Shown: positions 1 to 64,000 of the stretch, piece by piece
Layout: the number at the start of each line of letters is the position of its first letter
Position numbering within the stretch: position 1 is the first letter of the stretch
Source of the DNA: Salinimicrobium sediminilitoris
GTDB lineage: Bacteria > Bacteroidota > Bacteroidia > Flavobacteriales > Flavobacteriaceae
NCBI RefSeq assembly: GCF_020866905.1
Contig: NZ_JAIVCC010000005.1
Location: forward strand, 608,088 to 672,087
Direction of reading: 5' to 3'
Length of the DNA: 64,000 bases
Made by a program: the position numbers and the translations under genes
The notes under the pieces: generated by a model
The model's input: only the letters and a program-made list of their open reading frames with translations
Database searches by the model: none
Told to the model about the DNA's origin: nothing

Positions 1-465
1 GCCCTTGGGCTTGGTCTTGGCTGGTCCATTGACACCTATGGGCACAACCTCTACGTAGGAGAAGCTGTGGAGGGGGAGGGAACCTATTTTGCAGTACTTG
101 ACCGGGATAGGGTAGATTTTAATACTAATCGGTTTACAACGCAGTCCATTGATTTACCAATTCAGTTTAGATGGCGTACCTCGACTCCAGAAAGTTATAA
201 GTTTTGGCGTATCTACGCAGGTTTAAGACCTGGATATGTATATTATTTTCAGTCAAAATTTGTGCAGGATGGAAATACTTACAGGGAATCGGATGTCCCG
301 GAATTTGAAAAACTTAGGTTAGGGGCAACTTTTACCTTTGGCTATAACACCTTTAACTTTTCTCTCTATTATAGCCTAAACTCCTTCTTTAAAGACGCGA
401 CAGTGAATAATGAAGACCTTGATCTAAAGACCTTGCAGTTGGGACTTACTTTCTATCTTTTATAA
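1..465 (+). CDS. porT: PorT/SprT-like outer-membrane beta-barrel protein (C-terminal part)
   Basis: The frame is open from the first base, so the gene begins outside the window; only the last 154 residues are visible. The segment alternates polar and aromatic/hydrophobic residues and ends in a short beta-strand-like tail finishing in FYLL, as expected of an outer-membrane barrel. The stretch around IQFRWRTSTP and YKFWRIYAGLRPGY resembles the PorT/SprT family, which takes part in the type IX secretion/gliding machinery of Bacteroidota; a porT-type gene beside rpoN fits my memory of Flavobacteriaceae gene order. It converges on the next gene with a 6-bp overlap of 3' ends. It could be another porT-family barrel of unknown role. 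Confidence 0.6.
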   Translation, partial: ALGLGLGWSIDTYGHNLYVGEAVEGEGTYFAVLDRDRVDFNTNRFTTQSIDLPIQFRWRTSTPESYKFWRIYAGLRPGYVYYFQSKFVQDGNTYRESDVPEFEKLRLGATFTFGYNTFNFSLYYSLNSFFKDATVNNEDLDLKTLQLGLTFYLL

Positions 466-1068
466 CCACATAAAGGCTACTCCTACCTGGGGAAGCAGAC
501 CGAGAATTATTCCCAGACTTAGTTCGGTGTAAGAATGGGCGCCATGATGCAACCGTGAAGAGGCGGTGAGGCCTGTAATGGCAATCATAAAACTAATGGT
601 ATAAACCAGGTTGAGATTAAAATGCAGGCTTAGAAATACCAGGAAGAGCGTTAATCCCCCGAGCCCCATCATGTGGAGGCTTACTTTGATCCTGGCAAGA
701 AGAAACAATAAAGCCAAAAGAGCTGAGAGCATTATCCCCATGAAGAAATAATACAATTCGGGATAATCAAAGGTGTTCAATACATATTTGAGCACTACAA
801 AATCTAACACGGCATATAAGAACAGCGGCCATTTTCTTTCTTGTATTTCTTTTAGATGATGGTCATTTACCTTTTCAAGGGTTTTGAGCATATAAACAAA
901 AACGATGGGAATAAAGATAGTCATGATGGCCACTGCCAAAAGCTTGGCTTTAATGACTTCTATTGGGAAAAATCGTGGTGTTACCAGGAAATAGATCAAA
1001 GTTCCTACAGAGGGCATCCAAATGGGGTGAAAAAGGTAGGATGCAGACTTAATAAGAAGCTTCATCAA
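460..1068 (-). CDS. multi-pass membrane protein, PAP2-like C-terminus
   Basis: 202 residues with about six hydrophobic segments. The C-terminal part contains SSRLHHGAHSYTELSLG followed by a hydrophobic helix, reminiscent of the last motif of PAP2-type phosphatases (SR...H...E/D). The earlier PAP2 motifs are not evident, so enzyme activity is doubtful. The start codon overlaps the rpoN stop (ATGA, 4 bp), which indicates translational coupling in an rpoN operon. Function unknown; membrane location is inferred from hydrophobicity. Confidence 0.75.
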   Translation of the reverse strand: MMKLLIKSASYLFHPIWMPSVGTLIYFLVTPRFFPIEVIKAKLLAVAIMTIFIPIVFVYMLKTLEKVNDHHLKEIQERKWPLFLYAVLDFVVLKYVLNTFDYPELYYFFMGIMLSALLALLFLLARIKVSLHMMGLGGLTLFLVFLSLHFNLNLVYTISFMIAITGLTASSRLHHGAHSYTELSLGIILGLLPQVGVAFMWL

Positions 1069-2525
1069 ATCTCTTTTCGAAGGCGGGCAACGGGAATATC
1101 CAGCTGTTCTCTATATTTTGCTACAGTACGACGCGCAATTGGATAACCCTTTTCCTTCAGCATTTTTGCCAGCTTCTCATCTGTTAGAGGTTTCCTCTTG
1201 TTTTCGTCTTCAATGGTCATCTCAAGGATCTTTTTGATCTCCTTGGTTGAAACATCTTCCCCCTGGTCGTTCTTCATGGATTCAGAAAAGAAATCTTTAA
1301 TGAGTCTTGTGCCATAGGGAGTATCGACATATTTACTATTGGCTACCCGGGAAACCGTGGAGACATCCATGTCAATCTCGTCTGCAATATCCTTTAGGAT
1401 CATGGGCCTTAGATTTCTTTCATCTCCGGTTAGAAAGAATTCCTTTTGGTAATTCATGATAGAACTCATCGTAACAAACAGGGTAGTTTGTCGCTGTTTT
1501 ATTGCTTCAATGAACCACTTTGCGGCATCCAGTTTTTGTTTTATGAACATTACCGCATCCTTCTGTGCCCGGCTTTTTTCTTTGGATTCCTTGTAACCTT
1601 TGAGCATCTCACTGTAATCCTTGGAAACGTGCATTTCTGGCGCATTTCGACCGTTGAGGCTTAGTTCCAGCTCCCCATCGACTATTTTGATAGTAAAATC
1701 GGGAATTACATGTTCCACTGCACGCGTATTTCCAGCATAGGCACCCCCGGGTTTGGGGTTAAGGTGTTCTATGACATCTATTGCATTCCTAAGTTCTTCT
1801 TCGGAAATATCATGCTTGGAAAGCAATTTCTGGTAATGCTTCTTACTGAATTGATCAAAAGACTTTTCAATAATATCGGAGGCAAGACTTACCGCTCTTG
1901 TTTGCTCTTTTCTGTTCAACTGAATCAACAAACATTCCTGAAGACTTCTTGCACCAACGCCCGCAGGATCCAATTCGTGTACATATTTTAGTACTTTTTC
2001 AACAGTTTCCTCATCTGTATAAACGTTTTGAGTGAAAGCAAGGTCATCAACAATGTCCTGAATAGATCTTCTTATATATCCGCTTTCATCCACGCTTCCT
2101 ACCAAAAACTCGGCAATCTCTTCTTCAGACTCATTAAGCCTAAGAGTGCTGAGTTGGGTTTTTAAATACTGCGTAAAAGATGTGCCCGATGCATAGGGTA
2201 CCTGCCTGTCTTCGTCATCTGCACTATAATTATTGGCCTGCAAACGGTAATTAGGAATTTCGTCATCACTCAGGTACTCATCTACATTGATGTCTGCCTC
2301 AATGGTCTCATTTCCCTGATCTTCATCCTGGTAGTCATCTGTGCCAAAATCCTCTTCGTACTCTTCATTATCCTCTTTCCCACCTTCAAGTGCAGGATTT
2401 TCCTCCATCTCCTGCTTAAGCCGTTGCTCAAAAGCCTGCGTAGGAAGCTGAATAAGCTTCATCAACTGGATTTGTTGAGGGGAAAGCTTTTGAGATAATT
2501 TTAAGTTTAACTGCTGTTTTAGCAT
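1065..2525 (-). CDS. rpoN: RNA polymerase sigma-54 factor
   Basis: 486 residues with the full sigma-54 layout. Region I is Gln/Leu-rich (residues 1-50, LKQQLNLKLSQKLSPQQIQ). A long acidic region II follows (about 50-110, many D/E), then the core-binding domain, a helix-turn-helix near 385-410, and the RpoN box ARRTVAKYRE at about 464-473 that reads the -24 promoter element. Sigma-54 holoenzyme needs AAA+ activators, none of which lie in this window. A possible -7 box (TACGTTTG on the minus strand, 2566-2573) lies inside the loop of the upstream asnS terminator. Confidence 0.97.
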   Translation of the reverse strand: MLKQQLNLKLSQKLSPQQIQLMKLIQLPTQAFEQRLKQEMEENPALEGGKEDNEEYEEDFGTDDYQDEDQGNETIEADINVDEYLSDDEIPNYRLQANNYSADDEDRQVPYASGTSFTQYLKTQLSTLRLNESEEEIAEFLVGSVDESGYIRRSIQDIVDDLAFTQNVYTDEETVEKVLKYVHELDPAGVGARSLQECLLIQLNRKEQTRAVSLASDIIEKSFDQFSKKHYQKLLSKHDISEEELRNAIDVIEHLNPKPGGAYAGNTRAVEHVIPDFTIKIVDGELELSLNGRNAPEMHVSKDYSEMLKGYKESKEKSRAQKDAVMFIKQKLDAAKWFIEAIKQRQTTLFVTMSSIMNYQKEFFLTGDERNLRPMILKDIADEIDMDVSTVSRVANSKYVDTPYGTRLIKDFFSESMKNDQGEDVSTKEIKKILEMTIEDENKRKPLTDEKLAKMLKEKGYPIARRTVAKYREQLDIPVARLRKEI

Positions 2526-2548
2526 ATAGTTTCTGGCTTTTTATAAAA

Positions 2549-2591
2549 ATAAAAAAAACAATCTACAAACGTAAACGAACGTAGATTGTTT
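2549..2591 (-). terminator. Rho-independent terminator of asnS
   Basis: Perfect 11-bp inverted repeat AAACAATCTAC (2556-2566) and GTAGATTGTTT (2581-2591) with a 14-nt loop. On the minus strand it is followed by a run of eight T. It directly follows the asnS stop codon. Confidence 0.85.
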
Positions 2592-2617
2592 ATGAGTACT
2601 TTAGGATGTAAAAAGTT

Positions 2618-4060
2618 TTAGAATTCGGCGTTAAGCGGAGTTCTCGGGTATGGGATCACATCTCTAATGTTCCCCATTCCCGTGGCAAACTGCACCAATC
2701 TTTCAAATCCAAGTCCAAATCCACTGTGTACACAGGTCCCAAATCTACGGGTATCGAGATACCACCACAACTCTTCTTCATCAATATCAAGCGCCCGCAT
2801 CTTTTGTTGTAGCACCTCAAGACGTTCTTCCCGTTGTGAGCCACCAACGATCTCCCCAATACCAGGGAAAAGGATATCCATGGCCCGCACAGTCTTACCG
2901 TCTTCATTTAAACGCATATAAAAAGCTTTTATGTTGGCCGGGTAATCAAAAAGTATCACCGGACATTTAAAATGCTTTTCTACGAGGTACCGCTCATGCT
3001 CACTTTGCAGGTCGGCTCCCCATTCTTCTATAATATAATTAAATTTTTTCTTTTTGTTGGGCTTCGAGTTCTTTAGGATGTCAATAGCTTCGGTGTAACT
3101 CACCCTTTTGAAGTTATTTTCAATTACGAACTTCAACTTTTCTGTAAGGCTCATTGGGCTTCTTTCGGCTTCCGGTTTTGCCTTGTCTTCATTGGCCTGG
3201 CGTTCTTCAAGAAATGCAAGATCGTCTTTGCAGTTGTCCAATACGTACTTGAGAACATATTTTATAAAATCCTCGGCAATGTCCATATTTCCAGCCAGGT
3301 CACAAAAAGCCATTTCGGGCTCTACCATCCAGAATTCGGCAAGGTGACGGGAAGTATTGGAGTTTTCTGCCCTAAAAGTAGGTCCAAAAGTGTAGATCTG
3401 TCCGAGACCAAGAGCATAAGTCTCGCCCTCAAGCTGTCCCGAAACGGTTAGGTTAGTTTCCTTTCCGAAGAAATCTTCCTTGTAATTAATGGATCCATCT
3501 TCGTTACGCGGAACATTATCAAGGTCGAAAGACGTCACTTTGAACATTTCTCCTGCTCCCTCGGCATCACTTCCGGTGATTATAGGGGTATTGACGTAGT
3601 GGAAATTGTTTTGCTGAAAATAGCTGTGAATAGCAAAAGACAATTTAGACCTTAGTCTCATCACAGCCCCAAAAGTGTTGGTCCTTACCCTAAGGTGTGC
3701 CTGCTCCCTAAGTTTTTCAAGGGAATGCCTTTTAGGAGAGAGGATGGTAAGTTTAACTTCTTCGGGATCTGCATCCCCAAGGATTACCACAGAATTTGCC
3801 TGGATTTCCACCTTTTGTCCGCTGCCCTGGCTTTCTTCCAGGGTCCCCGTGACCTTTATCGCTGCCCCAACCGTAATGCGTTTTAGGGTATTCTCACTTA
3901 GTTTTTCGTAATCAACAACACATTGAAGGTTGTTGATGGTAGAGCCGTCATTGAGGGCGATAAAGCGGTTGCTCCTAAAGGAACGAACCCAGCCATTTAC
4001 CTCTACTTCCTGTAAATATTGAGTGCTTTCTAAAAGTTCTGCAACTTTTCCTGTGATCAT
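2618..4060 (-). CDS. asnS: asparaginyl-tRNA synthetase
   Basis: 480 residues, normal length for AsnRS. An N-terminal OB-fold (about residues 1-110, GWVRSFRSNRFIALNDG) binds the anticodon. The class II catalytic core carries motif 2 (FRAENSNTSRHLAEFWMVEPE region, near 230-250) and motif 3 (GFGLGFERL, about 447-455). The enzyme charges tRNA-Asn with asparagine in the cytoplasm. An insertion with KPEAERSP and a Lys-rich stretch near residues 295-345 matches the longer bacterial AsnRS type. It is a monocistronic unit with its own promoter and terminator. Confidence 0.97.
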   Translation of the reverse strand: MITGKVAELLESTQYLQEVEVNGWVRSFRSNRFIALNDGSTINNLQCVVDYEKLSENTLKRITVGAAIKVTGTLEESQGSGQKVEIQANSVVILGDADPEEVKLTILSPKRHSLEKLREQAHLRVRTNTFGAVMRLRSKLSFAIHSYFQQNNFHYVNTPIITGSDAEGAGEMFKVTSFDLDNVPRNEDGSINYKEDFFGKETNLTVSGQLEGETYALGLGQIYTFGPTFRAENSNTSRHLAEFWMVEPEMAFCDLAGNMDIAEDFIKYVLKYVLDNCKDDLAFLEERQANEDKAKPEAERSPMSLTEKLKFVIENNFKRVSYTEAIDILKNSKPNKKKKFNYIIEEWGADLQSEHERYLVEKHFKCPVILFDYPANIKAFYMRLNEDGKTVRAMDILFPGIGEIVGGSQREERLEVLQQKMRALDIDEEELWWYLDTRRFGTCVHSGFGLGFERLVQFATGMGNIRDVIPYPRTPLNAEF

Positions 4061-4078
4061 CTTTTTCTATTTGGAGAG

Positions 4079-4109
4079 CAAAGATAATTTTTCCGCACTT
4101 GCCTTACAA
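4079..4109 (-). promoter_or_regulatory. Bacteroidota-type promoter of asnS
   Basis: Minus-strand -7 box TATCTTTG (4079-4086) fits TANNTTTG. A TTG that can serve as the -33 element lies 20 bp upstream (4107-4109). The predicted start would leave a leader of about 12 nt before the asnS ATG. Confidence 0.55.
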
Positions 4110-4150
4110 GTAATTAAATAAAGGCCTTGACCAAAAACAGGTGTCAAAAA

Positions 4151-6571
4151 TCACATTTTTGGATCCTCCTTGCTGTAGTTCTCTTCGGAATCTTCTTCCT
4201 CCGGAAAGATATTTATGGTAGGCTCCCGCAATACATCTTCATTTGCAATTTCCTTCTGAAGCGATAGAAGTAACGCCGGTAGTAGTAGCAGGTTCGACAG
4301 CATGGCAAACAGCAGGGTGGCCGAAACCAATCCTCCAAGTGCTACTGTGCCCCCAAAACTGCTTATCATAAATACAGAGAAACCAAAAAACAGCACAATT
4401 GAAGTATAGAACATACTCACACCGGTTTCTCTCAAAGCAGCATAGACAGATCTTTTGACCTTCCAGTTGTTTGCTTTGAGTTCCTGCCGGTATTTTGCCA
4501 GGAAATGAATGGTGTCATCTACAGAGATCCCAAAGGCGATGCTAAAAACCAGGATAGTTGAGGGTTTGATTGGCACTCCCAGGAAGCCCATCATTCCCGC
4601 CGTCACCAGAAGAGGCAGGAGATTTGGAATTAGCGATACAAGTATCATTTTAAAGGAGCGGAACATCCATGCCATGATCAGGGCAATTAGGAAGATCGCG
4701 AGACTAAGGGAAATGATCAGGTTTTTAACCAGGTAATTTGTGCCTTTTTGAAAGATCAATGCTTTACCTGTCATCTCTACTGAAAAACGATCTTCAGGAA
4801 ATATTTCAAGGATCTTTGGCCACAGGTCTTCCTCGATCCCCTCCATTTCTTTGGTGCCAATATCTTTCATAAAGGTGGTCATCCTGGCATAACGGCCGGT
4901 ACTATCCACAAAAGAAGTGAGTAAATTATCACCGGCAGCATCCAGCCCCTTGGCATAAGGAAGAATAAAGTTGCGTTCCTGGGATGTGGGCAGCTGATAA
5001 TATTTTGGATTCCCGTTGTAATAGGCCTGTTTCGAATACTTAACCAGGTTTACTATAGAAACCGGAGGGGAAAGCTGTTTTTCTTCAGCAATGAGCTCTT
5101 GAAGCTCATCCATTTTCCTTAGGGTAGGCAGTTTCATTACTCCCTGCTCCCGCTTGGTGTCTATCAATATTTCCAATGGCATAACACCATCGAACTCTTC
5201 TTCAAAGAATTTGATATCTTTAAAAAAGGCCGCCTCCTGTGGCATGTCCTCCAAAAGGCTTCCGGAAATCTTGATCGTATAGATCCCAATAATGCTTGCT
5301 ACCAGCAGTACAAGTGAGATGATGAAGATCCCAATGCGGTGGTGCCTTACCATTTTTTCCATCCAGTCTACAAACCCGGCGATCCATCTTTTGTTCAGGT
5401 GTTTTAAGTGCTTTTCCCTCGGCACATTCATGTAACTGTAGATGATGGGAATGATAAGGAGGCTCAGGATAAAGATCGCAATGATATTTATAGAAGCCAC
5501 GATCCCGAACTCTTTGAGCAAGGTACTTTCTGTAAGAATAAAAGTTGCAAATCCCGAAGCTGTCGTAAGATTGGTCATTAGGGTGGCATTCCCCACTTTT
5601 GTGATCACTCGCTGCAACGACTTCGCCTGATTCCCGTGCTTCTTTATCTCCTGCTGATATTTATTAATGAGGAAGATGCAATTTGGGATCCCAATCACAA
5701 TGATCAACGGCGGAATGATCGCAGTAAGTACCGTGATCTCATAATGCAGCAGTCCCAATACACCAAAGGCCCACATCACGCCAATAATAACCGTGATCAT
5801 GGAGATCACCGTAGCGCGAATACTCCTGAAGAAGAAGAAAAATATAAGAGAAGTTACTAAAAGCGCAGCTCCAATGAATAAACCTATCTCATCAATGATG
5901 TTCTGGGAATTAAGCGTACGTATATAAGGCATGCCCGAGACATAGACATTTAGATCCTGTTCTGCTTCAAACTTTTCTACGAGTGGAATTAGATCCTCTA
6001 CTACAAATGTTTTGCGCTTCCCTGTGTTGACGATCTCCTTGTCAAGATAAATTGCAGTTTGAACTGTATTGGAGTGCCTGCTGTAAACCAAACCTTCGTA
6101 AAAGGGCAAATCCTGAAATAATTCTTCCCGATACTCCCTTACCTGTTTGGTGTTGGGCTGGGGCTCGGTAACAAAAGGAACCATCTCAAACCTCCCGGGA
6201 TCTTCAAATTTCTGAAGTTTTTGAAGGTTGCCAATGCCAACTGAAAATTCAACTTCAGGAAAACTGTCCAGTTTTTCGGCCAAAGAATTCCAGGCCATGA
6301 AATTTTCAGGAGAAAATAAAGCAGAATCCTTTACAGCAAGTACAATTACATTGCCCTCTTCCCCAAACTTGTCTAAAAACTCCTGGTACTGCAAATTGAT
6401 AGGGTCATCATCGGGCAGAAGGTTAGCTTCAGTAAAGGAAAATTTCATGTTCTTCCACTGCAAACCAAGAAAAATGGTTGCTGCAGCGATCAATATCAGG
6501 ATAAGGATCCTGTTCCGAAGAATGGTACGTGCAACCGTATTCCAGAACTCGAAGCCGAGAAATTTTGACAT
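4151..6571 (-). CDS. RND/MMPL-superfamily exporter
   Basis: 806 residues in two homologous halves. Each half has one transmembrane helix, a periplasmic domain of about 200 residues, then five hydrophobic helices. The halves start near residues 15 and 400; helix-rich blocks run at about 225-385 and 625-775. The motif GISVDDTIHFLAKY in the second block is the transport-type Asp motif of MMPL/hydrophobe exporters. Such proteins move lipids or hydrophobic compounds across the inner membrane by proton motive force. No membrane-fusion or TolC partner is adjacent, which suits the MMPL type rather than tripartite drug efflux. Substrate unknown. Confidence 0.9.
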   Translation of the reverse strand: MSKFLGFEFWNTVARTILRNRILILILIAAATIFLGLQWKNMKFSFTEANLLPDDDPINLQYQEFLDKFGEEGNVIVLAVKDSALFSPENFMAWNSLAEKLDSFPEVEFSVGIGNLQKLQKFEDPGRFEMVPFVTEPQPNTKQVREYREELFQDLPFYEGLVYSRHSNTVQTAIYLDKEIVNTGKRKTFVVEDLIPLVEKFEAEQDLNVYVSGMPYIRTLNSQNIIDEIGLFIGAALLVTSLIFFFFFRSIRATVISMITVIIGVMWAFGVLGLLHYEITVLTAIIPPLIIVIGIPNCIFLINKYQQEIKKHGNQAKSLQRVITKVGNATLMTNLTTASGFATFILTESTLLKEFGIVASINIIAIFILSLLIIPIIYSYMNVPREKHLKHLNKRWIAGFVDWMEKMVRHHRIGIFIISLVLLVASIIGIYTIKISGSLLEDMPQEAAFFKDIKFFEEEFDGVMPLEILIDTKREQGVMKLPTLRKMDELQELIAEEKQLSPPVSIVNLVKYSKQAYYNGNPKYYQLPTSQERNFILPYAKGLDAAGDNLLTSFVDSTGRYARMTTFMKDIGTKEMEGIEEDLWPKILEIFPEDRFSVEMTGKALIFQKGTNYLVKNLIISLSLAIFLIALIMAWMFRSFKMILVSLIPNLLPLLVTAGMMGFLGVPIKPSTILVFSIAFGISVDDTIHFLAKYRQELKANNWKVKRSVYAALRETGVSMFYTSIVLFFGFSVFMISSFGGTVALGGLVSATLLFAMLSNLLLLPALLLSLQKEIANEDVLREPTINIFPEEEDSEENYSKEDPKM

Positions 6572-6644
6572 GGTAGAAATTTGTTTTGCAAAGGTAAGAA
6601 AGCAAGCATATTTATATAATGGTAGCAGCCTTCAAATTGGAGCA

Positions 6645-6671
6645 GAAAAAAGCGGCCGAAAAAGCCGCTTT
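6645..6671 (-). terminator. terminator of the pyrH-frr transcript
   Basis: Inverted repeat AAAGCGGC (6649-6656) and GCCGCTTT (6664-6671) with a 7-nt loop. On the minus strand it ends in a T run, 26 bp after the frr stop. Confidence 0.75.
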
Positions 6672-6696
6672 AAAAAAGTATATAAATTTAGCCCTT

Positions 6697-7251
6697 TTAG
6701 ACAGTCATGATCTCTTTTTCCTTAACTGCAAGGATCTTATCTATCTTATCAATATAAGTGTCTGTAAGTTCCTGAATCTCGGCTTCAGCAGACTTTTGAA
6801 GATCCTCAGAAATGTCAAGTTTTTTTATTTCCTGGTTAGCGTTCTTACGATCGTTCCTAACCCCAATCTTGGCATCTTCGGCTTCGGCTTTGGCCTGCTT
6901 TGCAAGTTCACGGCGACGCTCCTCGGTCAAAGGTGGAACGTTAATGATCACGCTGTCCCCGTTATTCATAGGATTAAACCCCAAATTGGCCTGCATGATC
7001 CCTTTTTCAATAGCCTGGATCATACTTTTTTCAAAAGGTTGAATGGTGAGGGTACGGGCATCTGGAGTATTCACGTTGGCTACCTGATTTAGAGGAGTCT
7101 GGCTTCCGTAGTAATCTACTCTTACGCTGCCAAGCATAGCGGGAGTCGCTTTTCCCGCTCTAATGTTTAATAACTGTTTCTCCAGGTGAAGAATGGCTTT
7201 ATCCATTGCTTCCTTTGCACTATCAATAACAAAATCTAACTCGTCGTTCAT
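6697..7251 (-). CDS. frr: ribosome recycling factor
   Basis: 184 residues, the standard RRF length. It shows the N-terminal block AMDKAILHLEKQLLNIRAGKATPAML, the central NPMNNGD and the helical C-terminal part VRNDRKNANQEIKKL. With EF-G, RRF splits post-termination ribosomes. It follows pyrH by 42 bp on the same strand, the common pyrH-frr order. It is closed by a strong terminator, so it is the last gene of that unit. Confidence 0.97.
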   Translation of the reverse strand: MNDELDFVIDSAKEAMDKAILHLEKQLLNIRAGKATPAMLGSVRVDYYGSQTPLNQVANVNTPDARTLTIQPFEKSMIQAIEKGIMQANLGFNPMNNGDSVIINVPPLTEERRRELAKQAKAEAEDAKIGVRNDRKNANQEIKKLDISEDLQKSAEAEIQELTDTYIDKIDKILAVKEKEIMTV

Positions 7252-7293
7252 TTCTAAAGGTTAATTTTAAAAACTATTTCAAATCTCGTATGC

Positions 7294-8001
<708 letters not shown>

Positions 8002-8147
8002 TTACGTGATTTGATGGGTTGTGCAAAACTAAGGAAATTATTAATGTTATAAAGGGGACAAAAAAGAATATTGAAGTAGCCCTTTGATGAGGGCTAAATT
8101 TTATACTTTTATTAACGGGAAAAGGGTTGCCCGATCAAAAATAAGCA

Positions 8148-8516
8148 ATGAAAAAAATTATATTTCTAAAAGTATTTTTAGTACTCTTCCTTTTTTGTGC
8201 GATCTCCTGTGATAAGGATGATTCTATAGAAAAAACCCTTCCGGGGGAATGGATCGAAGTGGCACCTGTAAGTGATCGCACCACACTTATTTTTTCATCA
8301 CATAACAGGTTGACAAGAATAGACGGAGAAGGCAATGAGGAAGATTATATCTATGAAATTAAAGATGATGCCATTTTTTTAAGTCTGGTAAGTGGGCAGG
8401 AGGGAAGCACTGAGTTGTTTTTCCAAAAGCTGGATCCCGGTAGATTCAGAACTGGAAATTTATATCCTTCTATCCCCGAAGGCGAAGAGGTTATTATGAC
8501 CTTTGAGAGGATCTAA
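8148..8516 (+). CDS. small lipoprotein of unknown function
   Basis: 122 residues. Residues 1-21 form a lipoprotein signal peptide ending in a lipobox AISC, with the lipidated Cys followed by DKDD. Such acidic residues behind the Cys are frequent in Bacteroidota lipoproteins. The mature part (GEWIEVAPVSDRTTLIF...) looks like a small beta-strand, lipocalin-like fold, but no family could be fixed. It stands alone, divergent from pyrH. Possible promoter: TTTG (8083-8086) and TACTTTTA (8104-8111), 17 bp apart. Confidence 0.75.
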   Translation: MKKIIFLKVFLVLFLFCAISCDKDDSIEKTLPGEWIEVAPVSDRTTLIFSSHNRLTRIDGEGNEEDYIYEIKDDAIFLSLVSGQEGSTELFFQKLDPGRFRTGNLYPSIPEGEEVIMTFERI

Positions 8517-8603
8517 AAAGAGAACCAAGACCGCTCTGCCGGCCGGCCGGCTACAAGAAACAAGAGCCAAGATTTTTTTATTCCTTAAATGAAATTCTAG
8601 TCG

Positions 8604-8763
8604 TTTGGGCTAAAGCCCTTTTTGTTTCTTCTTTTTTTTACCACCTAAAGGTGGTGGCAATTTAAGTTAGCCATTTAAAGATGGATAATTAATAACCATG
8701 AATTGCCGCCGGCTGTAGCCGGCGGATGCAGAGAACAAAATCTCCCAAGGCTTTAGCCAAATT
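8604..8763. repeat. solitary unit of the GGGCTAAAGCCC hairpin repeat family
   Basis: Non-coding segment with five consecutive small hairpins: GGGCTAAAGCCC (8607-8618), ACCACCTAAAGGTGGT (8640-8655), CCATTTAAAGATGG (8671-8684), CCGCCGGCTGTAGCCGGCGG (8706-8725) and GGCTTTAGCC (8749-8758). Order and spacer words (GGCAATT after the second, GAATTG before the fourth) match the big tandem array at 59.7-61.6 kb. Stem sequences differ but still pair, so the hairpins rather than the exact bases are kept. The outer two hairpins are related to each other as an inverted repeat. Confidence 0.75.
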
Positions 8764-8796
8764 TTCGATCTTAATTTTTAACCCAGTCTAAAACGC

Positions 8797-8830
8797 AAAA
8801 AACCCGCTTCTGGAAAGAAGCGGGTTTTTT
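8797..8830. terminator. bidirectional terminator behind tsf
   Basis: 14-bp perfect stem AAAAAACCCGCTTC / GAAGCGGGTTTTTT (8797-8810, 8817-8830) with a 6-nt loop and T runs on both strands. It terminates tsf on the minus strand. Confidence 0.9.
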
Positions 8831-8849
8831 ATATTGATTGAGCAAGTGC

Positions 8850-9674
8850 TTATCCAAGTGCAACTCTTTCGAATCCTACAACTTTAAGGTTGGCATCTTC
8901 AGACTTTACATATTCCCCAACAGACATTTTGCTGTCTTTGATGAAATCCTGATTTACAAGAGTGTTGTCTTTAAAGAAACGTTTGATCTTTCCTTTTGCG
9001 ATATTGTCAAGCATTTCTTCTGGCTTACCTTCCTGTCTTAGTTGATCTTTAGCGATCTCGATCTCTTTTTCAACTACAGACTGGTCAACACCTTCTTCGT
9101 TAAGAGCAACAGGGTTCATTGCAGCTGCCTGCATAGAAACGTTTTTCGCAACTTCTTCGGCGTTATCTGTCTTTGCAGAAAGTCCTGTAAGAACAGCGAT
9201 CTTGTTACCGGCGTGGATGTAAGATCCTACAAATGGAGCCTCAAGAGTCCTGAAGTCACCAATCTCGATCTTCTCACCAATAACCCCGGTTTGCTCCGTA
9301 AGTTTCTCCTGAACAGTAATTCCTTTGTACTGCTTTCCAAGAAGTTCTTCCTTAGAAGAAGTTTCAAGGGCAAGATCTGCAAGATCCTGTGCGAACTGAA
9401 CGAAAGAATCATTCTTTGCAACGAAGTCTGTTTCACAGTTAAGAGAAACGATCACTCCTCTGGTGTTATCAGAATTTACTGTTGCGATCACAGCTCCTTC
9501 AGAAGACTCTCTGTCGGCACGGTTTGCAGCAACTTTTTGTCCTTTTTTGCGAAGAACTTCAATAGCTTTATCGTAATCTCCTTCGGCTTCTACCAATGCT
9601 TTTTTGCAGTCCATCATTCCGGCACCGGTAGCTTGTCTTAGTTTATTTACTTCTGCGGCGGTTATCTTAGCCAT
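8850..9674 (-). CDS. tsf: elongation factor Ts
   Basis: 274 residues. The N-terminal UBA-like domain (residues 1-55) carries the hallmark VNKLRQATGAGMMDCKKAL, and the core contains NCETDFVAKNDSF (about residues 76-90), the EF-Tu contact region. It exchanges GDP for GTP on EF-Tu. It lies downstream of rpsB as in most bacteria. The 91-bp gap contains a hairpin with 8-bp arms (9704-9711 and 9736-9743) that may adjust tsf expression relative to rpsB. Confidence 0.97.
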   Translation of the reverse strand: MAKITAAEVNKLRQATGAGMMDCKKALVEAEGDYDKAIEVLRKKGQKVAANRADRESSEGAVIATVNSDNTRGVIVSLNCETDFVAKNDSFVQFAQDLADLALETSSKEELLGKQYKGITVQEKLTEQTGVIGEKIEIGDFRTLEAPFVGSYIHAGNKIAVLTGLSAKTDNAEEVAKNVSMQAAAMNPVALNEEGVDQSVVEKEIEIAKDQLRQEGKPEEMLDNIAKGKIKRFFKDNTLVNQDFIKDSKMSVGEYVKSEDANLKVVGFERVALG

Positions 9675-9703
9675 AGTGTATAATGTTTTATATTAAAAGA
9701 ATA

Positions 9704-9743
9704 AGTCGTTCAGTTAATTTCAGAAGAAAGAAACCGAACGACT
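9704..9743 (-). promoter_or_regulatory. intercistronic hairpin between rpsB and tsf
   Basis: Arms AGTCGTTC and GAACGACT with a 24-nt A-rich loop. No T run follows on the minus strand, so an attenuator or processing site is likelier than a full terminator. Role inferred from position only. Confidence 0.4.
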
Positions 9744-9765
9744 CATAGATTAACTTATGAAATTT

Positions 9766-10665
9766 CTATTCTTCCTCACCATTAGTAGAACGAGCATCGG
9801 CTAAAGTCTCTTTTTTAGACTCTAGTTTCACGTCTTCCTGAGCTTCCTTCATGTCTTTTTTATCCTGTGGATCTGTAGACGGAACTTCAGTTTCTAATTT
9901 CGGCTTTCTTGGCTTAGGAGTTCTTTTTGGTTTGTCTTCTGTTTGATCTTCTTCTTTGGAATCTTTTCCAGAAGATTTTCTTTCAGAAAGACCTTCTACG
10001 ATAGAATCGGCCATGTAAGAAACAACTTTACTAATTGATTTTGAAGCATCATCATTTGCAGGGATCACATAATCCACATCTCTTGGATCTGAATTCGTAT
10101 CGACCATTGCAAAAATTGGAATGTTTAATTTTTGAGCTTCTTTAATCGCGATGTGTTCACGAGTAATATCTACTACGAATAAAGCGGCCGGAAGACGGCT
10201 CATTTCCGAAATAGAACCTAAGTTTTTCTCTAACTTAGCTCTTAAACGATCTACTTGTAAACGTTCTTTTTTAGAAAGTGTGTTGAAAGTACCGTCTTTC
10301 TTCATTCTATCGATAGAAGCCATTTTCTTAACAGCTTTACGAATAGTAACGAAGTTTGTCAACATACCACCAGGCCATCTTTCTGTGATGTAAGGCATGT
10401 TAGCTTTTTCGGCTTGTTCAGCAACAATTTCTTTTGCTTGTTTCTTGGTAGCTACGAAGAGTATTTTTCTACCACTGGCTGCAATTTTGCTAAGCGCGTC
10501 TCCGGCTTCCTGCATTTTAGCAGCACTCTTATAAAGGTTGATGATGTGAATCCCGTTGCGCTCCATGTATATGTAAGGCGCCATGTTTGGATTCCATCTT
10601 CTTGTGAGGTGACCAAAGTGTACACCTGCATCAAGTAATTCTTTTACTTCTACTTTGTTTGCCAT
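9766..10665 (-). CDS. rpsB: 30S ribosomal protein S2 with charged C-terminal tail
   Basis: Residues 1 to about 225 are a normal S2 (VKELLDAGVHFGHLTRRWNP at the start; GMLTNFVTIRKAVKKM; VDTNSDPRDVDYVIPANDDA). After ERKSSGKD comes a low-complexity tail of about 70 residues rich in K, E, D, P and T, making the protein 299 residues against roughly 240-260 in most bacteria. The tail is probably disordered and surface-exposed. It is third in the rplM-rpsI-rpsB-tsf gene string. Confidence 0.96.
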   Translation of the reverse strand: MANKVEVKELLDAGVHFGHLTRRWNPNMAPYIYMERNGIHIINLYKSAAKMQEAGDALSKIAASGRKILFVATKKQAKEIVAEQAEKANMPYITERWPGGMLTNFVTIRKAVKKMASIDRMKKDGTFNTLSKKERLQVDRLRAKLEKNLGSISEMSRLPAALFVVDITREHIAIKEAQKLNIPIFAMVDTNSDPRDVDYVIPANDDASKSISKVVSYMADSIVEGLSERKSSGKDSKEEDQTEDKPKRTPKPRKPKLETEVPSTDPQDKKDMKEAQEDVKLESKKETLADARSTNGEEE

Positions 10666-10847
10666 TTTTGTAATAGTTTACGTTCTGTTGAGATAGCAAC
10701 AATCAAGTGGCGATTTTTAAATCTGGCCTTGACCGTTTAGATGCTAAACTAACCACCGGCACTTCGACATGCTTAGTGTGAATTCCGGAGTAACAACAAA
10801 AATCTAATGATTTTAATGAACTTTTGGTGCTGTGAACACCAATAATA
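10666..10847 (-). promoter_or_regulatory. rpsI-rpsB spacer with hairpins (possible S2 leader)
   Basis: This 182-bp non-coding gap holds a hairpin right behind rpsI (TTGGTG 10824-10829, CACCAA 10837-10842). A second lies closer to rpsB (GTTTAG and CTAAAC around ATG, 10735-10749). No clear -7/-33 promoter is seen. The gap could carry a terminator/attenuator plus an S2-responsive leader; this is inference from position. Confidence 0.35.
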
Positions 10848-11234
10848 TTAACGTTTAGAGAACTGGAATTTCTTACGAGCTTTCTTCTGACCGAATTTCT
10901 TACGTTCAACCATTCTTGGGTCTCTTGTAAGTAAACCTTCTGGTTTTAGAGTAGTTCTATTCTCAGCGTCCAATTCTACCATAGCTCTGGAAAGGGCAAG
11001 GCGAATAGCTTCTGCCTGTCCAGTAATCCCACCACCGTAAACATTTACTTTGATGTCAAAGCTTTCGTTGTTTCCGGTTAAGTTAAGCGGCTGTCTTACT
11101 TTATATTGTAAGGTGCTGGTAGAGAAGTAATCCTTAACGTCTTTTTTGTTTACAGTGATGTTACCGCTTCCTGTAGAAACGTACACACGTGCAACTGCCG
11201 TTTTTCTACGGCCAATTTTGTGAATAACTTCCAT
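10848..11234 (-). CDS. rpsI: 30S ribosomal protein S9
   Basis: 128 residues. It begins MEVIHKIGRRKTAVARVYV and ends in the basic tail KKFGQKKARKKFQFSKR that reaches the decoding site. The internal motif NVYGGGITGQAEAIRLALSRA is typical. Its start overlaps the rplM stop by one base (TAATG), so the pair is translationally coupled. Confidence 0.97.
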   Translation of the reverse strand: MEVIHKIGRRKTAVARVYVSTGSGNITVNKKDVKDYFSTSTLQYKVRQPLNLTGNNESFDIKVNVYGGGITGQAEAIRLALSRAMVELDAENRTTLKPEGLLTRDPRMVERKKFGQKKARKKFQFSKR

Positions 11235-11689
11235 TACTTAAGATCGTTTAAGTTAATAGTTTTTGGTTTTTGCGCCTGTAGGTCATGTTCTGATCCTGCA
11301 AAAACTCTTAGGTTACGGAAAAGATCTGCTCCAAGTTTGTTCTTTGGTAGCATTCCTTTTACTGCATTTTCCACAAGTCTCTCTGGACCTTTAGTGAATA
11401 ATTCCGTTGCAGTTAAACTTCTTTGACCCCCAGGATAGCCGGTGTGGCGAATGTACTCTTTAGAGTCCCATTTCTTTCCTGTTAAGTTGATCTTCTCGGC
11501 ATTGATAACAATTACGTTATCACCACAATCAACGTGTGGGGTGAAATTAGCTTTGAACTTCCCTCTTAGTAGCTTTGCTACTACAGAAGAAAGGCGGCCA
11601 AGGGCCTGTCCTTCGGCATCAACAACAACCCACTCCTTATTTACAGTGGCTTTGTTGGCAGAAACCGTTTTGTAGCTTAATGTGTCCAC
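11234..11689 (-). CDS. rplM: 50S ribosomal protein L13
   Basis: 151 residues with the L13 signatures WVVVDAEGQALGRLSSVVAKLLRGK and HTGYPGGQRSLTATELF. It is the first gene of rplM-rpsI(-rpsB-tsf). The start codon is GTG; no ATG upstream in frame fits. A well-formed promoter and a hairpin leader lie directly upstream. Confidence 0.96.
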   Translation of the reverse strand: MDTLSYKTVSANKATVNKEWVVVDAEGQALGRLSSVVAKLLRGKFKANFTPHVDCGDNVIVINAEKINLTGKKWDSKEYIRHTGYPGGQRSLTATELFTKGPERLVENAVKGMLPKNKLGADLFRNLRVFAGSEHDLQAQKPKTINLNDLK

Positions 11690-11742
11690 ACTAATTAAAT
11701 TTACTTAATAATTAAACATTCCATTCCCTGCATAAAACAGGG
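11690..11742 (-). promoter_or_regulatory. rplM mRNA leader with 5' hairpin
   Basis: The predicted transcript starts near 11740 and opens with a hairpin CCCTG / CAGGG (11726-11742, 7-nt loop), followed by an A/U-rich single-stranded stretch up to the GTG start. L13 autoregulates rplM-rpsI translation in E. coli, and structured L13 leaders have been proposed for Bacteroidia. A similar role here is inference. Confidence 0.4.
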
Positions 11743-11745
11743 GTG

Positions 11746-11776
11746 CAAATGTACAATTATAAATTTATATTACAAA
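11746..11776 (-). promoter_or_regulatory. promoter of the ribosomal protein operon
   Basis: Minus-strand -33 TTTG (11773-11776), exactly 19 bp, then -7 TACATTTG (11746-11753). This matches the Bacteroidota primary sigma consensus in both boxes and spacing. The rest of the gap to 12040 is AT-rich with no gene. Confidence 0.8.
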
Positions 11777-12040
11777 CGCCAGATTACTAATTTAATGGAG
11801 TAGAAGTTTCTGGTTTTCAGACCTGTTGTAAATGTCACCAGAATTTAGTTTTTTCAGCTTTGGAAATCTCTTCTTTTAAAGAAATTTAAGCCATTAATTT
11901 CGGTCCTTCACAATATCTAATAAGTTGTGGTTAATCGATGAAATACACTTAATATCGATTAAAGGGAAATAAGTGTTAAAGAATTATTAAATAAGATTTC
12001 TCTCTCTTACATTTGTACCCTCGAAATGAAGAACTTGACT

Positions 12041-12643
12041 ATGAAAAGATTATTACTTCATGCAGTGGCGGGGATTATGTTGGCGCCACTTTTTACTGCC
12101 TGCTCAAAGGATAATGGGAACAGTGATGTTCAGGAATTAAATCTTACAGGAACCACTTCTATTCAGGAAGTCAATATTTTGGCGGCAGACCTCGTAGGAA
12201 CATGGAACATGTACTCCATGACTTCAATGGAAAACACTGTAGATTTTGACCAGGATGGTAACAGGACTAATGACCTCCTGCTAGAAACCAATTGTTTCGA
12301 TCCCATGTATTTTATATTTAAAGAGAATGGTGGAGTGGATACGCACCAGGCCAGACTGTATTTTAGCGAGGCTACCGGAATGTTCTCCTGTCAAACAACC
12401 GGCGATTATTCTGCAACTTATGAAATTGTAGATGGAAATGAACTCACCATTACATTTTCAATAGATGGACAGCAATACGTTGAGACCAGAACAATAAGCC
12501 TTTTTACCAAAGACAATTCCGAATTTCTAAAAGTAACCCTTACAAAAACTGAAACAAATGCTGCAGTTTATGTAGCGCCAGATCCCGGTAATACAGTCGC
12601 TTCAGAAATTCAAAAAATTGAAATGGTATATATAAAACAATAA
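12041..12643 (+). CDS. lipoprotein, lipocalin-like
   Basis: 200 residues from the chosen start. The ATG at 12041 gives MKRLLLHAVAGIMLAPLFTACS, a clean lipoprotein signal with lipobox FTAC. A -7 box TACATTTG at 12008-12015 would leave almost no leader for the upstream ATG at 12026. The mature part contains the LVGTWNMYSM motif (G-x-W of lipocalin-like folds) and predicted beta strands. A related N-terminal arrangement (LQGIWSVF plus two Cys) occurs in the large lipoprotein at 51.7-53.8 kb. Function unknown; outer-membrane anchored by inference. Confidence 0.75.
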   Translation: MKRLLLHAVAGIMLAPLFTACSKDNGNSDVQELNLTGTTSIQEVNILAADLVGTWNMYSMTSMENTVDFDQDGNRTNDLLLETNCFDPMYFIFKENGGVDTHQARLYFSEATGMFSCQTTGDYSATYEIVDGNELTITFSIDGQQYVETRTISLFTKDNSEFLKVTLTKTETNAAVYVAPDPGNTVASEIQKIEMVYIKQ

Positions 12644-12670
12644 CAGTCTTTTTTGCCCCCTGAATGATCA

Positions 12671-12703
12671 AAACCTTCGGCACCTGTTTCCGAAGGTTTT
12701 TTT
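12671..12703 (+). terminator. terminator of the 12.0-12.6 kb lipoprotein gene
   Basis: Stem AAACCTTCGG / CCGAAGGTTT with a 9-nt loop, followed by a T run. It ends the plus-strand lipoprotein transcript. Further on, 12758-12791 is a short tandem of the 7-mer CTCACAT. Confidence 0.85.
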
Positions 12704-12793
12704 ATGCTCATCTTTCCTGTTTTCTTTTGAACAGGTTCGGGACCAACGAAAGATTTTAGATCTCAAATCTCACATCTCACATCTCACATCTAA

Positions 12794-15619
12794 TTAATGT
12801 GCCTCGAGCCAGTTCTCTCCCGTACCTAATTCTACTTCCAGAGGGACATCCATAATAAATGCATTTTCCATCTCGTGCTTCACCATCTTTTGGATTTGTT
12901 CCAGTTCTGGGCGGTACACATCAAAAACAAGTTCATCATGAACCTGTAGCAGCATTTTGGTTTTGTAATTTCCCTCCTGCAATTTTTTATGAATATTGAT
13001 CATTGCCAGTTTAATGATATCGGCAGCACTTCCCTGGATAGGGGCATTAACGGCATTTCTTTCAGCTGCACTGCGAACCATCTGGTTTCGGGAATTGATA
13101 TCTCTTAAATATCTTCTTCTGCCAAGCACCGTTTGTACATAACCATGCTGGCGGGCAAATTCCACTTGCTCACTTATAAAGTTCCGAAGTTTTGGATAAG
13201 TCTTATAATAGGTGTCGATCAATTCTTTTGCTTCTCCTCTTGAGAGATTTGTCTGGTTGCTCAACCCAAAGGCAGAAACCCCGTAAACTATTCCAAAATT
13301 AACTGTTTTTGCATTACTACGCTGCTCACGTGTCACCTCTTCTAAAGGAACATTGAACACTTTTGCAGCGGTAGAAGCGTGAATATCCTGGTTTTGTTGA
13401 AAAGCAGAGATCATATTATCTTCTTCACTTAAAGAGGCGATGATTCGTAACTCGATCTGCGAATAATCGGCAGCCAGTAAAATATGGTCTTTATCGCGAG
13501 GGACAAATGCTTTTCGCACCTGCCTGCCTCTTTCGGTCCTTATAGGGATATTCTGCAGGTTGGGATTATTGGAACTCAATCTTCCAGTTGCCGCCACGGT
13601 TTGCATATAATCTGTATGCACCCTGCCTGTGGTCTCATCCACCTGTAGGGGCAAAGCATCTATGTAGGTATTTTTTAATTTGACCAGTCCCCGGTAATCG
13701 AGTACCTGTTGCACGATCTTGTGCTGCGGTGCCAGGGCCGAAAGGATTTCTTCCCCGGTAGAATACTGTCCCGATTTTGTTTTTTTGGGCTTGTCAACCA
13801 GTTTCAGTTTTTCGAACAATATAATCCCTAGCTGTTTTGGCGAGCCTATATTGAACTCTTCCCCTGCGGTGTCAAAAATGCCTTTTTCAAGCAGGCTAAT
13901 ATCTTTATCAAGTTCCTCCGAAAGGTTTGAAAGAAAATCTTTATCGAGTTTTATTCCTTCCAGTTCCATATCGGCCAGGACACGTACCAATGGGATCTCG
14001 ATCTTATTGAAAAGTTTCTCGGTTTTGGCTTCTTTAAGTTCTGGAGTGAAATGTTGCTTTAACTGCAGGATCACGTCGGCATCCTCAACGCTGAATTCCG
14101 TTTGTTGCTCGAGAGAAATGTCGCGCATGGATTTCTGGTTTTTGCCTTTCCCCAATAATTCCTCTACAAAAACAGGAGAATAATTCAAATATGTTTCTGA
14201 AAGCACGTTCAGGCTGTGGCGCATATCGGGATTAATAAGATAGTGGGCGATCATGGTGTCGAACAGTTCCCCCTTAAACCTGATGTTGTATTTTGCCAGT
14301 ACCTTGATATCGTGTTTCAGGTTTTGGCCCACTTTTTCGATGTTTTCAGCTTCAAAAAAGGGCCTGAGTTTTTCCATCACTTCCTGGGCTGCAGATCGGT
14401 CTTCGGGAACAGGGATATAAAATCCTTTTCCGGCTTCCCATGAAAACGCAACTCCAATAATTTCTGCGGAAAGCGGATTCAATCCTGTTGTTGTAAATTC
14501 AAAACATACGCAGGGTTGCTTCATTAAATTTTGAAGGAAGAGTTGCATGGCCATACCTGTAGCGATACTTTGGTAAACATGCGGGACATCTTTAATGGTC
14601 TTCCTGCCCGAAAAATTCTCAATACTTTCGGATGCTTCGGTCCCAAAAAGGGAAAATTGGCCTGCTCCTGCCTGCCGCTCCTGGGCTTTCGCGGTTTCGG
14701 TACTTGTAACCTGCGTAGGTCGTGCAGTTTCCCCGCCCGAAAACAGCTTCAGGAATTGTTCTTTTAAACGACGGAATTCCAGTTCTTCAAAGATCTCCTG
14801 TACCTTTTCTGCATCGGGCTTGGAGAGTTCGTAATCTTCAGCATGAAATTTTACATTACAGTCGGTCATGATGGCGGCCAGTTTTCGGGAGATCCTGCCC
14901 TGCTCAGCATGGGCTTCCACTTTTTCACGCATCTTGCCTTTAAGCTTATCGGTATTTGCAAGTAAGTTTTCCATGCTGCCAAACTCCTTCAGGAATTTCT
15001 TAGCGGTCTTTTCACCTACCCCGGGCAAACCGGGTATGTTATCAACTGCATCTCCCATCATTCCGAGGAAATCGATCACCTGCTCCGGGCGTTCTACAGC
15101 AAATTTCTTCTGCACTTCGGGAATTCCCCATATTTCAATGCCGTTACCCATGCGGGCTGGACGGTACATGAAAATATTTTCGGAAACCAATTGGGCAAAA
15201 TCTTTATCGGGTGTTACCATGAACACCTTATAATTTTCTTTTTCGGCTTGTTTTGCCAAAGTCCCAATTATATCATCGGCCTCACAACCCGGCAACACTA
15301 CCACGGGAATATGCATTGCAGTCAAAATATCCTGGATATAAGGAATAGCTTTAAGGATAGGTTCGGGAGTGGCATCCCGGTGTGCCTTATAAGCTTCAAA
15401 CATTTCTGTACGGGCGGCGCTTCCTTCCTTGTCAAAACACACTGCCAAATGATCTGGCTGTTCCCGTCTTATAACGTCGAACAGGGAATTCATAAAACCC
15501 ATGATGGCCGAAGTATCCTGGCCTTTGGAATTTACAATGGGGTTATTGATAAAGGCATAATATCCTCTAAAAATTAAAGCATAAGCGTCAAGAAGGAATA
15601 AGCGTTTTTGGTCGGCCAT
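12794..15619 (-). CDS. polA: DNA polymerase I
   Basis: 941 residues in three parts: 5'-3' exonuclease (1 to about 300, TPDKDFAQLV and GDAVDNIPGLPGVGEKTA), a 3'-5' exonuclease-like domain (about 335-560) and the polymerase (AADYSQIELRIIASLS; KTVNFGIVYGVSAFGLS; LLQVHDELVFDV). The polymerase and 5' nuclease residues look intact. In the proofreading domain, motif Exo I is CFEFTTTGL, with E374 and T376 where E. coli has the catalytic Asp355 and Glu357, and the Exo III Tyr is Phe (FSVEDADV). Proofreading may be weak or absent. It acts in Okazaki fragment processing and repair. Confidence 0.96.
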   Translation of the reverse strand: MADQKRLFLLDAYALIFRGYYAFINNPIVNSKGQDTSAIMGFMNSLFDVIRREQPDHLAVCFDKEGSAARTEMFEAYKAHRDATPEPILKAIPYIQDILTAMHIPVVVLPGCEADDIIGTLAKQAEKENYKVFMVTPDKDFAQLVSENIFMYRPARMGNGIEIWGIPEVQKKFAVERPEQVIDFLGMMGDAVDNIPGLPGVGEKTAKKFLKEFGSMENLLANTDKLKGKMREKVEAHAEQGRISRKLAAIMTDCNVKFHAEDYELSKPDAEKVQEIFEELEFRRLKEQFLKLFSGGETARPTQVTSTETAKAQERQAGAGQFSLFGTEASESIENFSGRKTIKDVPHVYQSIATGMAMQLFLQNLMKQPCVCFEFTTTGLNPLSAEIIGVAFSWEAGKGFYIPVPEDRSAAQEVMEKLRPFFEAENIEKVGQNLKHDIKVLAKYNIRFKGELFDTMIAHYLINPDMRHSLNVLSETYLNYSPVFVEELLGKGKNQKSMRDISLEQQTEFSVEDADVILQLKQHFTPELKEAKTEKLFNKIEIPLVRVLADMELEGIKLDKDFLSNLSEELDKDISLLEKGIFDTAGEEFNIGSPKQLGIILFEKLKLVDKPKKTKSGQYSTGEEILSALAPQHKIVQQVLDYRGLVKLKNTYIDALPLQVDETTGRVHTDYMQTVAATGRLSSNNPNLQNIPIRTERGRQVRKAFVPRDKDHILLAADYSQIELRIIASLSEEDNMISAFQQNQDIHASTAAKVFNVPLEEVTREQRSNAKTVNFGIVYGVSAFGLSNQTNLSRGEAKELIDTYYKTYPKLRNFISEQVEFARQHGYVQTVLGRRRYLRDINSRNQMVRSAAERNAVNAPIQGSAADIIKLAMINIHKKLQEGNYKTKMLLQVHDELVFDVYRPELEQIQKMVKHEMENAFIMDVPLEVELGTGENWLEAH

Positions 15620-15727
15620 GAAATTGTTTTTTACGCGATAAAATTAAGAAACTAAAATGAGTATTAAGAATCGATAAAAGTGTAGCGGGATATTAAACAC
15701 TAATCAACAGCCAATGCCCATAAAAAG

Positions 15728-15767
15728 TTAACCTGGCCATTGAATTTTGGTTCAATGACCAGGTTAA
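15728..15767 (-). terminator. terminator of the transporter/glycosylasparaginase pair
   Basis: Long hairpin: TTAACCTGGCCATTGAA pairs with TTCAATGACCAGGTTAA around a 6-nt loop, with one mismatch. It sits between the polA start and the stop of the upstream-lying MFS gene on the same strand. Confidence 0.65.
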
Positions 15768-15841
15768 TTATTTAATCCCATGAATTTACCTGATTAAATA
15801 TTGCCACAGGTAACCTTCTATTGGACCTTAGTCTTTAAATC

Positions 15842-17155
15842 TTATATCGCAATCTCTGCTTTTCTGCGACGGTAACCATAGTAAAGTATATAACTGTAGC
15901 ACAACATCACGAGGATAAGTGCAAGGTTAAATCCATAGGAATCTGTGATGTAACCAAAAGCCGGGGGGATTATTGCCCCACCCACAATCATAGTACATAA
16001 TACTCCAGAACCCTGTGGTTTGTTATCTCCAAGTCCGTCAAGTGCCAGACTGAAAATGGTAGGGAACATAATAGAGTTGAACAATCCTACTGCGATCAAA
16101 GACCACATTGCAACAAGTCCCGTAGTAAGGTCGGAAATAAGGACGAGACCAATGGCGCAGGCTGCAAAGAAGCTAAGTACTTTTGCCGGGTTCAGGATCT
16201 TAGTGAGGTAAGAACCAATAAAACGGCCAATCATGGCTCCGGTCCAGTAGAAAGTCACAAATACTCCCACTACCGCCATATCTGTAGAGGTGGTGACGCC
16301 CGAGGATAAGATCCATTCGGCCAGGGTTCGCATAAATGGCGTTTCCCTTATTATATCGGGAAGGTTAAGGCTTAAAAAATAGTTGACCATATAGGAACCA
16401 ATAGCTACCTCGGCACCTACGTAGAAGAATAATCCAAAAGCACCCATTATCAGGTTACGGTTCTTAAGTACTACCCCGTAATCATTGGAGGCTTCGGTGT
16501 CGGTTACCTTCGGAAGTTTTACAAAAAGAAAGACCAGTGCTATGAGGATAATAAAAATGGCTATACCAACGAAAGGAGTTTGTACGGCTGAAGCTTCCGC
16601 AGCATAGTATTTTACTCTTTCGGCTTCGGTCATAAAAGCGATCTCATCTTTTGTAAGTACTTTGTCACTAAGGATAAAAAGGGCACCAAGGGCAGGAGCG
16701 ATCGCTGTTCCCAAAGAGTTAAAAGCCTGAGACAGGTTGAGTCGGCTGGAAGCAGTTTTTGCGGGGCCGAGAATGGTTACATACGGGTTGGCTGCAACCT
16801 GCAGGATAGTGATACCCCCGGCCAGGATAAAGTAACCAACCATAAAAATTCCGAAGACCCTGTAAGAAGCCGCCGGCCAAAAAAGGAGGCAACCTGTAGC
16901 CATGGTAAAGAGGCCCAGTACAATTCCTTTTTTATATCCAATTTTGGAAAGCAGCCATCCTGCCGGAATTGATAACAGGAAATAGGCGCCAAAAAAGGCA
17001 AATTGAACCATTCCTGCCTGGAAATAAGTAAGGGTAAAAACCTCCCTTAATCTTGGTATGAGGGAATCTACTAATACAGTGATAAAGCCCCAAAGGAAAA
17101 AAAGTATGGTTAAAAAAATAAAAGCGGTACGATAGGATTTTTTTTGTTCTTCCAT
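15842..17155 (-). CDS. sugar MFS transporter, FucP/NagP type
   Basis: 437 residues with about 12 hydrophobic helices. The family signature is near the start (FFLWGFITVLVDSLIPRLR) and in helix 4-5 (LQVAANPYVTILGP, SRLNLSQAFNSLGT), typical of the fucose/glucose/N-acetylglucosamine proton symporters. It is 4 bp downstream of the glycosylasparaginase gene, so the two are one operon. The partner enzyme suggests N-glycan fragments such as GlcNAc or GlcNAc-Asn as substrate; that is inference. Inner membrane. Confidence 0.88.
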   Translation of the reverse strand: MEEQKKSYRTAFIFLTILFFLWGFITVLVDSLIPRLREVFTLTYFQAGMVQFAFFGAYFLLSIPAGWLLSKIGYKKGIVLGLFTMATGCLLFWPAASYRVFGIFMVGYFILAGGITILQVAANPYVTILGPAKTASSRLNLSQAFNSLGTAIAPALGALFILSDKVLTKDEIAFMTEAERVKYYAAEASAVQTPFVGIAIFIILIALVFLFVKLPKVTDTEASNDYGVVLKNRNLIMGAFGLFFYVGAEVAIGSYMVNYFLSLNLPDIIRETPFMRTLAEWILSSGVTTSTDMAVVGVFVTFYWTGAMIGRFIGSYLTKILNPAKVLSFFAACAIGLVLISDLTTGLVAMWSLIAVGLFNSIMFPTIFSLALDGLGDNKPQGSGVLCTMIVGGAIIPPAFGYITDSYGFNLALILVMLCYSYILYYGYRRRKAEIAI

Positions 17156-17159
17156 GGTT

Positions 17160-18125
17160 TTAAAAATAGAATTTACTGGCTACGTTTTTGTTCTCTCCTG
17201 CCCTGTATTCCATATAGGAAAAGCCTTTTTGGATGCAGTAAGAACCTACTTCACCTTTTTTGTTGATGGCAATGAATGCCGCCTGGAAATCTTTGTAATT
17301 TGGGTTTTGTTTAATTATTCGTAAAATGGCTGTCTCACATGCTTCCTGCGGAGAAATTCCCTGTCTCATTAGCTCCACGATAAGGAAGGAACCAACACTT
17401 TTCAAAATTGCTTCGCCCATTCCGGTCGCTACGGCACCTCCCACTTCGTTGTCAAGAAAAAGCCCGGCTCCTACAATGGGAGAATCTCCTACGCGCCCGT
17501 TCATTTTGTAAGACAGGCCCGAACTGGTGCATGCACCTGCTATATCACCTTTATGATCTATACAGAGCATGCCAATGGTATCGTGATTTTCAATATTGAT
17601 AATAGGCTTGTACTCTTTTGTTTTAAGCCATTCTTTGTATGCCTTTTCTGAAGCTTGGGTAAGAAGGTCTTCTTTTTCGAATCCCTGCTCCTGCGCGAAT
17701 TGATCGGCACCTTCTCCCGCCAGGATCACGTGAGGGGTTTCTTCCATGACCTTTCTGGCCACAGAGACAGCATGAGTATTATTCTTCAAGTAGACCACAG
17801 CACCGGCGTCACCCTGTGGGTTCATTATACAGGCGTCAAGAGTGACATTTCCTTCCCTGTCTGGGGCGCCGCCACGACCTACTGTAGTATTTCTAATATC
17901 GGCTTCTTCCACCATCACGCCCTGTTCAACTGCATCAAGAGCCAATGCTCCTGCCTCGAGCATTTTCCCTGCCATGAGGCTCGCATTGGGAAAGTTCCAG
18001 GTCGCAATACAAACAGGCAGAAAATTTGACATTTTTGACAGGTTTAAATAATCCATAAATGGAGAAGCAGTGGCAATTCCTAATCCGCCAAGGGAAGCAT
18101 TTCTTATGAAATAACGTCTTTTCAA
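17160..18125 (-). CDS. N4-(beta-N-acetylglucosaminyl)-L-asparaginase, Tat-exported
   Basis: 321 residues of the Ntn-hydrolase glycosylasparaginase family. The nucleophile is T183 in NHDTIGML, where autocleavage makes alpha and beta chains. GRVGDSPIVGAGLFLDNEVG and ATGMGEAI supply the substrate pocket. The N-terminus KRRYFIRNASLGGLG fits a twin-arginine signal, so the folded enzyme is probably sent to the periplasm. It splits GlcNAc-Asn, the last step of N-glycoprotein breakdown. First gene of a pair with the MFS transporter. Confidence 0.9.
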   Translation of the reverse strand: MKRRYFIRNASLGGLGIATASPFMDYLNLSKMSNFLPVCIATWNFPNASLMAGKMLEAGALALDAVEQGVMVEEADIRNTTVGRGGAPDREGNVTLDACIMNPQGDAGAVVYLKNNTHAVSVARKVMEETPHVILAGEGADQFAQEQGFEKEDLLTQASEKAYKEWLKTKEYKPIINIENHDTIGMLCIDHKGDIAGACTSSGLSYKMNGRVGDSPIVGAGLFLDNEVGGAVATGMGEAILKSVGSFLIVELMRQGISPQEACETAILRIIKQNPNYKDFQAAFIAINKKGEVGSYCIQKGFSYMEYRAGENKNVASKFYF

Positions 18126-18341
18126 GTTTAGCTAAAACATAATTTTAGAGCCGGCCGTAAATGTATGAAAAGAGATTCAGAAATTTGGAGGCATAGCGGG
18201 TCGCATTATATGAGAATGCTCATATTTATTGATAAAATTTGTTCTGTATTGGATAAACTGCTTTAAGTCACAGTTCTTAATAAACTATTAAAGTTCCGGA
18301 ATATCGAGCAGAATAGTACATTCACATTTTAATCCTGAATT

Positions 18342-19820
18342 ATGTTCGCCTCAGAAACCTGGTCACTTTATGTTACTATTCTTCTTGTTGTTTATGCTTT
18401 GATCATCCTCTTCTTTGTAATAAGGGGAAATCTTCGCACAAAGAACATGAATGACTTTGCTGTTGGCAGTGGATTTCCTGCCTGGGCCGTTGGTTTGTCC
18501 CTCGCGGCTTCCATGACCAGTGCTGCAACCTTTATTATTAATCCTGGCTTTATAGCACTTTACGGGTTTTCAGGAATTATCTCTTTTGGAATAGTGATGC
18601 CTATTGCCATTTTTGCATCTCTCATTTTCTTTACCAAATCCTTTCAAAAGTACGGGTCCACCGTTAAGGCCCTTACCATGGCTCAATGGATAGGAAAACG
18701 TTATGATTCTAAAGGGCTGACCATATTTTTTGCTGTTCTGTCCCTTTTACTCATCACTTTTATAGTACTCATCTGTGTAGGCTTAACTCAAATTATTTCG
18801 AAATCCCTAAACCTGGAGCCATTTTACGTCTTGCTGGGGCTGGTGACTTTTGTTTTTGGCTATACCATGTTCGGGGGTGCGAATTCTATGGTCTATACCA
18901 ATACCGTGCAGGCGATCCTCATGTTTATTGTTGCGGTAATCCTGCTGCTATCGGGATCTGAATATTTCTCCAATGGCTTTGATGGGTTTGTAGATCTTTT
19001 AAAAAATATAAACCCTCAGCTAACAGAACCCACAAATCCTCAAAGTTTTCTCTTTCGGGATTATTTCGAGATCATTTTTACCCAGATCATTATTGGGATT
19101 GCCATTGTTTGCCAGCCACACATCATCACAAAAACCCTTTTTTTGAAAAGTGAAAAGGCAGTGAATCCATATCTCACCGTAGCCATTCTCACCATGAGTG
19201 TATTCTTTCTGGTTGTGATCGTTGGCCTGTACGCCCGAATCACCTTTCCCGATCTTAGCTATAATGGAGAAGCATTGGGGATGGATGAACTGGTTTCGGC
19301 TTATGTGGTGCGGACCTTCTCTGCCGGAGTGGGAGTAATCATTGTGGCCGGATTAATTTCTGCAGGCCTTTCCACCCTTGAAGCACTTATTCAGTCGCTT
19401 TCAAGTACAATTACAACAGACCTGCTTGGGCCGGTGATCAATAAGAGTGAAAAAACGGGCGTAGCCGTGAACAAGGTTGTAATCGTAGCCTTGGCCATAG
19501 TGAGCTTTTTTCTTAGTTACGACCAGATCGTCAATCCCAATGTGAGCGTAGCCATTTTCGCGCAGAATGGTGTTTACGCCTATTTTGCAGCAGCATTTGT
19601 ACCTGTTCTCTTTGGGATCTATTTCAAAAAAGTGAGCAAAAATGCCGTTTTCATCGCAAGTTTTTCGGCTGTAGCTCTGCACTTTATTATTTACTACGGC
19701 AGGATCACGCCATACATGCAGGAACCCGTAAATAATCCCGGAGTTTCTGCAGCTATTGCCATAGTTATCTCATTTATAATAGGTAATTCTCTATATTTAT
19801 TCAGCAGGAAGACAGCATGA
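18342..19820 (+). CDS. sodium:solute symporter (SSS family)
   Basis: 492 residues with about 13 hydrophobic helices and SSS features: N-terminal FAVGSGFPAWAVGLSLAASMTSAATFI, and AGLISAGLSTLEALIQSLSSTITTDL near residues 335-365, the conserved helix 8 region for Na+ and substrate. It imports a small solute with Na+. First gene of a tightly packed set (next ATG overlaps by 4 bp, ATGA). Within this locus a short carboxylate such as 3-hydroxybutyrate is the most sensible cargo; that is inference. Confidence 0.88.
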   Translation: MFASETWSLYVTILLVVYALIILFFVIRGNLRTKNMNDFAVGSGFPAWAVGLSLAASMTSAATFIINPGFIALYGFSGIISFGIVMPIAIFASLIFFTKSFQKYGSTVKALTMAQWIGKRYDSKGLTIFFAVLSLLLITFIVLICVGLTQIISKSLNLEPFYVLLGLVTFVFGYTMFGGANSMVYTNTVQAILMFIVAVILLLSGSEYFSNGFDGFVDLLKNINPQLTEPTNPQSFLFRDYFEIIFTQIIIGIAIVCQPHIITKTLFLKSEKAVNPYLTVAILTMSVFFLVVIVGLYARITFPDLSYNGEALGMDELVSAYVVRTFSAGVGVIIVAGLISAGLSTLEALIQSLSSTITTDLLGPVINKSEKTGVAVNKVVIVALAIVSFFLSYDQIVNPNVSVAIFAQNGVYAYFAAAFVPVLFGIYFKKVSKNAVFIASFSAVALHFIIYYGRITPYMQEPVNNPGVSAAIAIVISFIIGNSLYLFSRKTA

Positions 19821-21334
19821 ACTACTTTGATTGGATAGGAAAATGGGCAGAATACACACCCGATAAGGTCGCTGTAGCAGCTGCTGATGATAGCTTGTCC
19901 TATACTTTCAGGGAACTTCATGAAGCCTCTTTAAAGGTGGAAAATTCGCTGCGGAAGGAATTCGGGGTCAAGGAAAAAGACAGGCTGCCGGTACTGGCAC
20001 AGCATTCCCCGCAATTCCTCATTCTCTTTCTTGCTGCCCAACGCATGGGAGCAATCCTGGTGCCGTTAAATTACCGTTCTTCTGCTTTTGAAATACAATA
20101 TTACATAGAGGATATTGATCCAAAGCTCCTTTTTGCCGATGTTGAACTCTTTCAAAATAAGCTTGGGGAGATCAAACAAAAAATAGATCTGCCAGTCATT
20201 TCGCTCAAAGCCCTTTTTGAGAGTGCAGAAAAATTTAGCTCTAATACCTCGCCATCTAATATTGAGCCGGACAGGCCGGTGTTCATCTTCTATACTTCGG
20301 GAACTACGGGCAAACCCAAGGGAGTGCTTTACACTAATCGAATGCTTTTTTGGAACAGCCTTAATACTTCCGTGCAACTTGAAATTACTTCTGGAGATTA
20401 TACCCTCAATGCCCTGCCACCATATCATACTTCTGGATGGAACGTGCTGTTGCTCCCTATGCTTCACAGGGGCGCACGGGTAGATTTTATGAGCAGGTTT
20501 AAGGCAAAGAAGGTGTTGAATTATATTGAGAATAAACAAATAAGCTTGTTTCTTGCCATTCCCACTATGCTGCGAATGATGGTAAAGAACAAGAATTTTC
20601 AAAATTTTAAAAATTCCAATCTGCGGTATATGGTCGTAGGCGGAGAAAATCTTTCGATCCCGATCATCGATGCCTGGGCTGAAAAAGGTATAATGCTTCG
20701 GCAGGGATACGGTCTTACCGAAGCCGGACCTTGCATAACATCTCTGCATCACCACGATGCCCTGTGGAAAAAGGGTTCCATAGGGAAACCAAATTTTTAT
20801 GTGGACTATAAGATCGTGAATGAGCAAAATGAAGAGGTAGGGGTAAATGAACCCGGGGAATTTTGCATTCACGGTAATATTGTCACGCCGGGTTACTGGA
20901 ACAATTCGACTTATACTTATCAAAAGATTCGGGATAGATGGCTGCATACGGGTGATATCGTTCGAATGGATGCCGATGGCTTTATGTACGTTATTGGCAG
21001 GAAAAATCAATCCTATATTTCGGGCGGAGTAAATATTTTTCCGCTGGAGATAGAGCAGGTGCTGGTGAAGCGGGAGCTGGTGAAAGAAGCTGCTGTGATT
21101 GGAGTGGATGATGAACAATGGGGAGAGGTAGGAGTCGCGTTTGTGGAGAAGAACAGCATAACTTCAGAAGCTGAAATCCTTAAAGAATTAAAGCGTTACC
21201 TGGCATCTTATAAGATCCCGAGGGAAATTATATTTCTGGATTCCCTTCCAAAATCGGGAATAGGAAAGATAGACCGGAACAAATTGAAAAATGACTACAA
21301 CCATTTAAAAAATGAGAAAAGGAATATTGTTTAG
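19817..21334 (+). CDS. AMP-forming acyl-CoA ligase
   Basis: 505 residues of the ANL superfamily. The P-loop-like A3 motif FYTSGTTGKPKG sits at about 157-168, the A5 motif QGYGLTEAGP near 296-305, the A7 motif WLHTGDI near 375, and the C-terminal catalytic lysine in PKSGIGKIDRNKL near 478-490. It activates a carboxylic acid to its CoA thioester with ATP. The neighbouring SSS transporter and hydroxyacyl dehydrogenase point to a short- or medium-chain acid. It overlaps the symporter by 4 bp and the following hydrolase by 23 bp, so coupled translation is likely. Confidence 0.92.
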   Translation: MNYFDWIGKWAEYTPDKVAVAAADDSLSYTFRELHEASLKVENSLRKEFGVKEKDRLPVLAQHSPQFLILFLAAQRMGAILVPLNYRSSAFEIQYYIEDIDPKLLFADVELFQNKLGEIKQKIDLPVISLKALFESAEKFSSNTSPSNIEPDRPVFIFYTSGTTGKPKGVLYTNRMLFWNSLNTSVQLEITSGDYTLNALPPYHTSGWNVLLLPMLHRGARVDFMSRFKAKKVLNYIENKQISLFLAIPTMLRMMVKNKNFQNFKNSNLRYMVVGGENLSIPIIDAWAEKGIMLRQGYGLTEAGPCITSLHHHDALWKKGSIGKPNFYVDYKIVNEQNEEVGVNEPGEFCIHGNIVTPGYWNNSTYTYQKIRDRWLHTGDIVRMDADGFMYVIGRKNQSYISGGVNIFPLEIEQVLVKRELVKEAAVIGVDDEQWGEVGVAFVEKNSITSEAEILKELKRYLASYKIPREIIFLDSLPKSGIGKIDRNKLKNDYNHLKNEKRNIV

Positions 21335-22241
21335 TCTGCTATTCATAACAATAGCGTCATCTACAGCACAAGAAAAAATCAACGAACTGGTAAAATACAG
21401 TCTTCCCGTGAAGAGCATCAACTTAAATTCCGAGACTATTGCATATGCCGAAGAGGGCAGCGGAGAGAAAACGCTGCTTTTTATTCATGGCCTGTCAAGT
21501 ACTCTTGATGCCTGGAAAAAGAACATTAATGGGCTTAAAGATGAATACCGGTGCATCGCGGTTGACCTGCCGGGATACGGGAAATCTTCCAGGAACAGTA
21601 CCAATTACAGCTTAAATGACTACGGCGGAATGCTGCAGGAATTTATTAAAAAGAAGGATCTCAAAAAGGTCATTTTAGTGGGGCATTCTATGGGTGGCCA
21701 GATTGCCATGCATACTGTTCTTAATTATCCTGAAGACTTTAAAAAATTAGTATTAATTGCACCGGCTGGTATAGAGACTTTTACCGAGCAGGAAGCAACT
21801 TTGATGAAGGCTTCATACACACCGGTAATGGTGGTGAATACAACAAATGAACAGATCCTGGCTAACTATAAACTCAACTTTTTCGAGTTCCCTGAAGATG
21901 CCCAACAAATGGTAGATGACAGGATAAGAATAAAATCGGCTCAGGATTTTCCAGCTTATGCAGAGGTAGTAGTGAATAATATTCACGCTATGCTGGACGA
22001 ACCGGTGATTGACAGGATCAAAGAAATAAATATTCCGGTATTGATGATCTGGGGGGCGAATGACATGCTCATTCCTAATAAGTACCTTCATCCTTCAGAA
22101 AGCATTGAAAACCTTATAAAACTTTCCGAAGAAAAATTTTCCGATCTTGAAGTGGAAGTTATTGATAAAGCCGGACATTTCGTAAACTTTGAAAAAGCTG
22201 AAGAAGTAAATTCCGAAATCAGGGAATTTTTAAAGAATTAA
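21312..22241 (+). CDS. exported alpha/beta hydrolase
   Basis: 309 residues. A signal peptide (residues 1-19, MRKGILFSLLFITIASSTAQ) predicts periplasmic or outer-membrane location. The catalytic layout is canonical: oxyanion FIHGLSS near 58, nucleophile elbow GHSMGG with Ser126, Asp in WGANDML near 248 and His in AGHFVNF near 288. It probably cleaves an ester. Its start lies 23 bp inside the ligase gene and its stop overlaps the next ATG (TAATG). An exported esterase upstream of a TonB receptor suggests oligomer breakdown in the periplasm. Confidence 0.88.
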   Translation: MRKGILFSLLFITIASSTAQEKINELVKYSLPVKSINLNSETIAYAEEGSGEKTLLFIHGLSSTLDAWKKNINGLKDEYRCIAVDLPGYGKSSRNSTNYSLNDYGGMLQEFIKKKDLKKVILVGHSMGGQIAMHTVLNYPEDFKKLVLIAPAGIETFTEQEATLMKASYTPVMVVNTTNEQILANYKLNFFEFPEDAQQMVDDRIRIKSAQDFPAYAEVVVNNIHAMLDEPVIDRIKEINIPVLMIWGANDMLIPNKYLHPSESIENLIKLSEEKFSDLEVEVIDKAGHFVNFEKAEEVNSEIREFLKN

Positions 22242-23680
22242 TGAAATCAAAACTTAAAATATTCGCCGATTTTGCTGAAAGCGTGCTGCCCCATGAGGCG
22301 GCCTTTCTGCTTAAAGAAAACCGCATTCGGGATGATGAAAAAGAAGATATTTTAAGCAGAGTTTGCCATAATGCTGAAGAGTTCCATGCTTCGGTAGATT
22401 TCGACGAAACGGTAGATAAGCGCAAGTACGCATATATCAAGAAATGGATTGCAAAAAAGCTTGAGAAAGCAGATGTAGATGCAAATCTCATCTATTTAAG
22501 CCACATTGAGAAACAGGTGCTCACAGATACAATTTCTTCCGAAGAAGAAAAGGAGCTCCTGGAGCGCATTAATGAATATGATCAAACTTCCTTTTACTTT
22601 GAAAAATTCTATGAGCTGGTCAAGGAATATCAGGATTATCTGCTGGTGCGTTTTCGATATAAAGATTGCGAGGTAACGCAGGATTTTTTAAAAAGGAACA
22701 AACAACATTACGCCAGGGCTATTAAGGTGAAGAATCAGTTGTTTTTGGCTACTAAGGACCTTACCCGGCAGTATACAACTCAGGCGTTAAATACCAAGCA
22801 CTGGGAAGCGCAACTGCTGGAATATCTTTATGACGATGAGCTTGATGGCCGCAATAAATACCATGCTTTTATAAGACTGGTGTTTCTTTATTTCAATTAT
22901 AAGGAATATGAAAAAGCGAAAGAAGTGTTCGACTATATGGACGGCTGCTTCCGTAATGGGCTTATGTATTCAAGACGGGTGCTTTTTAATTACTACGGGA
23001 ACAGGGTGATCCTGCATTCCAATCTCAAAGACCTTGAAAAAGCTGAATATTTTGCGCACCTATCTGTAAAGCAGGAGAACAGTGATAAATTATTTTATTT
23101 AAATAATCTTATTGCGATCCTTCTCAAAAAGGAGAAAAACCGCGAGGCATTGGAATTGCTCACAGATAATTATAAATTATTCAAGAGCTCTCATAACCAT
23201 CACCAGAAGCTTGGGTTTGCGACTCATTACCTGCGGGCTTTGGTGCGTAACAACCGGATCCAGATAGCAGAGAATTTTGCCGTGAATTTTCTGTATGAGA
23301 ATAAAAAGCACGTGTTCGAACATCGTTGGAACAGATTTTTTTCAAACTACCTGCTTGCCCTCACAATTGCTGAAAAACCCGCGGAAGCCTTAAAAGTGAT
23401 GGAGAAATATGATCTTTTGGAAAAAGAGGCAGAAGCATCGGGAAGGGAAGATTACTTTCCAAAAATTCAATTTTATTATGGCCTTGCACTTTATCTCAAC
23501 GGAAATATTTCTGAAGATAAGTTGTTTGAGCGTCTTAGCGGCTCTCTTCCCGCAGCTTCCCAAATGACCGAAGAAGGCGTGGATGCTCTGCTTGCCTTTT
23601 TGGACCGGCTATCCTTTGCCCTGCCAAATTTCTTTTCTGCTTTAAAGTCGCACTTTCATAAAAGCCTTCTCGTTTCTTGA
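22241..23680 (+). CDS. helical repeat protein of unknown function
   Basis: 479 residues, almost entirely amphipathic helices with charged surfaces and no signal peptide. Pairs of helices of about 34-40 residues (for example KEYEKAKEVFDYMDG, LEKAEYFAHLSVKQEN, REALELLTDNYKLF) look like TPR-type repeats. Hence a cytoplasmic scaffold or interaction protein is plausible. It starts on the last base of the upstream hydrolase gene, so it belongs to the same operon. I do not recognise a defined family. Confidence 0.8.
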   Translation: MKSKLKIFADFAESVLPHEAAFLLKENRIRDDEKEDILSRVCHNAEEFHASVDFDETVDKRKYAYIKKWIAKKLEKADVDANLIYLSHIEKQVLTDTISSEEEKELLERINEYDQTSFYFEKFYELVKEYQDYLLVRFRYKDCEVTQDFLKRNKQHYARAIKVKNQLFLATKDLTRQYTTQALNTKHWEAQLLEYLYDDELDGRNKYHAFIRLVFLYFNYKEYEKAKEVFDYMDGCFRNGLMYSRRVLFNYYGNRVILHSNLKDLEKAEYFAHLSVKQENSDKLFYLNNLIAILLKKEKNREALELLTDNYKLFKSSHNHHQKLGFATHYLRALVRNNRIQIAENFAVNFLYENKKHVFEHRWNRFFSNYLLALTIAEKPAEALKVMEKYDLLEKEAEASGREDYFPKIQFYYGLALYLNGNISEDKLFERLSGSLPAASQMTEEGVDALLAFLDRLSFALPNFFSALKSHFHKSLLVS

Positions 23681-23809
23681 AATTTTCACAATAATCAACC
23701 TTTTTTGAGACAGGGAATAGATGGGTCACACTTCAGAAATCTTTTGTTTGTCTCCAGTTGGTGTTAACTCTTGTTAATTTGGTCTTAATTATTTAAAAAC
23801 CATCTTTTT

Positions 23810-26290
23810 ATGAAGATCAAATTTTTCACCATCATGGGCTTGCTGTTCGGGGTACTATCGTATGCTCAAACAGGAAGTATTAGCGGGAACATTGTTGATG
23901 CTACAACGGGAGAACCTCTCCTGGGCGCCAATGTTGTGGTACGTGGCACCAATACAGGGGCAACGACCAACGAGGACGGATATTTTATTCTGAAGGACCT
24001 TGAGCCGGAACAATATACGCTGGACATCTTTTTTATGGGTTACGAAAGTATGACCCGCAAGATTGACCTTCAACAAGGGCAGGAGGTCACATTAGATCTA
24101 ATGCTGAACAAATCCAGCGATCTATTGAGCGAAGTGGTTGTTTCTGCAAACAGGAGACCACAAAAAATCACCCGGGCGCCTGCCACGGTGAACGTAATTT
24201 CTTCTGAACAGATCGAGAACTTTCCCGGTCCCAATGCGGGCGAACTTGCTGCCCGCCAAAAGGGAGTTGACTTTGTGAGAACGGGAGTGCAGGGCACCGG
24301 GATCAATATCCGCGGTTTCAATTCTGCTTTTAACTCCAAGAACCTGCAGGTGGAGGATGGAAGGATCTCCAATCTTGTAGCTACTGGTCTACCCTTTGGT
24401 TCCTTTACAACCATCACAAAAGAAGATATTGAGCGCGTAGAGATCATTTTAGGTCCTAACGCCGCACTTTACGGGCCTAATGCTCATAATGGTTTGGTGA
24501 ACACTTTGACCAAAGATCCAAGAACTTCTGAAGGGCTGGACCTGATTGCAGGTGCAGGGAACCAGGAGCAATTGACCTTTAGGGGACGCTTTGCAATGGA
24601 AGTTAAAGATAATGTGGGGGTCAAACTTTGGGGAGAGCATACCCGGGGAACCGAGTTTGACTACGTAGATTCAGTTTATGTTGGACAAACAGCATATCCC
24701 GAACTCGAACTTGACCCCGATTTCCATACTACCAAATATGGCGCCGCGGTCTATTACGGTTTAAATGAAACCAATGATCTTATCGCCTCCTATGGGCACA
24801 GTGATAACTCCAATTTAGGGGTGACCAACGCCGGTAGAAATCAGATAAAGGATTGGAATATAGATTACGCCCAGCTGCGGTATCTTTCTCCTCATTTTTA
24901 TGCCAACGTTTACCACACCTGGAGTAAGACCGAAGATACTTATGCAATAAATCAACGTACGCAGAATTATATTTCTTTCATAAACAACGGATTTTCGGAA
25001 GCTGAAGCACTGGAAAGATCATTTACAGAACAATGGTTCCCCGTGCCGGCTTTACCCGATGGAGGTTTATCTCTGCCAAGAGGTGCAGTATTTGCCGACG
25101 ATTCCAGGAGATGGAATGGGGAAGCACAATATAACAACGAGATCGGCGCACTTACATATGTTGCCGGAATTCAATATCAGCAGGACCGTGCCGATTCCAA
25201 GGGGACTTATTTGCTGGACATGGATGGGCCCATTGTAATTGACCAGACGGGATATTATGGACAACTGGAATACACTTTTGAAGAGGCCGGACTCGACCTG
25301 CTTTTTGTGGGGAGGTATGACGATCACGAATTGTATGGGGGGAACTTTATACCAAAGGCAGCTATTGTCAAGAACTTCGATTTTGGTAGTTTCAGGCTTA
25401 CTTATGGAAAAGGAATTGCTGCTCCTTCTATTCTCAACCTTAGCGGAAATCTCTTTGGTGGTCTGGTACTTGGGAACGGGGAAGGTTTTACTTTGGAAGA
25501 TGGAACAGAGATCCCGGCCCTTGACGTAGAAACTATTCGTTCAATTGAGGCAGGATACAAGGGAAAACTTTTTTCAGACAGGCTTTTTATGGAGGCTAAT
25601 GCCTATTACAACATGTCTGAAGACTTCCTGAGTCCTTTAATTAATATTTCGGCTACTTCGCCAGTGGATACGAGAGGCAGTACTCCTATAGAGGAATTGA
25701 TCCCGGGATCTGACGGATCTTTTGTCCTTACCTATCTCAATTTTGGAGATGTGGATACCTATGGAGCCGATCTTGGACTTAATTATTTTTTTAATGACCA
25801 GAACAGGTTCTCCTTTAACTACTCCTATTTTGATTATTCGCTTGATGAAGACGATCCTGCCAATGATGCCAACAGAGATGGAGTGGTACTAAAAACAGAT
25901 CTTCCCATTAATACACCAAAGCACAAATTTGGATTGGGCTACTACTACACCGGCAGCAAATTCTTTGGTTCCCTTTATGGAAGATATGTAGAGGAGTACG
26001 ATTTCTTTTCGGGTATCAATGTAGCTGCCGAGACTCAGCGGGACCTTCTTGTTGGAGGGGATCCTGTAGTAGAAAACGCACGTGTGGGAAGAACATGGAA
26101 TTACGGGCCACTGGGAGGTTTTTTCAATGTAGATCTTACCCTGGGCTATAATTTTTCTGAAAACTGGATCCTGGGTGCTTCTGTGACCAATATTTTTGAT
26201 TCTGAAGTAAGGCAGTTTGTGGCCTCTCCTGCAATAGGAAGATTATATATGGTAGAGCTGAAATATCACCTGCCCATAGGAAATAACTAG
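23810..26290 (+). CDS. TonB-dependent receptor with carboxypeptidase-regulatory-like domain
   Basis: 826 residues. Signal peptide 1-20, then a CarboxypepD_reg-like beta domain (about 22-105, GNIVDATTGEPLLGANVVVRG), a plug (about 115-235, with NIRGFNSAFNSKN and VEIILGPNAALYGPNA) and a barrel to the C-terminus. It imports a ligand across the outer membrane using TonB energy. No SusD partner is adjacent, unlike glycan PUL pairs, which argues for a small non-glycan ligand. It is followed 14 bp later by an alpha/beta hydrolase and a hydroxybutyrate dehydrogenase-like gene. Confidence 0.93.
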   Translation: MKIKFFTIMGLLFGVLSYAQTGSISGNIVDATTGEPLLGANVVVRGTNTGATTNEDGYFILKDLEPEQYTLDIFFMGYESMTRKIDLQQGQEVTLDLMLNKSSDLLSEVVVSANRRPQKITRAPATVNVISSEQIENFPGPNAGELAARQKGVDFVRTGVQGTGINIRGFNSAFNSKNLQVEDGRISNLVATGLPFGSFTTITKEDIERVEIILGPNAALYGPNAHNGLVNTLTKDPRTSEGLDLIAGAGNQEQLTFRGRFAMEVKDNVGVKLWGEHTRGTEFDYVDSVYVGQTAYPELELDPDFHTTKYGAAVYYGLNETNDLIASYGHSDNSNLGVTNAGRNQIKDWNIDYAQLRYLSPHFYANVYHTWSKTEDTYAINQRTQNYISFINNGFSEAEALERSFTEQWFPVPALPDGGLSLPRGAVFADDSRRWNGEAQYNNEIGALTYVAGIQYQQDRADSKGTYLLDMDGPIVIDQTGYYGQLEYTFEEAGLDLLFVGRYDDHELYGGNFIPKAAIVKNFDFGSFRLTYGKGIAAPSILNLSGNLFGGLVLGNGEGFTLEDGTEIPALDVETIRSIEAGYKGKLFSDRLFMEANAYYNMSEDFLSPLINISATSPVDTRGSTPIEELIPGSDGSFVLTYLNFGDVDTYGADLGLNYFFNDQNRFSFNYSYFDYSLDEDDPANDANRDGVVLKTDLPINTPKHKFGLGYYYTGSKFFGSLYGRYVEEYDFFSGINVAAETQRDLLVGGDPVVENARVGRTWNYGPLGGFFNVDLTLGYNFSENWILGASVTNIFDSEVRQFVASPAIGRLYMVELKYHLPIGNN

Positions 26291-26304
26291 ACCCGCAGGA
26301 TCAC

Positions 26305-27096
26305 ATGATTCAAAAAACTGAATTATCCAACGGGATAGGACTGGAGTACCTAGACCGCGGGGAAGGAGAAGTCATTCTTCTGCTCCACGGCCTGGGATCC
26401 ACAAAAGCCGACTGGGATTTGCAGGTGGAGGAGTTTTCGAAGGAATTTCGGATAATTGCTCCCGATCTAAGGGGGCATGGAAACTCCTCCAAACCTGCAG
26501 AAAGATCTGAGTACGGTGTAGAGAAGTGCGCAGAAGATATGAAGTTGCTTCTGAAGGAACTGGGGATAGAAAAATGCACTATAGTGGGATTTTCTATGGG
26601 AGGAGCGATAGCTTTTGAAATGGCAGTGGATTTCCCCAAGCTTGTTTCAAAAATGGTCATTGTCAATACCGCTCCCGATTTTAATGATCTGGGAGAAATG
26701 GGGGAAGAGATGGTCCGGGAAAGGACAAAGTCTCTTAAAACTTCAGGGATGGAACCTTTGGCGAGACAAATTTCCGAAGGTATGTTCCCGGGAGAGGACC
26801 AAAAGGAACTTAGAAATGCCTTTTTTGAGAGGGCACGAAAAAATCCTGTAGATGCCTATTATAATTCCTTCATCACTTTAATGAAATGGGGAATAGGAGA
26901 TAAGATCAAAGAGATAAATATTCCGGTGCTGGTCATTGCGTCAGATCTTGATTATACGCCGGTGAGCCTTAAAGAATCCTACGCAGGGAAAATGCCCGAT
27001 GCAGAAGTTGTGGTGATCAAAAATTCCAGGCATGGAGTTACCATGGACCAACCGGAGCAATTCAATAAGGCCCTGCTAAAATTTTTCAGAAGATGA
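26305..27096 (+). CDS. cytoplasmic alpha/beta hydrolase
   Basis: 263 residues, no signal peptide. Oxyanion motif LLHGLGS near 29, nucleophile elbow GFSMGG with Ser near residue 98, Asp in IASDLDYTP near 215 and His in NSRHGVTMD near 243. The size and layout resemble enol-lactone hydrolase and hydroxyalkanoate-oligomer hydrolase types. The stop overlaps the start of the dehydrogenase gene (ATGA), implying that its product acid feeds that enzyme. An esterase for imported dimers or oligomers is the likely role. Confidence 0.88.
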   Translation: MIQKTELSNGIGLEYLDRGEGEVILLLHGLGSTKADWDLQVEEFSKEFRIIAPDLRGHGNSSKPAERSEYGVEKCAEDMKLLLKELGIEKCTIVGFSMGGAIAFEMAVDFPKLVSKMVIVNTAPDFNDLGEMGEEMVRERTKSLKTSGMEPLARQISEGMFPGEDQKELRNAFFERARKNPVDAYYNSFITLMKWGIGDKIKEINIPVLVIASDLDYTPVSLKESYAGKMPDAEVVVIKNSRHGVTMDQPEQFNKALLKFFRR

Positions 27097-27863
27097 ACAG
27101 AGTAGCTTTAATTACCGGAAGCACCAGTGGAATAGGGAAAGCCATTGCAACGGCCTTTGCGGCTGCGGGCTATAATGTCATGTTTCACGGTCTCGAAAAA
27201 GATGGATCACAGATAGCCGAAACGATTGGGAAAGAAAAGGGAGTGAAAACGGCTTTTTCGAATGCCAATCTTAAGGAGCCACAATCGATTTTGGACCTGG
27301 TGGAGGACACAGTCAATACTTTTGGAAAAATAGATGTTTTGATCAACAATGCGGGGATACAATTTGTTTCAAAGGTGGAAGAATTTCCGCTTGAGAAATG
27401 GAATGACATCATTGCTATTAATATGACTTCTGCATTTGTAGCCTCAAAAGCAGCCTGGTCTGTGATGAAAAAGAATGGCTTTGGCAGGATCATCAATATC
27501 TCATCGGTACATGGATTAAGAGCTTCAGAATATAAAGCGGCTTACGTCTCTGCCAAGCACGGGGTCATTGGATTGACAAAGGTGCTTGGCCTGGAAGGCG
27601 CAGGGCATAATATCACCTGTAATGCCATCTGTCCGGGATATGTAAAAACTCCCTTGGTGGAAGATCAAATTAAAGATCAGGCGAAAGCGCATAATCTTTC
27701 CGAAGATGAGGTGGTTAAAAAGGTGATGCTTAAAAAACAGGCGGTAAAAGAATTTATACCCGAACAAAAAATTGCAGAACTGGCTCTTCTGTTAGCCAAA
27801 GAAGACGCTTCTGCTCTTACTGCCGGCTCCTATGTGCTGGATGGAGGCTGGACCGCGCAGTAA
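27093..27863 (+). CDS. 3-hydroxybutyrate dehydrogenase-like SDR
   Basis: 256 residues. NAD motif TGSTSGIGKAIA at the N-terminus, NNAG near residue 87, and the catalytic set Ser (SSVHG, about 139), Tyr and Lys (YVSAK, about 152-156). The region NAICPGYVKTPLVEDQIKDQAK and the Gln/Lys-rich helix before the C-terminus are the family pattern of D-3-hydroxybutyrate dehydrogenase (BdhA type), which oxidises (R)-3-hydroxybutyrate to acetoacetate with NAD. Last gene of the locus, closed by a strong terminator. Confidence 0.85.
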   Translation: MNRVALITGSTSGIGKAIATAFAAAGYNVMFHGLEKDGSQIAETIGKEKGVKTAFSNANLKEPQSILDLVEDTVNTFGKIDVLINNAGIQFVSKVEEFPLEKWNDIIAINMTSAFVASKAAWSVMKKNGFGRIINISSVHGLRASEYKAAYVSAKHGVIGLTKVLGLEGAGHNITCNAICPGYVKTPLVEDQIKDQAKAHNLSEDEVVKKVMLKKQAVKEFIPEQKIAELALLLAKEDASALTAGSYVLDGGWTAQ

Positions 27864-27880
27864 TTTTTTCTTTTATGGTT

Positions 27881-27909
27881 AAAAAAGCAGGGCCGGTCCC
27901 TGCTTTTTT
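27881..27909 (+). terminator. terminator of the hydroxybutyrate locus
   Basis: Stem AAAAAAGCAGGG / CCCTGCTTTTTT with a 5-nt loop and a long T run, 18 bp after the stop codon. Confidence 0.92.
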
Positions 27910-27982
27910 CTGTCTAAGTAGTGTCTATGGAGCTATCAGTTAAACATTTAGCAATGTGAATTTTTTGGCAGGACTTTAGCAG

Positions 27983-27990
27983 TACCTTTG
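27983..27990 (+). promoter_or_regulatory. -7 box of the metallophosphoesterase gene
   Basis: TACCTTTG matches TANNTTTG exactly and lies 17 bp before the ATG at 28008. A TTTG at 27964-27967 could be the -33 element, but the 15-bp spacing is short. Confidence 0.5.
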
Positions 27991-28007
27991 CAGCTTAAAA
28001 TTTTTAC

Positions 28008-29228
28008 ATGCGCTGGATCATTTTTGTCATCATATATGTAGTTCTGGATATTTACGCTTATCAGGCTTTTAAAACCGTTACCCGCCATTCCTGGATCTAT
28101 TTGATTTACCTCGCCCTTTCCCTGGGAGTATTAGCTTATTTGCTATACCAGTTCAATGTGCCCGAAAAACAGGGATTGACAGGAGCGCGCAGTTATGCGA
28201 TTGGGTTCTTTCTGGCTTTTTTCGCACCTAAACTTATCTTTTTCGTGCTTTTATTTGGTGAGGACATGGTTAGGCTTGTGGTGAGCGGATTTCAAAAGAT
28301 AGCGCATACAGATCAGGAATATGCTTTGCCTTCACGGCGCAAGTTCATTAGCCAGATTGCGCTGGGAATTGCAGCTATTCCTTTTGCTTCCCTGCTCTAC
28401 GGAATGTATCAGGGACGGTATAACTACAAAGTATTAAAGTATGTGCTTCATTTTGAAGATCTGCCCGATGCTTTTGACGGCTATAAGATCACCCAGATAA
28501 GTGATATTCACTCCGGAAGTTTTGATAATCCTGAAAAGATCAAATATGGGATCGACCTTATAAATGAGCAGCAAAGTGATGCCATCATGTTTACCGGTGA
28601 CCTGGTGAACAATACAGCTTCCGAAATGGATGACTGGAAGGAGGTTTTTGGCACCCTGTCTGCAAAAGACGGTGTATTCTCTGTACTGGGAAATCATGAT
28701 TACGGGGATTACGTCAACTGGGAATCTGCAGCGGCAAAAAAGGCGAATTTGGATGCTCTTAAAGGAGTTCACGGGGAAATGGGCTGGAATCTCCTTTTGG
28801 ATGATCACAAAAAAATTGTTCGTGGCGATGATTCCATTGCCATAGTAGGCGTGGAGAATTGGGGAGCAGGTTTTAAACAGGTTGGAGATCTTGATAGAGC
28901 CGCTTCAGGGCTTACAGAAAAGGAATTCAAGATCCTTCTTTCTCATGATCCTTCTCACTGGCAGGAAAAGGTGAAAAAAGATGAGAAGAAATTCCATATC
29001 ACCCTAAGCGGACATACTCACGGAATGCAGTTTGGGATCGAGATCCCGGGCTGGTTCAAATGGAGCCCCGTACAGTACAGGTATGAACACTGGGCAGGAA
29101 TTTATGAAGAGGCAGGACGTTTTCTCAATGTCAACCGCGGCTTCGGATTCTTAGCTTATCCCGGCAGGGTTGGCATCTGGCCAGAAGTATCGGTCATTGA
29201 ACTTCGAAAAGGACCCAAACCCATATAA
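28008..29228 (+). CDS. membrane-anchored metallophosphoesterase (YkuE-like)
   Basis: 406 residues. Residues 1 to about 100 form three to four hydrophobic helices; a further hydrophobic segment (about 118-135) follows SRRKFISQ. The calcineurin-like domain then shows all metal motifs: DIHSG (DxH), TGDLVNN, GNHDYGD, LSHDPSHW and SGHTHGMQFG. It hydrolyses a phosphoester with two metals at the membrane, probably facing the periplasm as in YkuE-type proteins. Substrate unknown. A solo transcript is likely, with the thioredoxin-like gene following. Confidence 0.88.
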   Translation: MRWIIFVIIYVVLDIYAYQAFKTVTRHSWIYLIYLALSLGVLAYLLYQFNVPEKQGLTGARSYAIGFFLAFFAPKLIFFVLLFGEDMVRLVVSGFQKIAHTDQEYALPSRRKFISQIALGIAAIPFASLLYGMYQGRYNYKVLKYVLHFEDLPDAFDGYKITQISDIHSGSFDNPEKIKYGIDLINEQQSDAIMFTGDLVNNTASEMDDWKEVFGTLSAKDGVFSVLGNHDYGDYVNWESAAAKKANLDALKGVHGEMGWNLLLDDHKKIVRGDDSIAIVGVENWGAGFKQVGDLDRAASGLTEKEFKILLSHDPSHWQEKVKKDEKKFHITLSGHTHGMQFGIEIPGWFKWSPVQYRYEHWAGIYEEAGRFLNVNRGFGFLAYPGRVGIWPEVSVIELRKGPKPI

Positions 29229-29304
29229 ATCAAACTTTTGATTATATTTGATTAAGGCTGCAGGAGTTTAACTTCTATTGTGGCCCGGAATCAATTTCAG
29301 GATT

Positions 29305-29601
29305 ATGTCAAAATTTGGGGAATTAATTGACCTGCAAGTGCCGGTCCTGCTGGAATTCTATACGGACTGGCATGAAGCTTCCGCAGCCATGCATCCGGTT
29401 TTAAAGGACGTCGCCGCTGCATTAGGCGATAAGGCCCGGATCATAAAGATAGATGTCGATAAAAATTCTGAACTGGCAGAAGCCCTGCGTGTAAAAGGCC
29501 TGCCTACCCTCATGATCTACAAGGAAGGGGAGATGAAATGGCGGCAAAGCGGGGAACAGGATGCCAACACTTTGATTGGGCTAATTCAGGAGTATATTTA
29601 A
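29305..29601 (+). CDS. thioredoxin-like protein lacking the redox cysteines
   Basis: 98 residues with the thioredoxin fold pattern: VPVLLEFYTDW, then AAALGDKARIIKIDVDKN, then the cis-proline motif GLPTLMIYKEGE. Where the active site WCGPC is expected there is WHEAS (residues 22-26), and the protein has no Cys at all. It therefore cannot do dithiol exchange; a binding, chaperone or scaffold role is possible. The ATG at 29305 is preferred over an upstream TTG because it gives the normal thioredoxin length. Confidence 0.85.
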   Translation: MSKFGELIDLQVPVLLEFYTDWHEASAAMHPVLKDVAAALGDKARIIKIDVDKNSELAEALRVKGLPTLMIYKEGEMKWRQSGEQDANTLIGLIQEYI

Positions 29602-29657
29602 TGCTTTGATGAACAAGTTCGATACCCGAACAGGCAATTTTGCTGAAGATTTAATAA

Positions 29658-30836
29658 TTACAATAACAATAGAGGGGCGATAAAGCCAACCCTTACTTCA
29701 TTTTTGTTATAATCGGACAGAGCCAGATTTTCTACGGCATAATCTGAATAATCGTAATACCGGCCGATATATGCTAGGTAAAACCGGAGATCAATATTTT
29801 TAAACGGACTGTAGTAAAGGGTAGGGATATATCCATAGCTCGTTCTCATGTGGTCATGGCTGCTCGTGACGTCCCCGTAAGCGCTACTGGTCATTAGGGT
29901 CAACAAACCCTGGAATTTTGGACTAAAACGGTATTCTGCTCTCAACCAGTTTTCGAGATAAGTAACATCTTCAGCAATCTGATCATTATTCAGAATACCT
30001 GTCATGATCCCCTTCGTATCTACCTGTTCATAGCTGTAATGAAGGTCATACATTAGGGTGAGGTTTCGGTTTTGGTATTTATGGCCTAAAGTAAAAAAAG
30101 AGGTCCCTCTGTTTTTAACTTCATTGGAATAACTAATGCTGTAAATGGTTTGGAATTTTCCGTCAAAAAAGTTTCCCCGCCAATTTCCAACCACGGCTAC
30201 CGGCCATACCGGTTCCTGAATATTTTCAGCAACAATATCACCGTAAAGGTCATCATAATGCATGGTGCGCGAATTTAGCACCTGCAAACCGAAAGTGTGA
30301 TTCTCAAAAGCCTGATAAGAAATTCCTGCCCCCGTCACATACGCCAGAGCATTGTTGTAAATATCATTGTACTCCAAAACATTTAAGGCGCTAAACTCAT
30401 ATTCATAACCACCATAAAAGGCACTCATTTTACCCAGGAAAACATTGAGGATGGGACTGGCTTTGACGTTGATGTATGCCAATTCAATATTGTTGCCCAA
30501 TTGATCCAGGGTTTGAACATTACTGTCTCTATTAAAGCGGTTTCTAAAATGAAAATTCACCTTTTCGTGGAGTTTTCCCGAAATTCCGAGAGCGGTATGT
30601 CCATTTTGAAACTGTATCCCGTCGTAATCATTGTCACCGCCTCTAAAAGTATATGCCCGAAACTCCATACGCATATCAAAGGTCATATTTATATTTTTTA
30701 GGAGCTCTACCTTTTCTATAGGAATGATAGGTTTAGTAATACTGTCGTTTTGCTGTGAAAATCCCATTATAGGAATTAATAACAGCCCACATACCAAAAA
30801 TGATTTTATCATTATTAAAGAGATCTTATAATTCAT
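29658..30836 (-). CDS. outer-membrane porin-like beta-barrel
   Basis: 392 residues with a signal peptide (about 1-27, ending GFSQ). The rest is amphipathic beta strands rich in Tyr, Asn and Phe, ending in RVGFIAPLLLL, a barrel-type C-terminus. The LGKMSAFYGGYEYEFS and FHFRNRFNRD regions resemble phosphate-selective porin O/P-like proteins of Bacteroidota. It likely forms a channel in the outer membrane. It converges with the thioredoxin-like gene and stands alone. Exact substrate unknown. Confidence 0.72.
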   Translation of the reverse strand: MNYKISLIMIKSFLVCGLLLIPIMGFSQQNDSITKPIIPIEKVELLKNINMTFDMRMEFRAYTFRGGDNDYDGIQFQNGHTALGISGKLHEKVNFHFRNRFNRDSNVQTLDQLGNNIELAYINVKASPILNVFLGKMSAFYGGYEYEFSALNVLEYNDIYNNALAYVTGAGISYQAFENHTFGLQVLNSRTMHYDDLYGDIVAENIQEPVWPVAVVGNWRGNFFDGKFQTIYSISYSNEVKNRGTSFFTLGHKYQNRNLTLMYDLHYSYEQVDTKGIMTGILNNDQIAEDVTYLENWLRAEYRFSPKFQGLLTLMTSSAYGDVTSSHDHMRTSYGYIPTLYYSPFKNIDLRFYLAYIGRYYDYSDYAVENLALSDYNKNEVRVGFIAPLLLL

Positions 30837-31072
30837 TTAAAAATGAATTGATGGTGGAAAATATTGCCAATTGATAATTTTATAAGTAAGAAATAGTTTC
30901 TAATGTGTGTGGTAGCTCTATAAATTTACTAAAATTTTGACGATAATCTGTTTAGGGTAATTTTCCCAATTCAAAATTCAAACAATTGTATACAATAGAG
31001 AAAAATGAACACGACTTACCGATTTTTAATCCCGGGCCAATGGCTAAGGTCTGGGCCAAAGGCAAAAAAAAA

Positions 31073-31093
31073 GCCCGGAATAATATTCCGGGC
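31073..31093 (-). terminator. terminator of the nitroreductase/ADH/DJ-1 operon
   Basis: Inverted repeat GCCCGGAA / TTCCGGGC around TAATA, followed on the minus strand by nine T. It sits 24 bp after the DJ-1 gene stop. Confidence 0.9.
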
Positions 31094-31117
31094 CATTTTA
31101 ATAAACACAATTGAAGT

Positions 31118-31795
31118 TTATTTAAGCATTTCATATAGTTTTTTAGCAACCAGGTGCGATGAGGCAGGGTTTTGTCCGGTAATTAAATTACCATCCTGTA
31201 CTGCATATTCTTTCCAGTCGCCTTCTTTAGAATAGATACCGCCGTTTTCTTTCAGCATATCTTCTACAAGAAAAGGAACAATCTCTGTTAATTGAACAGC
31301 TGCTTCTTCAGAATTGGTGAAGCCGGTTACCTTTTTACCTTTTACTAAAGGTTCTCCTGCTTCATTCTTTACATTCTTAAGCGCTGCGGGAGCATGACAA
31401 ACAAATCCAATAGGTTTTTCCTGCTGGTTAAAAGACTGGATAAGCTCAATTGAGGTTTCGTCATTTGCAAGATCCCAAAGTGGACCATGTCCTCCCGGAT
31501 AAAAAACGGCGTCAAAATCCTCGGCATTGATCGTTTCCAATTTTATTGTGTTATTGATCACATTCTGTGCTTCCGCATCATTGTAAAATCGCTCAGTGTC
31601 GCTGGTTTGAGCCGAAGGACTTGTACTGCTCGGGTCAATTGGCGCTTTTCCTCCCTGTGGAGTTGCTACTGTAATTTCAACACCTTTGTCCAGTAAGGTA
31701 TAATATGGATTGGCAAATTCTTCCACCCAAAAACCTGTTTTTTTTCCTGTGTCTCCCAGTTCATCATGGGAAGTCAATACAAATAATACCTTCAT
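31118..31795 (-). CDS. DJ-1/PfpI family protein (Hsp31-like)
   Basis: 225 residues. The nucleophile elbow is VCHAPAAL, with Cys near residue 133; the partner Glu lies in FWVEEFANPYY near 26 and the motif FYPGGHGPLWDL is present. Hsp31-type members act as glutathione-independent glyoxalase III or protein deglycase, and chaperone. The ATG overlaps the stop of a 37-codon signal-peptide-like frame (ATGA), so the protein may once have been, or still be, exported. Part of a TetR-linked detoxification set with an Fe-ADH and a nitroreductase. Confidence 0.9.
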   Translation of the reverse strand: MKVLFVLTSHDELGDTGKKTGFWVEEFANPYYTLLDKGVEITVATPQGGKAPIDPSSTSPSAQTSDTERFYNDAEAQNVINNTIKLETINAEDFDAVFYPGGHGPLWDLANDETSIELIQSFNQQEKPIGFVCHAPAALKNVKNEAGEPLVKGKKVTGFTNSEEAAVQLTEIVPFLVEDMLKENGGIYSKEGDWKEYAVQDGNLITGQNPASSHLVAKKLYEMLK

Positions 31796-31905
31796 TTTCC
31801 TGTCAACTTTTTGTTACTACTATTTTTAATTTCTGCTTGTGGCATTTGTGCCGTGGCTGTTAAACCAAAGCTAAGTGCCAGTACTAATAAATTAATCTTC
31901 TTCAT
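31792..31905 (-). CDS. 37-residue signal-peptide-like ORF upstream of the DJ-1 gene
   Basis: Reads MKKINLLVLALSFGLTATAQ followed by 17 polar residues ending NKKLTGK, then TGA overlapping the DJ-1 ATG. This is a textbook Bacteroidota signal peptide. Either it is a tiny coupled peptide, or it is the N-terminus of an exported DJ-1 protein cut off by a one-base frameshift at the junction. Continuity of the sense (KKLTGK then KVLFVLTSH) favours the second reading. Confidence 0.55.
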   Translation of the reverse strand: MKKINLLVLALSFGLTATAQMPQAEIKNSSNKKLTGK

Positions 31906-31917
31906 TATATTCTATTT

Positions 31918-33078
31918 TCAATAACTCATTTTTACAATCTTCTCTACATCTTCGGGCTTAAGGTTCTGGTGTTCTCCCAGGCCTAACCAACCTCGATCTG
32001 TAAATCTTTTTGAGATCTCTTCGGCTGTACCGTGATAATCTTTAGTATAATCAGAAAGTCTGGTTTTTATTCCAAGTTCCTGAAAGAAAGTCTCGGTCCT
32101 GTCAATTGCCGCAGAAGCTTTATGGTCCAGGGAACCTTCGGTTATGTTCCAAACCCTTTCAGCATATTGTGCCAATTTTTCCTTTTTGGTTTCAAAATTG
32201 AACTTGTAATGGCTCGGTGCTATTACAGCAAGAGTACGTGCATGGTCGATCCCGTGAAGCGCGGTAAGTTCATGCCCCATGGCATGTACAGCCCAATCTG
32301 TTGGCACTCCTTTTTGAATAAGTCCGTTTAGAGCCATGGTACAACTCCACATAAAATTGGAAGCTGCAGTATAATCTTTAGGGTTATTCAATACTTTAGG
32401 GGCCACCTCAATCAGCGTCTGTAATATGCTTTCAGCGAATCTGTCCTGTAGACTTGCTCCACTGGGGTACGTCATGTATTGTTCCAGTACATGAGTGAAG
32501 GCATCAGTGATTCCGTTGACCAATTGGCGTGAAGGAATAGAATGAATTACTGTAGGATCAAGAACGGAGAAAGCGGGGAATAATCCAGGACCTCCCATAC
32601 CCAGCTTTTCTTTGGTCTCAGCGCGTGTAATTACCGCGCCGGAGTTCATTTCTGAACCTGTAGCCGGCAGGGTGAGTACTGTTCCAAAAGGCATCCCTTT
32701 TTGTGTGGGGATCTTTTGGCTAAGTATTTCCCACGGAAAATCTCCCTCATATAGAGCTGCAGATGATAAAAATTTAGTTCCGTCAATTACAGAACCTCCA
32801 CCTACAGCTAGCAGGAAAGTTATGTTCTCCTCCTTTATTACCTTTAAGGCGTTTATCAATACTGAATATTCAGGGTTAGCAGGAATTCCTCCAAATTCCA
32901 GTACTTCAAATCCTTCAAGTGCCGTTTTTACCTGCTCATAAATACCATTCTTCTTGATACTTCCTCCGCCATAAAGCATGAGAATTTTAGCATTTTCAGG
33001 TACTTCTTCTTTTAGTTTATCTATTTGTCCCTTCCCAAAGATGATTTTGGTTGGATTCTTAAAATCAAAATTTTTCAT
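31918..33078 (-). CDS. iron-containing alcohol dehydrogenase (YqhD-like)
   Basis: 386 residues. The nucleotide-binding half has GGGSIKKNG and VGGGSVIDGTKF. The metal half has the TLPATGSEMN motif and ligands in DAFTHVLEQYMTYP and HAMGHELTALHGIDHARTLA. It resembles NADPH-dependent aldehyde reductases of the YqhD/butanol dehydrogenase type, which detoxify short aldehydes. It follows the nitroreductase gene by 19 bp in the same operon. Confidence 0.92.
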   Translation of the reverse strand: MKNFDFKNPTKIIFGKGQIDKLKEEVPENAKILMLYGGGSIKKNGIYEQVKTALEGFEVLEFGGIPANPEYSVLINALKVIKEENITFLLAVGGGSVIDGTKFLSSAALYEGDFPWEILSQKIPTQKGMPFGTVLTLPATGSEMNSGAVITRAETKEKLGMGGPGLFPAFSVLDPTVIHSIPSRQLVNGITDAFTHVLEQYMTYPSGASLQDRFAESILQTLIEVAPKVLNNPKDYTAASNFMWSCTMALNGLIQKGVPTDWAVHAMGHELTALHGIDHARTLAVIAPSHYKFNFETKKEKLAQYAERVWNITEGSLDHKASAAIDRTETFFQELGIKTRLSDYTKDYHGTAEEISKRFTDRGWLGLGEHQNLKPEDVEKIVKMSY

Positions 33079-33097
33079 AAATCTCTTTTACTAATAA

Positions 33098-33730
33098 TTA
33101 ATCAATTACTGTTACCAGGTCTTCTTTGCTTTTGCGCACTTTTACAAGTCCGGCAAGCCAGTCATTTTCGGTATCCCTGTATCCTAGAGGCAGCATCAAA
33201 CAACTTCTCAGGTTCTTTTCCTTCAGGTTTAGAATTTCATCTAATGCAATTGGATCGAAGCCTTCCATTGGAGTACTGTCAACTTCTTCAAAAGCTGCTG
33301 CGGTAATGGCGTGAGAAAAGGAAATATAGGCTTGCTTGGCAGCATGGTGAAAATTTTCTTCAGCATCGCGATGGGGATAGAAGCCAAGTAATTTTTGACG
33401 GTAATTTTCCCAACCTTCGTTTTTAAATCCTCGCACCGTATTGGTATGGTCAAACATCTTGTTGATGCGCGCTTCGGTATAATTATCCCAGGCAGCGAAA
33501 ACCAGTAGGTGTGAACAGTCTGTCACTACAGATTGATCCCAGGCGATAGCTCGTATTTGCTTTTTGATCTCGGGATTGGTGATCACGAGGATCTCAAAAG
33601 GTTGTAAACCGCTAGAAGTTGGAGCAAGGGATGCCGCTTCTATAATTGTATTTATTTTTTCCTGTGCTACTTTTTCACCATTCATGGCTTTTGCCGCGTA
33701 ACGCCAGTTGAGTTTATCTAATAATTCCAT
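33098..33730 (-). CDS. NAD(P)H-dependent nitroreductase family oxidoreductase
   Basis: 210 residues with FMN-binding nitroreductase features: RYAAKAMNGEKV at the start, SLAPTSSGLQPFEILVI near 33-50 and LPLGYRD near the C-terminus. NfsB-like enzymes reduce nitro compounds, quinones or other electrophiles. First gene of the operon leading to the Fe-ADH and DJ-1 genes. A TetR-type palindrome lies 16 bp upstream of its ATG. Confidence 0.92.
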   Translation of the reverse strand: MELLDKLNWRYAAKAMNGEKVAQEKINTIIEAASLAPTSSGLQPFEILVITNPEIKKQIRAIAWDQSVVTDCSHLLVFAAWDNYTEARINKMFDHTNTVRGFKNEGWENYRQKLLGFYPHRDAEENFHHAAKQAYISFSHAITAAAFEEVDSTPMEGFDPIALDEILNLKEKNLRSCLMLPLGYRDTENDWLAGLVKVRKSKEDLVTVID

Positions 33731-33745
33731 ATCTAATTAATTATT

Positions 33746-33759
33746 AATGAATATTCATT
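33746..33759. promoter_or_regulatory. TetR-type operator upstream of the nitroreductase gene
   Basis: Perfect 14-bp palindrome AATGAATATTCATT. It shares both half-sites (AATGAA, TTCATT) with the palindrome in front of the tetR gene at 34416-34429; only the two central bases differ. That makes local TetR control of the nitroreductase/ADH/DJ-1 operon likely. Confidence 0.65.
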
Positions 33760-33803
33760 CTTTTTTAGGCCGGAAGTTTTTCCCGGATCTTACATTTAAT
33801 ATA

Positions 33804-34382
33804 TTATGCTTTAATGCTGTTCCAGGCCGATTGGTAGGCTTTGTTTACAGCTTCCTGGCCAACCGTGCAAAGTCCCCGGTTTTCCATGTTTACCAGAAAA
33901 GAAATGGGATAGATGGTAAAAGCGTATAGAAGATAAGGAGAAATCGGTTTAATGATCCCTTCCTTTTTTCCCCTTTCCCAAAGCTCCAATAAAGGTTCCA
34001 GATGTTTCAATCCTTCCTGCCTGCTTTCCTCATCGATCATGGGAGTATTGTCACACTGGGAAAGGAACAAGGCCTGATCTACCTCTTTCAATTTATAGAA
34101 GGCAATATTCTTCCAGATCTTTTCAAAGCCCGCTTCCACTGTCATACTTTTATCATAATCTTTAAAAGCGTAACTGCTGAAGGCTGCCTTTACTTCTATA
34201 TATACCTGGTTCACCAAATCCTGTTTATTTTTGAAATACAGATAAATAGTGGCAGGAGAAACATTTGCCATTTTGGCAATTTTAGACATAGGAGTAGCAT
34301 GAAAACCACTATTGTTTACTAAACTAATAGTTGCTTTTACTAAAGCATCTCTCTTCATCTGACTTTTTGAAATTGCTTTCAT
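33804..34382 (-). CDS. TetR/AcrR family transcriptional regulator
   Basis: 192 residues from the ATG at 34382 (MKAISKSQMKRDALVKA); the longer frame would start inside the predicted promoter. The N-terminal HTH is clear: SGFHATPMSKIAKMANVSPATIYLYFKNKQDLV (about residues 25-57). The C-terminal half is the ligand and dimer domain. A palindrome just upstream of its -7 box indicates autorepression. It sits between an efflux set and a detoxification operon, so a toxic electrophile or drug is a plausible inducer. Confidence 0.92.
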   Translation of the reverse strand: MKAISKSQMKRDALVKATISLVNNSGFHATPMSKIAKMANVSPATIYLYFKNKQDLVNQVYIEVKAAFSSYAFKDYDKSMTVEAGFEKIWKNIAFYKLKEVDQALFLSQCDNTPMIDEESRQEGLKHLEPLLELWERGKKEGIIKPISPYLLYAFTIYPISFLVNMENRGLCTVGQEAVNKAYQSAWNSIKA

Positions 34383-34398
34383 AATTTTCAATCCTGGG

Positions 34399-34429
34399 CA
34401 AAGATACAAAAAAAGAATGAACGTTCATT
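34399..34429 (-). promoter_or_regulatory. tetR promoter and autoregulatory operator
   Basis: Minus-strand -7 box TATCTTTG (34399-34406), with the perfect palindrome AATGAACGTTCATT (34416-34429) lying in the -33/-7 spacer region. Binding there would block RNA polymerase. It begins only a few bases after the stop of the ABC permease gene. Confidence 0.65.
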
Positions 34430-34436
34430 TTTTAAT

Positions 34437-35600
34437 TTATTCTTTTGTTTTTCTCTTCGTTATATTAATTTTTACTTGTAAGACTACCACCATAGTGGTT
34501 AAAGTAATCGCGGTTATAATAGTCAGGAATTTTAATTCCGGAAGTATATCCCACATATCTCCTCCGTAAAATGCCACTTTTCGGAAACCACTCAAATAGT
34601 GGGTCACCGGAATGGATTGGGAGAACGCATTAATAGACTTTGGGATTGCAAGACTTGGCCAGGTGAATCCACTTAAAACGAAAGCAGGGGTGGAGATCAC
34701 CATTAAAAGTTCTGTAGCCTTCAGCTGATTCGGGATCAATATCGAGAACAACATCCCGATCCCCATCGAAGCAAACGTAAGAAGTGTAGTAAGTATTAGC
34801 ATGGGGAAATTGAAGATATCGGCTTCTACATTGAAGAAGACGAAGAACTGACTTACTATGAACCACATCACCGGTAGCATGAGTAGAAACGGAGTTGCCT
34901 TTAGACCTATATGGTAAACCGACCACTTTTTGACTTTTACCAGCTCTTTAAAATATCCATCCTCAAAATCCCTTGCGAAAACCAGCGCCATGGCCAGGAA
35001 GATGACCTGTTGCATAATAGCGCCTAAAAGTCCGGGTAACATGAAACTTAGATAATTTCCAGTGGAGTTGTAAAGCTTATTAAAATTGGTCTTGAAGCTC
35101 TCATATGACTCCATGGCCTGGGATTGAGGCATTCCCTGTTTCTGTAATCCCTCAATTTCAATCCCGGCATTTATGGTCATCAAAACCTGCTGAATGTTCT
35201 TACTTGCGATATTGGCATTTAGAATATTTGCCATGTTGAGGTCCACCCTCACTTCGGGATGCTTCTTTTGAAGTATGTCGGCTTCGAAACCCGATGGCAG
35301 AGTAATAACGGCAGCATACTGTTCCCCTGGCATTTCTTCGGCAATGGTGCCCGGGGTGTACCTGAGATCCTTCAGCAGTAGCGCTTCATTTATTTCAAAC
35401 GCATCAATAATTTGATCTGATAAAGGGCTTACGTCCTGATCAACAATAACTATAGGAAGATTTACAACTTTTGCCTGTTGATATACAAATCCAAATAAGA
35501 TCCCGTACAAAATAGGAGCTCCAAAAAAGATAGCAGAAAGCACATTATTGGAAAATATGCGCCTGAATTCTATCTTGAGTAATTTCAAAAATTCTTTCAT
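34437..35600 (-). CDS. ABC-2 type transporter permease
   Basis: 387 residues. One N-terminal helix (about 20-42), a large extracytoplasmic domain (about 45-185), then five hydrophobic helices (about 190-375), the ABC-2/YhhJ layout. The motif VFARDFEDGYFKELVKVK is on the cytosolic loop. It normally works with an ATPase to export drugs or lipids, and here with the HlyD and TolC proteins encoded just upstream. No ATP-binding subunit is encoded in this locus. Confidence 0.9.
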   Translation of the reverse strand: MKEFLKLLKIEFRRIFSNNVLSAIFFGAPILYGILFGFVYQQAKVVNLPIVIVDQDVSPLSDQIIDAFEINEALLLKDLRYTPGTIAEEMPGEQYAAVITLPSGFEADILQKKHPEVRVDLNMANILNANIASKNIQQVLMTINAGIEIEGLQKQGMPQSQAMESYESFKTNFNKLYNSTGNYLSFMLPGLLGAIMQQVIFLAMALVFARDFEDGYFKELVKVKKWSVYHIGLKATPFLLMLPVMWFIVSQFFVFFNVEADIFNFPMLILTTLLTFASMGIGMLFSILIPNQLKATELLMVISTPAFVLSGFTWPSLAIPKSINAFSQSIPVTHYLSGFRKVAFYGGDMWDILPELKFLTIITAITLTTMVVVLQVKINITKRKTKE

Positions 35601-35605
35601 CCCTG

Positions 35606-36568
35606 TTACTTTTTAAGAAGTATGGTTGCATTGGTATAGAAGGTGCGCTGGGAAATATCGGAAGTTGGGACCACCTTTAGCTCATAAACAGATTCCGACA
35701 GGTCATACAGCGGGGCTGTAGTGGTGATGTCTGCATAATGAGCAAGCTGCTTAATGGCCAGAATATTTCCTTTGACCTCTTCTTCAGTATAAGGATTGAC
35801 CATTATCAATTCATCCCCTTCTTTAAAATCATATATATTCGATTCGTTAATTGTAAACCTGAAGTAAAGGCTGCTCTTTTTATATCCGTTAAAAAGTGCA
35901 TACCCGGGAGAAAGCAATTCTCCTTCTTCAAGGCTTATGGTCTCAATAGTCATATCTGCAGGAGCCAATAGGTAGATCTCATTGGAGGCGGTAAGAACTT
36001 CTTCTTTGGCACCCTGTGCACGGTCTAACTGGCCTTTTGCCTGGTCGATCTGCTCTGACCTTACACTGTTCTTTGCTTCCCGGCGCTTTGCTTCAATAGC
36101 CGAGACCTGGGCTTTGGCCATATTTAATTTCATCTTTACCTCGTCCAGTTGCTGGCGTGATACGAGAGAATCTTTGTACATATTATCCAGTCGATTGTAA
36201 GATTCCTGTGCAAATTCCATCTGCGCTTTCGCTGCTTCCAGTTTCCCGTCGATCTGAATCAATTGTTCTGTGGTAGCTCCATTATAAGCCATGTTCAACT
36301 GACCTTGTGCAGCTGTAACGGCGCCTTCTGCCTGGATCATTTTGGCATTGATCTCGGGAATATCGAGGTGAGCGAGGGTATCTCCTTTTTTTACTTCCTG
36401 TCCTTCCTCCACATATAATTGTTTTACTCTTCCTGCGAGTTTGCTGCTTACAGAAATGGTCTCAAATTTTACTTTCCCTCTAAAAGGGGTTATTTCCTCT
36501 TCATTATTGCATGAACCCAAGGTGAATAGCGTGATAAGGCCGAGTCCAATTTTCTTTATTGCTGTCAT
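35606..36568 (-). CDS. HlyD/EmrA-type membrane fusion protein, lipoprotein
   Basis: 320 residues. The signal peptide has a lipobox GSC near residue 20, so it is lipid-anchored. Biotinyl-lipoyl-like halves flank a long coiled-coil hairpin (about 75-195, rich in A, Q, K, E), followed by a beta-barrel domain (ADMTIETISLEEGELLSPG). It bridges the inner-membrane permease and TolC. It lies 5 bp upstream of the permease gene and 17 bp downstream of tolC. Confidence 0.92.
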   Translation of the reverse strand: MTAIKKIGLGLITLFTLGSCNNEEEITPFRGKVKFETISVSSKLAGRVKQLYVEEGQEVKKGDTLAHLDIPEINAKMIQAEGAVTAAQGQLNMAYNGATTEQLIQIDGKLEAAKAQMEFAQESYNRLDNMYKDSLVSRQQLDEVKMKLNMAKAQVSAIEAKRREAKNSVRSEQIDQAKGQLDRAQGAKEEVLTASNEIYLLAPADMTIETISLEEGELLSPGYALFNGYKKSSLYFRFTINESNIYDFKEGDELIMVNPYTEEEVKGNILAIKQLAHYADITTTAPLYDLSESVYELKVVPTSDISQRTFYTNATILLKK

Positions 36569-36585
36569 ATTTTTAAATTAATAGT

Positions 36586-37956
36586 TTAATAATTAAGTAG
36601 TCCTTTTGCATGTAGCAGTGCCGTGGTAGCTCTTCGTTGTTCGAAGTAGGACTGCTGCAGTTGAAATTTTGCCTGTTCAAGATCTTTTAGAGCGTCAAGT
36701 ACCTCGTTTATAGAAGCCAAATCATTCTTGTATTGCTTATCAAGCATTTCATAAGTGGCTTCGGCCAATTCGATCTCTTTCTTTGCGATCTGTGTATTTT
36801 GTAGTGAAGACTTATATGAAAGCTCTGCTTTTATGCTGCTTAGAGCGATCATTTCTTCGGCTTCTTCGATCTGTTCCCGGTATTTCCTGCTTTCAAGTTT
36901 TGATTTGAGGCTTTGTAGCCTGGATTCGTTCCCGTCAAAAATGTTCCAGCGCACGCCCACACCTACAAACCATTGGGGATCTAAAAGAGAGAGATCGTCT
37001 TCCAGAAATTCGTAGTGTCCTTTAAGAGCTATTTTTGGAATAAAATGGCTTTTTTCCATTTTAGCTTTATAGTCGGTAGCTTTTTCTGCTTCCTCCAAAG
37101 CTTTGATTTCATTTCGTTTCTCGGCGGCCATTAGATTGTCGGGCATTACAGAGTTCAGTTCAGGCTGAAGGGCTTTTAATTGTTCTTTGTCCTCACCTGT
37201 TAGCTGATGTAAAACTTCAATCAACAAAGTTTTATTCTGGCTGAATTCTAGTTGTTTCCCCGCCAGTTGTTGCTGGGCAAGCTCGATCTTCTTTCTGCTG
37301 ATGGGTGTGGCGAGGCCATTCTCAATAGCTTTTCTAACATAGTATTCCTGCTCTTCCAGGTAATCGGCAGAGGCGGAAAGTACCTGTTCTGAAGCATTTA
37401 CGAGAGCAAGTTGATCATAGGTTTCAATGATTTTTAAGGCGATCCTGTCTTTTTCCGCCATCCCGGCGTATTTAACAGAAGCTTCTTTATGTTTTCCGGC
37501 TTTGAGGGCATTAGTGGCTTCAAAGCCGCTAAACAGTACCCAATCTACATCTACCGAAGATTTCAAAATATTCTTATCCTGCAGGTTGTCTGCCTGCTGT
37601 AGAGGAATATTTTCAGGAAAAGGGGAATTAAATGGAATACCAGCAGCTTCTTTTATAAGAAGCTTTTGAGTGGACATTAAAAGACTTTGTGTGTCTTCGT
37701 CAAAAGTAATATCATCATTTAATCTCGTGTAGCTCCCATTGAGGGTAACTTTGGGAAGAAATACCGATTTAGCCAGTTTTTGATCCACCCGGGCCTTCTC
37801 GGCATCCAGGTCATAGACATTCACGGAGTGACTTTTTTCAAGTCCTTTTTCGATAAGGACCTTAAGTGCGGGATCTAATTGCTGTGCCATCGAACTTGTC
37901 GGGAACAGAGCCATTAGCAGGCAAAAAAAGCTTATTCTTAAGAGGTTTATTTTCAT
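36586..37956 (-). CDS. TolC family outer-membrane efflux protein
   Basis: 456 residues with a signal peptide (1-24, ending SMAQ) and two repeats of alpha-helical and beta segments as in TolC, for example the helices KARVDQKLAKSVFLPKVTLNG and KTLLIEVLHQLTGEDKEQLKAL. It forms the exit duct of the efflux set and is the first gene of the operon. A Crp/Fnr-type box and a weak -7 box lie upstream. Confidence 0.92.
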   Translation of the reverse strand: MKINLLRISFFCLLMALFPTSSMAQQLDPALKVLIEKGLEKSHSVNVYDLDAEKARVDQKLAKSVFLPKVTLNGSYTRLNDDITFDEDTQSLLMSTQKLLIKEAAGIPFNSPFPENIPLQQADNLQDKNILKSSVDVDWVLFSGFEATNALKAGKHKEASVKYAGMAEKDRIALKIIETYDQLALVNASEQVLSASADYLEEQEYYVRKAIENGLATPISRKKIELAQQQLAGKQLEFSQNKTLLIEVLHQLTGEDKEQLKALQPELNSVMPDNLMAAEKRNEIKALEEAEKATDYKAKMEKSHFIPKIALKGHYEFLEDDLSLLDPQWFVGVGVRWNIFDGNESRLQSLKSKLESRKYREQIEEAEEMIALSSIKAELSYKSSLQNTQIAKKEIELAEATYEMLDKQYKNDLASINEVLDALKDLEQAKFQLQQSYFEQRRATTALLHAKGLLNY

Positions 37957-37981
37957 TGCAGCTGTTTTTATTAAAGCAGTG

Positions 37982-38026
37982 CAAATTTCCTCACTAAGCA
38001 GGCTGTATCCTTTGACCTATGTCAAA
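37982..38026 (-). promoter_or_regulatory. Crp/Fnr-type box and promoter of the tolC-hlyD-permease operon
   Basis: Inverted repeat TTTGAC-CTAT-GTCAAA (38011-38026), with 6-bp arms and a 4-bp spacer as in FNR/CRP-family sites. A weak -7 box GAAATTTG (minus strand, 37982-37989) lies downstream. From that box the palindrome centre would be about 43 bp upstream of the start, the usual position of a class II activator site. The Crp/Fnr gene adjoins it. Confidence 0.5.
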
Positions 38027-38035
38027 AAGTAAAAA

Positions 38036-38614
38036 TTAGGGTCTTTTTGGGGAGTCATTCCGACGAATGCGACTCAGTGTTTCCTGGGTCATCCCCAGGT
38101 AAGAAGCGATATGACCTAAAGAAACTCTGTTGGAGATATTGGGAAATTCAGTGAGCATGTAATCATACCGCTCTCTGGCAGTCTGGAACTGGAGGGCATT
38201 TAATTTATTGACTACCCTTGTGAGCATCTCGGTAGAAAGCAACCGTCCAAATTTTTCCATATCGTGGTATTTGGCAAAAAGGGCATCTAATTTTTCACGG
38301 GTAATGCTGTAAATGGTGGAGTCCTCAAGCATTTCGAGGTAATACAGACTTGGGACCTGCTGAAAAAAGCTTTCGATACTGGACATGAATTTACCTTCAA
38401 TAAAGAACCACTGTGTGATCTCCTTCCCGTCTTCCTTAAGGTAATAACTCCTGCCAACACCTTCTTCTATAAAGTACAATTTATTGCAAACCTGTCCCTG
38501 GGTTACCAGTGTCTTATTTTTCTGAACAATTTCTTTTTCAAAATGTGAAATAATATCCTCTAATTCTTCCGGAGGAAAAGAAACAAATTGCTTAAGAAAA
38601 TCAGAAAGATTCAT
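38036..38614 (-). CDS. Crp/Fnr family transcriptional regulator
   Basis: 192 residues. The cyclic-nucleotide-binding-like beta barrel (about 15-120) contains LVTQGQVCNKLYFIEEGVGRSYY. The HTH is short but clear (about 164-185, VSLGHIASYLGMTQETLSRIRR). No Cys cluster for an Fe-S centre is present, so it is not an oxygen-sensing Fnr. It resembles the common Bacteroidota Crp-like regulators. It lies directly upstream of the efflux operon on the same strand, and probably binds the box at 38011-38026. Confidence 0.9.
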   Translation of the reverse strand: MNLSDFLKQFVSFPPEELEDIISHFEKEIVQKNKTLVTQGQVCNKLYFIEEGVGRSYYLKEDGKEITQWFFIEGKFMSSIESFFQQVPSLYYLEMLEDSTIYSITREKLDALFAKYHDMEKFGRLLSTEMLTRVVNKLNALQFQTARERYDYMLTEFPNISNRVSLGHIASYLGMTQETLSRIRRNDSPKRP

Positions 38615-38876
38615 ATTTTTGCCCGGTCTTTTAAGAATTTTTACAAAGGTATTTATTTGAAAAGAAAGTAAAGGATCTTAAGACTGCCTTAATCTAAATT
38701 TATGTTGATCGAGTTGGGTAGTTGACCTATCACCTGTAGAAAAAATCCCCAATACTTCGGGGATTCTATATAATATTCCATGATTTTTAGTGTGCTGGCA
38801 ATTGGTATGTGAATTGCTTCTACCTCATGGGACCATCAAAATTCCATTAGCGTTTTTAAAAATTAGTAAGAAAAGA

Positions 38877-40289
38877 ATGAATAAAAATAATTTTAATCCA
38901 GCTCCCCTGGAATTAACTGCAGCCGAAGAAAATAAGAATACAGAAAACTTTGTAGAACAAGAACGAAAACCAAGGCATATTAAGGGAATAATTGTGAGGG
39001 CAAGCAGTCTTGTGCTGCTTATGAGTGCCGCTTATTTGGTATATGCTTTACAAAATGATTTTACCCGCTTCAATTTAAAGGGTATGGATTCCCAATGGGG
39101 CATGGTCCTTTTTATAATTGCGGGTGGACTTTTTCTGTTTAGGGCAGGATTCTTCTTATATAATCTTTACCTGTATTTTCGTTACAAACCGGTTGATACG
39201 GTTGCAAATGATCATCTGCCTACCTGCACGGTGATTGTGCCCGCTTATAATGAAGGAAAACAGGTTTGGGCCACTTTAATGAGTTTGGCAAAAAGTGATT
39301 ATCCTGCAGATAAACTTCAATTACTGGCCATTGATGATGGTAGTAAAGATGATACCTGGAGCTGGATGCAAAAAGCTAAAGAAGTACTTGGAGATCGTCT
39401 AAGTATTTACCAGCAACCCGTAAACCAGGGGAAACGTCATGCTCTCTACCGTGGCTTTAACTTAGGGACCGGAGAGATCTTTATCACCGTGGATAGTGAT
39501 TCTGAAGTTACCGGTGACACGCTGCGCAACCTGGTAAGCCCTTTTGTGGTGAACGAAAAATGTGGTGCGGTTGCAGGGAACATTCGGGTTCTTAACAACG
39601 GGCAGAAAGCTTTGTTGCCAAAAATGCTCGACGTAAGTTTTGTGCTGAGTTTTGAATTCGTACGTTCTGCCGAAAGTAGTCTGGAGTCTGTGTTATGTAC
39701 TCCCGGCGCATTGGCTGCATACAGAAGGGAAGCTGTTTTCGGTTGCCTTGATGAGTGGATCAACCAAACCTTTATGGGGCAGGCTTCAGATATCGGGGAA
39801 GACAGGGCAATGACCAATATGATCCTTAAGCAGGGTTACCATGTCCTCTTCCAGCGAAATGCTTTCGCCTATACAAATGTTCCCGAAAAGTATTCCGGAC
39901 TTTACAAGATGTTCATAAGATGGGGAAGGAGCAACGTACGGGAGAATATTGCCATGGCAAAATATGTGTTCACCGATTTCCGGGAAGGCTCTAAAACAGG
40001 ATCCCGTATCCTGTTCATCAACCAGGTACTAAAGTTAGTGTTGACTTATCCTTCCATTCTTTTGATGCTTTTCTTTCTTTCAATTGAACCGGTGCTGTTC
40101 ATAAGCTCAACCCTTTTTAGCATATTGATCTGGTCCAGTTTCCCGGTGCTGTTCTATGCGAAGAAGTACAAGTTATCTGAGTCATTCTGGGCATATTCAT
40201 ACAGTATTCTGTACACTTTCGGGCTATTCTGGATCACTCCTTATGCAATTGCCACGGCAAGTAAAAGGGGATGGCTAACCCGGGGTTAA
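38877..40289 (+). CDS. membrane glycosyltransferase family 2 (hyaluronan/chitin-synthase-like)
   Basis: 470 residues from ATG 38877 (MNKNNFNPAPLELT); an upstream in-frame GTG has no support. Two N-terminal helices, then a GT-A domain with IDDGSKDDTW, VDSDSEVTGD (DxD), GEDRAMTNMIL (catalytic ED) and FIRWGRSNVREN in place of the QxxRW motif, then three to four C-terminal helices. Processive enzymes of this type (NodC/HasA/IcaA-like) polymerise and export beta-linked polysaccharides. It is a single gene with its own terminator. Product unknown. Confidence 0.87.
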   Translation: MNKNNFNPAPLELTAAEENKNTENFVEQERKPRHIKGIIVRASSLVLLMSAAYLVYALQNDFTRFNLKGMDSQWGMVLFIIAGGLFLFRAGFFLYNLYLYFRYKPVDTVANDHLPTCTVIVPAYNEGKQVWATLMSLAKSDYPADKLQLLAIDDGSKDDTWSWMQKAKEVLGDRLSIYQQPVNQGKRHALYRGFNLGTGEIFITVDSDSEVTGDTLRNLVSPFVVNEKCGAVAGNIRVLNNGQKALLPKMLDVSFVLSFEFVRSAESSLESVLCTPGALAAYRREAVFGCLDEWINQTFMGQASDIGEDRAMTNMILKQGYHVLFQRNAFAYTNVPEKYSGLYKMFIRWGRSNVRENIAMAKYVFTDFREGSKTGSRILFINQVLKLVLTYPSILLMLFFLSIEPVLFISSTLFSILIWSSFPVLFYAKKYKLSESFWAYSYSILYTFGLFWITPYAIATASKRGWLTRG

Positions 40290-40315
40290 ATTCCTGAAAA
40301 CCTTTAAAGATTAAA

Positions 40316-40348
40316 AAGAGGCGTCTAAATTTTTTTTAGACGCCTCTT
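40316..40348. terminator. terminator of the GT2 gene
   Basis: 14-bp stem AAGAGGCGTCTAAA / TTTAGACGCCTCTT with a T-rich 5-nt loop and T-rich DNA after it. It lies between the GT2 gene and the convergent protease remnant, and can act in both directions. Confidence 0.88.
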
Positions 40349-40389
40349 AAATTTTTAATTTTTAGTCTTTACAGGATATGGAGGCCGCT

Positions 40390-40867
40390 TTACCAGCTCC
40401 AGCTCGCCTGATGAGGTCTTTTTATAAGATCAATAAAATAATGTGTCAGCTGGCTGGCATGGTTAAACCTTTCGTCTATGATCAAAGCCTTTTTATTGGC
40501 TTGAGGAAAGAAATAACGCTTGAAGTTTTCATGACCCTGGTAAGCTGTATTCGACACATAAACATAGGCCACCTGGCCGTTAGTCGCCTCGTCCATTTTT
40601 TTAATATTCCCTTCTATCCAGTCACGGTTCCTAAGTGCCCATTCTGTTTCTATGGGAGTTACTTTCTCTGTTCTGGAGTTATTAAGAGAAGGGGAAGAGC
40701 TTACGGTAAGGTTCACCAGTTTTCCCGCTGTGTTCTCAAAAAAGCGGAAAAGATTGTCATTTGAAATTACTTCTTCACCTTTTACCTTGAGGATGTAATT
40801 ACCTTGTTTAAAATCTGCGGTGACTAAAGTTTTATAAGATATTTTTGATCGACGATCCTCTCGCTAA
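40390..40867 (-). pseudogene. remnant of a tricorn-type (PDZ-S41) peptidase
   Basis: An open frame without an ATG runs from about 40867 to the TAA at 40390. It reads as the PDZ part (DFKQGNYILKVKGEEV, DNLFRFFENTAGKLVNLTV) and the start of the S41 domain (RNRDWIEGNIKKMDE, GQVAYVYVSNTAYQG, ALIIDERFN) of tricorn-like proteases. After DERFN the glycine-rich catalytic motif is lost (HASQL) and the frame stops about 28 residues later, without the Ser/Glu/His-bearing remainder. A TAG lies upstream and everything N-terminal is missing. It is a decayed internal fragment, not a working gene. Confidence 0.7.
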
Positions 40868-40900
40868 ATATTGTATAATTGGATCTTGAATATTTGGATG

Positions 40901-41596
40901 CTATTGTTTTATTGTAGAAAAGCCACCATCTACGTGGATAATTTGACCGGTTATCCAGGATGATCCCGGAGTTAGTAAGAAGACAGCAGCTTCTGCAATA
41001 TCTTTTGGTTTGCCTATTTTCTTTAACGGATTCTTTTGAGATTGCGCCTCCACTTTCTCCTGGGTATTTAAAAATTTACTGGCGAGATTCGTATTGGTGA
41101 GGGAAGGGGCTACTGCATTTACTCTAATGCCTGGAGATAATTCTGCTGCAAGGGATCTGGTCAATCCTTCAATCGCACCTTTAGACATGGCAACTTGTGA
41201 ATGAAAGTTAAAACCGGTTTGAACAGCAACTGTTGAAAATAGCACAATTGAAGAATCATGGCTTTTTTTCATCATTGGTAAAAGCTGTTGAATAATTTTA
41301 GTTGCACCTAAAACCTGTAATTTAAAATCTTGAATGAAGTCTTCTTCTTTAAAACGGTGGAAAGGTTTTAAATTAATACTACCGGGACAATATGCAAGAC
41401 CGTGAATTTCTTCAGGGAGATCCTCAGTATTCAAGGTTTCGGATAGAACATCCAATTTGAAATACCTTACATTTTGTCTGTCCTGGAGAATATTATTATT
41501 GTAGGTCGCCACAATATTAGCTCCTTGTTTTTCAAGTATAGTAACTATCTCTTTACCAATACCTGAAGAGCCACCAATAATTACATAATTTCTCAT
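40901..41596 (-). CDS. short-chain dehydrogenase/reductase-like protein, atypical active site
   Basis: 231 residues from ATG 41596 (MRNYVIIGGSSGIGKEIV); the 44 codons upstream are AT-rich and not SDR-like. The NAD(P)-binding motif GGSSGIG is intact. The active-site Tyr of YxxxK is Val (VAMSK), with Ser in FSTVAVQTG. The C-terminal region (SWITGQIIHVDGGFSTI) is standard. It could be a non-catalytic or unusual SDR. Substrate unknown. Confidence 0.85.
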   Translation of the reverse strand: MRNYVIIGGSSGIGKEIVTILEKQGANIVATYNNNILQDRQNVRYFKLDVLSETLNTEDLPEEIHGLAYCPGSINLKPFHRFKEEDFIQDFKLQVLGATKIIQQLLPMMKKSHDSSIVLFSTVAVQTGFNFHSQVAMSKGAIEGLTRSLAAELSPGIRVNAVAPSLTNTNLASKFLNTQEKVEAQSQKNPLKKIGKPKDIAEAAVFLLTPGSSWITGQIIHVDGGFSTIKQ

Positions 41597-41809
41597 TTCT
41601 TTTTGTTTTACACTAAAATGATTTAGACTGGTCCTTTCGGCTATTAATATTCTAAAATACTGTCTTTTCCTGAAACTGCTTAGGAAGATATTGTTTAAAA
41701 AGTATGTTTGCAAGGACTTCAGGTCCATTACCTTCCAAAAAAATAATATACCTTATTGAGATACTTTGTTCTCTCTGTTGACCCTGCATGGTTTCCCGGC
41801 CTGTTGTTG

Positions 41810-41965
41810 CTAGGATTTTTTATAGTATAATTTTCCGCTTAAGAATAATAGTATAAGCGGGATCAAACCGATTGGGCTATATTCTTCTTTCCCAAGAAAA
41901 CTCACGATTAGAAGAATTAAAGCGATAGCAAGAATCATTAAATTTTCGAAGGTACTTTTATTCAT
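41810..41965 (-). CDS. small membrane protein (51 residues)
   Basis: The frame begins MNKSTFENLMILAIALILL and ends in LYYKKS. It has two hydrophobic segments (about 9-26 and 32-45) split by a polar GKEEYSP turn. It resembles the other tiny membrane proteins at 44.2-44.5 kb in size and layout. No family recognised; coding status is inferred from the clean hydrophobic pattern and basic C-terminus. Confidence 0.5.
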   Translation of the reverse strand: MNKSTFENLMILAIALILLIVSFLGKEEYSPIGLIPLILLFLSGKLYYKKS

Positions 41966-42083
41966 ATTTTTAAATGTTTGTAGAGGATTATCCGGCTGAG
42001 GTTATTGTTTTTTTATCGAAAAGTGTTCCCACAGGGAGTAATTATTCCTTGTTCATTTTCGGAGGCATTGCAATGTTTCCGGA

Positions 42084-42163
42084 TAATGAAAGTGGGCTGT
42101 AGGGAAGATATCACTTTCCGGCATAACGGGTTTATCTTATGGAAATAAATTTAGGAAATTATC
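42084..42163. repeat. 80-bp intergenic element, copy A
   Basis: About 85% identical by eye to copy B at 47110-47189. Near its left end it contains an inverted repeat GAAAGTG ... CACTTTC. On the minus strand its other end reads CCTAAATTTATTTCC, close to a -7 box. It lies 119 bp upstream of the small gene at 41810-41965, the same kind of position as copy B has before the S41 gene. The remainder of the gap 41966-42254 holds no other recognisable feature. Confidence 0.6.
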
Positions 42164-42254
42164 CTTTTAAATATCAACCTGATGCAATTTTTAGCAGGCT
42201 CCAGCCTTGGAATTTATTTTTATCTCGATAGAGCGCATTATTGTTTACCCTATG

Positions 42255-43295
42255 TCATGTGTTTTTTCCCTTCCGCAATATTTTGACAATACGGTTATAG
42301 AAAATTTCTGATAAATTCCATTTGTATCCATCAAAATCTGTGGTATTTGTAAACTGGATTACCACAGCATCAATGTCTTTATGATACCTGGCAATACTTT
42401 GAAAGCCGGGAATTAACCCGGTATGGTCATACCCGTAAATAGAAGAATAGATCATCTGTTCCTCCCCTTCAAATAAGGAGCCATCGTTCAATGCCCTTAA
42501 GAAAATGCCAACATCTTCGGCGGTTGCCAACATAGATCCATAGTCGGTTGTTTTAATATCTTCCTCGACTCCCACGTAATAACCACTCATTACGTCATCT
42601 AAATTGACATCATGAATTGAAGCATATGTGTTCTTCAGTTCAAGGGGTAACAGAATTTCATCTTCTATATATTGAAATTTGCTCCTGCCAGTAACCTTTT
42701 CAATAAGTTCAGTAATCAATAGATAGTTAGTATTTGAATATTCATATTTTTCACCGGGTTCGAAATTTGCCTGCAAATCCAATACTCTTTCCAGTGCTTC
42801 TTCACTACTTTTTGGTAGATTGATCCAGAAATCCGGTGTGTCGGTTAAATTGGGAATGCCACTTCTGTGCTTTACCATCATTTCCAGGGTAATTCTTTCT
42901 GCATTTTCTATTCGCCCTACAAGTTCAGGAAAGTAATCAGCAACAGTTTTGCTTAAAGACAAATGCTTATCGTTGACTAGTTTTGCAATAGCAACAGCAT
43001 CATATAATTTACCAATGCTGGCTATTTTAAATAATGAAGATGAGCTTGCGGGTATTTTACGTTCCTTATCTTTCCATCCTGCTGCGTAAAATTCTGGCTT
43101 TTGACCTTCCTGGTTTATATAGACAATTACTCCATCAAATCCATAATTTGTTATCTCTTCTACCTGTTCTTCTACCGTGTCGGGTAACGGTAATATCCAT
43201 GCCTTTAATACAATCCATGGAACGAAAAAGAGGGAGATCACGGTGCCAACAATTAATGTTGTTGTGATTATGAGTTTAGTTTGTTGCCTGGTCAT
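42255..43295 (-). CDS. serine hydrolase, class C beta-lactamase-like
   Basis: 346 residues. An N-terminal hydrophobic segment (about 8-36) acts as membrane anchor or signal. The catalytic SxxK motif is SIGK (S93-K96) and the YxN motif is YSN (186-188). The third motif region is HTGLIPGF near residue 292, an H-T-G in place of K-T-G, as in many esterase- or DD-peptidase-like members. It acts outside the cytoplasm on a peptide or ester. Downstream of a DUF6090 gene on the same strand. Confidence 0.88.
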   Translation of the reverse strand: MTRQQTKLIITTTLIVGTVISLFFVPWIVLKAWILPLPDTVEEQVEEITNYGFDGVIVYINQEGQKPEFYAAGWKDKERKIPASSSSLFKIASIGKLYDAVAIAKLVNDKHLSLSKTVADYFPELVGRIENAERITLEMMVKHRSGIPNLTDTPDFWINLPKSSEEALERVLDLQANFEPGEKYEYSNTNYLLITELIEKVTGRSKFQYIEDEILLPLELKNTYASIHDVNLDDVMSGYYVGVEEDIKTTDYGSMLATAEDVGIFLRALNDGSLFEGEEQMIYSSIYGYDHTGLIPGFQSIARYHKDIDAVVIQFTNTTDFDGYKWNLSEIFYNRIVKILRKGKNT

Positions 43296-43321
43296 TTTTC
43301 ACCTAATGTTCTTTTAATTTT

Positions 43322-44071
43322 TTATTGCTTTAGTTCGTGTTGCAATAACATTATCAACTCGTTGATCTCTCTATCAAGATCTTTTCTTCGGTCTATCACG
43401 TCCTGAGTAAAGGTTAATTTCATTCCCAGAAGATTTCTTATTCTACCATCAGTTAACACTCGGTTATAATCGTTTTCTTCTTCATTTTGTATGTTAATTT
43501 CAGGAACATTAGATTTTACCAGAGGGACAAAATTTATTTCCTTCTCCAGAATATCATCAATTCGTATTTGATGGACGCTTAATCTATCCTCGAGGATATC
43601 ATTAAGTTTATTTAACCGGAATTCTAATTCTGTAAATTTTTCACTGATGCTTTTATTTTTGATCAGGCTTAATTTATCAGTGTTTTTTAAATTGTCGTAA
43701 GCGTTAAATGTTGGCTTGTCACTTTCTAAATCCCAGACGGCCCTTTTAAAAATTGAGTCGGGGATTAACACAATTTTAGTTGGGTCTGATCCAATTCCGA
43801 GAATCCTGATGAGTCTTTTTTTTAAAGTATCTTCGTTGGAAATTAATGATACAGATTGAGATCGTGCCAGGTCTAAATTTTCTAATAGATTTTTGAGAAC
43901 TACTTTTTCCTGAATTGTATCTTTTCTGTTTTCATTCCAGTTGTTTATTTGTAGAGCAATCAATATCCCAATTACAACCAAAATTATTTCTTCAATTGCA
44001 TAAAGAAGATACTTGCTGAATTTATTTTCCGATAATAATCCCCGGCGGATCTTCCTGAAGAAATTGATCAT
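43322..44071 (-). CDS. DUF6090 family membrane protein
   Basis: 249 residues. The N-terminus (INFFRKIRRGLLSENKFSKYLLYAIEEI, then a helix VVIGILIALQINNWNEN) is the hallmark of the DUF6090 family, common and unexplained in Flavobacteriia. The remainder (about 55-249) is charged and helical, probably coiled-coil, outside the membrane. It ends 26 bp before the serine hydrolase gene. Function unknown. Confidence 0.85.
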   Translation of the reverse strand: MINFFRKIRRGLLSENKFSKYLLYAIEEIILVVIGILIALQINNWNENRKDTIQEKVVLKNLLENLDLARSQSVSLISNEDTLKKRLIRILGIGSDPTKIVLIPDSIFKRAVWDLESDKPTFNAYDNLKNTDKLSLIKNKSISEKFTELEFRLNKLNDILEDRLSVHQIRIDDILEKEINFVPLVKSNVPEINIQNEEENDYNRVLTDGRIRNLLGMKLTFTQDVIDRRKDLDREINELIMLLQHELKQ

Positions 44072-44212
44072 TAGAGAATTCTTTCTCTAAATATATGATT
44101 TTAAATTAATTAGCTTGTAGACATTGTTATGCACAATTGCGAATAAAAATATGCGAGTTGCTGAATCATGGAAATTAAATTTAATCTGAATTTTTCAACG
44201 TTCTAACGTCGA

Positions 44213-44368
44213 TCACCAAACCTTTTTAACTTTGCCAATCACAAGAAGTCCAATTCCCAGCCCCATGCTGGCTCCAATCCAAAAGCCGTGGATTATTGTG
44301 TCCAGTAAATAGTGTGCTCCTATTCCTAACAGGAGAATCATTAGGCCTATTATTCTAACCTTATTCAT
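44213..44368 (-). CDS. small membrane protein (51 residues)
   Basis: Begins MNKVRIIGLMILLLGIGAHY and ends KVKKVW; two hydrophobic stretches with a Gly-rich second one. Its ATG overlaps the stop of the 60-residue ORF upstream on the strand (ATGA at 44365-44368), so the two small genes are coupled. No family recognised. Comparable paired small ORFs are frequent in flavobacterial genomes. Confidence 0.6.
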   Translation of the reverse strand: MNKVRIIGLMILLLGIGAHYLLDTIIHGFWIGASMGLGIGLLVIGKVKKVW

Positions 44369-44543
44369 TCTTGAGTGGTTTTTTATTTTTTACTCTATAA
44401 GTCAGGGATGCTGAAATAATAAAAGCAGGTACTATAAAAACATTAATTACAGTACGTGGTTCAATCCATTCATATTGTGCGAATATTATGGCTGAGAATA
44501 ATATCACATTTAAAATGTAGAATCCTGTTTTATTTATCTTCAT
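44361..44543 (-). CDS. small membrane protein (60 residues)
   Basis: Begins MKINKTGFYILNVILFSAII, with a second hydrophobic segment INVFIVPAFIISASLTY and a basic, cytosolic-type tail RVKNKKPLKNE. Its stop overlaps the next small gene's ATG. Unknown function. Confidence 0.65.
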   Translation of the reverse strand: MKINKTGFYILNVILFSAIIFAQYEWIEPRTVINVFIVPAFIISASLTYRVKNKKPLKNE

Positions 44544-44589
44544 CAGTTCTAAGTTTTTAGAAAACTATTCTTGCTATTTAAACCTTTTA

Positions 44590-45060
44590 TTAATCAAAAG
44601 CTTTTTTAAAATTGTTACGCAGTCGATATTGAAAAAACATTCCCAACAGATAAAATAAAATTCCAACTGCAATGATAATCAGTCCAATAATGAAAGTCTT
44701 ATTGTCTTCATGATATGACTTTGCTGCTAGTATGGTAATAATTCCAACTAATACAGTAAGAACAGGAAGAATAGAAATGACAGGATTTGGTCTTGTGTCT
44801 AGCATTATAGATGTGCCTTTTCCTGAACTGATTATTTTACCTTTTAAATAGGCGGTTTTCCTTTTAAAATTTGGAATATACCACGTAATATAGGTCCATT
44901 TGTCATAAGCTTCAAACTCATCCTGACTTATAAATTTCCCAACAAAACCTGAATTGCATTTCTGAAAGATATCTTCAATTCTTTGCTTTAGTGTTTCTCC
45001 CTTCAAATTAGATGGATATTTTATTCGGCTGGAATTAAGTAATTTTTCAATGATTTTCAT
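44590..45060 (-). CDS. hypothetical protein with two C-terminal membrane helices
   Basis: 156 residues. A soluble N-terminal part (1-95) contains FVGKFISQDEFEAYDKWTYITWY. Two hydrophobic helices follow (about 97-113 and 123-142), then a basic tail. I do not recognise a family. Its ATG overlaps the stop of an ATG-less frame upstream (ATGA, 45057-45060), which may be the end of a truncated partner gene. Confidence 0.7.
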   Translation of the reverse strand: MKIIEKLLNSSRIKYPSNLKGETLKQRIEDIFQKCNSGFVGKFISQDEFEAYDKWTYITWYIPNFKRKTAYLKGKIISSGKGTSIMLDTRPNPVISILPVLTVLVGIITILAAKSYHEDNKTFIIGLIIIAVGILFYLLGMFFQYRLRNNFKKAFD

Positions 45061-45236
45061 CGATATGTTTTATTCAGTTCAAGAGCTAATATAGCATTTC
45101 TATGATCCCGGGCATTCTCATTTTTCCAGTGCACCAGAACGTCTCGTACAAAAGCAGTTTGAGTGCGCAAGCTTTTCAACAATTCGTTTGAGTCCGTAGG
45201 ACATTTTAGCGTTCCCGGTGGAAACCCCGCTTTTGA
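45057..45236 (-). pseudogene. truncated coding remnant, unidentified
   Basis: An open frame of 59 codons lacks an ATG and is closed upstream by TAA (45237-45239). It reads plausibly as protein (LLKSLRTQTAFVRDVLVHW, ARDHRNAILALELNKTYR), and its stop overlaps the next gene's ATG in the manner of coupled genes. It looks like the C-terminal end of a gene whose 5' part was deleted. No family recognised; a GTG/TTG-started small protein cannot be excluded. The rest of the gap to 45319 shows nothing. Confidence 0.4.
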
Positions 45237-45319
45237 TTAGGTACTATAAGATAACATTGATTTTTTATGGAAACATTCTTCTTATTAGAAACTGTTCGAA
45301 ATTAAATAACTGTCCGGTT

Positions 45320-46972
45320 TTAGTCCTGCTTCAAAAAATCAAGGGCTTTATTTAAAATTTCATCCTCTCCCTTCTTGATGCTCAAAATGTTTCGCTCTAC
45401 TTTAATATCCGGAGATATGCCAACCCTTTGGGTTTCTCTACCATCTGGATAAAAAACCCCTATACCAGACATTCCCGTAGTATAACCTCCAACAAAGGAG
45501 ATATCACTAAAATTACCATTAGCTCCTGCTGTAGGTCTTCCAATAGTAGTGACATTTGGTGCGTTTTGCAGTGCCATAATGGTATATTCTCCCTGGCTTT
45601 GGGTATATTCATCCATTAGGAGAACTACTTTCCCCTCGTACACATCGGGATTATCGTGGGGAATAACTAAGGTTTCTGTAAACCTGAATTTACCAGGGTA
45701 ATCTACCACTGGAACAAGGGATTTGGCAATTCCGTAATCTTCTTTTTGGAGGTAATTTGCAAGTGCATACCATGTTCCTCTGGGATACGCTCTTGCATCG
45801 ATAATAATTCCCCTTGCATCTTTAAATTCTTCATACATTCTAGGCACATCCTCTCTTTCGAGTAGCCCCAGATCTACATAACCAATATTACTGTCCAGAA
45901 ACTTCCAGGGTTGATTAGAAATATCTGGCCTAAATTCCCTTCTGTAATAACGTGTTATCTTTTTCTTAAGCTCTTCACCGTTTCTTGAGATAAGTACTTC
46001 TACGGAATCTGTGTTGCCATTAAGTAGAGGAATATGGATATCTCTATGTTTTGATCTATAGTTTGATCCTGTTAAAAATCTTTTCTCCTTTTCAAGGATG
46101 TCAGAGACCGGCACACCATTTACTGCTAAAACTATGTCACCTAATTTCCAGTCGTCTTTCTCAGCATAGATCTTGTCCATAAAATGAGTTACTACAGGTT
46201 GTTTGTCTATCATATTTAGCTCAACGGGAGCCCAGTAAAATCCAAGACGCTTATTTAGCTCGGGGGTGATCAAATAAGCGTGTGCATCATCAAGCTTAGC
46301 GACTGTCGCCAACATTGCCAGTTGATAATCCATTTCAGAAGCAGGAGTTAAAAAGAGCGGTAACATTTCTTTGAGTACCTGATCCCAATTTTCATCCATT
46401 TGATATTTGTAAGGAAAAAAATACTCCACCTGGTTCCAATACCTGAATAAGGCCAGAAGTCTTAGGTTCTTCTGGTCCCAGCTAAAAGATTTGTATTCTT
46501 TTTCATTAGTGAAGATGGCATTGCCTACCTGTTCGGCAGGCTGGACATAATAGTGGTTTCCCTTATAGCGGTTTTGCTCAATGGATCTAAGCTTCTTTTC
46601 AAGCTTTTTGCTGAACATCCCGGATTCAATCCAGGAAAGATCAAAATTCTTATTGAATAAATTCTCTGAAGACTCTTCAGGGGGAAAATCCAGCTCGGGA
46701 ACTTCACCCAGTTCTTCAATCCACTTTAAAAAGAATACCGAAAGTTCTTTTTTATTTTCAATTGTTTCAATCCCTGCTAATTTTTCGAGTAATTGTTTAT
46801 CCCAGTCAAAAGATCCATTTGCTACTTCGGGATGATAATATTTAAGAAAGCCCCAAATTTTAGCTGTAGCGGCTAATTTATCTGTTTCGGGAAGATCTTG
46901 TTCTTTGCAGGTAGCTCCTAAGGGGAATACTAACAGAAAAAGAAAAAAGGCAATTCCAATATGTCTTTTCAT
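45320..46972 (-). CDS. S41 family peptidase (C-terminal processing protease-like)
   Basis: 550 residues. Signal peptide 1-22 (cleavage near LGATCK). An N-terminal helical domain (about 30-215) is followed by a PDZ-like segment (about 265-335, WKLGDIVLAVNGVPVSDI) and the S41 domain with Ser459 in YTQSQGEY and the following GRPTAGANGNF motif. It probably cleaves peptides in the periplasm or at the cell surface. Upstream lies copy B of the 80-bp intergenic element. A solo gene. Confidence 0.9.
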   Translation of the reverse strand: MKRHIGIAFFLFLLVFPLGATCKEQDLPETDKLAATAKIWGFLKYYHPEVANGSFDWDKQLLEKLAGIETIENKKELSVFFLKWIEELGEVPELDFPPEESSENLFNKNFDLSWIESGMFSKKLEKKLRSIEQNRYKGNHYYVQPAEQVGNAIFTNEKEYKSFSWDQKNLRLLALFRYWNQVEYFFPYKYQMDENWDQVLKEMLPLFLTPASEMDYQLAMLATVAKLDDAHAYLITPELNKRLGFYWAPVELNMIDKQPVVTHFMDKIYAEKDDWKLGDIVLAVNGVPVSDILEKEKRFLTGSNYRSKHRDIHIPLLNGNTDSVEVLISRNGEELKKKITRYYRREFRPDISNQPWKFLDSNIGYVDLGLLEREDVPRMYEEFKDARGIIIDARAYPRGTWYALANYLQKEDYGIAKSLVPVVDYPGKFRFTETLVIPHDNPDVYEGKVVLLMDEYTQSQGEYTIMALQNAPNVTTIGRPTAGANGNFSDISFVGGYTTGMSGIGVFYPDGRETQRVGISPDIKVERNILSIKKGEDEILNKALDFLKQD

Positions 46973-47109
46973 AATAAAAATTGTTCTATTAATTTATTTG
47001 GAGAATAATTCAATGGCTCTGGTGGTTTAGAAAAAAAAAGATTGTATGGAATATTTTGAAAGGAGATTGCAATCTCGATTCAGGTTTAAATAGTTGATAC
47101 ATCGCCGCT

Positions 47110-47189
47110 TAATGAAAGTGGTGTGTAGGGAAGATTTCACTTTCTGGTAAAACGGATCTTTATTAGGGAAATAAATGTAGGAAATTATC
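47110..47189. repeat. 80-bp intergenic element, copy B
   Basis: Second copy of the element at 42084-42163, with arms GAAAGTG and CACTTTC again present. On the minus strand its far end reads CCTACATTTATTTCC, near a TANNTTTG-type -7 box. It lies 138 bp upstream of the S41 peptidase ATG. Confidence 0.6.
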
Positions 47190-47194
47190 TCTCA

Positions 47195-47220
47195 AAAAGG
47201 CCATTTTTGACAGGCCTTTT
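47195..47220 (-). terminator. terminator of the DUF2723-deacetylase pair
   Basis: Stem AAAAGGCC (47195-47202) / GGCCTTTT (47213-47220) with a 10-nt loop and a T run on the minus strand, directly behind the deacetylase stop. Confidence 0.75.
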
Positions 47221-47223
47221 GCT

Positions 47224-47865
47224 TTAAATCAATGCTTTAAAATTGTAACCTGCATTTTTATAGTGCTCCAGCACCTGGGGTAGTACCTGCTTTAAGTTTT
47301 TTTCGGCTTTATGGCTGTCGTGAAAAACAATGATGCTGCCGGGACCTGCATTCTTCAGTACATTTTCAAGGCACTTTTCAGGAGAAATGCGCAGGTCATA
47401 ATCCATGCTCACTATACTCCACATTACGATCCTGAAACCCAGTTTCTGAAGTCTTTTTGCCTGTACATTTCTTATCTTTCCGTAAGGGGGGCGAAAAAGG
47501 GGATCTTGAATGTCTTTTCCCTGCGGAAGATTTTGATCAATAACCTCCCGGGCTTTTATGGTATTCTGAATGTATTCTTCTACCGGAGTTTTCCAGCCAT
47601 TAAGGTGGTTGTAGGTGTGATTGCCTACCACGTGACCTGCATCGATAACCTGCCGGAAGACTTCCGGATGTTTTTCTACATTTTCACCAATACAAAAAAA
47701 GCTGGCTTTGGCATCGTAAGCTTTTAACTGTTCCAGGACCCAAGGAGTCACGCCCGGAACAGGACCATCGTCAAAGGTGAGGTAGAGGGCCTTTTCGTCC
47801 TCAGGACCCTCCCATATCCTCTGTGGATAGATCCATTTTATGATCCTGGGTATGCGCTCTCTCAT
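47224..47865 (-). CDS. polysaccharide deacetylase (NodB/CE4)
   Basis: 213 residues of the CE4 family. Motif 1 is TFDDGP (30-35), with catalytic base and metal Asp; motif 2 is GNHTYNH (His83, His87 metal ligands); motif 3 is RPPYGK (125-130); and the late FHDSHK supplies the catalytic His. It removes N- or O-acetyl groups from polysaccharide. No signal peptide is evident, so a cytoplasmic or lipid-linked substrate is possible. It lies 20 bp behind the DUF2723 gene, in one operon. Confidence 0.92.
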   Translation of the reverse strand: MRERIPRIIKWIYPQRIWEGPEDEKALYLTFDDGPVPGVTPWVLEQLKAYDAKASFFCIGENVEKHPEVFRQVIDAGHVVGNHTYNHLNGWKTPVEEYIQNTIKAREVIDQNLPQGKDIQDPLFRPPYGKIRNVQAKRLQKLGFRIVMWSIVSMDYDLRISPEKCLENVLKNAGPGSIIVFHDSHKAEKNLKQVLPQVLEHYKNAGYNFKALI

Positions 47866-47885
47866 GTCTCCTTGTGCCCCTCTTT

Positions 47886-50800
47886 TTACAGCGAATCCCT
47901 TATTTCGGTAGGGAGCAGGTCTGCTCCATCAGTCGGTACTTCTTCGGGCGCCACTTCAGGGCTTCCGTAGAAATGCTGGAAAAGCATAAGGTACTGGTTG
48001 AACTTATCTGCCTCTTCTCTTGCGAGTTCTTCGGAGTCATTTATGATCAACAGGTCTACCAGGCTCCTGTAGCGTTCAATGTCGGTCACTATTTCATTTC
48101 CGCGGGAAAATTGTCTGTCCAGCTCAAGGGAACTGTAATAGGTAAGGTTCTCCTGATATTTTTGCGCCACATCCTGCCACAGTTCACGGGCTTTTTCCTT
48201 TTCTCCCACCTCATAATATCCCTGGATAAATGGTTCCAGTAAAGTGTAGTATTCAAAATAGTCTACAGGCATTTTTTCCATTGCGAGGTCCATAACATCT
48301 TCTGCCCGCTGCATTTTGCCCTCGTTGATAAGGGTTTCGGCAAGACGAGCCAGGTTGCTTCGATAGGTAATGGCATTCTTACGCGTTTCCGGATCATAAT
48401 ACAGGTCGGGATCTCCCGAAGTGCCCCAGTACCAGTTCATCACAATGTCATACATTTTATCTGAATCAATACGGCCCATATCAAACGGGTTACGTGGATT
48501 CACCGGCGTCTCTATCGGCACCAGTTTGTAAGCGACCCCGTCCAACTGCAGGTAATCTTTCATCCACAGGTAGTCGTCGTCTCCAAAACTTCCGCCGGTA
48601 AAGTAAATAGGTCTCTCCCAGTCATTTCCAGCAATGATATCCAGCATTAACAGCCTGTTCTTGTATAGAATGTCTCCGGAAAGTTCAATTATAATCTCGT
48701 CAACAATTTCATCGGCATTCTGAGGTTTTACGATGCCATTTTCCAGCACATTTTCCTTGTTAACGGGAATCCTTATGTGCTTGGTAGGGAAGGTACTTAC
48801 ACTTTGGCCACTCATCAAATCGGCTTTAGTACGGGGATCGTCGCTGGCGATCCAGTTCATCCAGGTCTCTATGTTCATAGTGTCCTGCGTGATGGGCTGG
48901 AACCAAACAGCATCTCTTGTTCCATACCTGTACTGCTCATGTTGTAGCTGTCCCGGGATAGGATCACTTTCCCAGGCTTTGCGCTTCATCTGGTCAATAT
49001 ACCAGTCGGTCGCAAAGAGGCTGGTGTTTACAATACGCACATCTGTACGGTAGCCTTCCACTTGCTGCGCATACCATAAAGCAAAGGTGTCATTATCCCC
49101 AATGGTAAAGAGAATTGCGTTTTCATCGAGACTATCCAGGTACATTTTTGCCATTGCCAGGGCAGAGTAGCGGTTCGATCTGTCGTGATCATCATAATTC
49201 TCACTGGCCAGAATTCCGGGTACAGCCAGTAAAGAAACAACCACCACAAGGGCAACAGTGATCTTTGGCTTCAGGTAATCTTTCAGAAGATCGAAGAGAG
49301 CATAAACCCCAAATCCTATCCAGATGGCAAATACATAGAAGGAACCAACCAAAGCATAATCTCTTTCCCGTGGTTCAAAAGGCCGTTCATTGAGGTAGAT
49401 CTTAAGGGCAATTCCTGTAAAGAGAAAGAATACCAGTAGTACCCAAAAGTTTTTCTTGTCCCTGCTGTATTGGAACACCAGTCCAATTATCCCTAAGAGA
49501 AGCGGAAGAAAATAATAGGTATTCCTGGCCGGATTGTTTTTTGCATCGGGGGGCAGCTGATCCTGGTTCCCAAGACGGGCCTCGTCAATGAAGTCAATCC
49601 CGCTAAGCCAGTTTCCATTCTGGTCTGTATATTTTCCCTGCACGTCGTTTTGGCGACCTGCGAAATTCCACATGAAATAACGCCAATACATATAACCCAT
49701 CTGGTACTCGAACAGGTAATTCATATTCGAGCTAAAAGACGGTTTATCAACATCAAGGTATTCCCTAAAGCGGCTTAAAAAGCTATGGTACTGTTCATAA
49801 TCAACATTCCCCTGATTGAAATTTTGCTTGAATTCATTCACAGCGGCAATAAGCTGGTCCTCTTGTTGATATTCGGGTTTAATGGTGAAATCAAGTGGCC
49901 CTGTAAACTCCATGTAATTTGAAGCATGCTCTGTGCTCCACATACGCGGCAGGAATGCCTTGTGATCATCATCTGTATTTTGTTTCGCGTTTTTGTAATC
50001 ATTAACAATTACATATTCGCCTGTAGCCTCATCTATCTCATATTTAGGTTTGTCGTCAACATAAGGATTATTTTCATCAAGGCCGCTGTAGATCTCTGTA
50101 AATTGAGGTCCGTAGAACAAATGCGTTTCGGGATATTGTTCCCTGTTGTAATAAGCCAGTAGTTCCCGTGCGTTGTTCGGGTTATTTTCATTGATCACCG
50201 TGTTTGCGTTTGCCCTTATAGGAAGCATCAGCCATGAGGAGAAACCAATGAAGATGAACAGGATGCACAGCAGTAATGTGTTTAGCTGAAAGTATTGTTT
50301 GCGCCGCGTGTATTTGATTCCGAAGTAAAAAGCAGCGATAAGTACAAGGCCCGTAAAAATTGTTCCCGAATTAAACGGAAGCCCCAGAGTGTTCACAAAG
50401 AAAATTTCAGTAGCCGAAAATAATTTTAAAGAACCCGGCAATAGGAACATAAAAACAAACAGAAGTACCGCTACAACAGCCAGGTTTGCAACAATAAAAT
50501 TCTTGACCGTGATCTTTGAAAAGTTTTTGAAGTAGTAAAGAAATCCTATGGCAGGGATGGTTAGCAGCCCCATAAAATGGACTCCAAAAGAAAGCCCAAT
50601 TATAAAACAGATAAGGATCACCCAGCGGTTCCCCCGTGGCTCAAACATATCCCTTTCCCAAAGCAGTCCCAGGTAAAACAGGATAGACATTAGAAAGGTG
50701 GCCATGGCATAAACTTCGGCTTCCCCGGCATTGAACCAAAAACTGTCTGTAAAAGTAAAAGCAAGAGAGCCAACCGCGGCACTACCAAGAACAGCAGCTT

Positions 50801-51152
50801 TTTTTGCACCGGAGATCCCGCTCACAGGTCCGCTTATCTTCAAAACCAGTAAGACAATAGACCAGAACATGAACAGAATGGTAAAGGCGCTGGCAAAGAC
50901 CGACATGAGATTCACCATATAAGCCACTTGTGAAGGTTCACTGGCAAAAATGGAGAAAAAGGCTCCCATCATTTGGTAGAGCGGCGCACCGGGAGGGTGT
51001 CCAACTTCAAGATTTGAAGAAGTGGCAATGTATTCTCCTGCATCCCAAAAACTAAGCGTGGGTTCTACAGTAAGCCAAAAGGTTGCGAGTGCTATAAGGA
51101 AAACCAACCAGCCCAGAATTTTATTCCACCTGGTAAAGTTAAAATCTGTCAT
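47886..51152 (-). CDS. DUF2723 family membrane protein, putative glycosyltransferase
   Basis: 1088 residues. The N-terminus TLSFWDAGEYIATSSNLEVGHPPGAPLYQ is the DUF2723 hallmark, with the D-x-E-like motif of GT-C enzymes in the first loop. About a dozen hydrophobic helices occupy residues 10-330 and 545-665. The large C-terminal part (about 670-1088) is soluble, with helical repeats near the end (INEGKMQRAEDVMDLAMEKM). Such proteins are proposed to transfer sugars from lipid carriers, possibly in protein O-glycosylation. Operon partner of the deacetylase. Confidence 0.88.
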   Translation of the reverse strand: MTDFNFTRWNKILGWLVFLIALATFWLTVEPTLSFWDAGEYIATSSNLEVGHPPGAPLYQMMGAFFSIFASEPSQVAYMVNLMSVFASAFTILFMFWSIVLLVLKISGPVSGISGAKKAAVLGSAAVGSLAFTFTDSFWFNAGEAEVYAMATFLMSILFYLGLLWERDMFEPRGNRWVILICFIIGLSFGVHFMGLLTIPAIGFLYYFKNFSKITVKNFIVANLAVVAVLLFVFMFLLPGSLKLFSATEIFFVNTLGLPFNSGTIFTGLVLIAAFYFGIKYTRRKQYFQLNTLLLCILFIFIGFSSWLMLPIRANANTVINENNPNNARELLAYYNREQYPETHLFYGPQFTEIYSGLDENNPYVDDKPKYEIDEATGEYVIVNDYKNAKQNTDDDHKAFLPRMWSTEHASNYMEFTGPLDFTIKPEYQQEDQLIAAVNEFKQNFNQGNVDYEQYHSFLSRFREYLDVDKPSFSSNMNYLFEYQMGYMYWRYFMWNFAGRQNDVQGKYTDQNGNWLSGIDFIDEARLGNQDQLPPDAKNNPARNTYYFLPLLLGIIGLVFQYSRDKKNFWVLLVFFLFTGIALKIYLNERPFEPRERDYALVGSFYVFAIWIGFGVYALFDLLKDYLKPKITVALVVVVSLLAVPGILASENYDDHDRSNRYSALAMAKMYLDSLDENAILFTIGDNDTFALWYAQQVEGYRTDVRIVNTSLFATDWYIDQMKRKAWESDPIPGQLQHEQYRYGTRDAVWFQPITQDTMNIETWMNWIASDDPRTKADLMSGQSVSTFPTKHIRIPVNKENVLENGIVKPQNADEIVDEIIIELSGDILYKNRLLMLDIIAGNDWERPIYFTGGSFGDDDYLWMKDYLQLDGVAYKLVPIETPVNPRNPFDMGRIDSDKMYDIVMNWYWGTSGDPDLYYDPETRKNAITYRSNLARLAETLINEGKMQRAEDVMDLAMEKMPVDYFEYYTLLEPFIQGYYEVGEKEKARELWQDVAQKYQENLTYYSSLELDRQFSRGNEIVTDIERYRSLVDLLIINDSEELAREEADKFNQYLMLFQHFYGSPEVAPEEVPTDGADLLPTEIRDSL

Positions 51153-51356
51153 ATTTGTGAGTTTGAGAACAGTGGCGAATTTAAGAATAATTAAAATACT
51201 GTAGGAAGAACGAATTTCAAAAGAAGATATTTTGGATTGGGGCGGCTAACTATTGAATTTTAATCTATTGACAGGTATGTAAACAACAGGTTTTAAAAAT
51301 GTTATTTCCACGGAACAATAAAATTTAGCCTTCGGGAAAAGAATTTGAAAAAAATG

Positions 51357-51387
51357 TTTGTACAAGCCAAAGTTTGTTTTAAATTTG
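51357..51387 (+). promoter_or_regulatory. promoter of tRNA-Gln
   Basis: -33 TTTG (51357-51360), 19 bp, -7 TAAATTTG (51380-51387): a full match to the Bacteroidota consensus, 17 bp before the tRNA 5' end. The rest of the gap 51153-51356 is AT-rich without a recognisable gene. Confidence 0.8.
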
Positions 51388-51404
51388 CATCCGCATTACA
51401 GCAA

Positions 51405-51477
51405 TGGCCTATGGTGTAACTGGCAACACGTCTGGTTTTGGTCCAGAAGAGTCTAGGTTCGAGCCCTAGTAGGCCAA
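51405..51477 (+). tRNA. tRNA-Gln (anticodon TTG)
   Basis: 73 nt with acceptor stem TGGCCTA/TAGGCCA, anticodon stem TCTGG/CCAGA with loop TTTTGGT (anticodon TTG, reads CAA), and T arm CTAGG-TTCGAGC-CCTAG. No CCA is encoded. A strong promoter lies upstream and a terminator hairpin directly downstream. Its 3' end (17 bp) is repeated at 51583-51599. Confidence 0.95.
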
Positions 51478-51490
51478 CAAAGTTAATGTG

Positions 51491-51521
51491 AAACCGAATT
51501 GTGAAAACAGTTCGGTTTTTT
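51491..51521 (+). terminator. terminator of tRNA-Gln
   Basis: Arms AACCGAA and TTCGGTT with a 14-nt loop, followed by TTTT, 14 bp after the tRNA end. Confidence 0.7.
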
Positions 51522-51582
51522 GTTTTTAGCTGAAATGGGCGAGAAGCCTGTCCCGAGCGGGGCCGCAGGCTGAGTCGAGGGA

Positions 51583-51599
51583 AGCCCTAGTAGGCCAAC
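51583..51599 (+). repeat. duplicate of the tRNA-Gln 3' end
   Basis: 17-bp direct repeat AGCCCTAGTAGGCCAAC, identical to 51462-51478 within the tRNA. Between the two copies lies about 100 bp containing the tRNA terminator and a GC-rich imperfect hairpin (GCCTG 51546-51550, CAGGC 51566-51570). It is either an integration-type scar (att core) or the tail of a deleted second tRNA. Confidence 0.6.
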
Positions 51600-51607
51600 T
51601 GAAATGA

Positions 51608-51635
51608 AAAACCCCGAACGAAAATTCGGGGTTTT
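51608..51635 (+). terminator. second terminator after the tRNA region
   Basis: 11-bp stem AAAACCCCGAA / TTCGGGGTTTT with a 6-nt loop, immediately behind the duplicated tRNA end. That suggests a second tRNA unit once ended here. Confidence 0.85.
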
Positions 51636-51648
51636 GTTGTTTATAGGA

Positions 51649-51726
51649 AGCTGTGCGAAGTCCAGATGGCTGTGCGAAGGCTGTTTGAAGCTGTGCGAAG
51701 TCTCCAGACTTCGCACAGCTTCAAAC
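51649..51726. repeat. REP cluster (GCTGTGCGAAGTC family), distal
   Basis: Two single arms (GCTGTGCGAAG at about 51650 and 51669) precede a full palindrome at 51683-51726. There GTTTGAAGCTGTGCGAAGTC pairs perfectly over 20 bp with its complement around the loop TCCA. The same arm and loop flank the RAYT gene at 54.4-55.0 kb. It lies between the tRNA region and the 3' end of the large lipoprotein gene, where it could also act as that gene's terminator. Confidence 0.8.
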
Positions 51727-51735
51727 TATTAAACT

Positions 51736-53802
51736 TTAATCCAGTCTTTCAATAAAAAGATCGCGGCGGGGGGAAGTACTATTTAAATCTTTTTTTACCA
51801 GGCCGGAAGAAATGCTCATGATCCTTCCTAAATGATCCTTGAATACAAAGTGTGGATAACCTTTTGCAGGATATGTGACTAAAGCGCCGGAGTTAAGATT
51901 AAATGTTTGTGCCTTCTTTTCATACAGGGAGTCTTCTGCCAAAAAACCTGAAGGGTCATTATAACTTCCCAGTACTAAACTGCCATCCGGGCTTAGGGAG
52001 GTTGGAAGAACGGGTTCCTCAAACTTTCTAACAAGAGAAAAGTCTTTAGTTGACCATATACTGCGATCCTCAAAATTGACGAGCAGTTGTAGAGATTTTG
52101 AAAATGCCACCTCATTCTGCCACTGTGGTTCTAAAGGTAAATTCACATTGGTTCTTCCGTTCAACCTGCCATCATTTTCCACCATAAACCTGAGACTGTT
52201 TGGTTCATTCATATGACCTACCAGAATTTCCCTGTTCAAAAGCTGCACAATTTCATAATTTCCCAATCCCTGGTGAGCTGTAAAATGAACTTCTTTACTC
52301 ACCACTTTAAAAGTGTTGGCTTCCCGGGTACATATATACAGGTGGTCCCCGTCTGCCATTGCCCAATGTCCATTCCCAAGATATTCCACATCATCCAAAT
52401 AAACTGACTCCTCAAGCACCCTCAAATAATATTTAAACTCCAGGGTTGCTGCCTCATAAACAGCAACATCACTTCCTTGTGGGAAAAAGATCTCTTTTCC
52501 TTCATTGGATATGAAAATTTTCATACCAAAGTTAGGGTGCGAAGCAGGTGTACTGGCAGCTTCGGTCTCCACACTGTGAGATATATAATCGTAACCGAAT
52601 AGTTTTGATTCGCCCGAAGCGGAATTTGTAGTATAAAGATATACTATACTGTTGCCGGGATCTACCGCAAAGCTTGAAATGGAATTTAACGGGAGGATCT
52701 CCGGGCGGGCGGCTTCTACCTTCTGGCTGTTATCGCCAATGATGCTCTGCATAGTTTTATTTCCGAAGATATCATACACATATACCGTGTAAACAGGATC
52801 TACAAAATACGGTAATTCTGTAGTGTAGGTTGTGGTCTCCCGATTCTGAATTGTGGCAATCACTTCTTCCTGGTACCCGGCACCGTACCCGCCTTCGAAA
52901 TTACGAAGTGTGATCGCGTAATGTGAAAAATAATAACCAGCATATTTTCCCCAGTTAAGGGTAACAGCAAGATCCTGGAGCTGTGGCTGCTCCATCTGTA
53001 CAGTTCCCACCTGCAGATAACCGGTATTTACGATTACCGGTTCGCTTTCGGCCAGTAAACCTTCAGAAGTATAAAGCCTGAAGAAATAACAGATCTCCTC
53101 CTGTACCGGGGGATCTTCATCTATAAAGTAAGCCTGTTGCTGTTGATTTATACTTCCAATGTGCCTCGCATTAGATTTATCACAACCGCTGTCAATTCTG
53201 TAGATTTCATAACGATCAAAAAGATTGTATCCAATATAAGGCTGCCAGTCCAGCCTGATCTTGTCATAATGCGGAGTAACAAGTTCATGCCTAAAGGTTT
53301 CAGAATAAATATCCAACTCTGCCGGGGGCTGGTACCTTCTTGCCGTTAAAACAACTATCTCCTGTTTCCCGTCGTCATCTGTGTCTATTTTGCTTTTAAA
53401 TTTCATTTCTTTGTCGTTCAAAGAGGTAATCACCATTTGCAAGGTAGTGCCCTCCAGGTCTATAATTCCGTTATTGAGGCTGAAGGTGGTCATTCCCACT
53501 TCAGGCGGGCAACCATAGCTGTCAGAAAAAGTAAATTCTAAATAGCTTCCATTTGGAGAAAAAACAAAGAAATCACGAGGACATCCTGAGGCATTTCCGG
53601 GAACAGTGCTTTCCCGTCCCTCATATTCTACTTCAAAGACAGACCAGATCCCTTGCAGATCCTGAGCTTTGGCTGAAGTTAGAGCATTTGAATAAAAGCT
53701 GTCTTCTGCGCTGTCGTCATCTTTAGAGCAGCTTAAAAGGCTAAAAAACAGCAAGACTGCGCAGCAGGCAATGGGGTATGAGGGGCGAAAGTAGTTCTTC
53801 AT
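51736..53802 (-). CDS. large lipoprotein with Fn3-like and beta-propeller-like parts
   Basis: 688 residues. Lipoprotein signal with lipobox LLSC near residue 25, followed by SKDDD. Residues about 45-155 form a lipocalin-like domain (LQGIWSVFEVEYEG, two Cys). Residues about 160-360 look like two fibronectin type III-like modules (VTPHYDKIRLDWQPYIGYNLF; VTLNWGKYAGYYFSHYAI). The rest consists of repeated beta blocks (VAVYEAATLEFKYYLRV, EDRSIWSTKDFSLVRKF) typical of a WD40-like propeller. Surface-exposed binding protein by inference; no enzyme motif seen. Confidence 0.78.
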   Translation of the reverse strand: MKNYFRPSYPIACCAVLLFFSLLSCSKDDDSAEDSFYSNALTSAKAQDLQGIWSVFEVEYEGRESTVPGNASGCPRDFFVFSPNGSYLEFTFSDSYGCPPEVGMTTFSLNNGIIDLEGTTLQMVITSLNDKEMKFKSKIDTDDDGKQEIVVLTARRYQPPAELDIYSETFRHELVTPHYDKIRLDWQPYIGYNLFDRYEIYRIDSGCDKSNARHIGSINQQQQAYFIDEDPPVQEEICYFFRLYTSEGLLAESEPVIVNTGYLQVGTVQMEQPQLQDLAVTLNWGKYAGYYFSHYAITLRNFEGGYGAGYQEEVIATIQNRETTTYTTELPYFVDPVYTVYVYDIFGNKTMQSIIGDNSQKVEAARPEILPLNSISSFAVDPGNSIVYLYTTNSASGESKLFGYDYISHSVETEAASTPASHPNFGMKIFISNEGKEIFFPQGSDVAVYEAATLEFKYYLRVLEESVYLDDVEYLGNGHWAMADGDHLYICTREANTFKVVSKEVHFTAHQGLGNYEIVQLLNREILVGHMNEPNSLRFMVENDGRLNGRTNVNLPLEPQWQNEVAFSKSLQLLVNFEDRSIWSTKDFSLVRKFEEPVLPTSLSPDGSLVLGSYNDPSGFLAEDSLYEKKAQTFNLNSGALVTYPAKGYPHFVFKDHLGRIMSISSGLVKKDLNSTSPRRDLFIERLD

Positions 53803-53868
53803 AATGACAGAATCGTGAATTTAAAGGCTTACACCTTGGATTAGTTTTAAATTTTGAAGTATACTGTA

Positions 53869-54048
53869 TTAAATCAATTTTTTTAAGCTGAAATCTGCCT
53901 GAAGTTGTGCCATTTCTTCTTTATCCATCATTCTCATCGAGTGAAGCCAAAGAATGTCTGCGTAGAACTTCTTATACCTGAACTTTTCCATGATGGTGTT
54001 GAATTCAGCTCTGGTCTCCAAACCTTTTTTGTGTCTGATAGCGCTCAT
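53869..54048 (-). CDS. small hypothetical protein (59 residues)
   Basis: From ATG 54048 it reads MSAIRHKKGLETRAEFNTIM and ends DFSLKKLI; helical, charged, no membrane segment. Further in-frame codons continue upstream but without an ATG. It sits between the lipoprotein gene and the REP block, and could be a residue of a larger gene. Coding status uncertain. Confidence 0.35.
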   Translation of the reverse strand: MSAIRHKKGLETRAEFNTIMEKFRYKKFYADILWLHSMRMMDKEEMAQLQADFSLKKLI

Positions 54049-54165
54049 GTTAGCCTGTAAAAATTGCTGAAAAGTAAACAAAAAGTTGATTGCTTCACCT
54101 GATGAATCTCAACCTTTTATAAAAAAAATCAGCCTTTAAAAATGGTAGCAGGTGCAAAGCCGAAG

Positions 54166-54195
54166 GCTGTGCGAAGTCTCCAGACTTCGCACAGC
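54166..54195. repeat. REP palindrome left of the RAYT gene
   Basis: GCTGTGCGAAGTC (54166-54178), loop TCCA, GACTTCGCACAGC (54183-54195): a 13-bp perfect hairpin. It is the same core and loop as the cluster at 51683-51726. Its right arm runs straight into the 12-bp tandem array. Confidence 0.85.
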
Positions 54196-54355
54196 TTCAC
54201 GCACAGCTTCACGCACAGCTTCACGCACAGCTTCACGCACAGCTTCACGCACAGCTTCACGCACAGCTTCACGCACAGCTTCACGCACAGCTTCACGCAC
54301 AGCTTCACGCACAGCTTCACGCACAGCTTCACGCACAGCTTCACGCACAGCTTCA
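54189..54355. repeat. 12-bp tandem array GCACAGCTTCAC, 14 copies
   Basis: Fourteen head-to-tail copies, the last 11 of 12 nt, without visible mismatches. The unit is the outer part of the REP right arm (GCACAGC) plus TTCAC. The array ends 22 bp before the RAYT start codon. The apparent ORFs through it are a by-product of a 12-nt period without stop codons. Confidence 0.92.
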
Positions 54356-54377
54356 TTTATTTTCATAACTTAATAAA

Positions 54378-54977
54378 GTGAAAGCAGGCTATATTATAAA
54401 AGATCAATCCAGACCTCATTTTTTAACAGCAACAGTTGTAGACTGGGTTGATATATTCAGCAGGCAAATTTACAGGGATTGCATCCTTGACAGCCTTACT
54501 TATTGTGTGCAGAATAAAGGGATGGTAGTTTATGGTTATGTTATAATGACCAATCACATTCATCTCATCATAAAATCTGAAAAAGGGGAGTTGTCAAATC
54601 TGCTAAGGGATTTCAAAAAGTTTACTGCCACAAAGATCCTGGAGCATCTTCAAAATTGTGGGGAAAGCAGAAGAGAATGGATCCTGGAGAGACTGGCACT
54701 AACTACTCTGACCCATAGCAGAAACAAGAACTATCAGGTTTGGAAGTACGGCAACCACCCCGAAGAAATTTACAGCTCAAAATTCTTGTGGTCAAAACTG
54801 GATTATATTCATCTGAATCCCGTACGCGCTGGTTTTGTGAGTCGTGCTTCACATTACACGTATTCCAGTGCTTCGAATTACGTAAATGGCAAAGGAATAT
54901 TTGAGCATGTAACCCTGGCCGACAATCACGTTTCCAATTTGGTAATGCACCAAAGAATAAGAGATAAATATTACTAG
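54378..54977 (+). CDS. REP-associated tyrosine transposase (RAYT, Y1_Tnp/IS200-like)
   Basis: 199 residues. HUH motif NHIHLII (His60, His62) after VYGYVIMT, the DFKKFTATKIL helix near 79-88, and LDYIHLNPVRAGFV (141-154), the RAYT hallmark carrying the catalytic Tyr (Y143, equivalent to Y115 of E. coli TnpA-REP). It is a single-strand DNA nickase that recognises REP hairpins. REP palindromes lie on both sides, as in other RAYT systems. Unlike IS200 elements no transposon ends are evident, so it is probably a domesticated, REP-spreading enzyme. Confidence 0.9.
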   Translation: MKAGYIIKDQSRPHFLTATVVDWVDIFSRQIYRDCILDSLTYCVQNKGMVVYGYVIMTNHIHLIIKSEKGELSNLLRDFKKFTATKILEHLQNCGESRREWILERLALTTLTHSRNKNYQVWKYGNHPEEIYSSKFLWSKLDYIHLNPVRAGFVSRASHYTYSSASNYVNGKGIFEHVTLADNHVSNLVMHQRIRDKYY

Positions 54978-54990
54978 GTGTGTTTAACTG

Positions 54991-55037
54991 CTGTGCGAAG
55001 TCAACTGCTGTGCGAAGTCTCCAGATTTCGCACAGCC
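54991..55037. repeat. REP pair right of the RAYT gene
   Basis: One single arm GCTGTGCGAAGTC (54991-55003), then a palindrome at 55008-55037: GCTGTGCGAAGTC, TCCA, GATTTCGCACAGC (one mismatched pair). It begins 14 bp after the RAYT stop codon. The order single arm then full hairpin repeats that of the 51.65-51.73 kb cluster. Confidence 0.85.
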
Positions 55038-55062
55038 TCACATCTACCTATAAACAAAAAAA

Positions 55063-55084
55063 GCCCCGGAAAATTCCGGAGCTA
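55063..55084 (-). terminator. terminator of the 114-residue protein gene
   Basis: Arms AGCCCCGGAA and TTCCGGAGCT (one mismatch), with seven T following on the minus strand. Confidence 0.7.
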
Positions 55085-55115
55085 AATATTCTAAAGCCAC
55101 ATTTTTTACATTTCA

Positions 55116-55460
55116 CTAAGCTACCTGCGACAGTGCTTCAGGAATATGGTTGTAATAATTTAATGAACTCTGATAAAAATTCAGGCTTCTTTTATCGTTT
55201 TTGAGGCAGGAAGAAAGAAAACGATCCAGATCCTGGCATTCGAAATTTACTGTGGTATATTCATGATCAGACACAGGAATTTCTGCCTTGATGGTATGTT
55301 TTTTATAATCGATCTCTACCCTTCGGGCTCCAAAATACATTTTGATGATACCCTTGTGAAGAGAGCTGAATTTTTCCATTTCTGTTTCACAATCTGTACA
55401 ACTGCTATGAACAAAATTTTTAAATTCTTCAATAATTTGGGAGGGTTGAAATGATGTCAT
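55116..55460 (-). CDS. hypothetical protein (114 residues)
   Basis: Soluble, no signal peptide. The N-terminal half is helical with two close Cys (SSCTDCETEMEKF). The middle has beta strands (GIIKMYFGARRVEIDYKKHTIKAEIPV) and the C-terminus reads LNYYNHIPEALSQVA. I do not recognise a family. Own terminator downstream; the gap 55461-55684 upstream has no other gene. Confidence 0.7.
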   Translation of the reverse strand: MTSFQPSQIIEEFKNFVHSSCTDCETEMEKFSSLHKGIIKMYFGARRVEIDYKKHTIKAEIPVSDHEYTTVNFECQDLDRFLSSCLKNDKRSLNFYQSSLNYYNHIPEALSQVA

Positions 55461-55684
55461 GAGGCTGATAGTTTTTGGTTAATTATTCTCTGCTTGAGGG
55501 GCCTAAATTAAGGTTTGAGGTGTTAAATAAGTTCTAACAAAATGTTGATTAATATAGAATTAACAACAAGGCTTCGCTCTTGTGAAAAATTTGGGAGGAA
55601 AGAGGGCGCTGGATAGTTTAAGTACTAAAGCGTTTTTAACAATTTTGTCTTAACCAGCGTGAATCACCCCCTCAAAATTGTCTT

Positions 55685-57217
55685 ATGTACTTCCTGTTCA
55701 CAGGCTTTTGCAGGAAAAATACTATCTTCATCAAAAACCAGGGTGTGAGTAAACAAAGAAAAGTAATCTGGATATCGGCCGGTGGGATTGGAATAGTTCT
55801 CCTGTTGTTACTGGCCAATCTCTACGTAAAAAACAGAATTGAGCAGAGACTCGAAAGTAAGGTGGGAGCTTCAGATTATAAAGATCTGTCTGTAAATATC
55901 TTCCTCAATAAATTTAGTGTGGAAGACCTGAAAATGGAGCAGGACCGGTTTGCCGGTAATGTGGATAAAATAAGTGTTAGTGGTATTTCCTACTATAAAT
56001 ACCTTTTTAAGAACGAGGTGGAGATAGATGAGCTCGAGCTAGGTTCCCCGCAAGTTAGCCTCTTTCCAAAAGATACTTCAGCAAAAAAAGATTCCGCTAC
56101 ACAGAAGGTGCACATAAAAAACTTCAGGATAGAGGATGGGAGTTTCAGCAAAAAAAGTGCAGAAACAGCTGCTGCCTCCATATACGCACATATTCCAACT
56201 GCTCACATGAGGAATTTGAAATCGGGGATGCAGCTTTCCGACTTTAATTCTTATGATGTGGAAATGGATACCGTTTTCCTGAAGATGAATTCCGAACATT
56301 ATATTAATGCGGGCAATGTTTCGGCGGTAAACGGAGAGGTGAAAATCTCAGATTTTAAAATACGTTCCTTTTATCCCAGGAATGAATTCATTCAAAAGAT
56401 CCCTTATGAAAAAGATCACATCACGCTCGATGTGAAGGCGATCACCCTGGACAGCCTGAATGTTGGAAAGCGCAAGGATTCTTTATATCTAAGAAATCAT
56501 GAAATGACTATTAGCGGGGCCGAGCTCACTATTTACCGGGACAAGCAGGTGCGTGATGATCCCAGGGAGAAAGCTTTATACAGCAAATTGCTGCGGGAGG
56601 CGCCGTTGTTGCTCAACTTCGAAAAGGTGCTGGTAGAAAATAGTGAGATCGTTTACGAAGAGCAGGTAAAGCCCGAAGGTGGGCCTGCCATAGTGCGTTT
56701 CGCAGCTGTAAATGCCAACATCAATAATCTCCACAATATTCGGGAACTAAAGGCCCACCCTAAAATTACTGCCAATGCCGATTTTATGCAGGGTACACCC
56801 GTAAATATTGACTGGACTTTTCCCGTTTTTGATCCTCAGGACAAATTCCAGATTTCGGGCAGCTTTGGTAGGCTGGAGGGAGAGGCCCTTGATCCATTCC
56901 TGGTGCCATCCATGAATGCGCGGGCAAGGGGCACCGTGAATGACGTTTATTTTAATTTCTACGGAAATGATGATATCCTGCAGGGAGATTACAGGATGGA
57001 ATATGAGAATTTCAAGATCGAGCTGCTCACCAAAGAAAAGGGGAAAGAAAAAAGCTTTTTAAGTTCCATTGCAAATCTTTTTGTGGACAATAACCAGGAA
57101 CCCGATGAAGGGGAAGAACAGGATGTAAAGGTGGAAAGAAATAAACATCGTTCCTTCTGGAACTACGCCTGGAAAGGCCTTAGGGAAGGTTTGATCGATG
57201 CCGTGGGGCAGCTTTAG
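55685..57217 (+). CDS. AsmA/DUF748-like membrane-anchored protein
   Basis: 510 residues with one N-terminal helix (about 27-47, VIWISAGGIGIVLLLLLANL). A long beta-rich extracytoplasmic part follows, with strands such as LSVNIFLNKFSVEDLKM and VHIKNFRIEDGSFSKKS, the pattern of AsmA-like and DUF748 proteins proposed to bridge the periplasm for lipid traffic. The C-terminus ends in a charged helix-rich tail. A GTG at 55745 (VSKQRKVIW) could be the true start. It stands alone. Role by family analogy only. Confidence 0.7.
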   Translation: MYFLFTGFCRKNTIFIKNQGVSKQRKVIWISAGGIGIVLLLLLANLYVKNRIEQRLESKVGASDYKDLSVNIFLNKFSVEDLKMEQDRFAGNVDKISVSGISYYKYLFKNEVEIDELELGSPQVSLFPKDTSAKKDSATQKVHIKNFRIEDGSFSKKSAETAAASIYAHIPTAHMRNLKSGMQLSDFNSYDVEMDTVFLKMNSEHYINAGNVSAVNGEVKISDFKIRSFYPRNEFIQKIPYEKDHITLDVKAITLDSLNVGKRKDSLYLRNHEMTISGAELTIYRDKQVRDDPREKALYSKLLREAPLLLNFEKVLVENSEIVYEEQVKPEGGPAIVRFAAVNANINNLHNIRELKAHPKITANADFMQGTPVNIDWTFPVFDPQDKFQISGSFGRLEGEALDPFLVPSMNARARGTVNDVYFNFYGNDDILQGDYRMEYENFKIELLTKEKGKEKSFLSSIANLFVDNNQEPDEGEEQDVKVERNKHRSFWNYAWKGLREGLIDAVGQL

Positions 57218-57680
57218 AAGGTTTAAGGTTTAATGTTTAAAGTTCAGGATTCAAGGGCGATTCTGATAATTATTTCAGGAAAAATCCTTTCAGAAATGTC
57301 CTTTTTAAGAGGTGAGTCCATATGTTTATAAAATTCCCGGCCTATCGAAAATCGATTGTGAAATTTGAAGAGAGATGGCGTTTAAATTTTCTGCTGTTTG
57401 AGCGTCCTTTAATTTTCTCGTTGCACTATTTTTTCTCGCGAGTTCAGAAAATTTAGACATCGATCGAAAAATTTAGATCTATTTTCGTAAGCCTAGATTT
57501 TTTGGTTCTTTTTCATCAATGGAAAAAGAACAAATATTCTTTTATACTATAATCATTATCTCTTCCCAAAATTTATACGGCGAGGCATTTCAAGAAGTTG
57601 AACTATTATCAAAAAATTTAATATATCGGAATAATTCCATTCAATGGGATTATTTCCTATTTTTGCTGAAAATCAGCAGC
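57218..57680. other. non-coding gap upstream of the radical SAM gene
   Basis: 463 bp, AT-rich. It holds imperfect short repeats (GTTTAAGGTTTAATGTTTAAAG near 57230 in pieces; AAAATTTAGA twice at 57446-57477) and a perfect 10-bp hairpin GTTCTTTTTC / GAAAAAGAAC (57505-57531) with a 7-nt loop. The frame of the following gene runs back to 57519 but that part is not protein-like. No promoter consensus was found. Confidence 0.5.
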
Positions 57681-58940
57681 ATGGATTATGAAAGGATAAA
57701 GGAGAAACTGAGTATTTTAGCCGATGCCGCCAAATACGACGTTTCCTGTTCTTCCAGCGGAAGCAAACGCAAAAATACCTCCAGTGGTCTGGGAGATTCT
57801 TCAGGGATGGGGATCTGTCATTCTTATACCGAAGACGGTCGCTGCGTTTCCCTTCTCAAGATCCTGCTCACCAATCACTGCATTTTCGATTGTGCCTACT
57901 GCGTTACCAGAAAGAGCAACGACATCAAACGGGCTGCTTTTAAGGTGCAGGAGGTGGTAGATCTCACCATCCACTTTTACCGGCGCAATTATATCGAAGG
58001 TCTCTTTCTGAGTTCCGGGATCTTTAAAGATGCCGATTATACCATGGAGCGGCTCATACAGGTAGCCAAAAAACTGCGGCTGGAAGAGAATTTCAACGGT
58101 TATATCCATCTCAAGTCAATTCCTGGCGCAAGTGACGAACTTATGCGGGAGGCGGGGCTCTACGCCGACCGGCTAAGCGTCAACATCGAGATCCCCACCA
58201 AAAGCGGACTCAAGCTCCTGGCACCCGATAAAAAACACGAAGATTTCATGAAGCCCATGGAAAAAGTGAAAAATGAGATCATCCAGTATAAACAGGAAAG
58301 CAAGCTTATAAAAAGCACCCCCAGGTATGCCCCGGCGGGGCAGAGTACGCAAATGATCATTGGCGCATCTGGCGAGAGCGATCGCGACATCATGTACTCG
58401 GCTAACTTTTTTTATAAGAAGTACAACATGAAGCGGGTGTATTATTCGGGATATGTGCCGGTGGCTGAAGATCCACGGTTACCGGCCTTGAACAGTCAGG
58501 TGCCGCTGTTGAGGGAGAACCGGCTGTACCAGACAGACTGGCTGCTGCGCTTCTACGGCTTTGATATTCGGGAGCTGCTGAATGAGCAGAATCTCAATCT
58601 TGACCTGGAAGTCGATCCGAAATTAAGCTGGGCGCTGCGCAACAGGCATCTCTTTCCGGTAAATATCAATCGGGTGGAGAAGCAGCTGCTGTTAAGGATT
58701 CCCGGTATAGGGTTAAAGTCGGTCAACAAGATCCTGCAGGCGAGGAAATTCCGGAAGCTCAACTGGGAACACTTAAAAAACATCGGGATCGCCATGAACA
58801 GGGCGAAACATTTTATCACCTGTGACTCCAGGGAATTTGAAGTAAAAGAACCTTCCAGCGAGTACCTCAAAAATGTCATTTTAGGCACCTCTTCGGGAAA
58901 GTTCAGGAAAGATATTGGAAGCCAGTTAAGCCTTTTTTAA
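57681..58940 (+). CDS. putative DNA modification/repair radical SAM protein
   Basis: 419 residues from ATG 57681 (MDYERIKEKLSILADAAKYD). The radical SAM cluster is C67, C71, C74 in HCIFDCAYC. The C-terminal part carries a helix-hairpin-helix DNA-binding motif (IPGIGLKSVNKILQARKF, about residue 340 on). It matches the family that is always found beside DUF4130 proteins and is linked to uracil-DNA-glycosylase domains; the reaction is unknown. Its stop is immediately followed by the DUF4130 gene's ATG. Confidence 0.88.
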   Translation: MDYERIKEKLSILADAAKYDVSCSSSGSKRKNTSSGLGDSSGMGICHSYTEDGRCVSLLKILLTNHCIFDCAYCVTRKSNDIKRAAFKVQEVVDLTIHFYRRNYIEGLFLSSGIFKDADYTMERLIQVAKKLRLEENFNGYIHLKSIPGASDELMREAGLYADRLSVNIEIPTKSGLKLLAPDKKHEDFMKPMEKVKNEIIQYKQESKLIKSTPRYAPAGQSTQMIIGASGESDRDIMYSANFFYKKYNMKRVYYSGYVPVAEDPRLPALNSQVPLLRENRLYQTDWLLRFYGFDIRELLNEQNLNLDLEVDPKLSWALRNRHLFPVNINRVEKQLLLRIPGIGLKSVNKILQARKFRKLNWEHLKNIGIAMNRAKHFITCDSREFEVKEPSSEYLKNVILGTSSGKFRKDIGSQLSLF

Positions 58941-59717
58941 ATGGAACAGCAGGCGATACTTGTTTATGACGGGACCATGGAAGGTTTTCTTTGTTGCCTG
59001 TTCACAGCCTACGAAGAAAAGTTGAAGGTGGTGGATATAAATCCGCCGGGAGCACAGGCCGGGCAACAGTTGTTCACAGCATCCCGGGAGGTGATCACAG
59101 AACCCGATAAAGCCAAACGCGTATGGACTTCCTTGAAGAAGAAAGCCTCACCCGCCGGACTGCGGGATCTAAAATGGACATTTTTGAGTGAAATTCCGGG
59201 GATGGAGATGCACATGTACAGCATGATACGTTACATCCTTGCCGAAAATGTGCCGGTGGACCGGGATTTTTCCCATCCCGCGGTACTTAAAGTTTCTCAG
59301 GCGGCCAAAAAAGTGGGTCGGGAGAAACATCGCATGGAGGCATTTGTTCGCTTTAGGCTAACCAAAGATGAGGTTTATTTTGCGGCCATAGAACCCGATT
59401 TCAACGTGCTGCCGCTCATAAAAAGCCATTTTAAGAACCGGTATGCCGATCAAAAGTGGATCATCTATGATTTAAAACGGAATTTCGGAATAGCTTATGA
59501 TCTTTCAGCCGTACAATTTATTACTCTGGATCTTGATCCCGCGATTGGCCTCTCCGGCGCGCCGGAGGCTTATTTTCACTCTTCAGAAATAGCTTTTCAG
59601 AAGTTGTGGGATCAGTACTTCACCAGTACCAACATCAAAAGCAGGGCAAATCAAAAACTGCATGTGCAGCACCTTCCCAAGCGGTACTGGAAATATCTTA
59701 CGGAAAAGAACCTTTAA
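58941..59717 (+). CDS. DUF4130 family probable DNA-metabolism protein
   Basis: 258 residues. The N-terminus AILVYDGTMEGFLCCLFTAYEEK and the later MEAFVRFRLTKDEVYFAAIEPDFNVLPLI are the family pattern; KWIIYDLKRNFGIAYD follows. It is the standard partner of the radical SAM protein upstream, with zero spacing between the genes. In some bacteria it is fused to a uracil-DNA glycosylase domain, which is absent here. Proposed role: repair or modification of DNA bases; mechanism unknown. Confidence 0.88.
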   Translation: MEQQAILVYDGTMEGFLCCLFTAYEEKLKVVDINPPGAQAGQQLFTASREVITEPDKAKRVWTSLKKKASPAGLRDLKWTFLSEIPGMEMHMYSMIRYILAENVPVDRDFSHPAVLKVSQAAKKVGREKHRMEAFVRFRLTKDEVYFAAIEPDFNVLPLIKSHFKNRYADQKWIIYDLKRNFGIAYDLSAVQFITLDLDPAIGLSGAPEAYFHSSEIAFQKLWDQYFTSTNIKSRANQKLHVQHLPKRYWKYLTEKNL

Positions 59718-59718
59718 A

Positions 59719-61558
59719 AATGGCATTTTCATTCTTCTAACATTCAAGTGATAAAGATGAATTGCCACTGGCTTCAGCCAGTGGTTTAAAGAAGAGGTGA
59801 GATCAGGGCTTTAGCTCAAATTTCGGGGTTGTATATAAAAGGAACTGATGGAATAGGGGAAACTCCATTGGGCTAAAGCCCTATCTATCTTTATTTCATT
59901 AAATCCTCCGCCTAAAGGCGAAGGCAATTAAAGTCTCATCAGCATTCATTCTGAATATTTCCATTCTTCTACCATTCAAATGGTACAAATGAACTGCCAC
60001 TGGCTTTAGTCAGTGGTTTAAAGAAGAGGTGAAATTAAGGCTTTAGCCCAAATTTCGGGTTGTATATAAAAGGAGCTGATGGAATAGGGGAAACTCTATT
60101 GGGCTAAAGCCCTATTTATCTTTAATTTCATTAAATCCTCCGCCTAAAGGCGAAGTCAATTAAAGTCTCATCACCATTCATTCTGAATATTTCCATTCTT
60201 CTGTCATTCAAATGGTACAAATGAACTGCCACTGGCTTTAGTCAGTGGTTTAAAGAAGAGGTGAAATTAAGGCTTTAGCCCAAATTTCTGAATGGTTTAT
60301 AAAAGGAGCTGATGGAATAGGGACAACCCATTGGGCTAAAGCCCTATCTATCTTTATTTCATTAAATCCTCCGCCTAAAGGCGAAGGCAATTAAAGTCTC
60401 ATCACCATTCATTCTGAATATTTCCATTCTTCTACCATTCAAATGGTACAAATGAATTGCCACTGGCTTTAGTCAGTGGTTTAAAGAAGAGGTAAAATCA
60501 GGGCTTTAGCCCAAACTTCGGGGTGGTATGTAAAAGGAGCTGATGGAATAGGGGAAACTCCATTGGGCTAAAGCCCTATCTATCTTTTATTTCATTAAAT
60601 CCTCCGCCTAAAGGCGGAGGCAATTTAAGTCTCATCACTATTCATTCTGAATATTTTCATTCTTCCAGCATTCAAATTGTACAGATGAATTGCCACTGGC
60701 TTGAGCCAGTGGTTTAAAGAAGAGGTGAAATCAGGGCTTTAGCCAAAACTTCGGGGTTGTATTTAAAAGGAGCTGATGGAATAGGGGAGCCTTTATTGGG
60801 CTAAAGCCCTATCTATCTTTATTTCATTAAATCCTCCGCCTAAAGGCGAAGGCAATTTAAGTCTCATCACCATTCATTCTGAATATTTCCATTCTTCTGT
60901 CATTCAAATGGTACAAATGAACTGCCACTGGCTTTAGTCAGTGGTTTAAAGAAGAGGTGAAATTAAGGCTTTAGCCCAAATTTCGGGGTTGTATGTAAAA
61001 GGAGCTGATGGAATAGGGGAGCCTTTATTGGGCTAAAGCCCTACTTATCTTTAATTTCATTAAATCCTCCGCCTAAAGGCGAAGGCAATTAAAGTCTCAT
61101 CACCATTCATTCTGAATATTTCCATTCTTCTACCATTCAAATTGTACAGATGAATTGCCACTGGCTTCAGCCAGTGGTTTAAAGAAGAGGTGAAATCAGG
61201 GCTTTAGCCCAAACTTCGGGGTTGTATGTAAAAGGAGCTGATGGAATAGGGTAGCCTTTATTGGGCTAAAGCCCTATTTATCTTTAATTTCATTAAATCC
61301 TCCGCCTAAAGGCGGAGGCAATTCAAGTCTCATCACTATTCATTCTGAATATTTTCATTCTTCTACCATTTAAATTGTACAGATGAATTGCCACTGGCTT
61401 GAGCCAGTGGTTTAAAGAAGAGGTGAAATCAGGGCTTTAGCCCAAATTTCGGGGTTGTATATAAAAGGAACTGATGGAATAGGGGAAACTCCATTGGGCT
61501 AAGGCCCTATCTATCTTTTATTTCATTAAATCCTCCGCCTAAAGGCGAAGGCAATTCA
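59719..61558. repeat. tandem array of eight ~232-bp hairpin-rich units
   Basis: The hairpin CCACTGGC..GCCAGTGG starts at 59765, 59997, 60229, 60460, 60693, 60925, 61158 and 61391, a period of 231-233 bp. Each unit also has AGGGCTTTAGCCCAA, TTGGGCTAAAGCCCT (exact reverse complements about 50 bp apart), CGCCTAAAGGCG, and in several units ACCATTCAAATGGT. No ORF of gene size crosses it. Three subtypes by hairpin loop: TTCA (units 1, 7), TTTA with one mismatch in the stem (2, 3, 4, 6), TTGA (5, 8). It resembles the solitary copy at 8.6 kb. Confidence 0.92.
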
Positions 61559-61968
61559 CAGAAAATAAAAAAACAACATTCTAGTTCTAAAGATTCTTTT
61601 CTTTCTATGATTAGAACCTGAAACTCCCGAAGCTTCGGGACAGGTTGACCGAATCAAAGAACCTTCAGAAATGCTATTTTTGGGAGGTAAGGTTGTAAAC
61701 CAACTTCATTCTGAATTTACTTCAGAGTTACTTTGATCTGCTCTTCGGAATAAAGAAGAACCTGAAACTCCCGAAGCGTCGGGACAGGTTGACGGGAAAA
61801 AACCTTCAGAAATGATATTTTTGAGATGTAAGGCTGTAAACTGACGTCATTCTGAATTTATTTCAGAATCCATTTTAGAGCGATATGTAATTCAGACATT
61901 TATGACCTGATTAAAATCATGTTATAAACAAGATAAGCCTGTTACTTTTGCGATCTAAATAAAGAGGT
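61559..61968. other. gap before hemN with a 110-bp direct repeat
   Basis: Two imperfect copies of about 112 bp (61613-61727 and 61757-61868). Each starts AGAACCTGAAACTCCCGAAG, contains the hairpin CCCGAAGCTTCGGG (one base changed in copy 2) and ends with TTCATTCTGAATTT-like words. No gene. The last 50 bp hold the hemN promoter. Confidence 0.7.
61943..61950 (+). promoter_or_regulatory. -7 box of hemN
   Basis: TACTTTTG matches TANNTTTG and lies 18 bp before the ATG. No clear -33 TTTG at the usual distance; an activator could be needed. Confidence 0.5.
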
Positions 61969-63333
61969 ATGAGCACATCTTTGATTCAGAAATACAACGT
62001 TCCCGGCCCCAGGTATACCAGTTATCCCACGGTGCCGTACTGGAATGAAGCCGCATTTACGGTAGAACAATATAAAGAGACGCTAAAAAAGTCATTTTTG
62101 GAGAGCAATAGCAAGGAGGGGATTAGTATTTACATTCACCTGCCTTTTTGCGAGAGCCTTTGTACTTTTTGCGGCTGCAACAAACGTATTACCAAACGCC
62201 ATGAAGTGGAGTCGCCGTACATCGCTGCGGTGCTCGAGGAGTGGGACATGTATGTGAACCTGCTGGAGGAAAAGCCGGTGATTAAGGAGATACATCTGGG
62301 TGGAGGAACACCCACGTTCTTTTCTCCCGCAAATCTTAAGATCCTTCTCGACGGACTTTTCGAAAAAGCTGTGCGGGCAGAGGAAACCGATTTTAGCTTT
62401 GAAGGCCACCCCAACAACACCAAACAGGAGCACCTGCAGTTGCTTTATGACCTGGGCTTTGAGAGGGTGAGTTACGGGGTTCAGGATTATAATTTTGAGG
62501 TGCAGCGGGCTATTCACAGGTTTCAGCCTTTTGTGAATGTGAAAAATGCTACTGAAGGGGCCCGCGAAATTGGCTACACTTCTGTGGGTCACGATCTTAT
62601 TTTTGGTCTGCCTTTTCAAACCGTAGATCACATTCGGGAAACCATTGAAAAGACCAAAGAGCTGATGCCGGACAGGATCGCGTTTTACAGCTACGCCCAT
62701 GTGCCCTGGATCAAAGGAAACGGGCAGCGCGGCTTTAAGGAGGAAGATCTGCCTTCGGCCGATGTGAAGCGGGAGATGTATGAAGTGGGGAAACAACTGC
62801 TCGCCGAAGCCGGTTATGTGGAAGTGGGCATGGACCATTTTGCACTAAAGAGCGATACGCTTTATAAGGCCATGGAGAACCACAAGCTGCACCGTAACTT
62901 TATGGGCTACACTTCTTCCAAGACCAAAGTGATGATAGGTTTGGGAGTTTCGGCTATTAGTGACAGCTGGAGCGGTTTCGCCCAGAATGTCAAGACCATT
63001 GAAGAATATTACGAGATCCTTGAAAAAGGAGAACTGCCTCTTTACCGCGGACATATTCTTACTGCGGAAGACGAGAAACTCCGCCAGCACATTCTAAATC
63101 TCATGTGCAACCTGGAAACTTCCTGGAAAGATGACGACATGAAATTCCCCGAACTTCCTGAAGTCCTCATCAACCTGAAAGAAATGGAAGCCGATGGTCT
63201 CCTGGAATTCGGGGATGAAAAATTGATCATCAAAGAATCGGGAAGACCTTTTGTTCGAAATATTTGTATGGCTTTTGACCTGTTGCTGCAAAGAAGCAAA
63301 CCGGAGACGAGATTGTTTTCTATGACGGTTTAG
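61969..63333 (+). CDS. hemN: oxygen-independent coproporphyrinogen III oxidase
   Basis: 454 residues. The radical SAM motif with the HemN-specific fourth Cys is HLPFCESLCTFCGC (C61, C65, C68, C70). The Tyr/Gly-rich N-terminus PRYTSYPTVPYW and the segment HLGGGTPTFFSPANL are diagnostic, and the C-terminal HemN domain is complete. It oxidatively decarboxylates coproporphyrinogen III to protoporphyrinogen IX without oxygen. It stands alone with its own promoter. Confidence 0.96.
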   Translation: MSTSLIQKYNVPGPRYTSYPTVPYWNEAAFTVEQYKETLKKSFLESNSKEGISIYIHLPFCESLCTFCGCNKRITKRHEVESPYIAAVLEEWDMYVNLLEEKPVIKEIHLGGGTPTFFSPANLKILLDGLFEKAVRAEETDFSFEGHPNNTKQEHLQLLYDLGFERVSYGVQDYNFEVQRAIHRFQPFVNVKNATEGAREIGYTSVGHDLIFGLPFQTVDHIRETIEKTKELMPDRIAFYSYAHVPWIKGNGQRGFKEEDLPSADVKREMYEVGKQLLAEAGYVEVGMDHFALKSDTLYKAMENHKLHRNFMGYTSSKTKVMIGLGVSAISDSWSGFAQNVKTIEEYYEILEKGELPLYRGHILTAEDEKLRQHILNLMCNLETSWKDDDMKFPELPEVLINLKEMEADGLLEFGDEKLIIKESGRPFVRNICMAFDLLLQRSKPETRLFSMTV

Positions 63334-63355
63334 GAAAGGGATTTAAGGTTGTAAT

Positions 63356-63670
63356 TCAGGATTGAAGACTAGAAAATTGGGATAAAAAGGTACTCAAACT
63401 GCGAGGATCGGTTGCATTCTCATGGGTTAAAGAAAACCTTTGGAATTCATACCAATCTGAAAAGTAAAGGTTTCCCGAATGTTCTGGAAAACGAGAAATT
63501 TGATTTTCTGATGGATAGAAGAACTCCGAATCAATAAGTTTTTTACGTAAAATTTCCTCTGCTTGTTGGGGAGTTAGACCTTTATTATTTTCAAATATTA
63601 CTTCTCCAAAGATCTTGTAATTTCCCTCATCACGGTGTAAGTATTGGAATGAAATATTTTTCTTCTGCAT
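63356..63670 (-). CDS. hypothetical protein (104 residues)
   Basis: Soluble, no signal peptide. It begins MQKKNISFQYLHRDEGNYKI and contains GEVIFENNKGLTPQQAEEILRKKLIDSEFFYP and a C-terminal SDWYEFQRF...RSLSTFL. It fits a recurrent small flavobacterial protein type of unknown role that I can recall only by pattern. It follows another small gene 52 bp upstream on the same strand. Confidence 0.7.
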   Translation of the reverse strand: MQKKNISFQYLHRDEGNYKIFGEVIFENNKGLTPQQAEEILRKKLIDSEFFYPSENQISRFPEHSGNLYFSDWYEFQRFSLTHENATDPRSLSTFLSQFSSLQS

Positions 63671-63722
63671 AACCTGTTTTTCCTGAAAAGTTACCAGGAA
63701 TTTTTTATACTAGGTTAAAGAA

Positions 63723-63971
63723 TTAGAATATTTGATATTGGTTGGTGAGAAATTCATCTAATTCTCTCTCAGAATAAAATTCGAATTGTGGCTCCTTGTT
63801 TTGTTGGAAAAATGAATTTAAAGCTATTTCACTTTCAAATAATCTGAAATGATATCCTTCGTAATTATATACAAAGCAAATAGATGTTTTAAGATAATCT
63901 GTAATGTCAATTTTTTCAATCGTTCTTGACGAACTAAGATATTGCACATCAGGTTGCTTTAAAATATTCAT
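63723..63971 (-). CDS. hypothetical protein (82 residues)
   Basis: Begins MNILKQPDVQYLSSSRTIEK. Mixed alpha/beta and acidic, with aromatic C-terminal part FEFYSERELDEFLTNQYQIF. Same strand and close to the 104-residue gene, so probably one operon that may continue beyond the window. No family recognised. Confidence 0.65.
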   Translation of the reverse strand: MNILKQPDVQYLSSSRTIEKIDITDYLKTSICFVYNYEGYHFRLFESEIALNSFFQQNKEPQFEFYSERELDEFLTNQYQIF

Positions 63972-64000
63972 AGTATTCTTTTAAAGCAGAAAAACTTCTT

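Follow-up and report, generated by a model that had tools for sequence, protein, structure and literature searches.

The window analysed here is a stretch of 64,000 nucleotides from Salinimicrobium sediminilitoris (C10:608088-672087 of a 3.59 Mb genome in 18 contigs). Between a TIGR03915 gene and hemN, it holds a tandem array of hairpin-bearing repeats that begins 8 bp past the TIGR03915 stop codon. TRF reported a single array of 7.9 copies with a period of 233 at 59725-61556 (score 2999), and also a period of 465 bp that scored slightly higher (3058). Unit borders were set by cutting the array at CATTCTTC, and alignment of the resulting eight units gave 87-96% identity over 210 common alignment columns. 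The initial annotation had described a gene-free array of eight 232-bp units. TRF and the alignment confirmed both the array and its eight units, and the length fits seven of them (231-233 bp) but not the last, which is 205 bp. The only open reading frame (ORF) of at least 60 aa that overlaps the array (59583-59768, minus strand) lies at its left edge. A search of 59000-62200 against Rfam gave chance-level hits (the best, MIR159, reached 25 bits where the gathering score is 74), and an Rfam identity was rejected. The coordinates of the features are collected in Table 1.

Table 1. Array units, the hairpins of unit 1 and a dispersed element of the same family, in window coordinates.
Feature	Position	Strand	Evidence and context
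Tandem array, 8 units	59726..61556	.	TRF, unit alignment; between TIGR03915 gene (58941-59717) and hemN (61969-63333)
Unit 1	59726..59957	+	Unit alignment
Unit 2	59958..60189	+	Unit alignment
Unit 3	60190..60420	+	Unit alignment
Unit 4	60421..60653	+	Unit alignment
Unit 5	60654..60885	+	Unit alignment
Unit 6	60886..61118	+	Unit alignment
Unit 7	61119..61351	+	Unit alignment
Unit 8, without the 28-bp inter-unit linker	61352..61556	+	Unit alignment
Unit 1 tag GAATTG, 5' foot of hairpin B'	59759..59764	+	Sequence; tag statistics
Unit 1 hairpin B', 8-bp stem, TTCA loop	59765..59784	+	Sequence; covariation
Unit 1 hairpin A', one letter off: GGGCTTTAGCTC	59806..59817	+	Sequence
Unit 1 hairpin A, GGGC-TAAA-GCCC	59870..59881	+	Sequence
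Unit 1 hairpin B, CCTCCGCC-TAAA-GGCGAAGG, then CAATT (59925-59929)	59905..59924	+	Sequence; model R1
Half-unit A-B of dispersed inverted-pair element	8606..8663 (G000:C10:616693-616750)	+	R1 match; orthologue in G011, G003
Half-unit B'-A' of same dispersed element	8700..8760 (G000:C10:616787-616847)	-	R1 match; compensatory stem change vs G011, G003

Each unit comprises two half-units in inverted orientation, in the order B'-A'-(about 50 bp)-A-B. In a half-unit, a spacer of 20-25 nt separates a short hairpin, A (GGGC-TAAA-GCCC), from hairpin B, which has an 8-bp stem and an ATTG tag at its 5' foot. In the array, the A-B half reads GGGC-TAAA-GCCC, spacer, CCTCCGCC-TAAA-GGCGGAGG-CAATT, with GGCGAAGG as the second arm in many units. 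The B'-A' half is its inverted counterpart but has another B stem (CCACTGGC); read in the opposite orientation, hairpin B is immediately preceded at the 5' foot by the tag GAATTG and has a TTCA or TTTA loop. Of the four to five hairpins described earlier as having a fixed order, B', A', A and B do recur in that order, while the fifth (around CCATTCAAATGG) is intact only in units 2 and 4. Similarly, the two GGGCTTTAGCCC-type hairpins had been called exact inverted copies of each other, which is true of units 4 and 7, the only ones in which both A-type hairpins are intact, and not of the others, with hairpin A' altered in units 1, 2, 3, 5 and 6 and hairpin A in unit 8. The B' loop order 1-2-2-2-3-2-1-3 was given correctly (TTCA, TTTA in three units, TTGA, TTTA, TTCA, TTGA). 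Predicted folds of all eight units reach -65 to -77 kcal/mol (values without a shuffle control).

Two other palindromic sequences were seen at the edges of the array. A near-palindrome of the type AAATGNCATTTT, often followed by TGAGAGGT, lies at the left edge (window 59717-59729); similar forms stand at the same place in the genus genomes G004, G009, G010 and G011, occur in L032 and L040, and adjoin several other elements. Just past the array are two copies of a hairpin, GAACCTGAAACTCCCGAAGC[T/G]TCGGGACAGGTTGAC (window 61614-61649 and 61758-61793), with near-identical copies in the G007, G009 and G004 stretches.

Half-units and the T1 gene in the genus

With one unit as the query, a search of the genome returned the array and weaker matches to hairpin parts, several of them on both sides of a Y1 transposase gene, T1 (C10:517877-518323, about 150 kb from the array), around which the same hairpins stand in the same order. 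The unit occurs in tandem only at the array site, and half-units are also present elsewhere in the genome. T1 is present as one gene, has half-units on both flanks and encodes a 149-aa Y1 (HUH) single-strand transposase. Four Y1 genes of the genome, T1-T4, resemble each other and encode about 150 aa each; four weaker Y1 matches are also present, and the next relative of T1 there is 38% identical. The T1 protein matches the Y1_Tnp domain and carries the motif YIKNQEEHH, that is, Y...Q..HH. NCBIfam names T1-T4 IS200/IS605 family transposases, and its REP_Tyr_transpos model scores 29.6 bits on T1, under the cut-off of 80. T1 has the HUH motif, the catalytic Tyr and the IS200 fold. The solved structures closest to its predicted structure (mean pLDDT 86) are ISDra2 and IS608 TnpA, and E. 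coli TnpAREP (4er8) ranks 30, many of these alignments having an rmsd of 5-9 Å or more. Residues H56, Q95, Y114 and Q118 are invariant in 27 aligned members.

In G000 (the genome of the window), G007, G010 (inverted) and G011, T1 sits between the same two neighbouring ORFs, which we take to be Mfd-like and a metallophosphatase, while the half-units that flank it vary in both number and order. In G011, the gene contains an internal TGA.

A regular expression found 25 half-units in the genome, of which 23 were aligned (A1) and used to build a covariance model, R1, from this genome only; two array half-units (60797-60858 and 61029-61091) were left out, and further ones that the expression had missed were later found by R1. 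Among the 23, four B-stem pairs show compensatory changes (21 cells). At E <= 0.001, R1 found 45 half-units, some of them from its own training set: 16 in the array, 5 at T1 and 24 elsewhere (36 in total under the stricter filters of the family search described below). No ORF of at least 150 aa overlaps any of the 30 half-unit loci that were examined, 16 of them in the array, 4 at T1 and 10 elsewhere.

The positions taken from the genus-wide R1 searches are among the matches listed, and the counts cover each genome completely. A T1 orthologue is present in genus genomes with 45, 24, 20 and 29 half-units, and the genomes that lack one have 2 (G001), 5 (G002), 24 (G003), 11 (G004), 10 (G005), 7 (G006), 0 and 11 (G009), two of these T1-less genomes being 75% complete or less. 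Since half-units occur in genomes without T1, the elements either outlast the gene or use another relative.

One dispersed element, at window 8606-8760, also has R1 matches at the orthologous loci of G011 and G003, and none at those of G001, G002, G004, G005, G007, G008, G009 and G010. Its B' stem differs from that of G011 and G003 by a compensatory pair, which could be due to selection or to quasipalindrome correction. Comparison of this site across the genus revealed no clean empty site with exact ends, and the ends of the element cannot be fixed because the intergenic DNA is too diverged.

The TIGR03915 gene beside the array is present in nine of the 12 genus genomes, the present one included. 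At the array site, a single unit lies between the same left and right flanks in G007, and two units are present in G010, of which the second carries an internal deletion; the stretches read in G002, G003, G004, G005, G009 and G011 gave no R1 match. With one, two and eight units at the same site, the copy number has changed locally. The origin of the 28-bp inter-unit linker was sought in the flanks in G007 and G010, where the linker is not seen. Within the array, mean identity between units stays level as they lie further apart (89.4-92.4% from lag 1 to lag 7). The four-gamete test fails for 67 of 136 pairs of biallelic informative sites, so the units are mosaics. Block duplication, which had been suggested by the order of loop subtypes, was rejected on these two grounds. 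At L040 1400-2020 (C11:655.4-656.0 kb), half-units of this family form a smaller array in direct orientation (period 143 bp, about 3 copies), broken by an N run that is probably an assembly gap inside the repeat.

Half-units beside T1 relatives in other genomes

We compared 79 loci carrying relatives of the T1-T4 alignment, taken from the best 80 of 541 confirmed relatives. These loci are mutually related, with many from Flavobacterium and Mucilaginibacter, and most are titled Bacteroidota, with a few from Verrucomicrobia, Chlorobiota, Ignavibacteriales, Fibrobacteres and Geotalea. The motif Y...Q..HH is present in 72 of the 79 relatives. Of the 105 matches that R1, built without any of these loci, gave in them, 87 fall in the 154,276 bases up to 1 kb from the gene and 18 in the other 930,765 bases, a 29-fold higher density of half-units beside the gene. 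Grouped by identity to T1, a match lies within 1 kb at 12 of 13 loci at 65% identity or more, 17 of 20 at 50-65%, 2 of 9 at 44-50% and 1 of 37 below. For the T1 clade (at least 50% identity), 29 of 33 loci thus have a near match and four have none.

The stems of these half-units covary. Among 104 distinct R1 matches, 11 of 12 stem pairs change on both sides, in 338 cells compared with at most 74 for slid partners, and 96.3% of stem cells are paired; the alignment was fitted to the structure, which favours the covariation count, and quasipalindrome correction rather than selection could be a partial source of the signal.

Hairpins were also counted independently of R1. Perfect GC-rich hairpins with a stem of at least 6 bp occur at 2.0-3.8 per kb within 500 bp of the genes (in four identity groups) compared with 0.12-0.32 beyond 2 kb. 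With a stem of at least 7 bp and a TGAA/TAAA/TTAA-type loop, 172 lie near genes and 18 far from them, and shuffled flanks gave 0.0 per kb. The loop is of the TNNA type in 171 of 178 perfect tetraloop hairpins near genes and in 18 of 55 far from them. At least one TNNA-loop hairpin with a stem of at least 7 bp lies within 500 bp of 66 of the 79 genes, and the other 13 loci have none within that distance.

The tag is one-sided. In directed 8-bp hairpins within 500 bp of genes (symmetric TTAA loops excluded), the T1 clade has NTWG at the 5' foot of 66 of 78 and on the opposite side of 6 of 78, and the other loci have it at 45 of 66 and 4 of 66, respectively. Its letters differ between the two groups: ATTG makes up 46/78 in the T1 clade and 2/66 elsewhere, ATAG 3/78 and 29/66, and the classical REP tag GTAG is found in 8/66 of the non-T1 hairpins. 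A two-state tag label on 44 of the 79 loci requires five changes on a quick, poorly resolved tree.

R1 was also run on 19 whole genomes chosen via named loci, including Salinimicrobium xinjiangense (L113) and S. sediminis (L116). All 19 contain matches (1-65 each), and half-units outnumber genes in most of them. The T1-clade gene is single in 17, double in one (G161, as close copies) and absent in one; several near-identical gene-bearing copies at different sites were thus found neither in these 17 genomes nor in the present one, with its one T1. In a family sample of 149 genomes, R1 matches occurred in four, three of which have no T1-clade gene, and the T1 clade itself was found only in the present genome.

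Among the matches listed, Flavobacterium and Mucilaginibacter have many R1 pairs in (-,+) order with a short centre. Sixteen preselected (-,+) regions from other genera are REPIN-like doublets with their tags pointing outward, two of which resemble one site in two species. The A'-A centre is 12-21 nt in 13 of the 16 under one regular expression, which two regions escaped and which misregistered one. Both pairing orders exist, A-B-B'-A' and B'-A'-A-B. We examined 15 Flavobacterium half-units (14 loci), whose hairpin identity of 98-100% is partly by construction, as they were picked by a regular expression for conserved hairpins. Their A-B spacers keep a length of 20-24 nt and have an identity of 37.8-42.2%, compared with 36.1% for shuffled letters, so the copies are old. 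Beyond the tag the 15 have little in common (44.0% identity at nt 7-18 after B). As spacer length is kept while its sequence is free, the geometry of the half-unit is suggested to matter, and it would suit one dimer on two hairpins.

The hairpin pattern has exceptions: T2, T3 and T4 belong to a 14-row clade, and no TNNA hairpin stands near the gene in 7 of its 11 other rows. T2 and T3 (L042 6114-7515, C13; L044 4614-5341, C17) adjoin paired-hairpin arrays of their own, of 106 bp x 13 and about 69-bp repeats, and the neighbourhood of T4 has no such tandem array. In G007, a gene with the same hairpins adjoins an array of 105 bp x 3. Another Y1 gene, of a different kind (L038 1465-2112, C16), stands between long hairpins, agacctcacaggtct...agacctgtgaggtct.

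Interpretation of the array

The earlier interpretation had offered three options, a REP-like or mobile element amplified in tandem, a structured RNA locus and a nucleoid- or replication-related site. It was borne out in part: the REP-like option is the best of the three, given the REPIN-like doublet, its dispersed relatives and the Y1 transposase gene that they surround, and the structured RNA and block duplication were not upheld. In our judgement, the array is probably a non-autonomous, REPIN-like element that has formed a BIME-like tandem cluster, with T1 as its likely partner, which would spread the elements. That T1 recognises and mobilises the repeats we infer from their position, the polarity of the tags, covariation and the kinship of the enzyme.

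The working unit would be the inverted pair of half-units, each with hairpin A, a 20-25 nt spacer, the 8-bp hairpin B, a TNNA tetraloop and the ATTG tag. The hairpins would fold where the element is exposed as single-stranded DNA, such as in the lagging-strand template, and T1 may bind them with the tag as a guide, by analogy with the dimeric TnpA of IS200/IS605. Cutting and rejoining beside the hairpins by T1 would then spread elements between intergenic sites. At the array site, an old single unit may have become eight through recombination between copies or repeated processing.

A different account confines itself to the array and is compatible with assigning its units to a REP-like family: a mere local tandem duplication of REP-like elements by recA-type unequal crossing-over and gene conversion, with no part for T1 and no function. 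We give this a little less than an even chance. It is favoured by the occurrence of the unit in tandem only here within the genome, by the mosaic units (four-gamete failures at 67 of 136 site pairs), and by the single unit of G007 between the same flanks, although a contraction in G007 would explain that synteny equally well. Tandem hairpin arrays also adjoin two other Y1 genes of this genome, T2 and T3, as well as several congener Y1 loci; tandem growth therefore recurs around the Y1 gene family, which argues against duplication as a matter of this site only.

The remaining alternatives concern the nature of the repeats themselves. We regard it as unlikely that T1 and its flanks form a mobile IS with ordinary IS200-type ends, of which the dispersed units would be gene-less remnants. 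The NCBIfam names of T1-T4, the location of T1 inside inverted half-units, a predicted fold nearest to ISDra2 and IS608 TnpA, and the two close gene copies of G161 are all consistent with such an IS, but a single T1-clade gene in 17 of 19 genomes, fixed neighbours in four genus genomes, half-units (1-65) that outnumber genes in most of the 19 genomes, and several half-units per gene in varying number and order among congeners are not. REP hairpins in 3' untranslated regions can stabilise or terminate the upstream mRNA, and a start 8 bp past the TIGR03915 stop codon, the lack of long-ORF overlap at all 30 half-unit loci and the compensatory B' stem change at an orthologous site would agree with units kept for such a function at the RNA level. 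That this is the reason for their retention seems quite improbable, as it leaves both the clustering around one transposase family and the one-sided tag unexplained, and hairpin B in the array precedes CAATT rather than a T run. For a structured non-coding RNA locus, such as an sRNA or riboregulator array, the stable predicted folds of the eight units (again without a shuffle control) might be cited, yet folding energy follows from the palindromes, no Rfam family comes near its gathering score, dispersed copies show no spacer conservation and both pairing orders occur; we consider this very unlikely indeed.

Comparison with known REP systems

The REPIN/BIME repeats and their RAYT/TnpAREP partners, as outlined in PMC2817692, PMC3686654 and PMC3733652, combine short palindromes tagged at the 5' side, inverted pairs facing outward, intergenic location, tandem clusters and one flanked gene. 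The array family shares the 5'-foot tag, the inverted pairs with outward tags, the intergenic location, the tandem clusters and the single flanked transposase gene. Two palindromic repeats are inverted around a short variable stretch, as in the B'A'-AB unit of the array, and one transposase gene is flanked by repeats at one site (in four genus genomes; single in 17 of 19). The REPIN/BIME tag is GTAG or GTGG, whereas here it is mostly ATTG or ATAG, so that position and polarity agree and the letters mostly do not. Further differences are the two hairpins (A and B) of the T1-clade half-unit, the enzyme, which is class 2 (Y...NP) for REPIN/BIME and class 1 (Y...Q..HH) for T1, and the hosts, mostly Bacteroidota for the T1-type system and gammaproteobacteria for REPIN/BIME. 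The array family is REPIN-like, a variant on a different transposase branch; we use this term, and not REPIN/BIME, because the system departs from two traits that define REPIN/BIME, the GTAG tag and the class 2 enzyme.

With the IS200/IS605 elements IS608 and ISDra2, T1 shares the catalytic fold and residues, and by analogy perhaps hairpin recognition. It differs from them in lacking an IS-like copy number, in its fixed site in four genus genomes and in its many gene-less repeats. In the TIRtrons/TIRYTs, as presented by Di Nocera et al. 2013 (PMC3733652, a paper that also describes GTAG REPs), Y1 genes lie in inverted repeats, some of them double palindromic, which also occur as dimers and clusters. 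The T1 system is alike in the inverted repeats that flank a Y1 gene and in the dimers and clusters across the genome. The assignments in PMC6006769 put 20 of 26 TIRYTs into subclass 2.1 and six into 2.2/2.5, and the TIRtron motif GGGGWSAS was not seen by eye in the array unit.

By its motif, rather than by a joint tree with the published set, T1 can be placed in TnpA-Y1 subclass 1.2 of Quentin et al. 2018 (PMC6006769). That subclass, described there as about 148 aa long and from Bacteroidetes/Cyanobacteria, shares with the T1 set Y...Q..HH, a length of about 148-150 aa, a mostly Bacteroidota distribution and a low copy number. Table 1 of that paper gives 'no' under REP for subclass 1.2, and the accompanying description has the subclass generally without typical terminal IS200 structures; here, TNNA hairpins lie within 500 bp of 66 of 79 such genes. 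The automatic REP search, as described in the same source, demanded a GT[AG]G tag, with some classes inspected by hand, and would therefore miss ATTG and ATAG tags. W94 and Q95 of E. coli TnpAREP are stated there to be well conserved in four REP-associated subclasses, and the residues listed in the table are WQ for subclass 1.2 and W[TS] for 1.1. Elsewhere, RAYTs by the criteria of Nunvar et al. 2010 are reported from gammaproteobacteria only, and PMC8266576 shows what RAYT REPs require of their loop and tag, with a TTTA loop in Marinomonas as one case. Among the open-licence papers listed by the literature searches, we saw none on REP-like partners of subclass 1.2 or on the present repeat in Bacteroidota.

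We lean, at somewhat better than even chances, towards a wider proposal: that subclass 1.2 serves a separate REP system across Bacteroidota, as a class-1, IS200-like and probably dimeric transposase kept at a fixed site. Its partner hairpins would have an 8-bp stem, a TNNA loop and a clade-dependent 5' NTWG tag (ATTG, ATAG or GTAG), the twin hairpins of the T1 clade, 20-25 nt apart, could be the footprint of one dimer, and tandem arrays would be among the products. If so, a REP partnership would exist in the IS200-like branch in parallel to class 2, and the 'no' entry of the published table for subclass 1.2 would be corrected. REPs and REPINs serve as a model of transposase retention by a host while the short target repeats persist, and REP-type partners in the IS200-like branch would allow the two branches to be compared for what such a partnership needs. 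The clade-specific switching of tags would then be a natural experiment on guide recognition, and the palindromic intergenic repeats of Flavobacterium, Mucilaginibacter, Salinimicrobium and relatives would gain a testable partner.

The window also holds a RAYT gene at 54378-54977 (NCBIfam REP_Tyr_transpos, 95 bits). A perfect 12-bp tandem repeat, CGCACAGCTTCA x 14, stands directly before it (54188-54355), and a related repeat, GTGCGAAG, follows it (54986-55019). The RAYT gene and the 12-bp repeats are a second REP-type system in the window.
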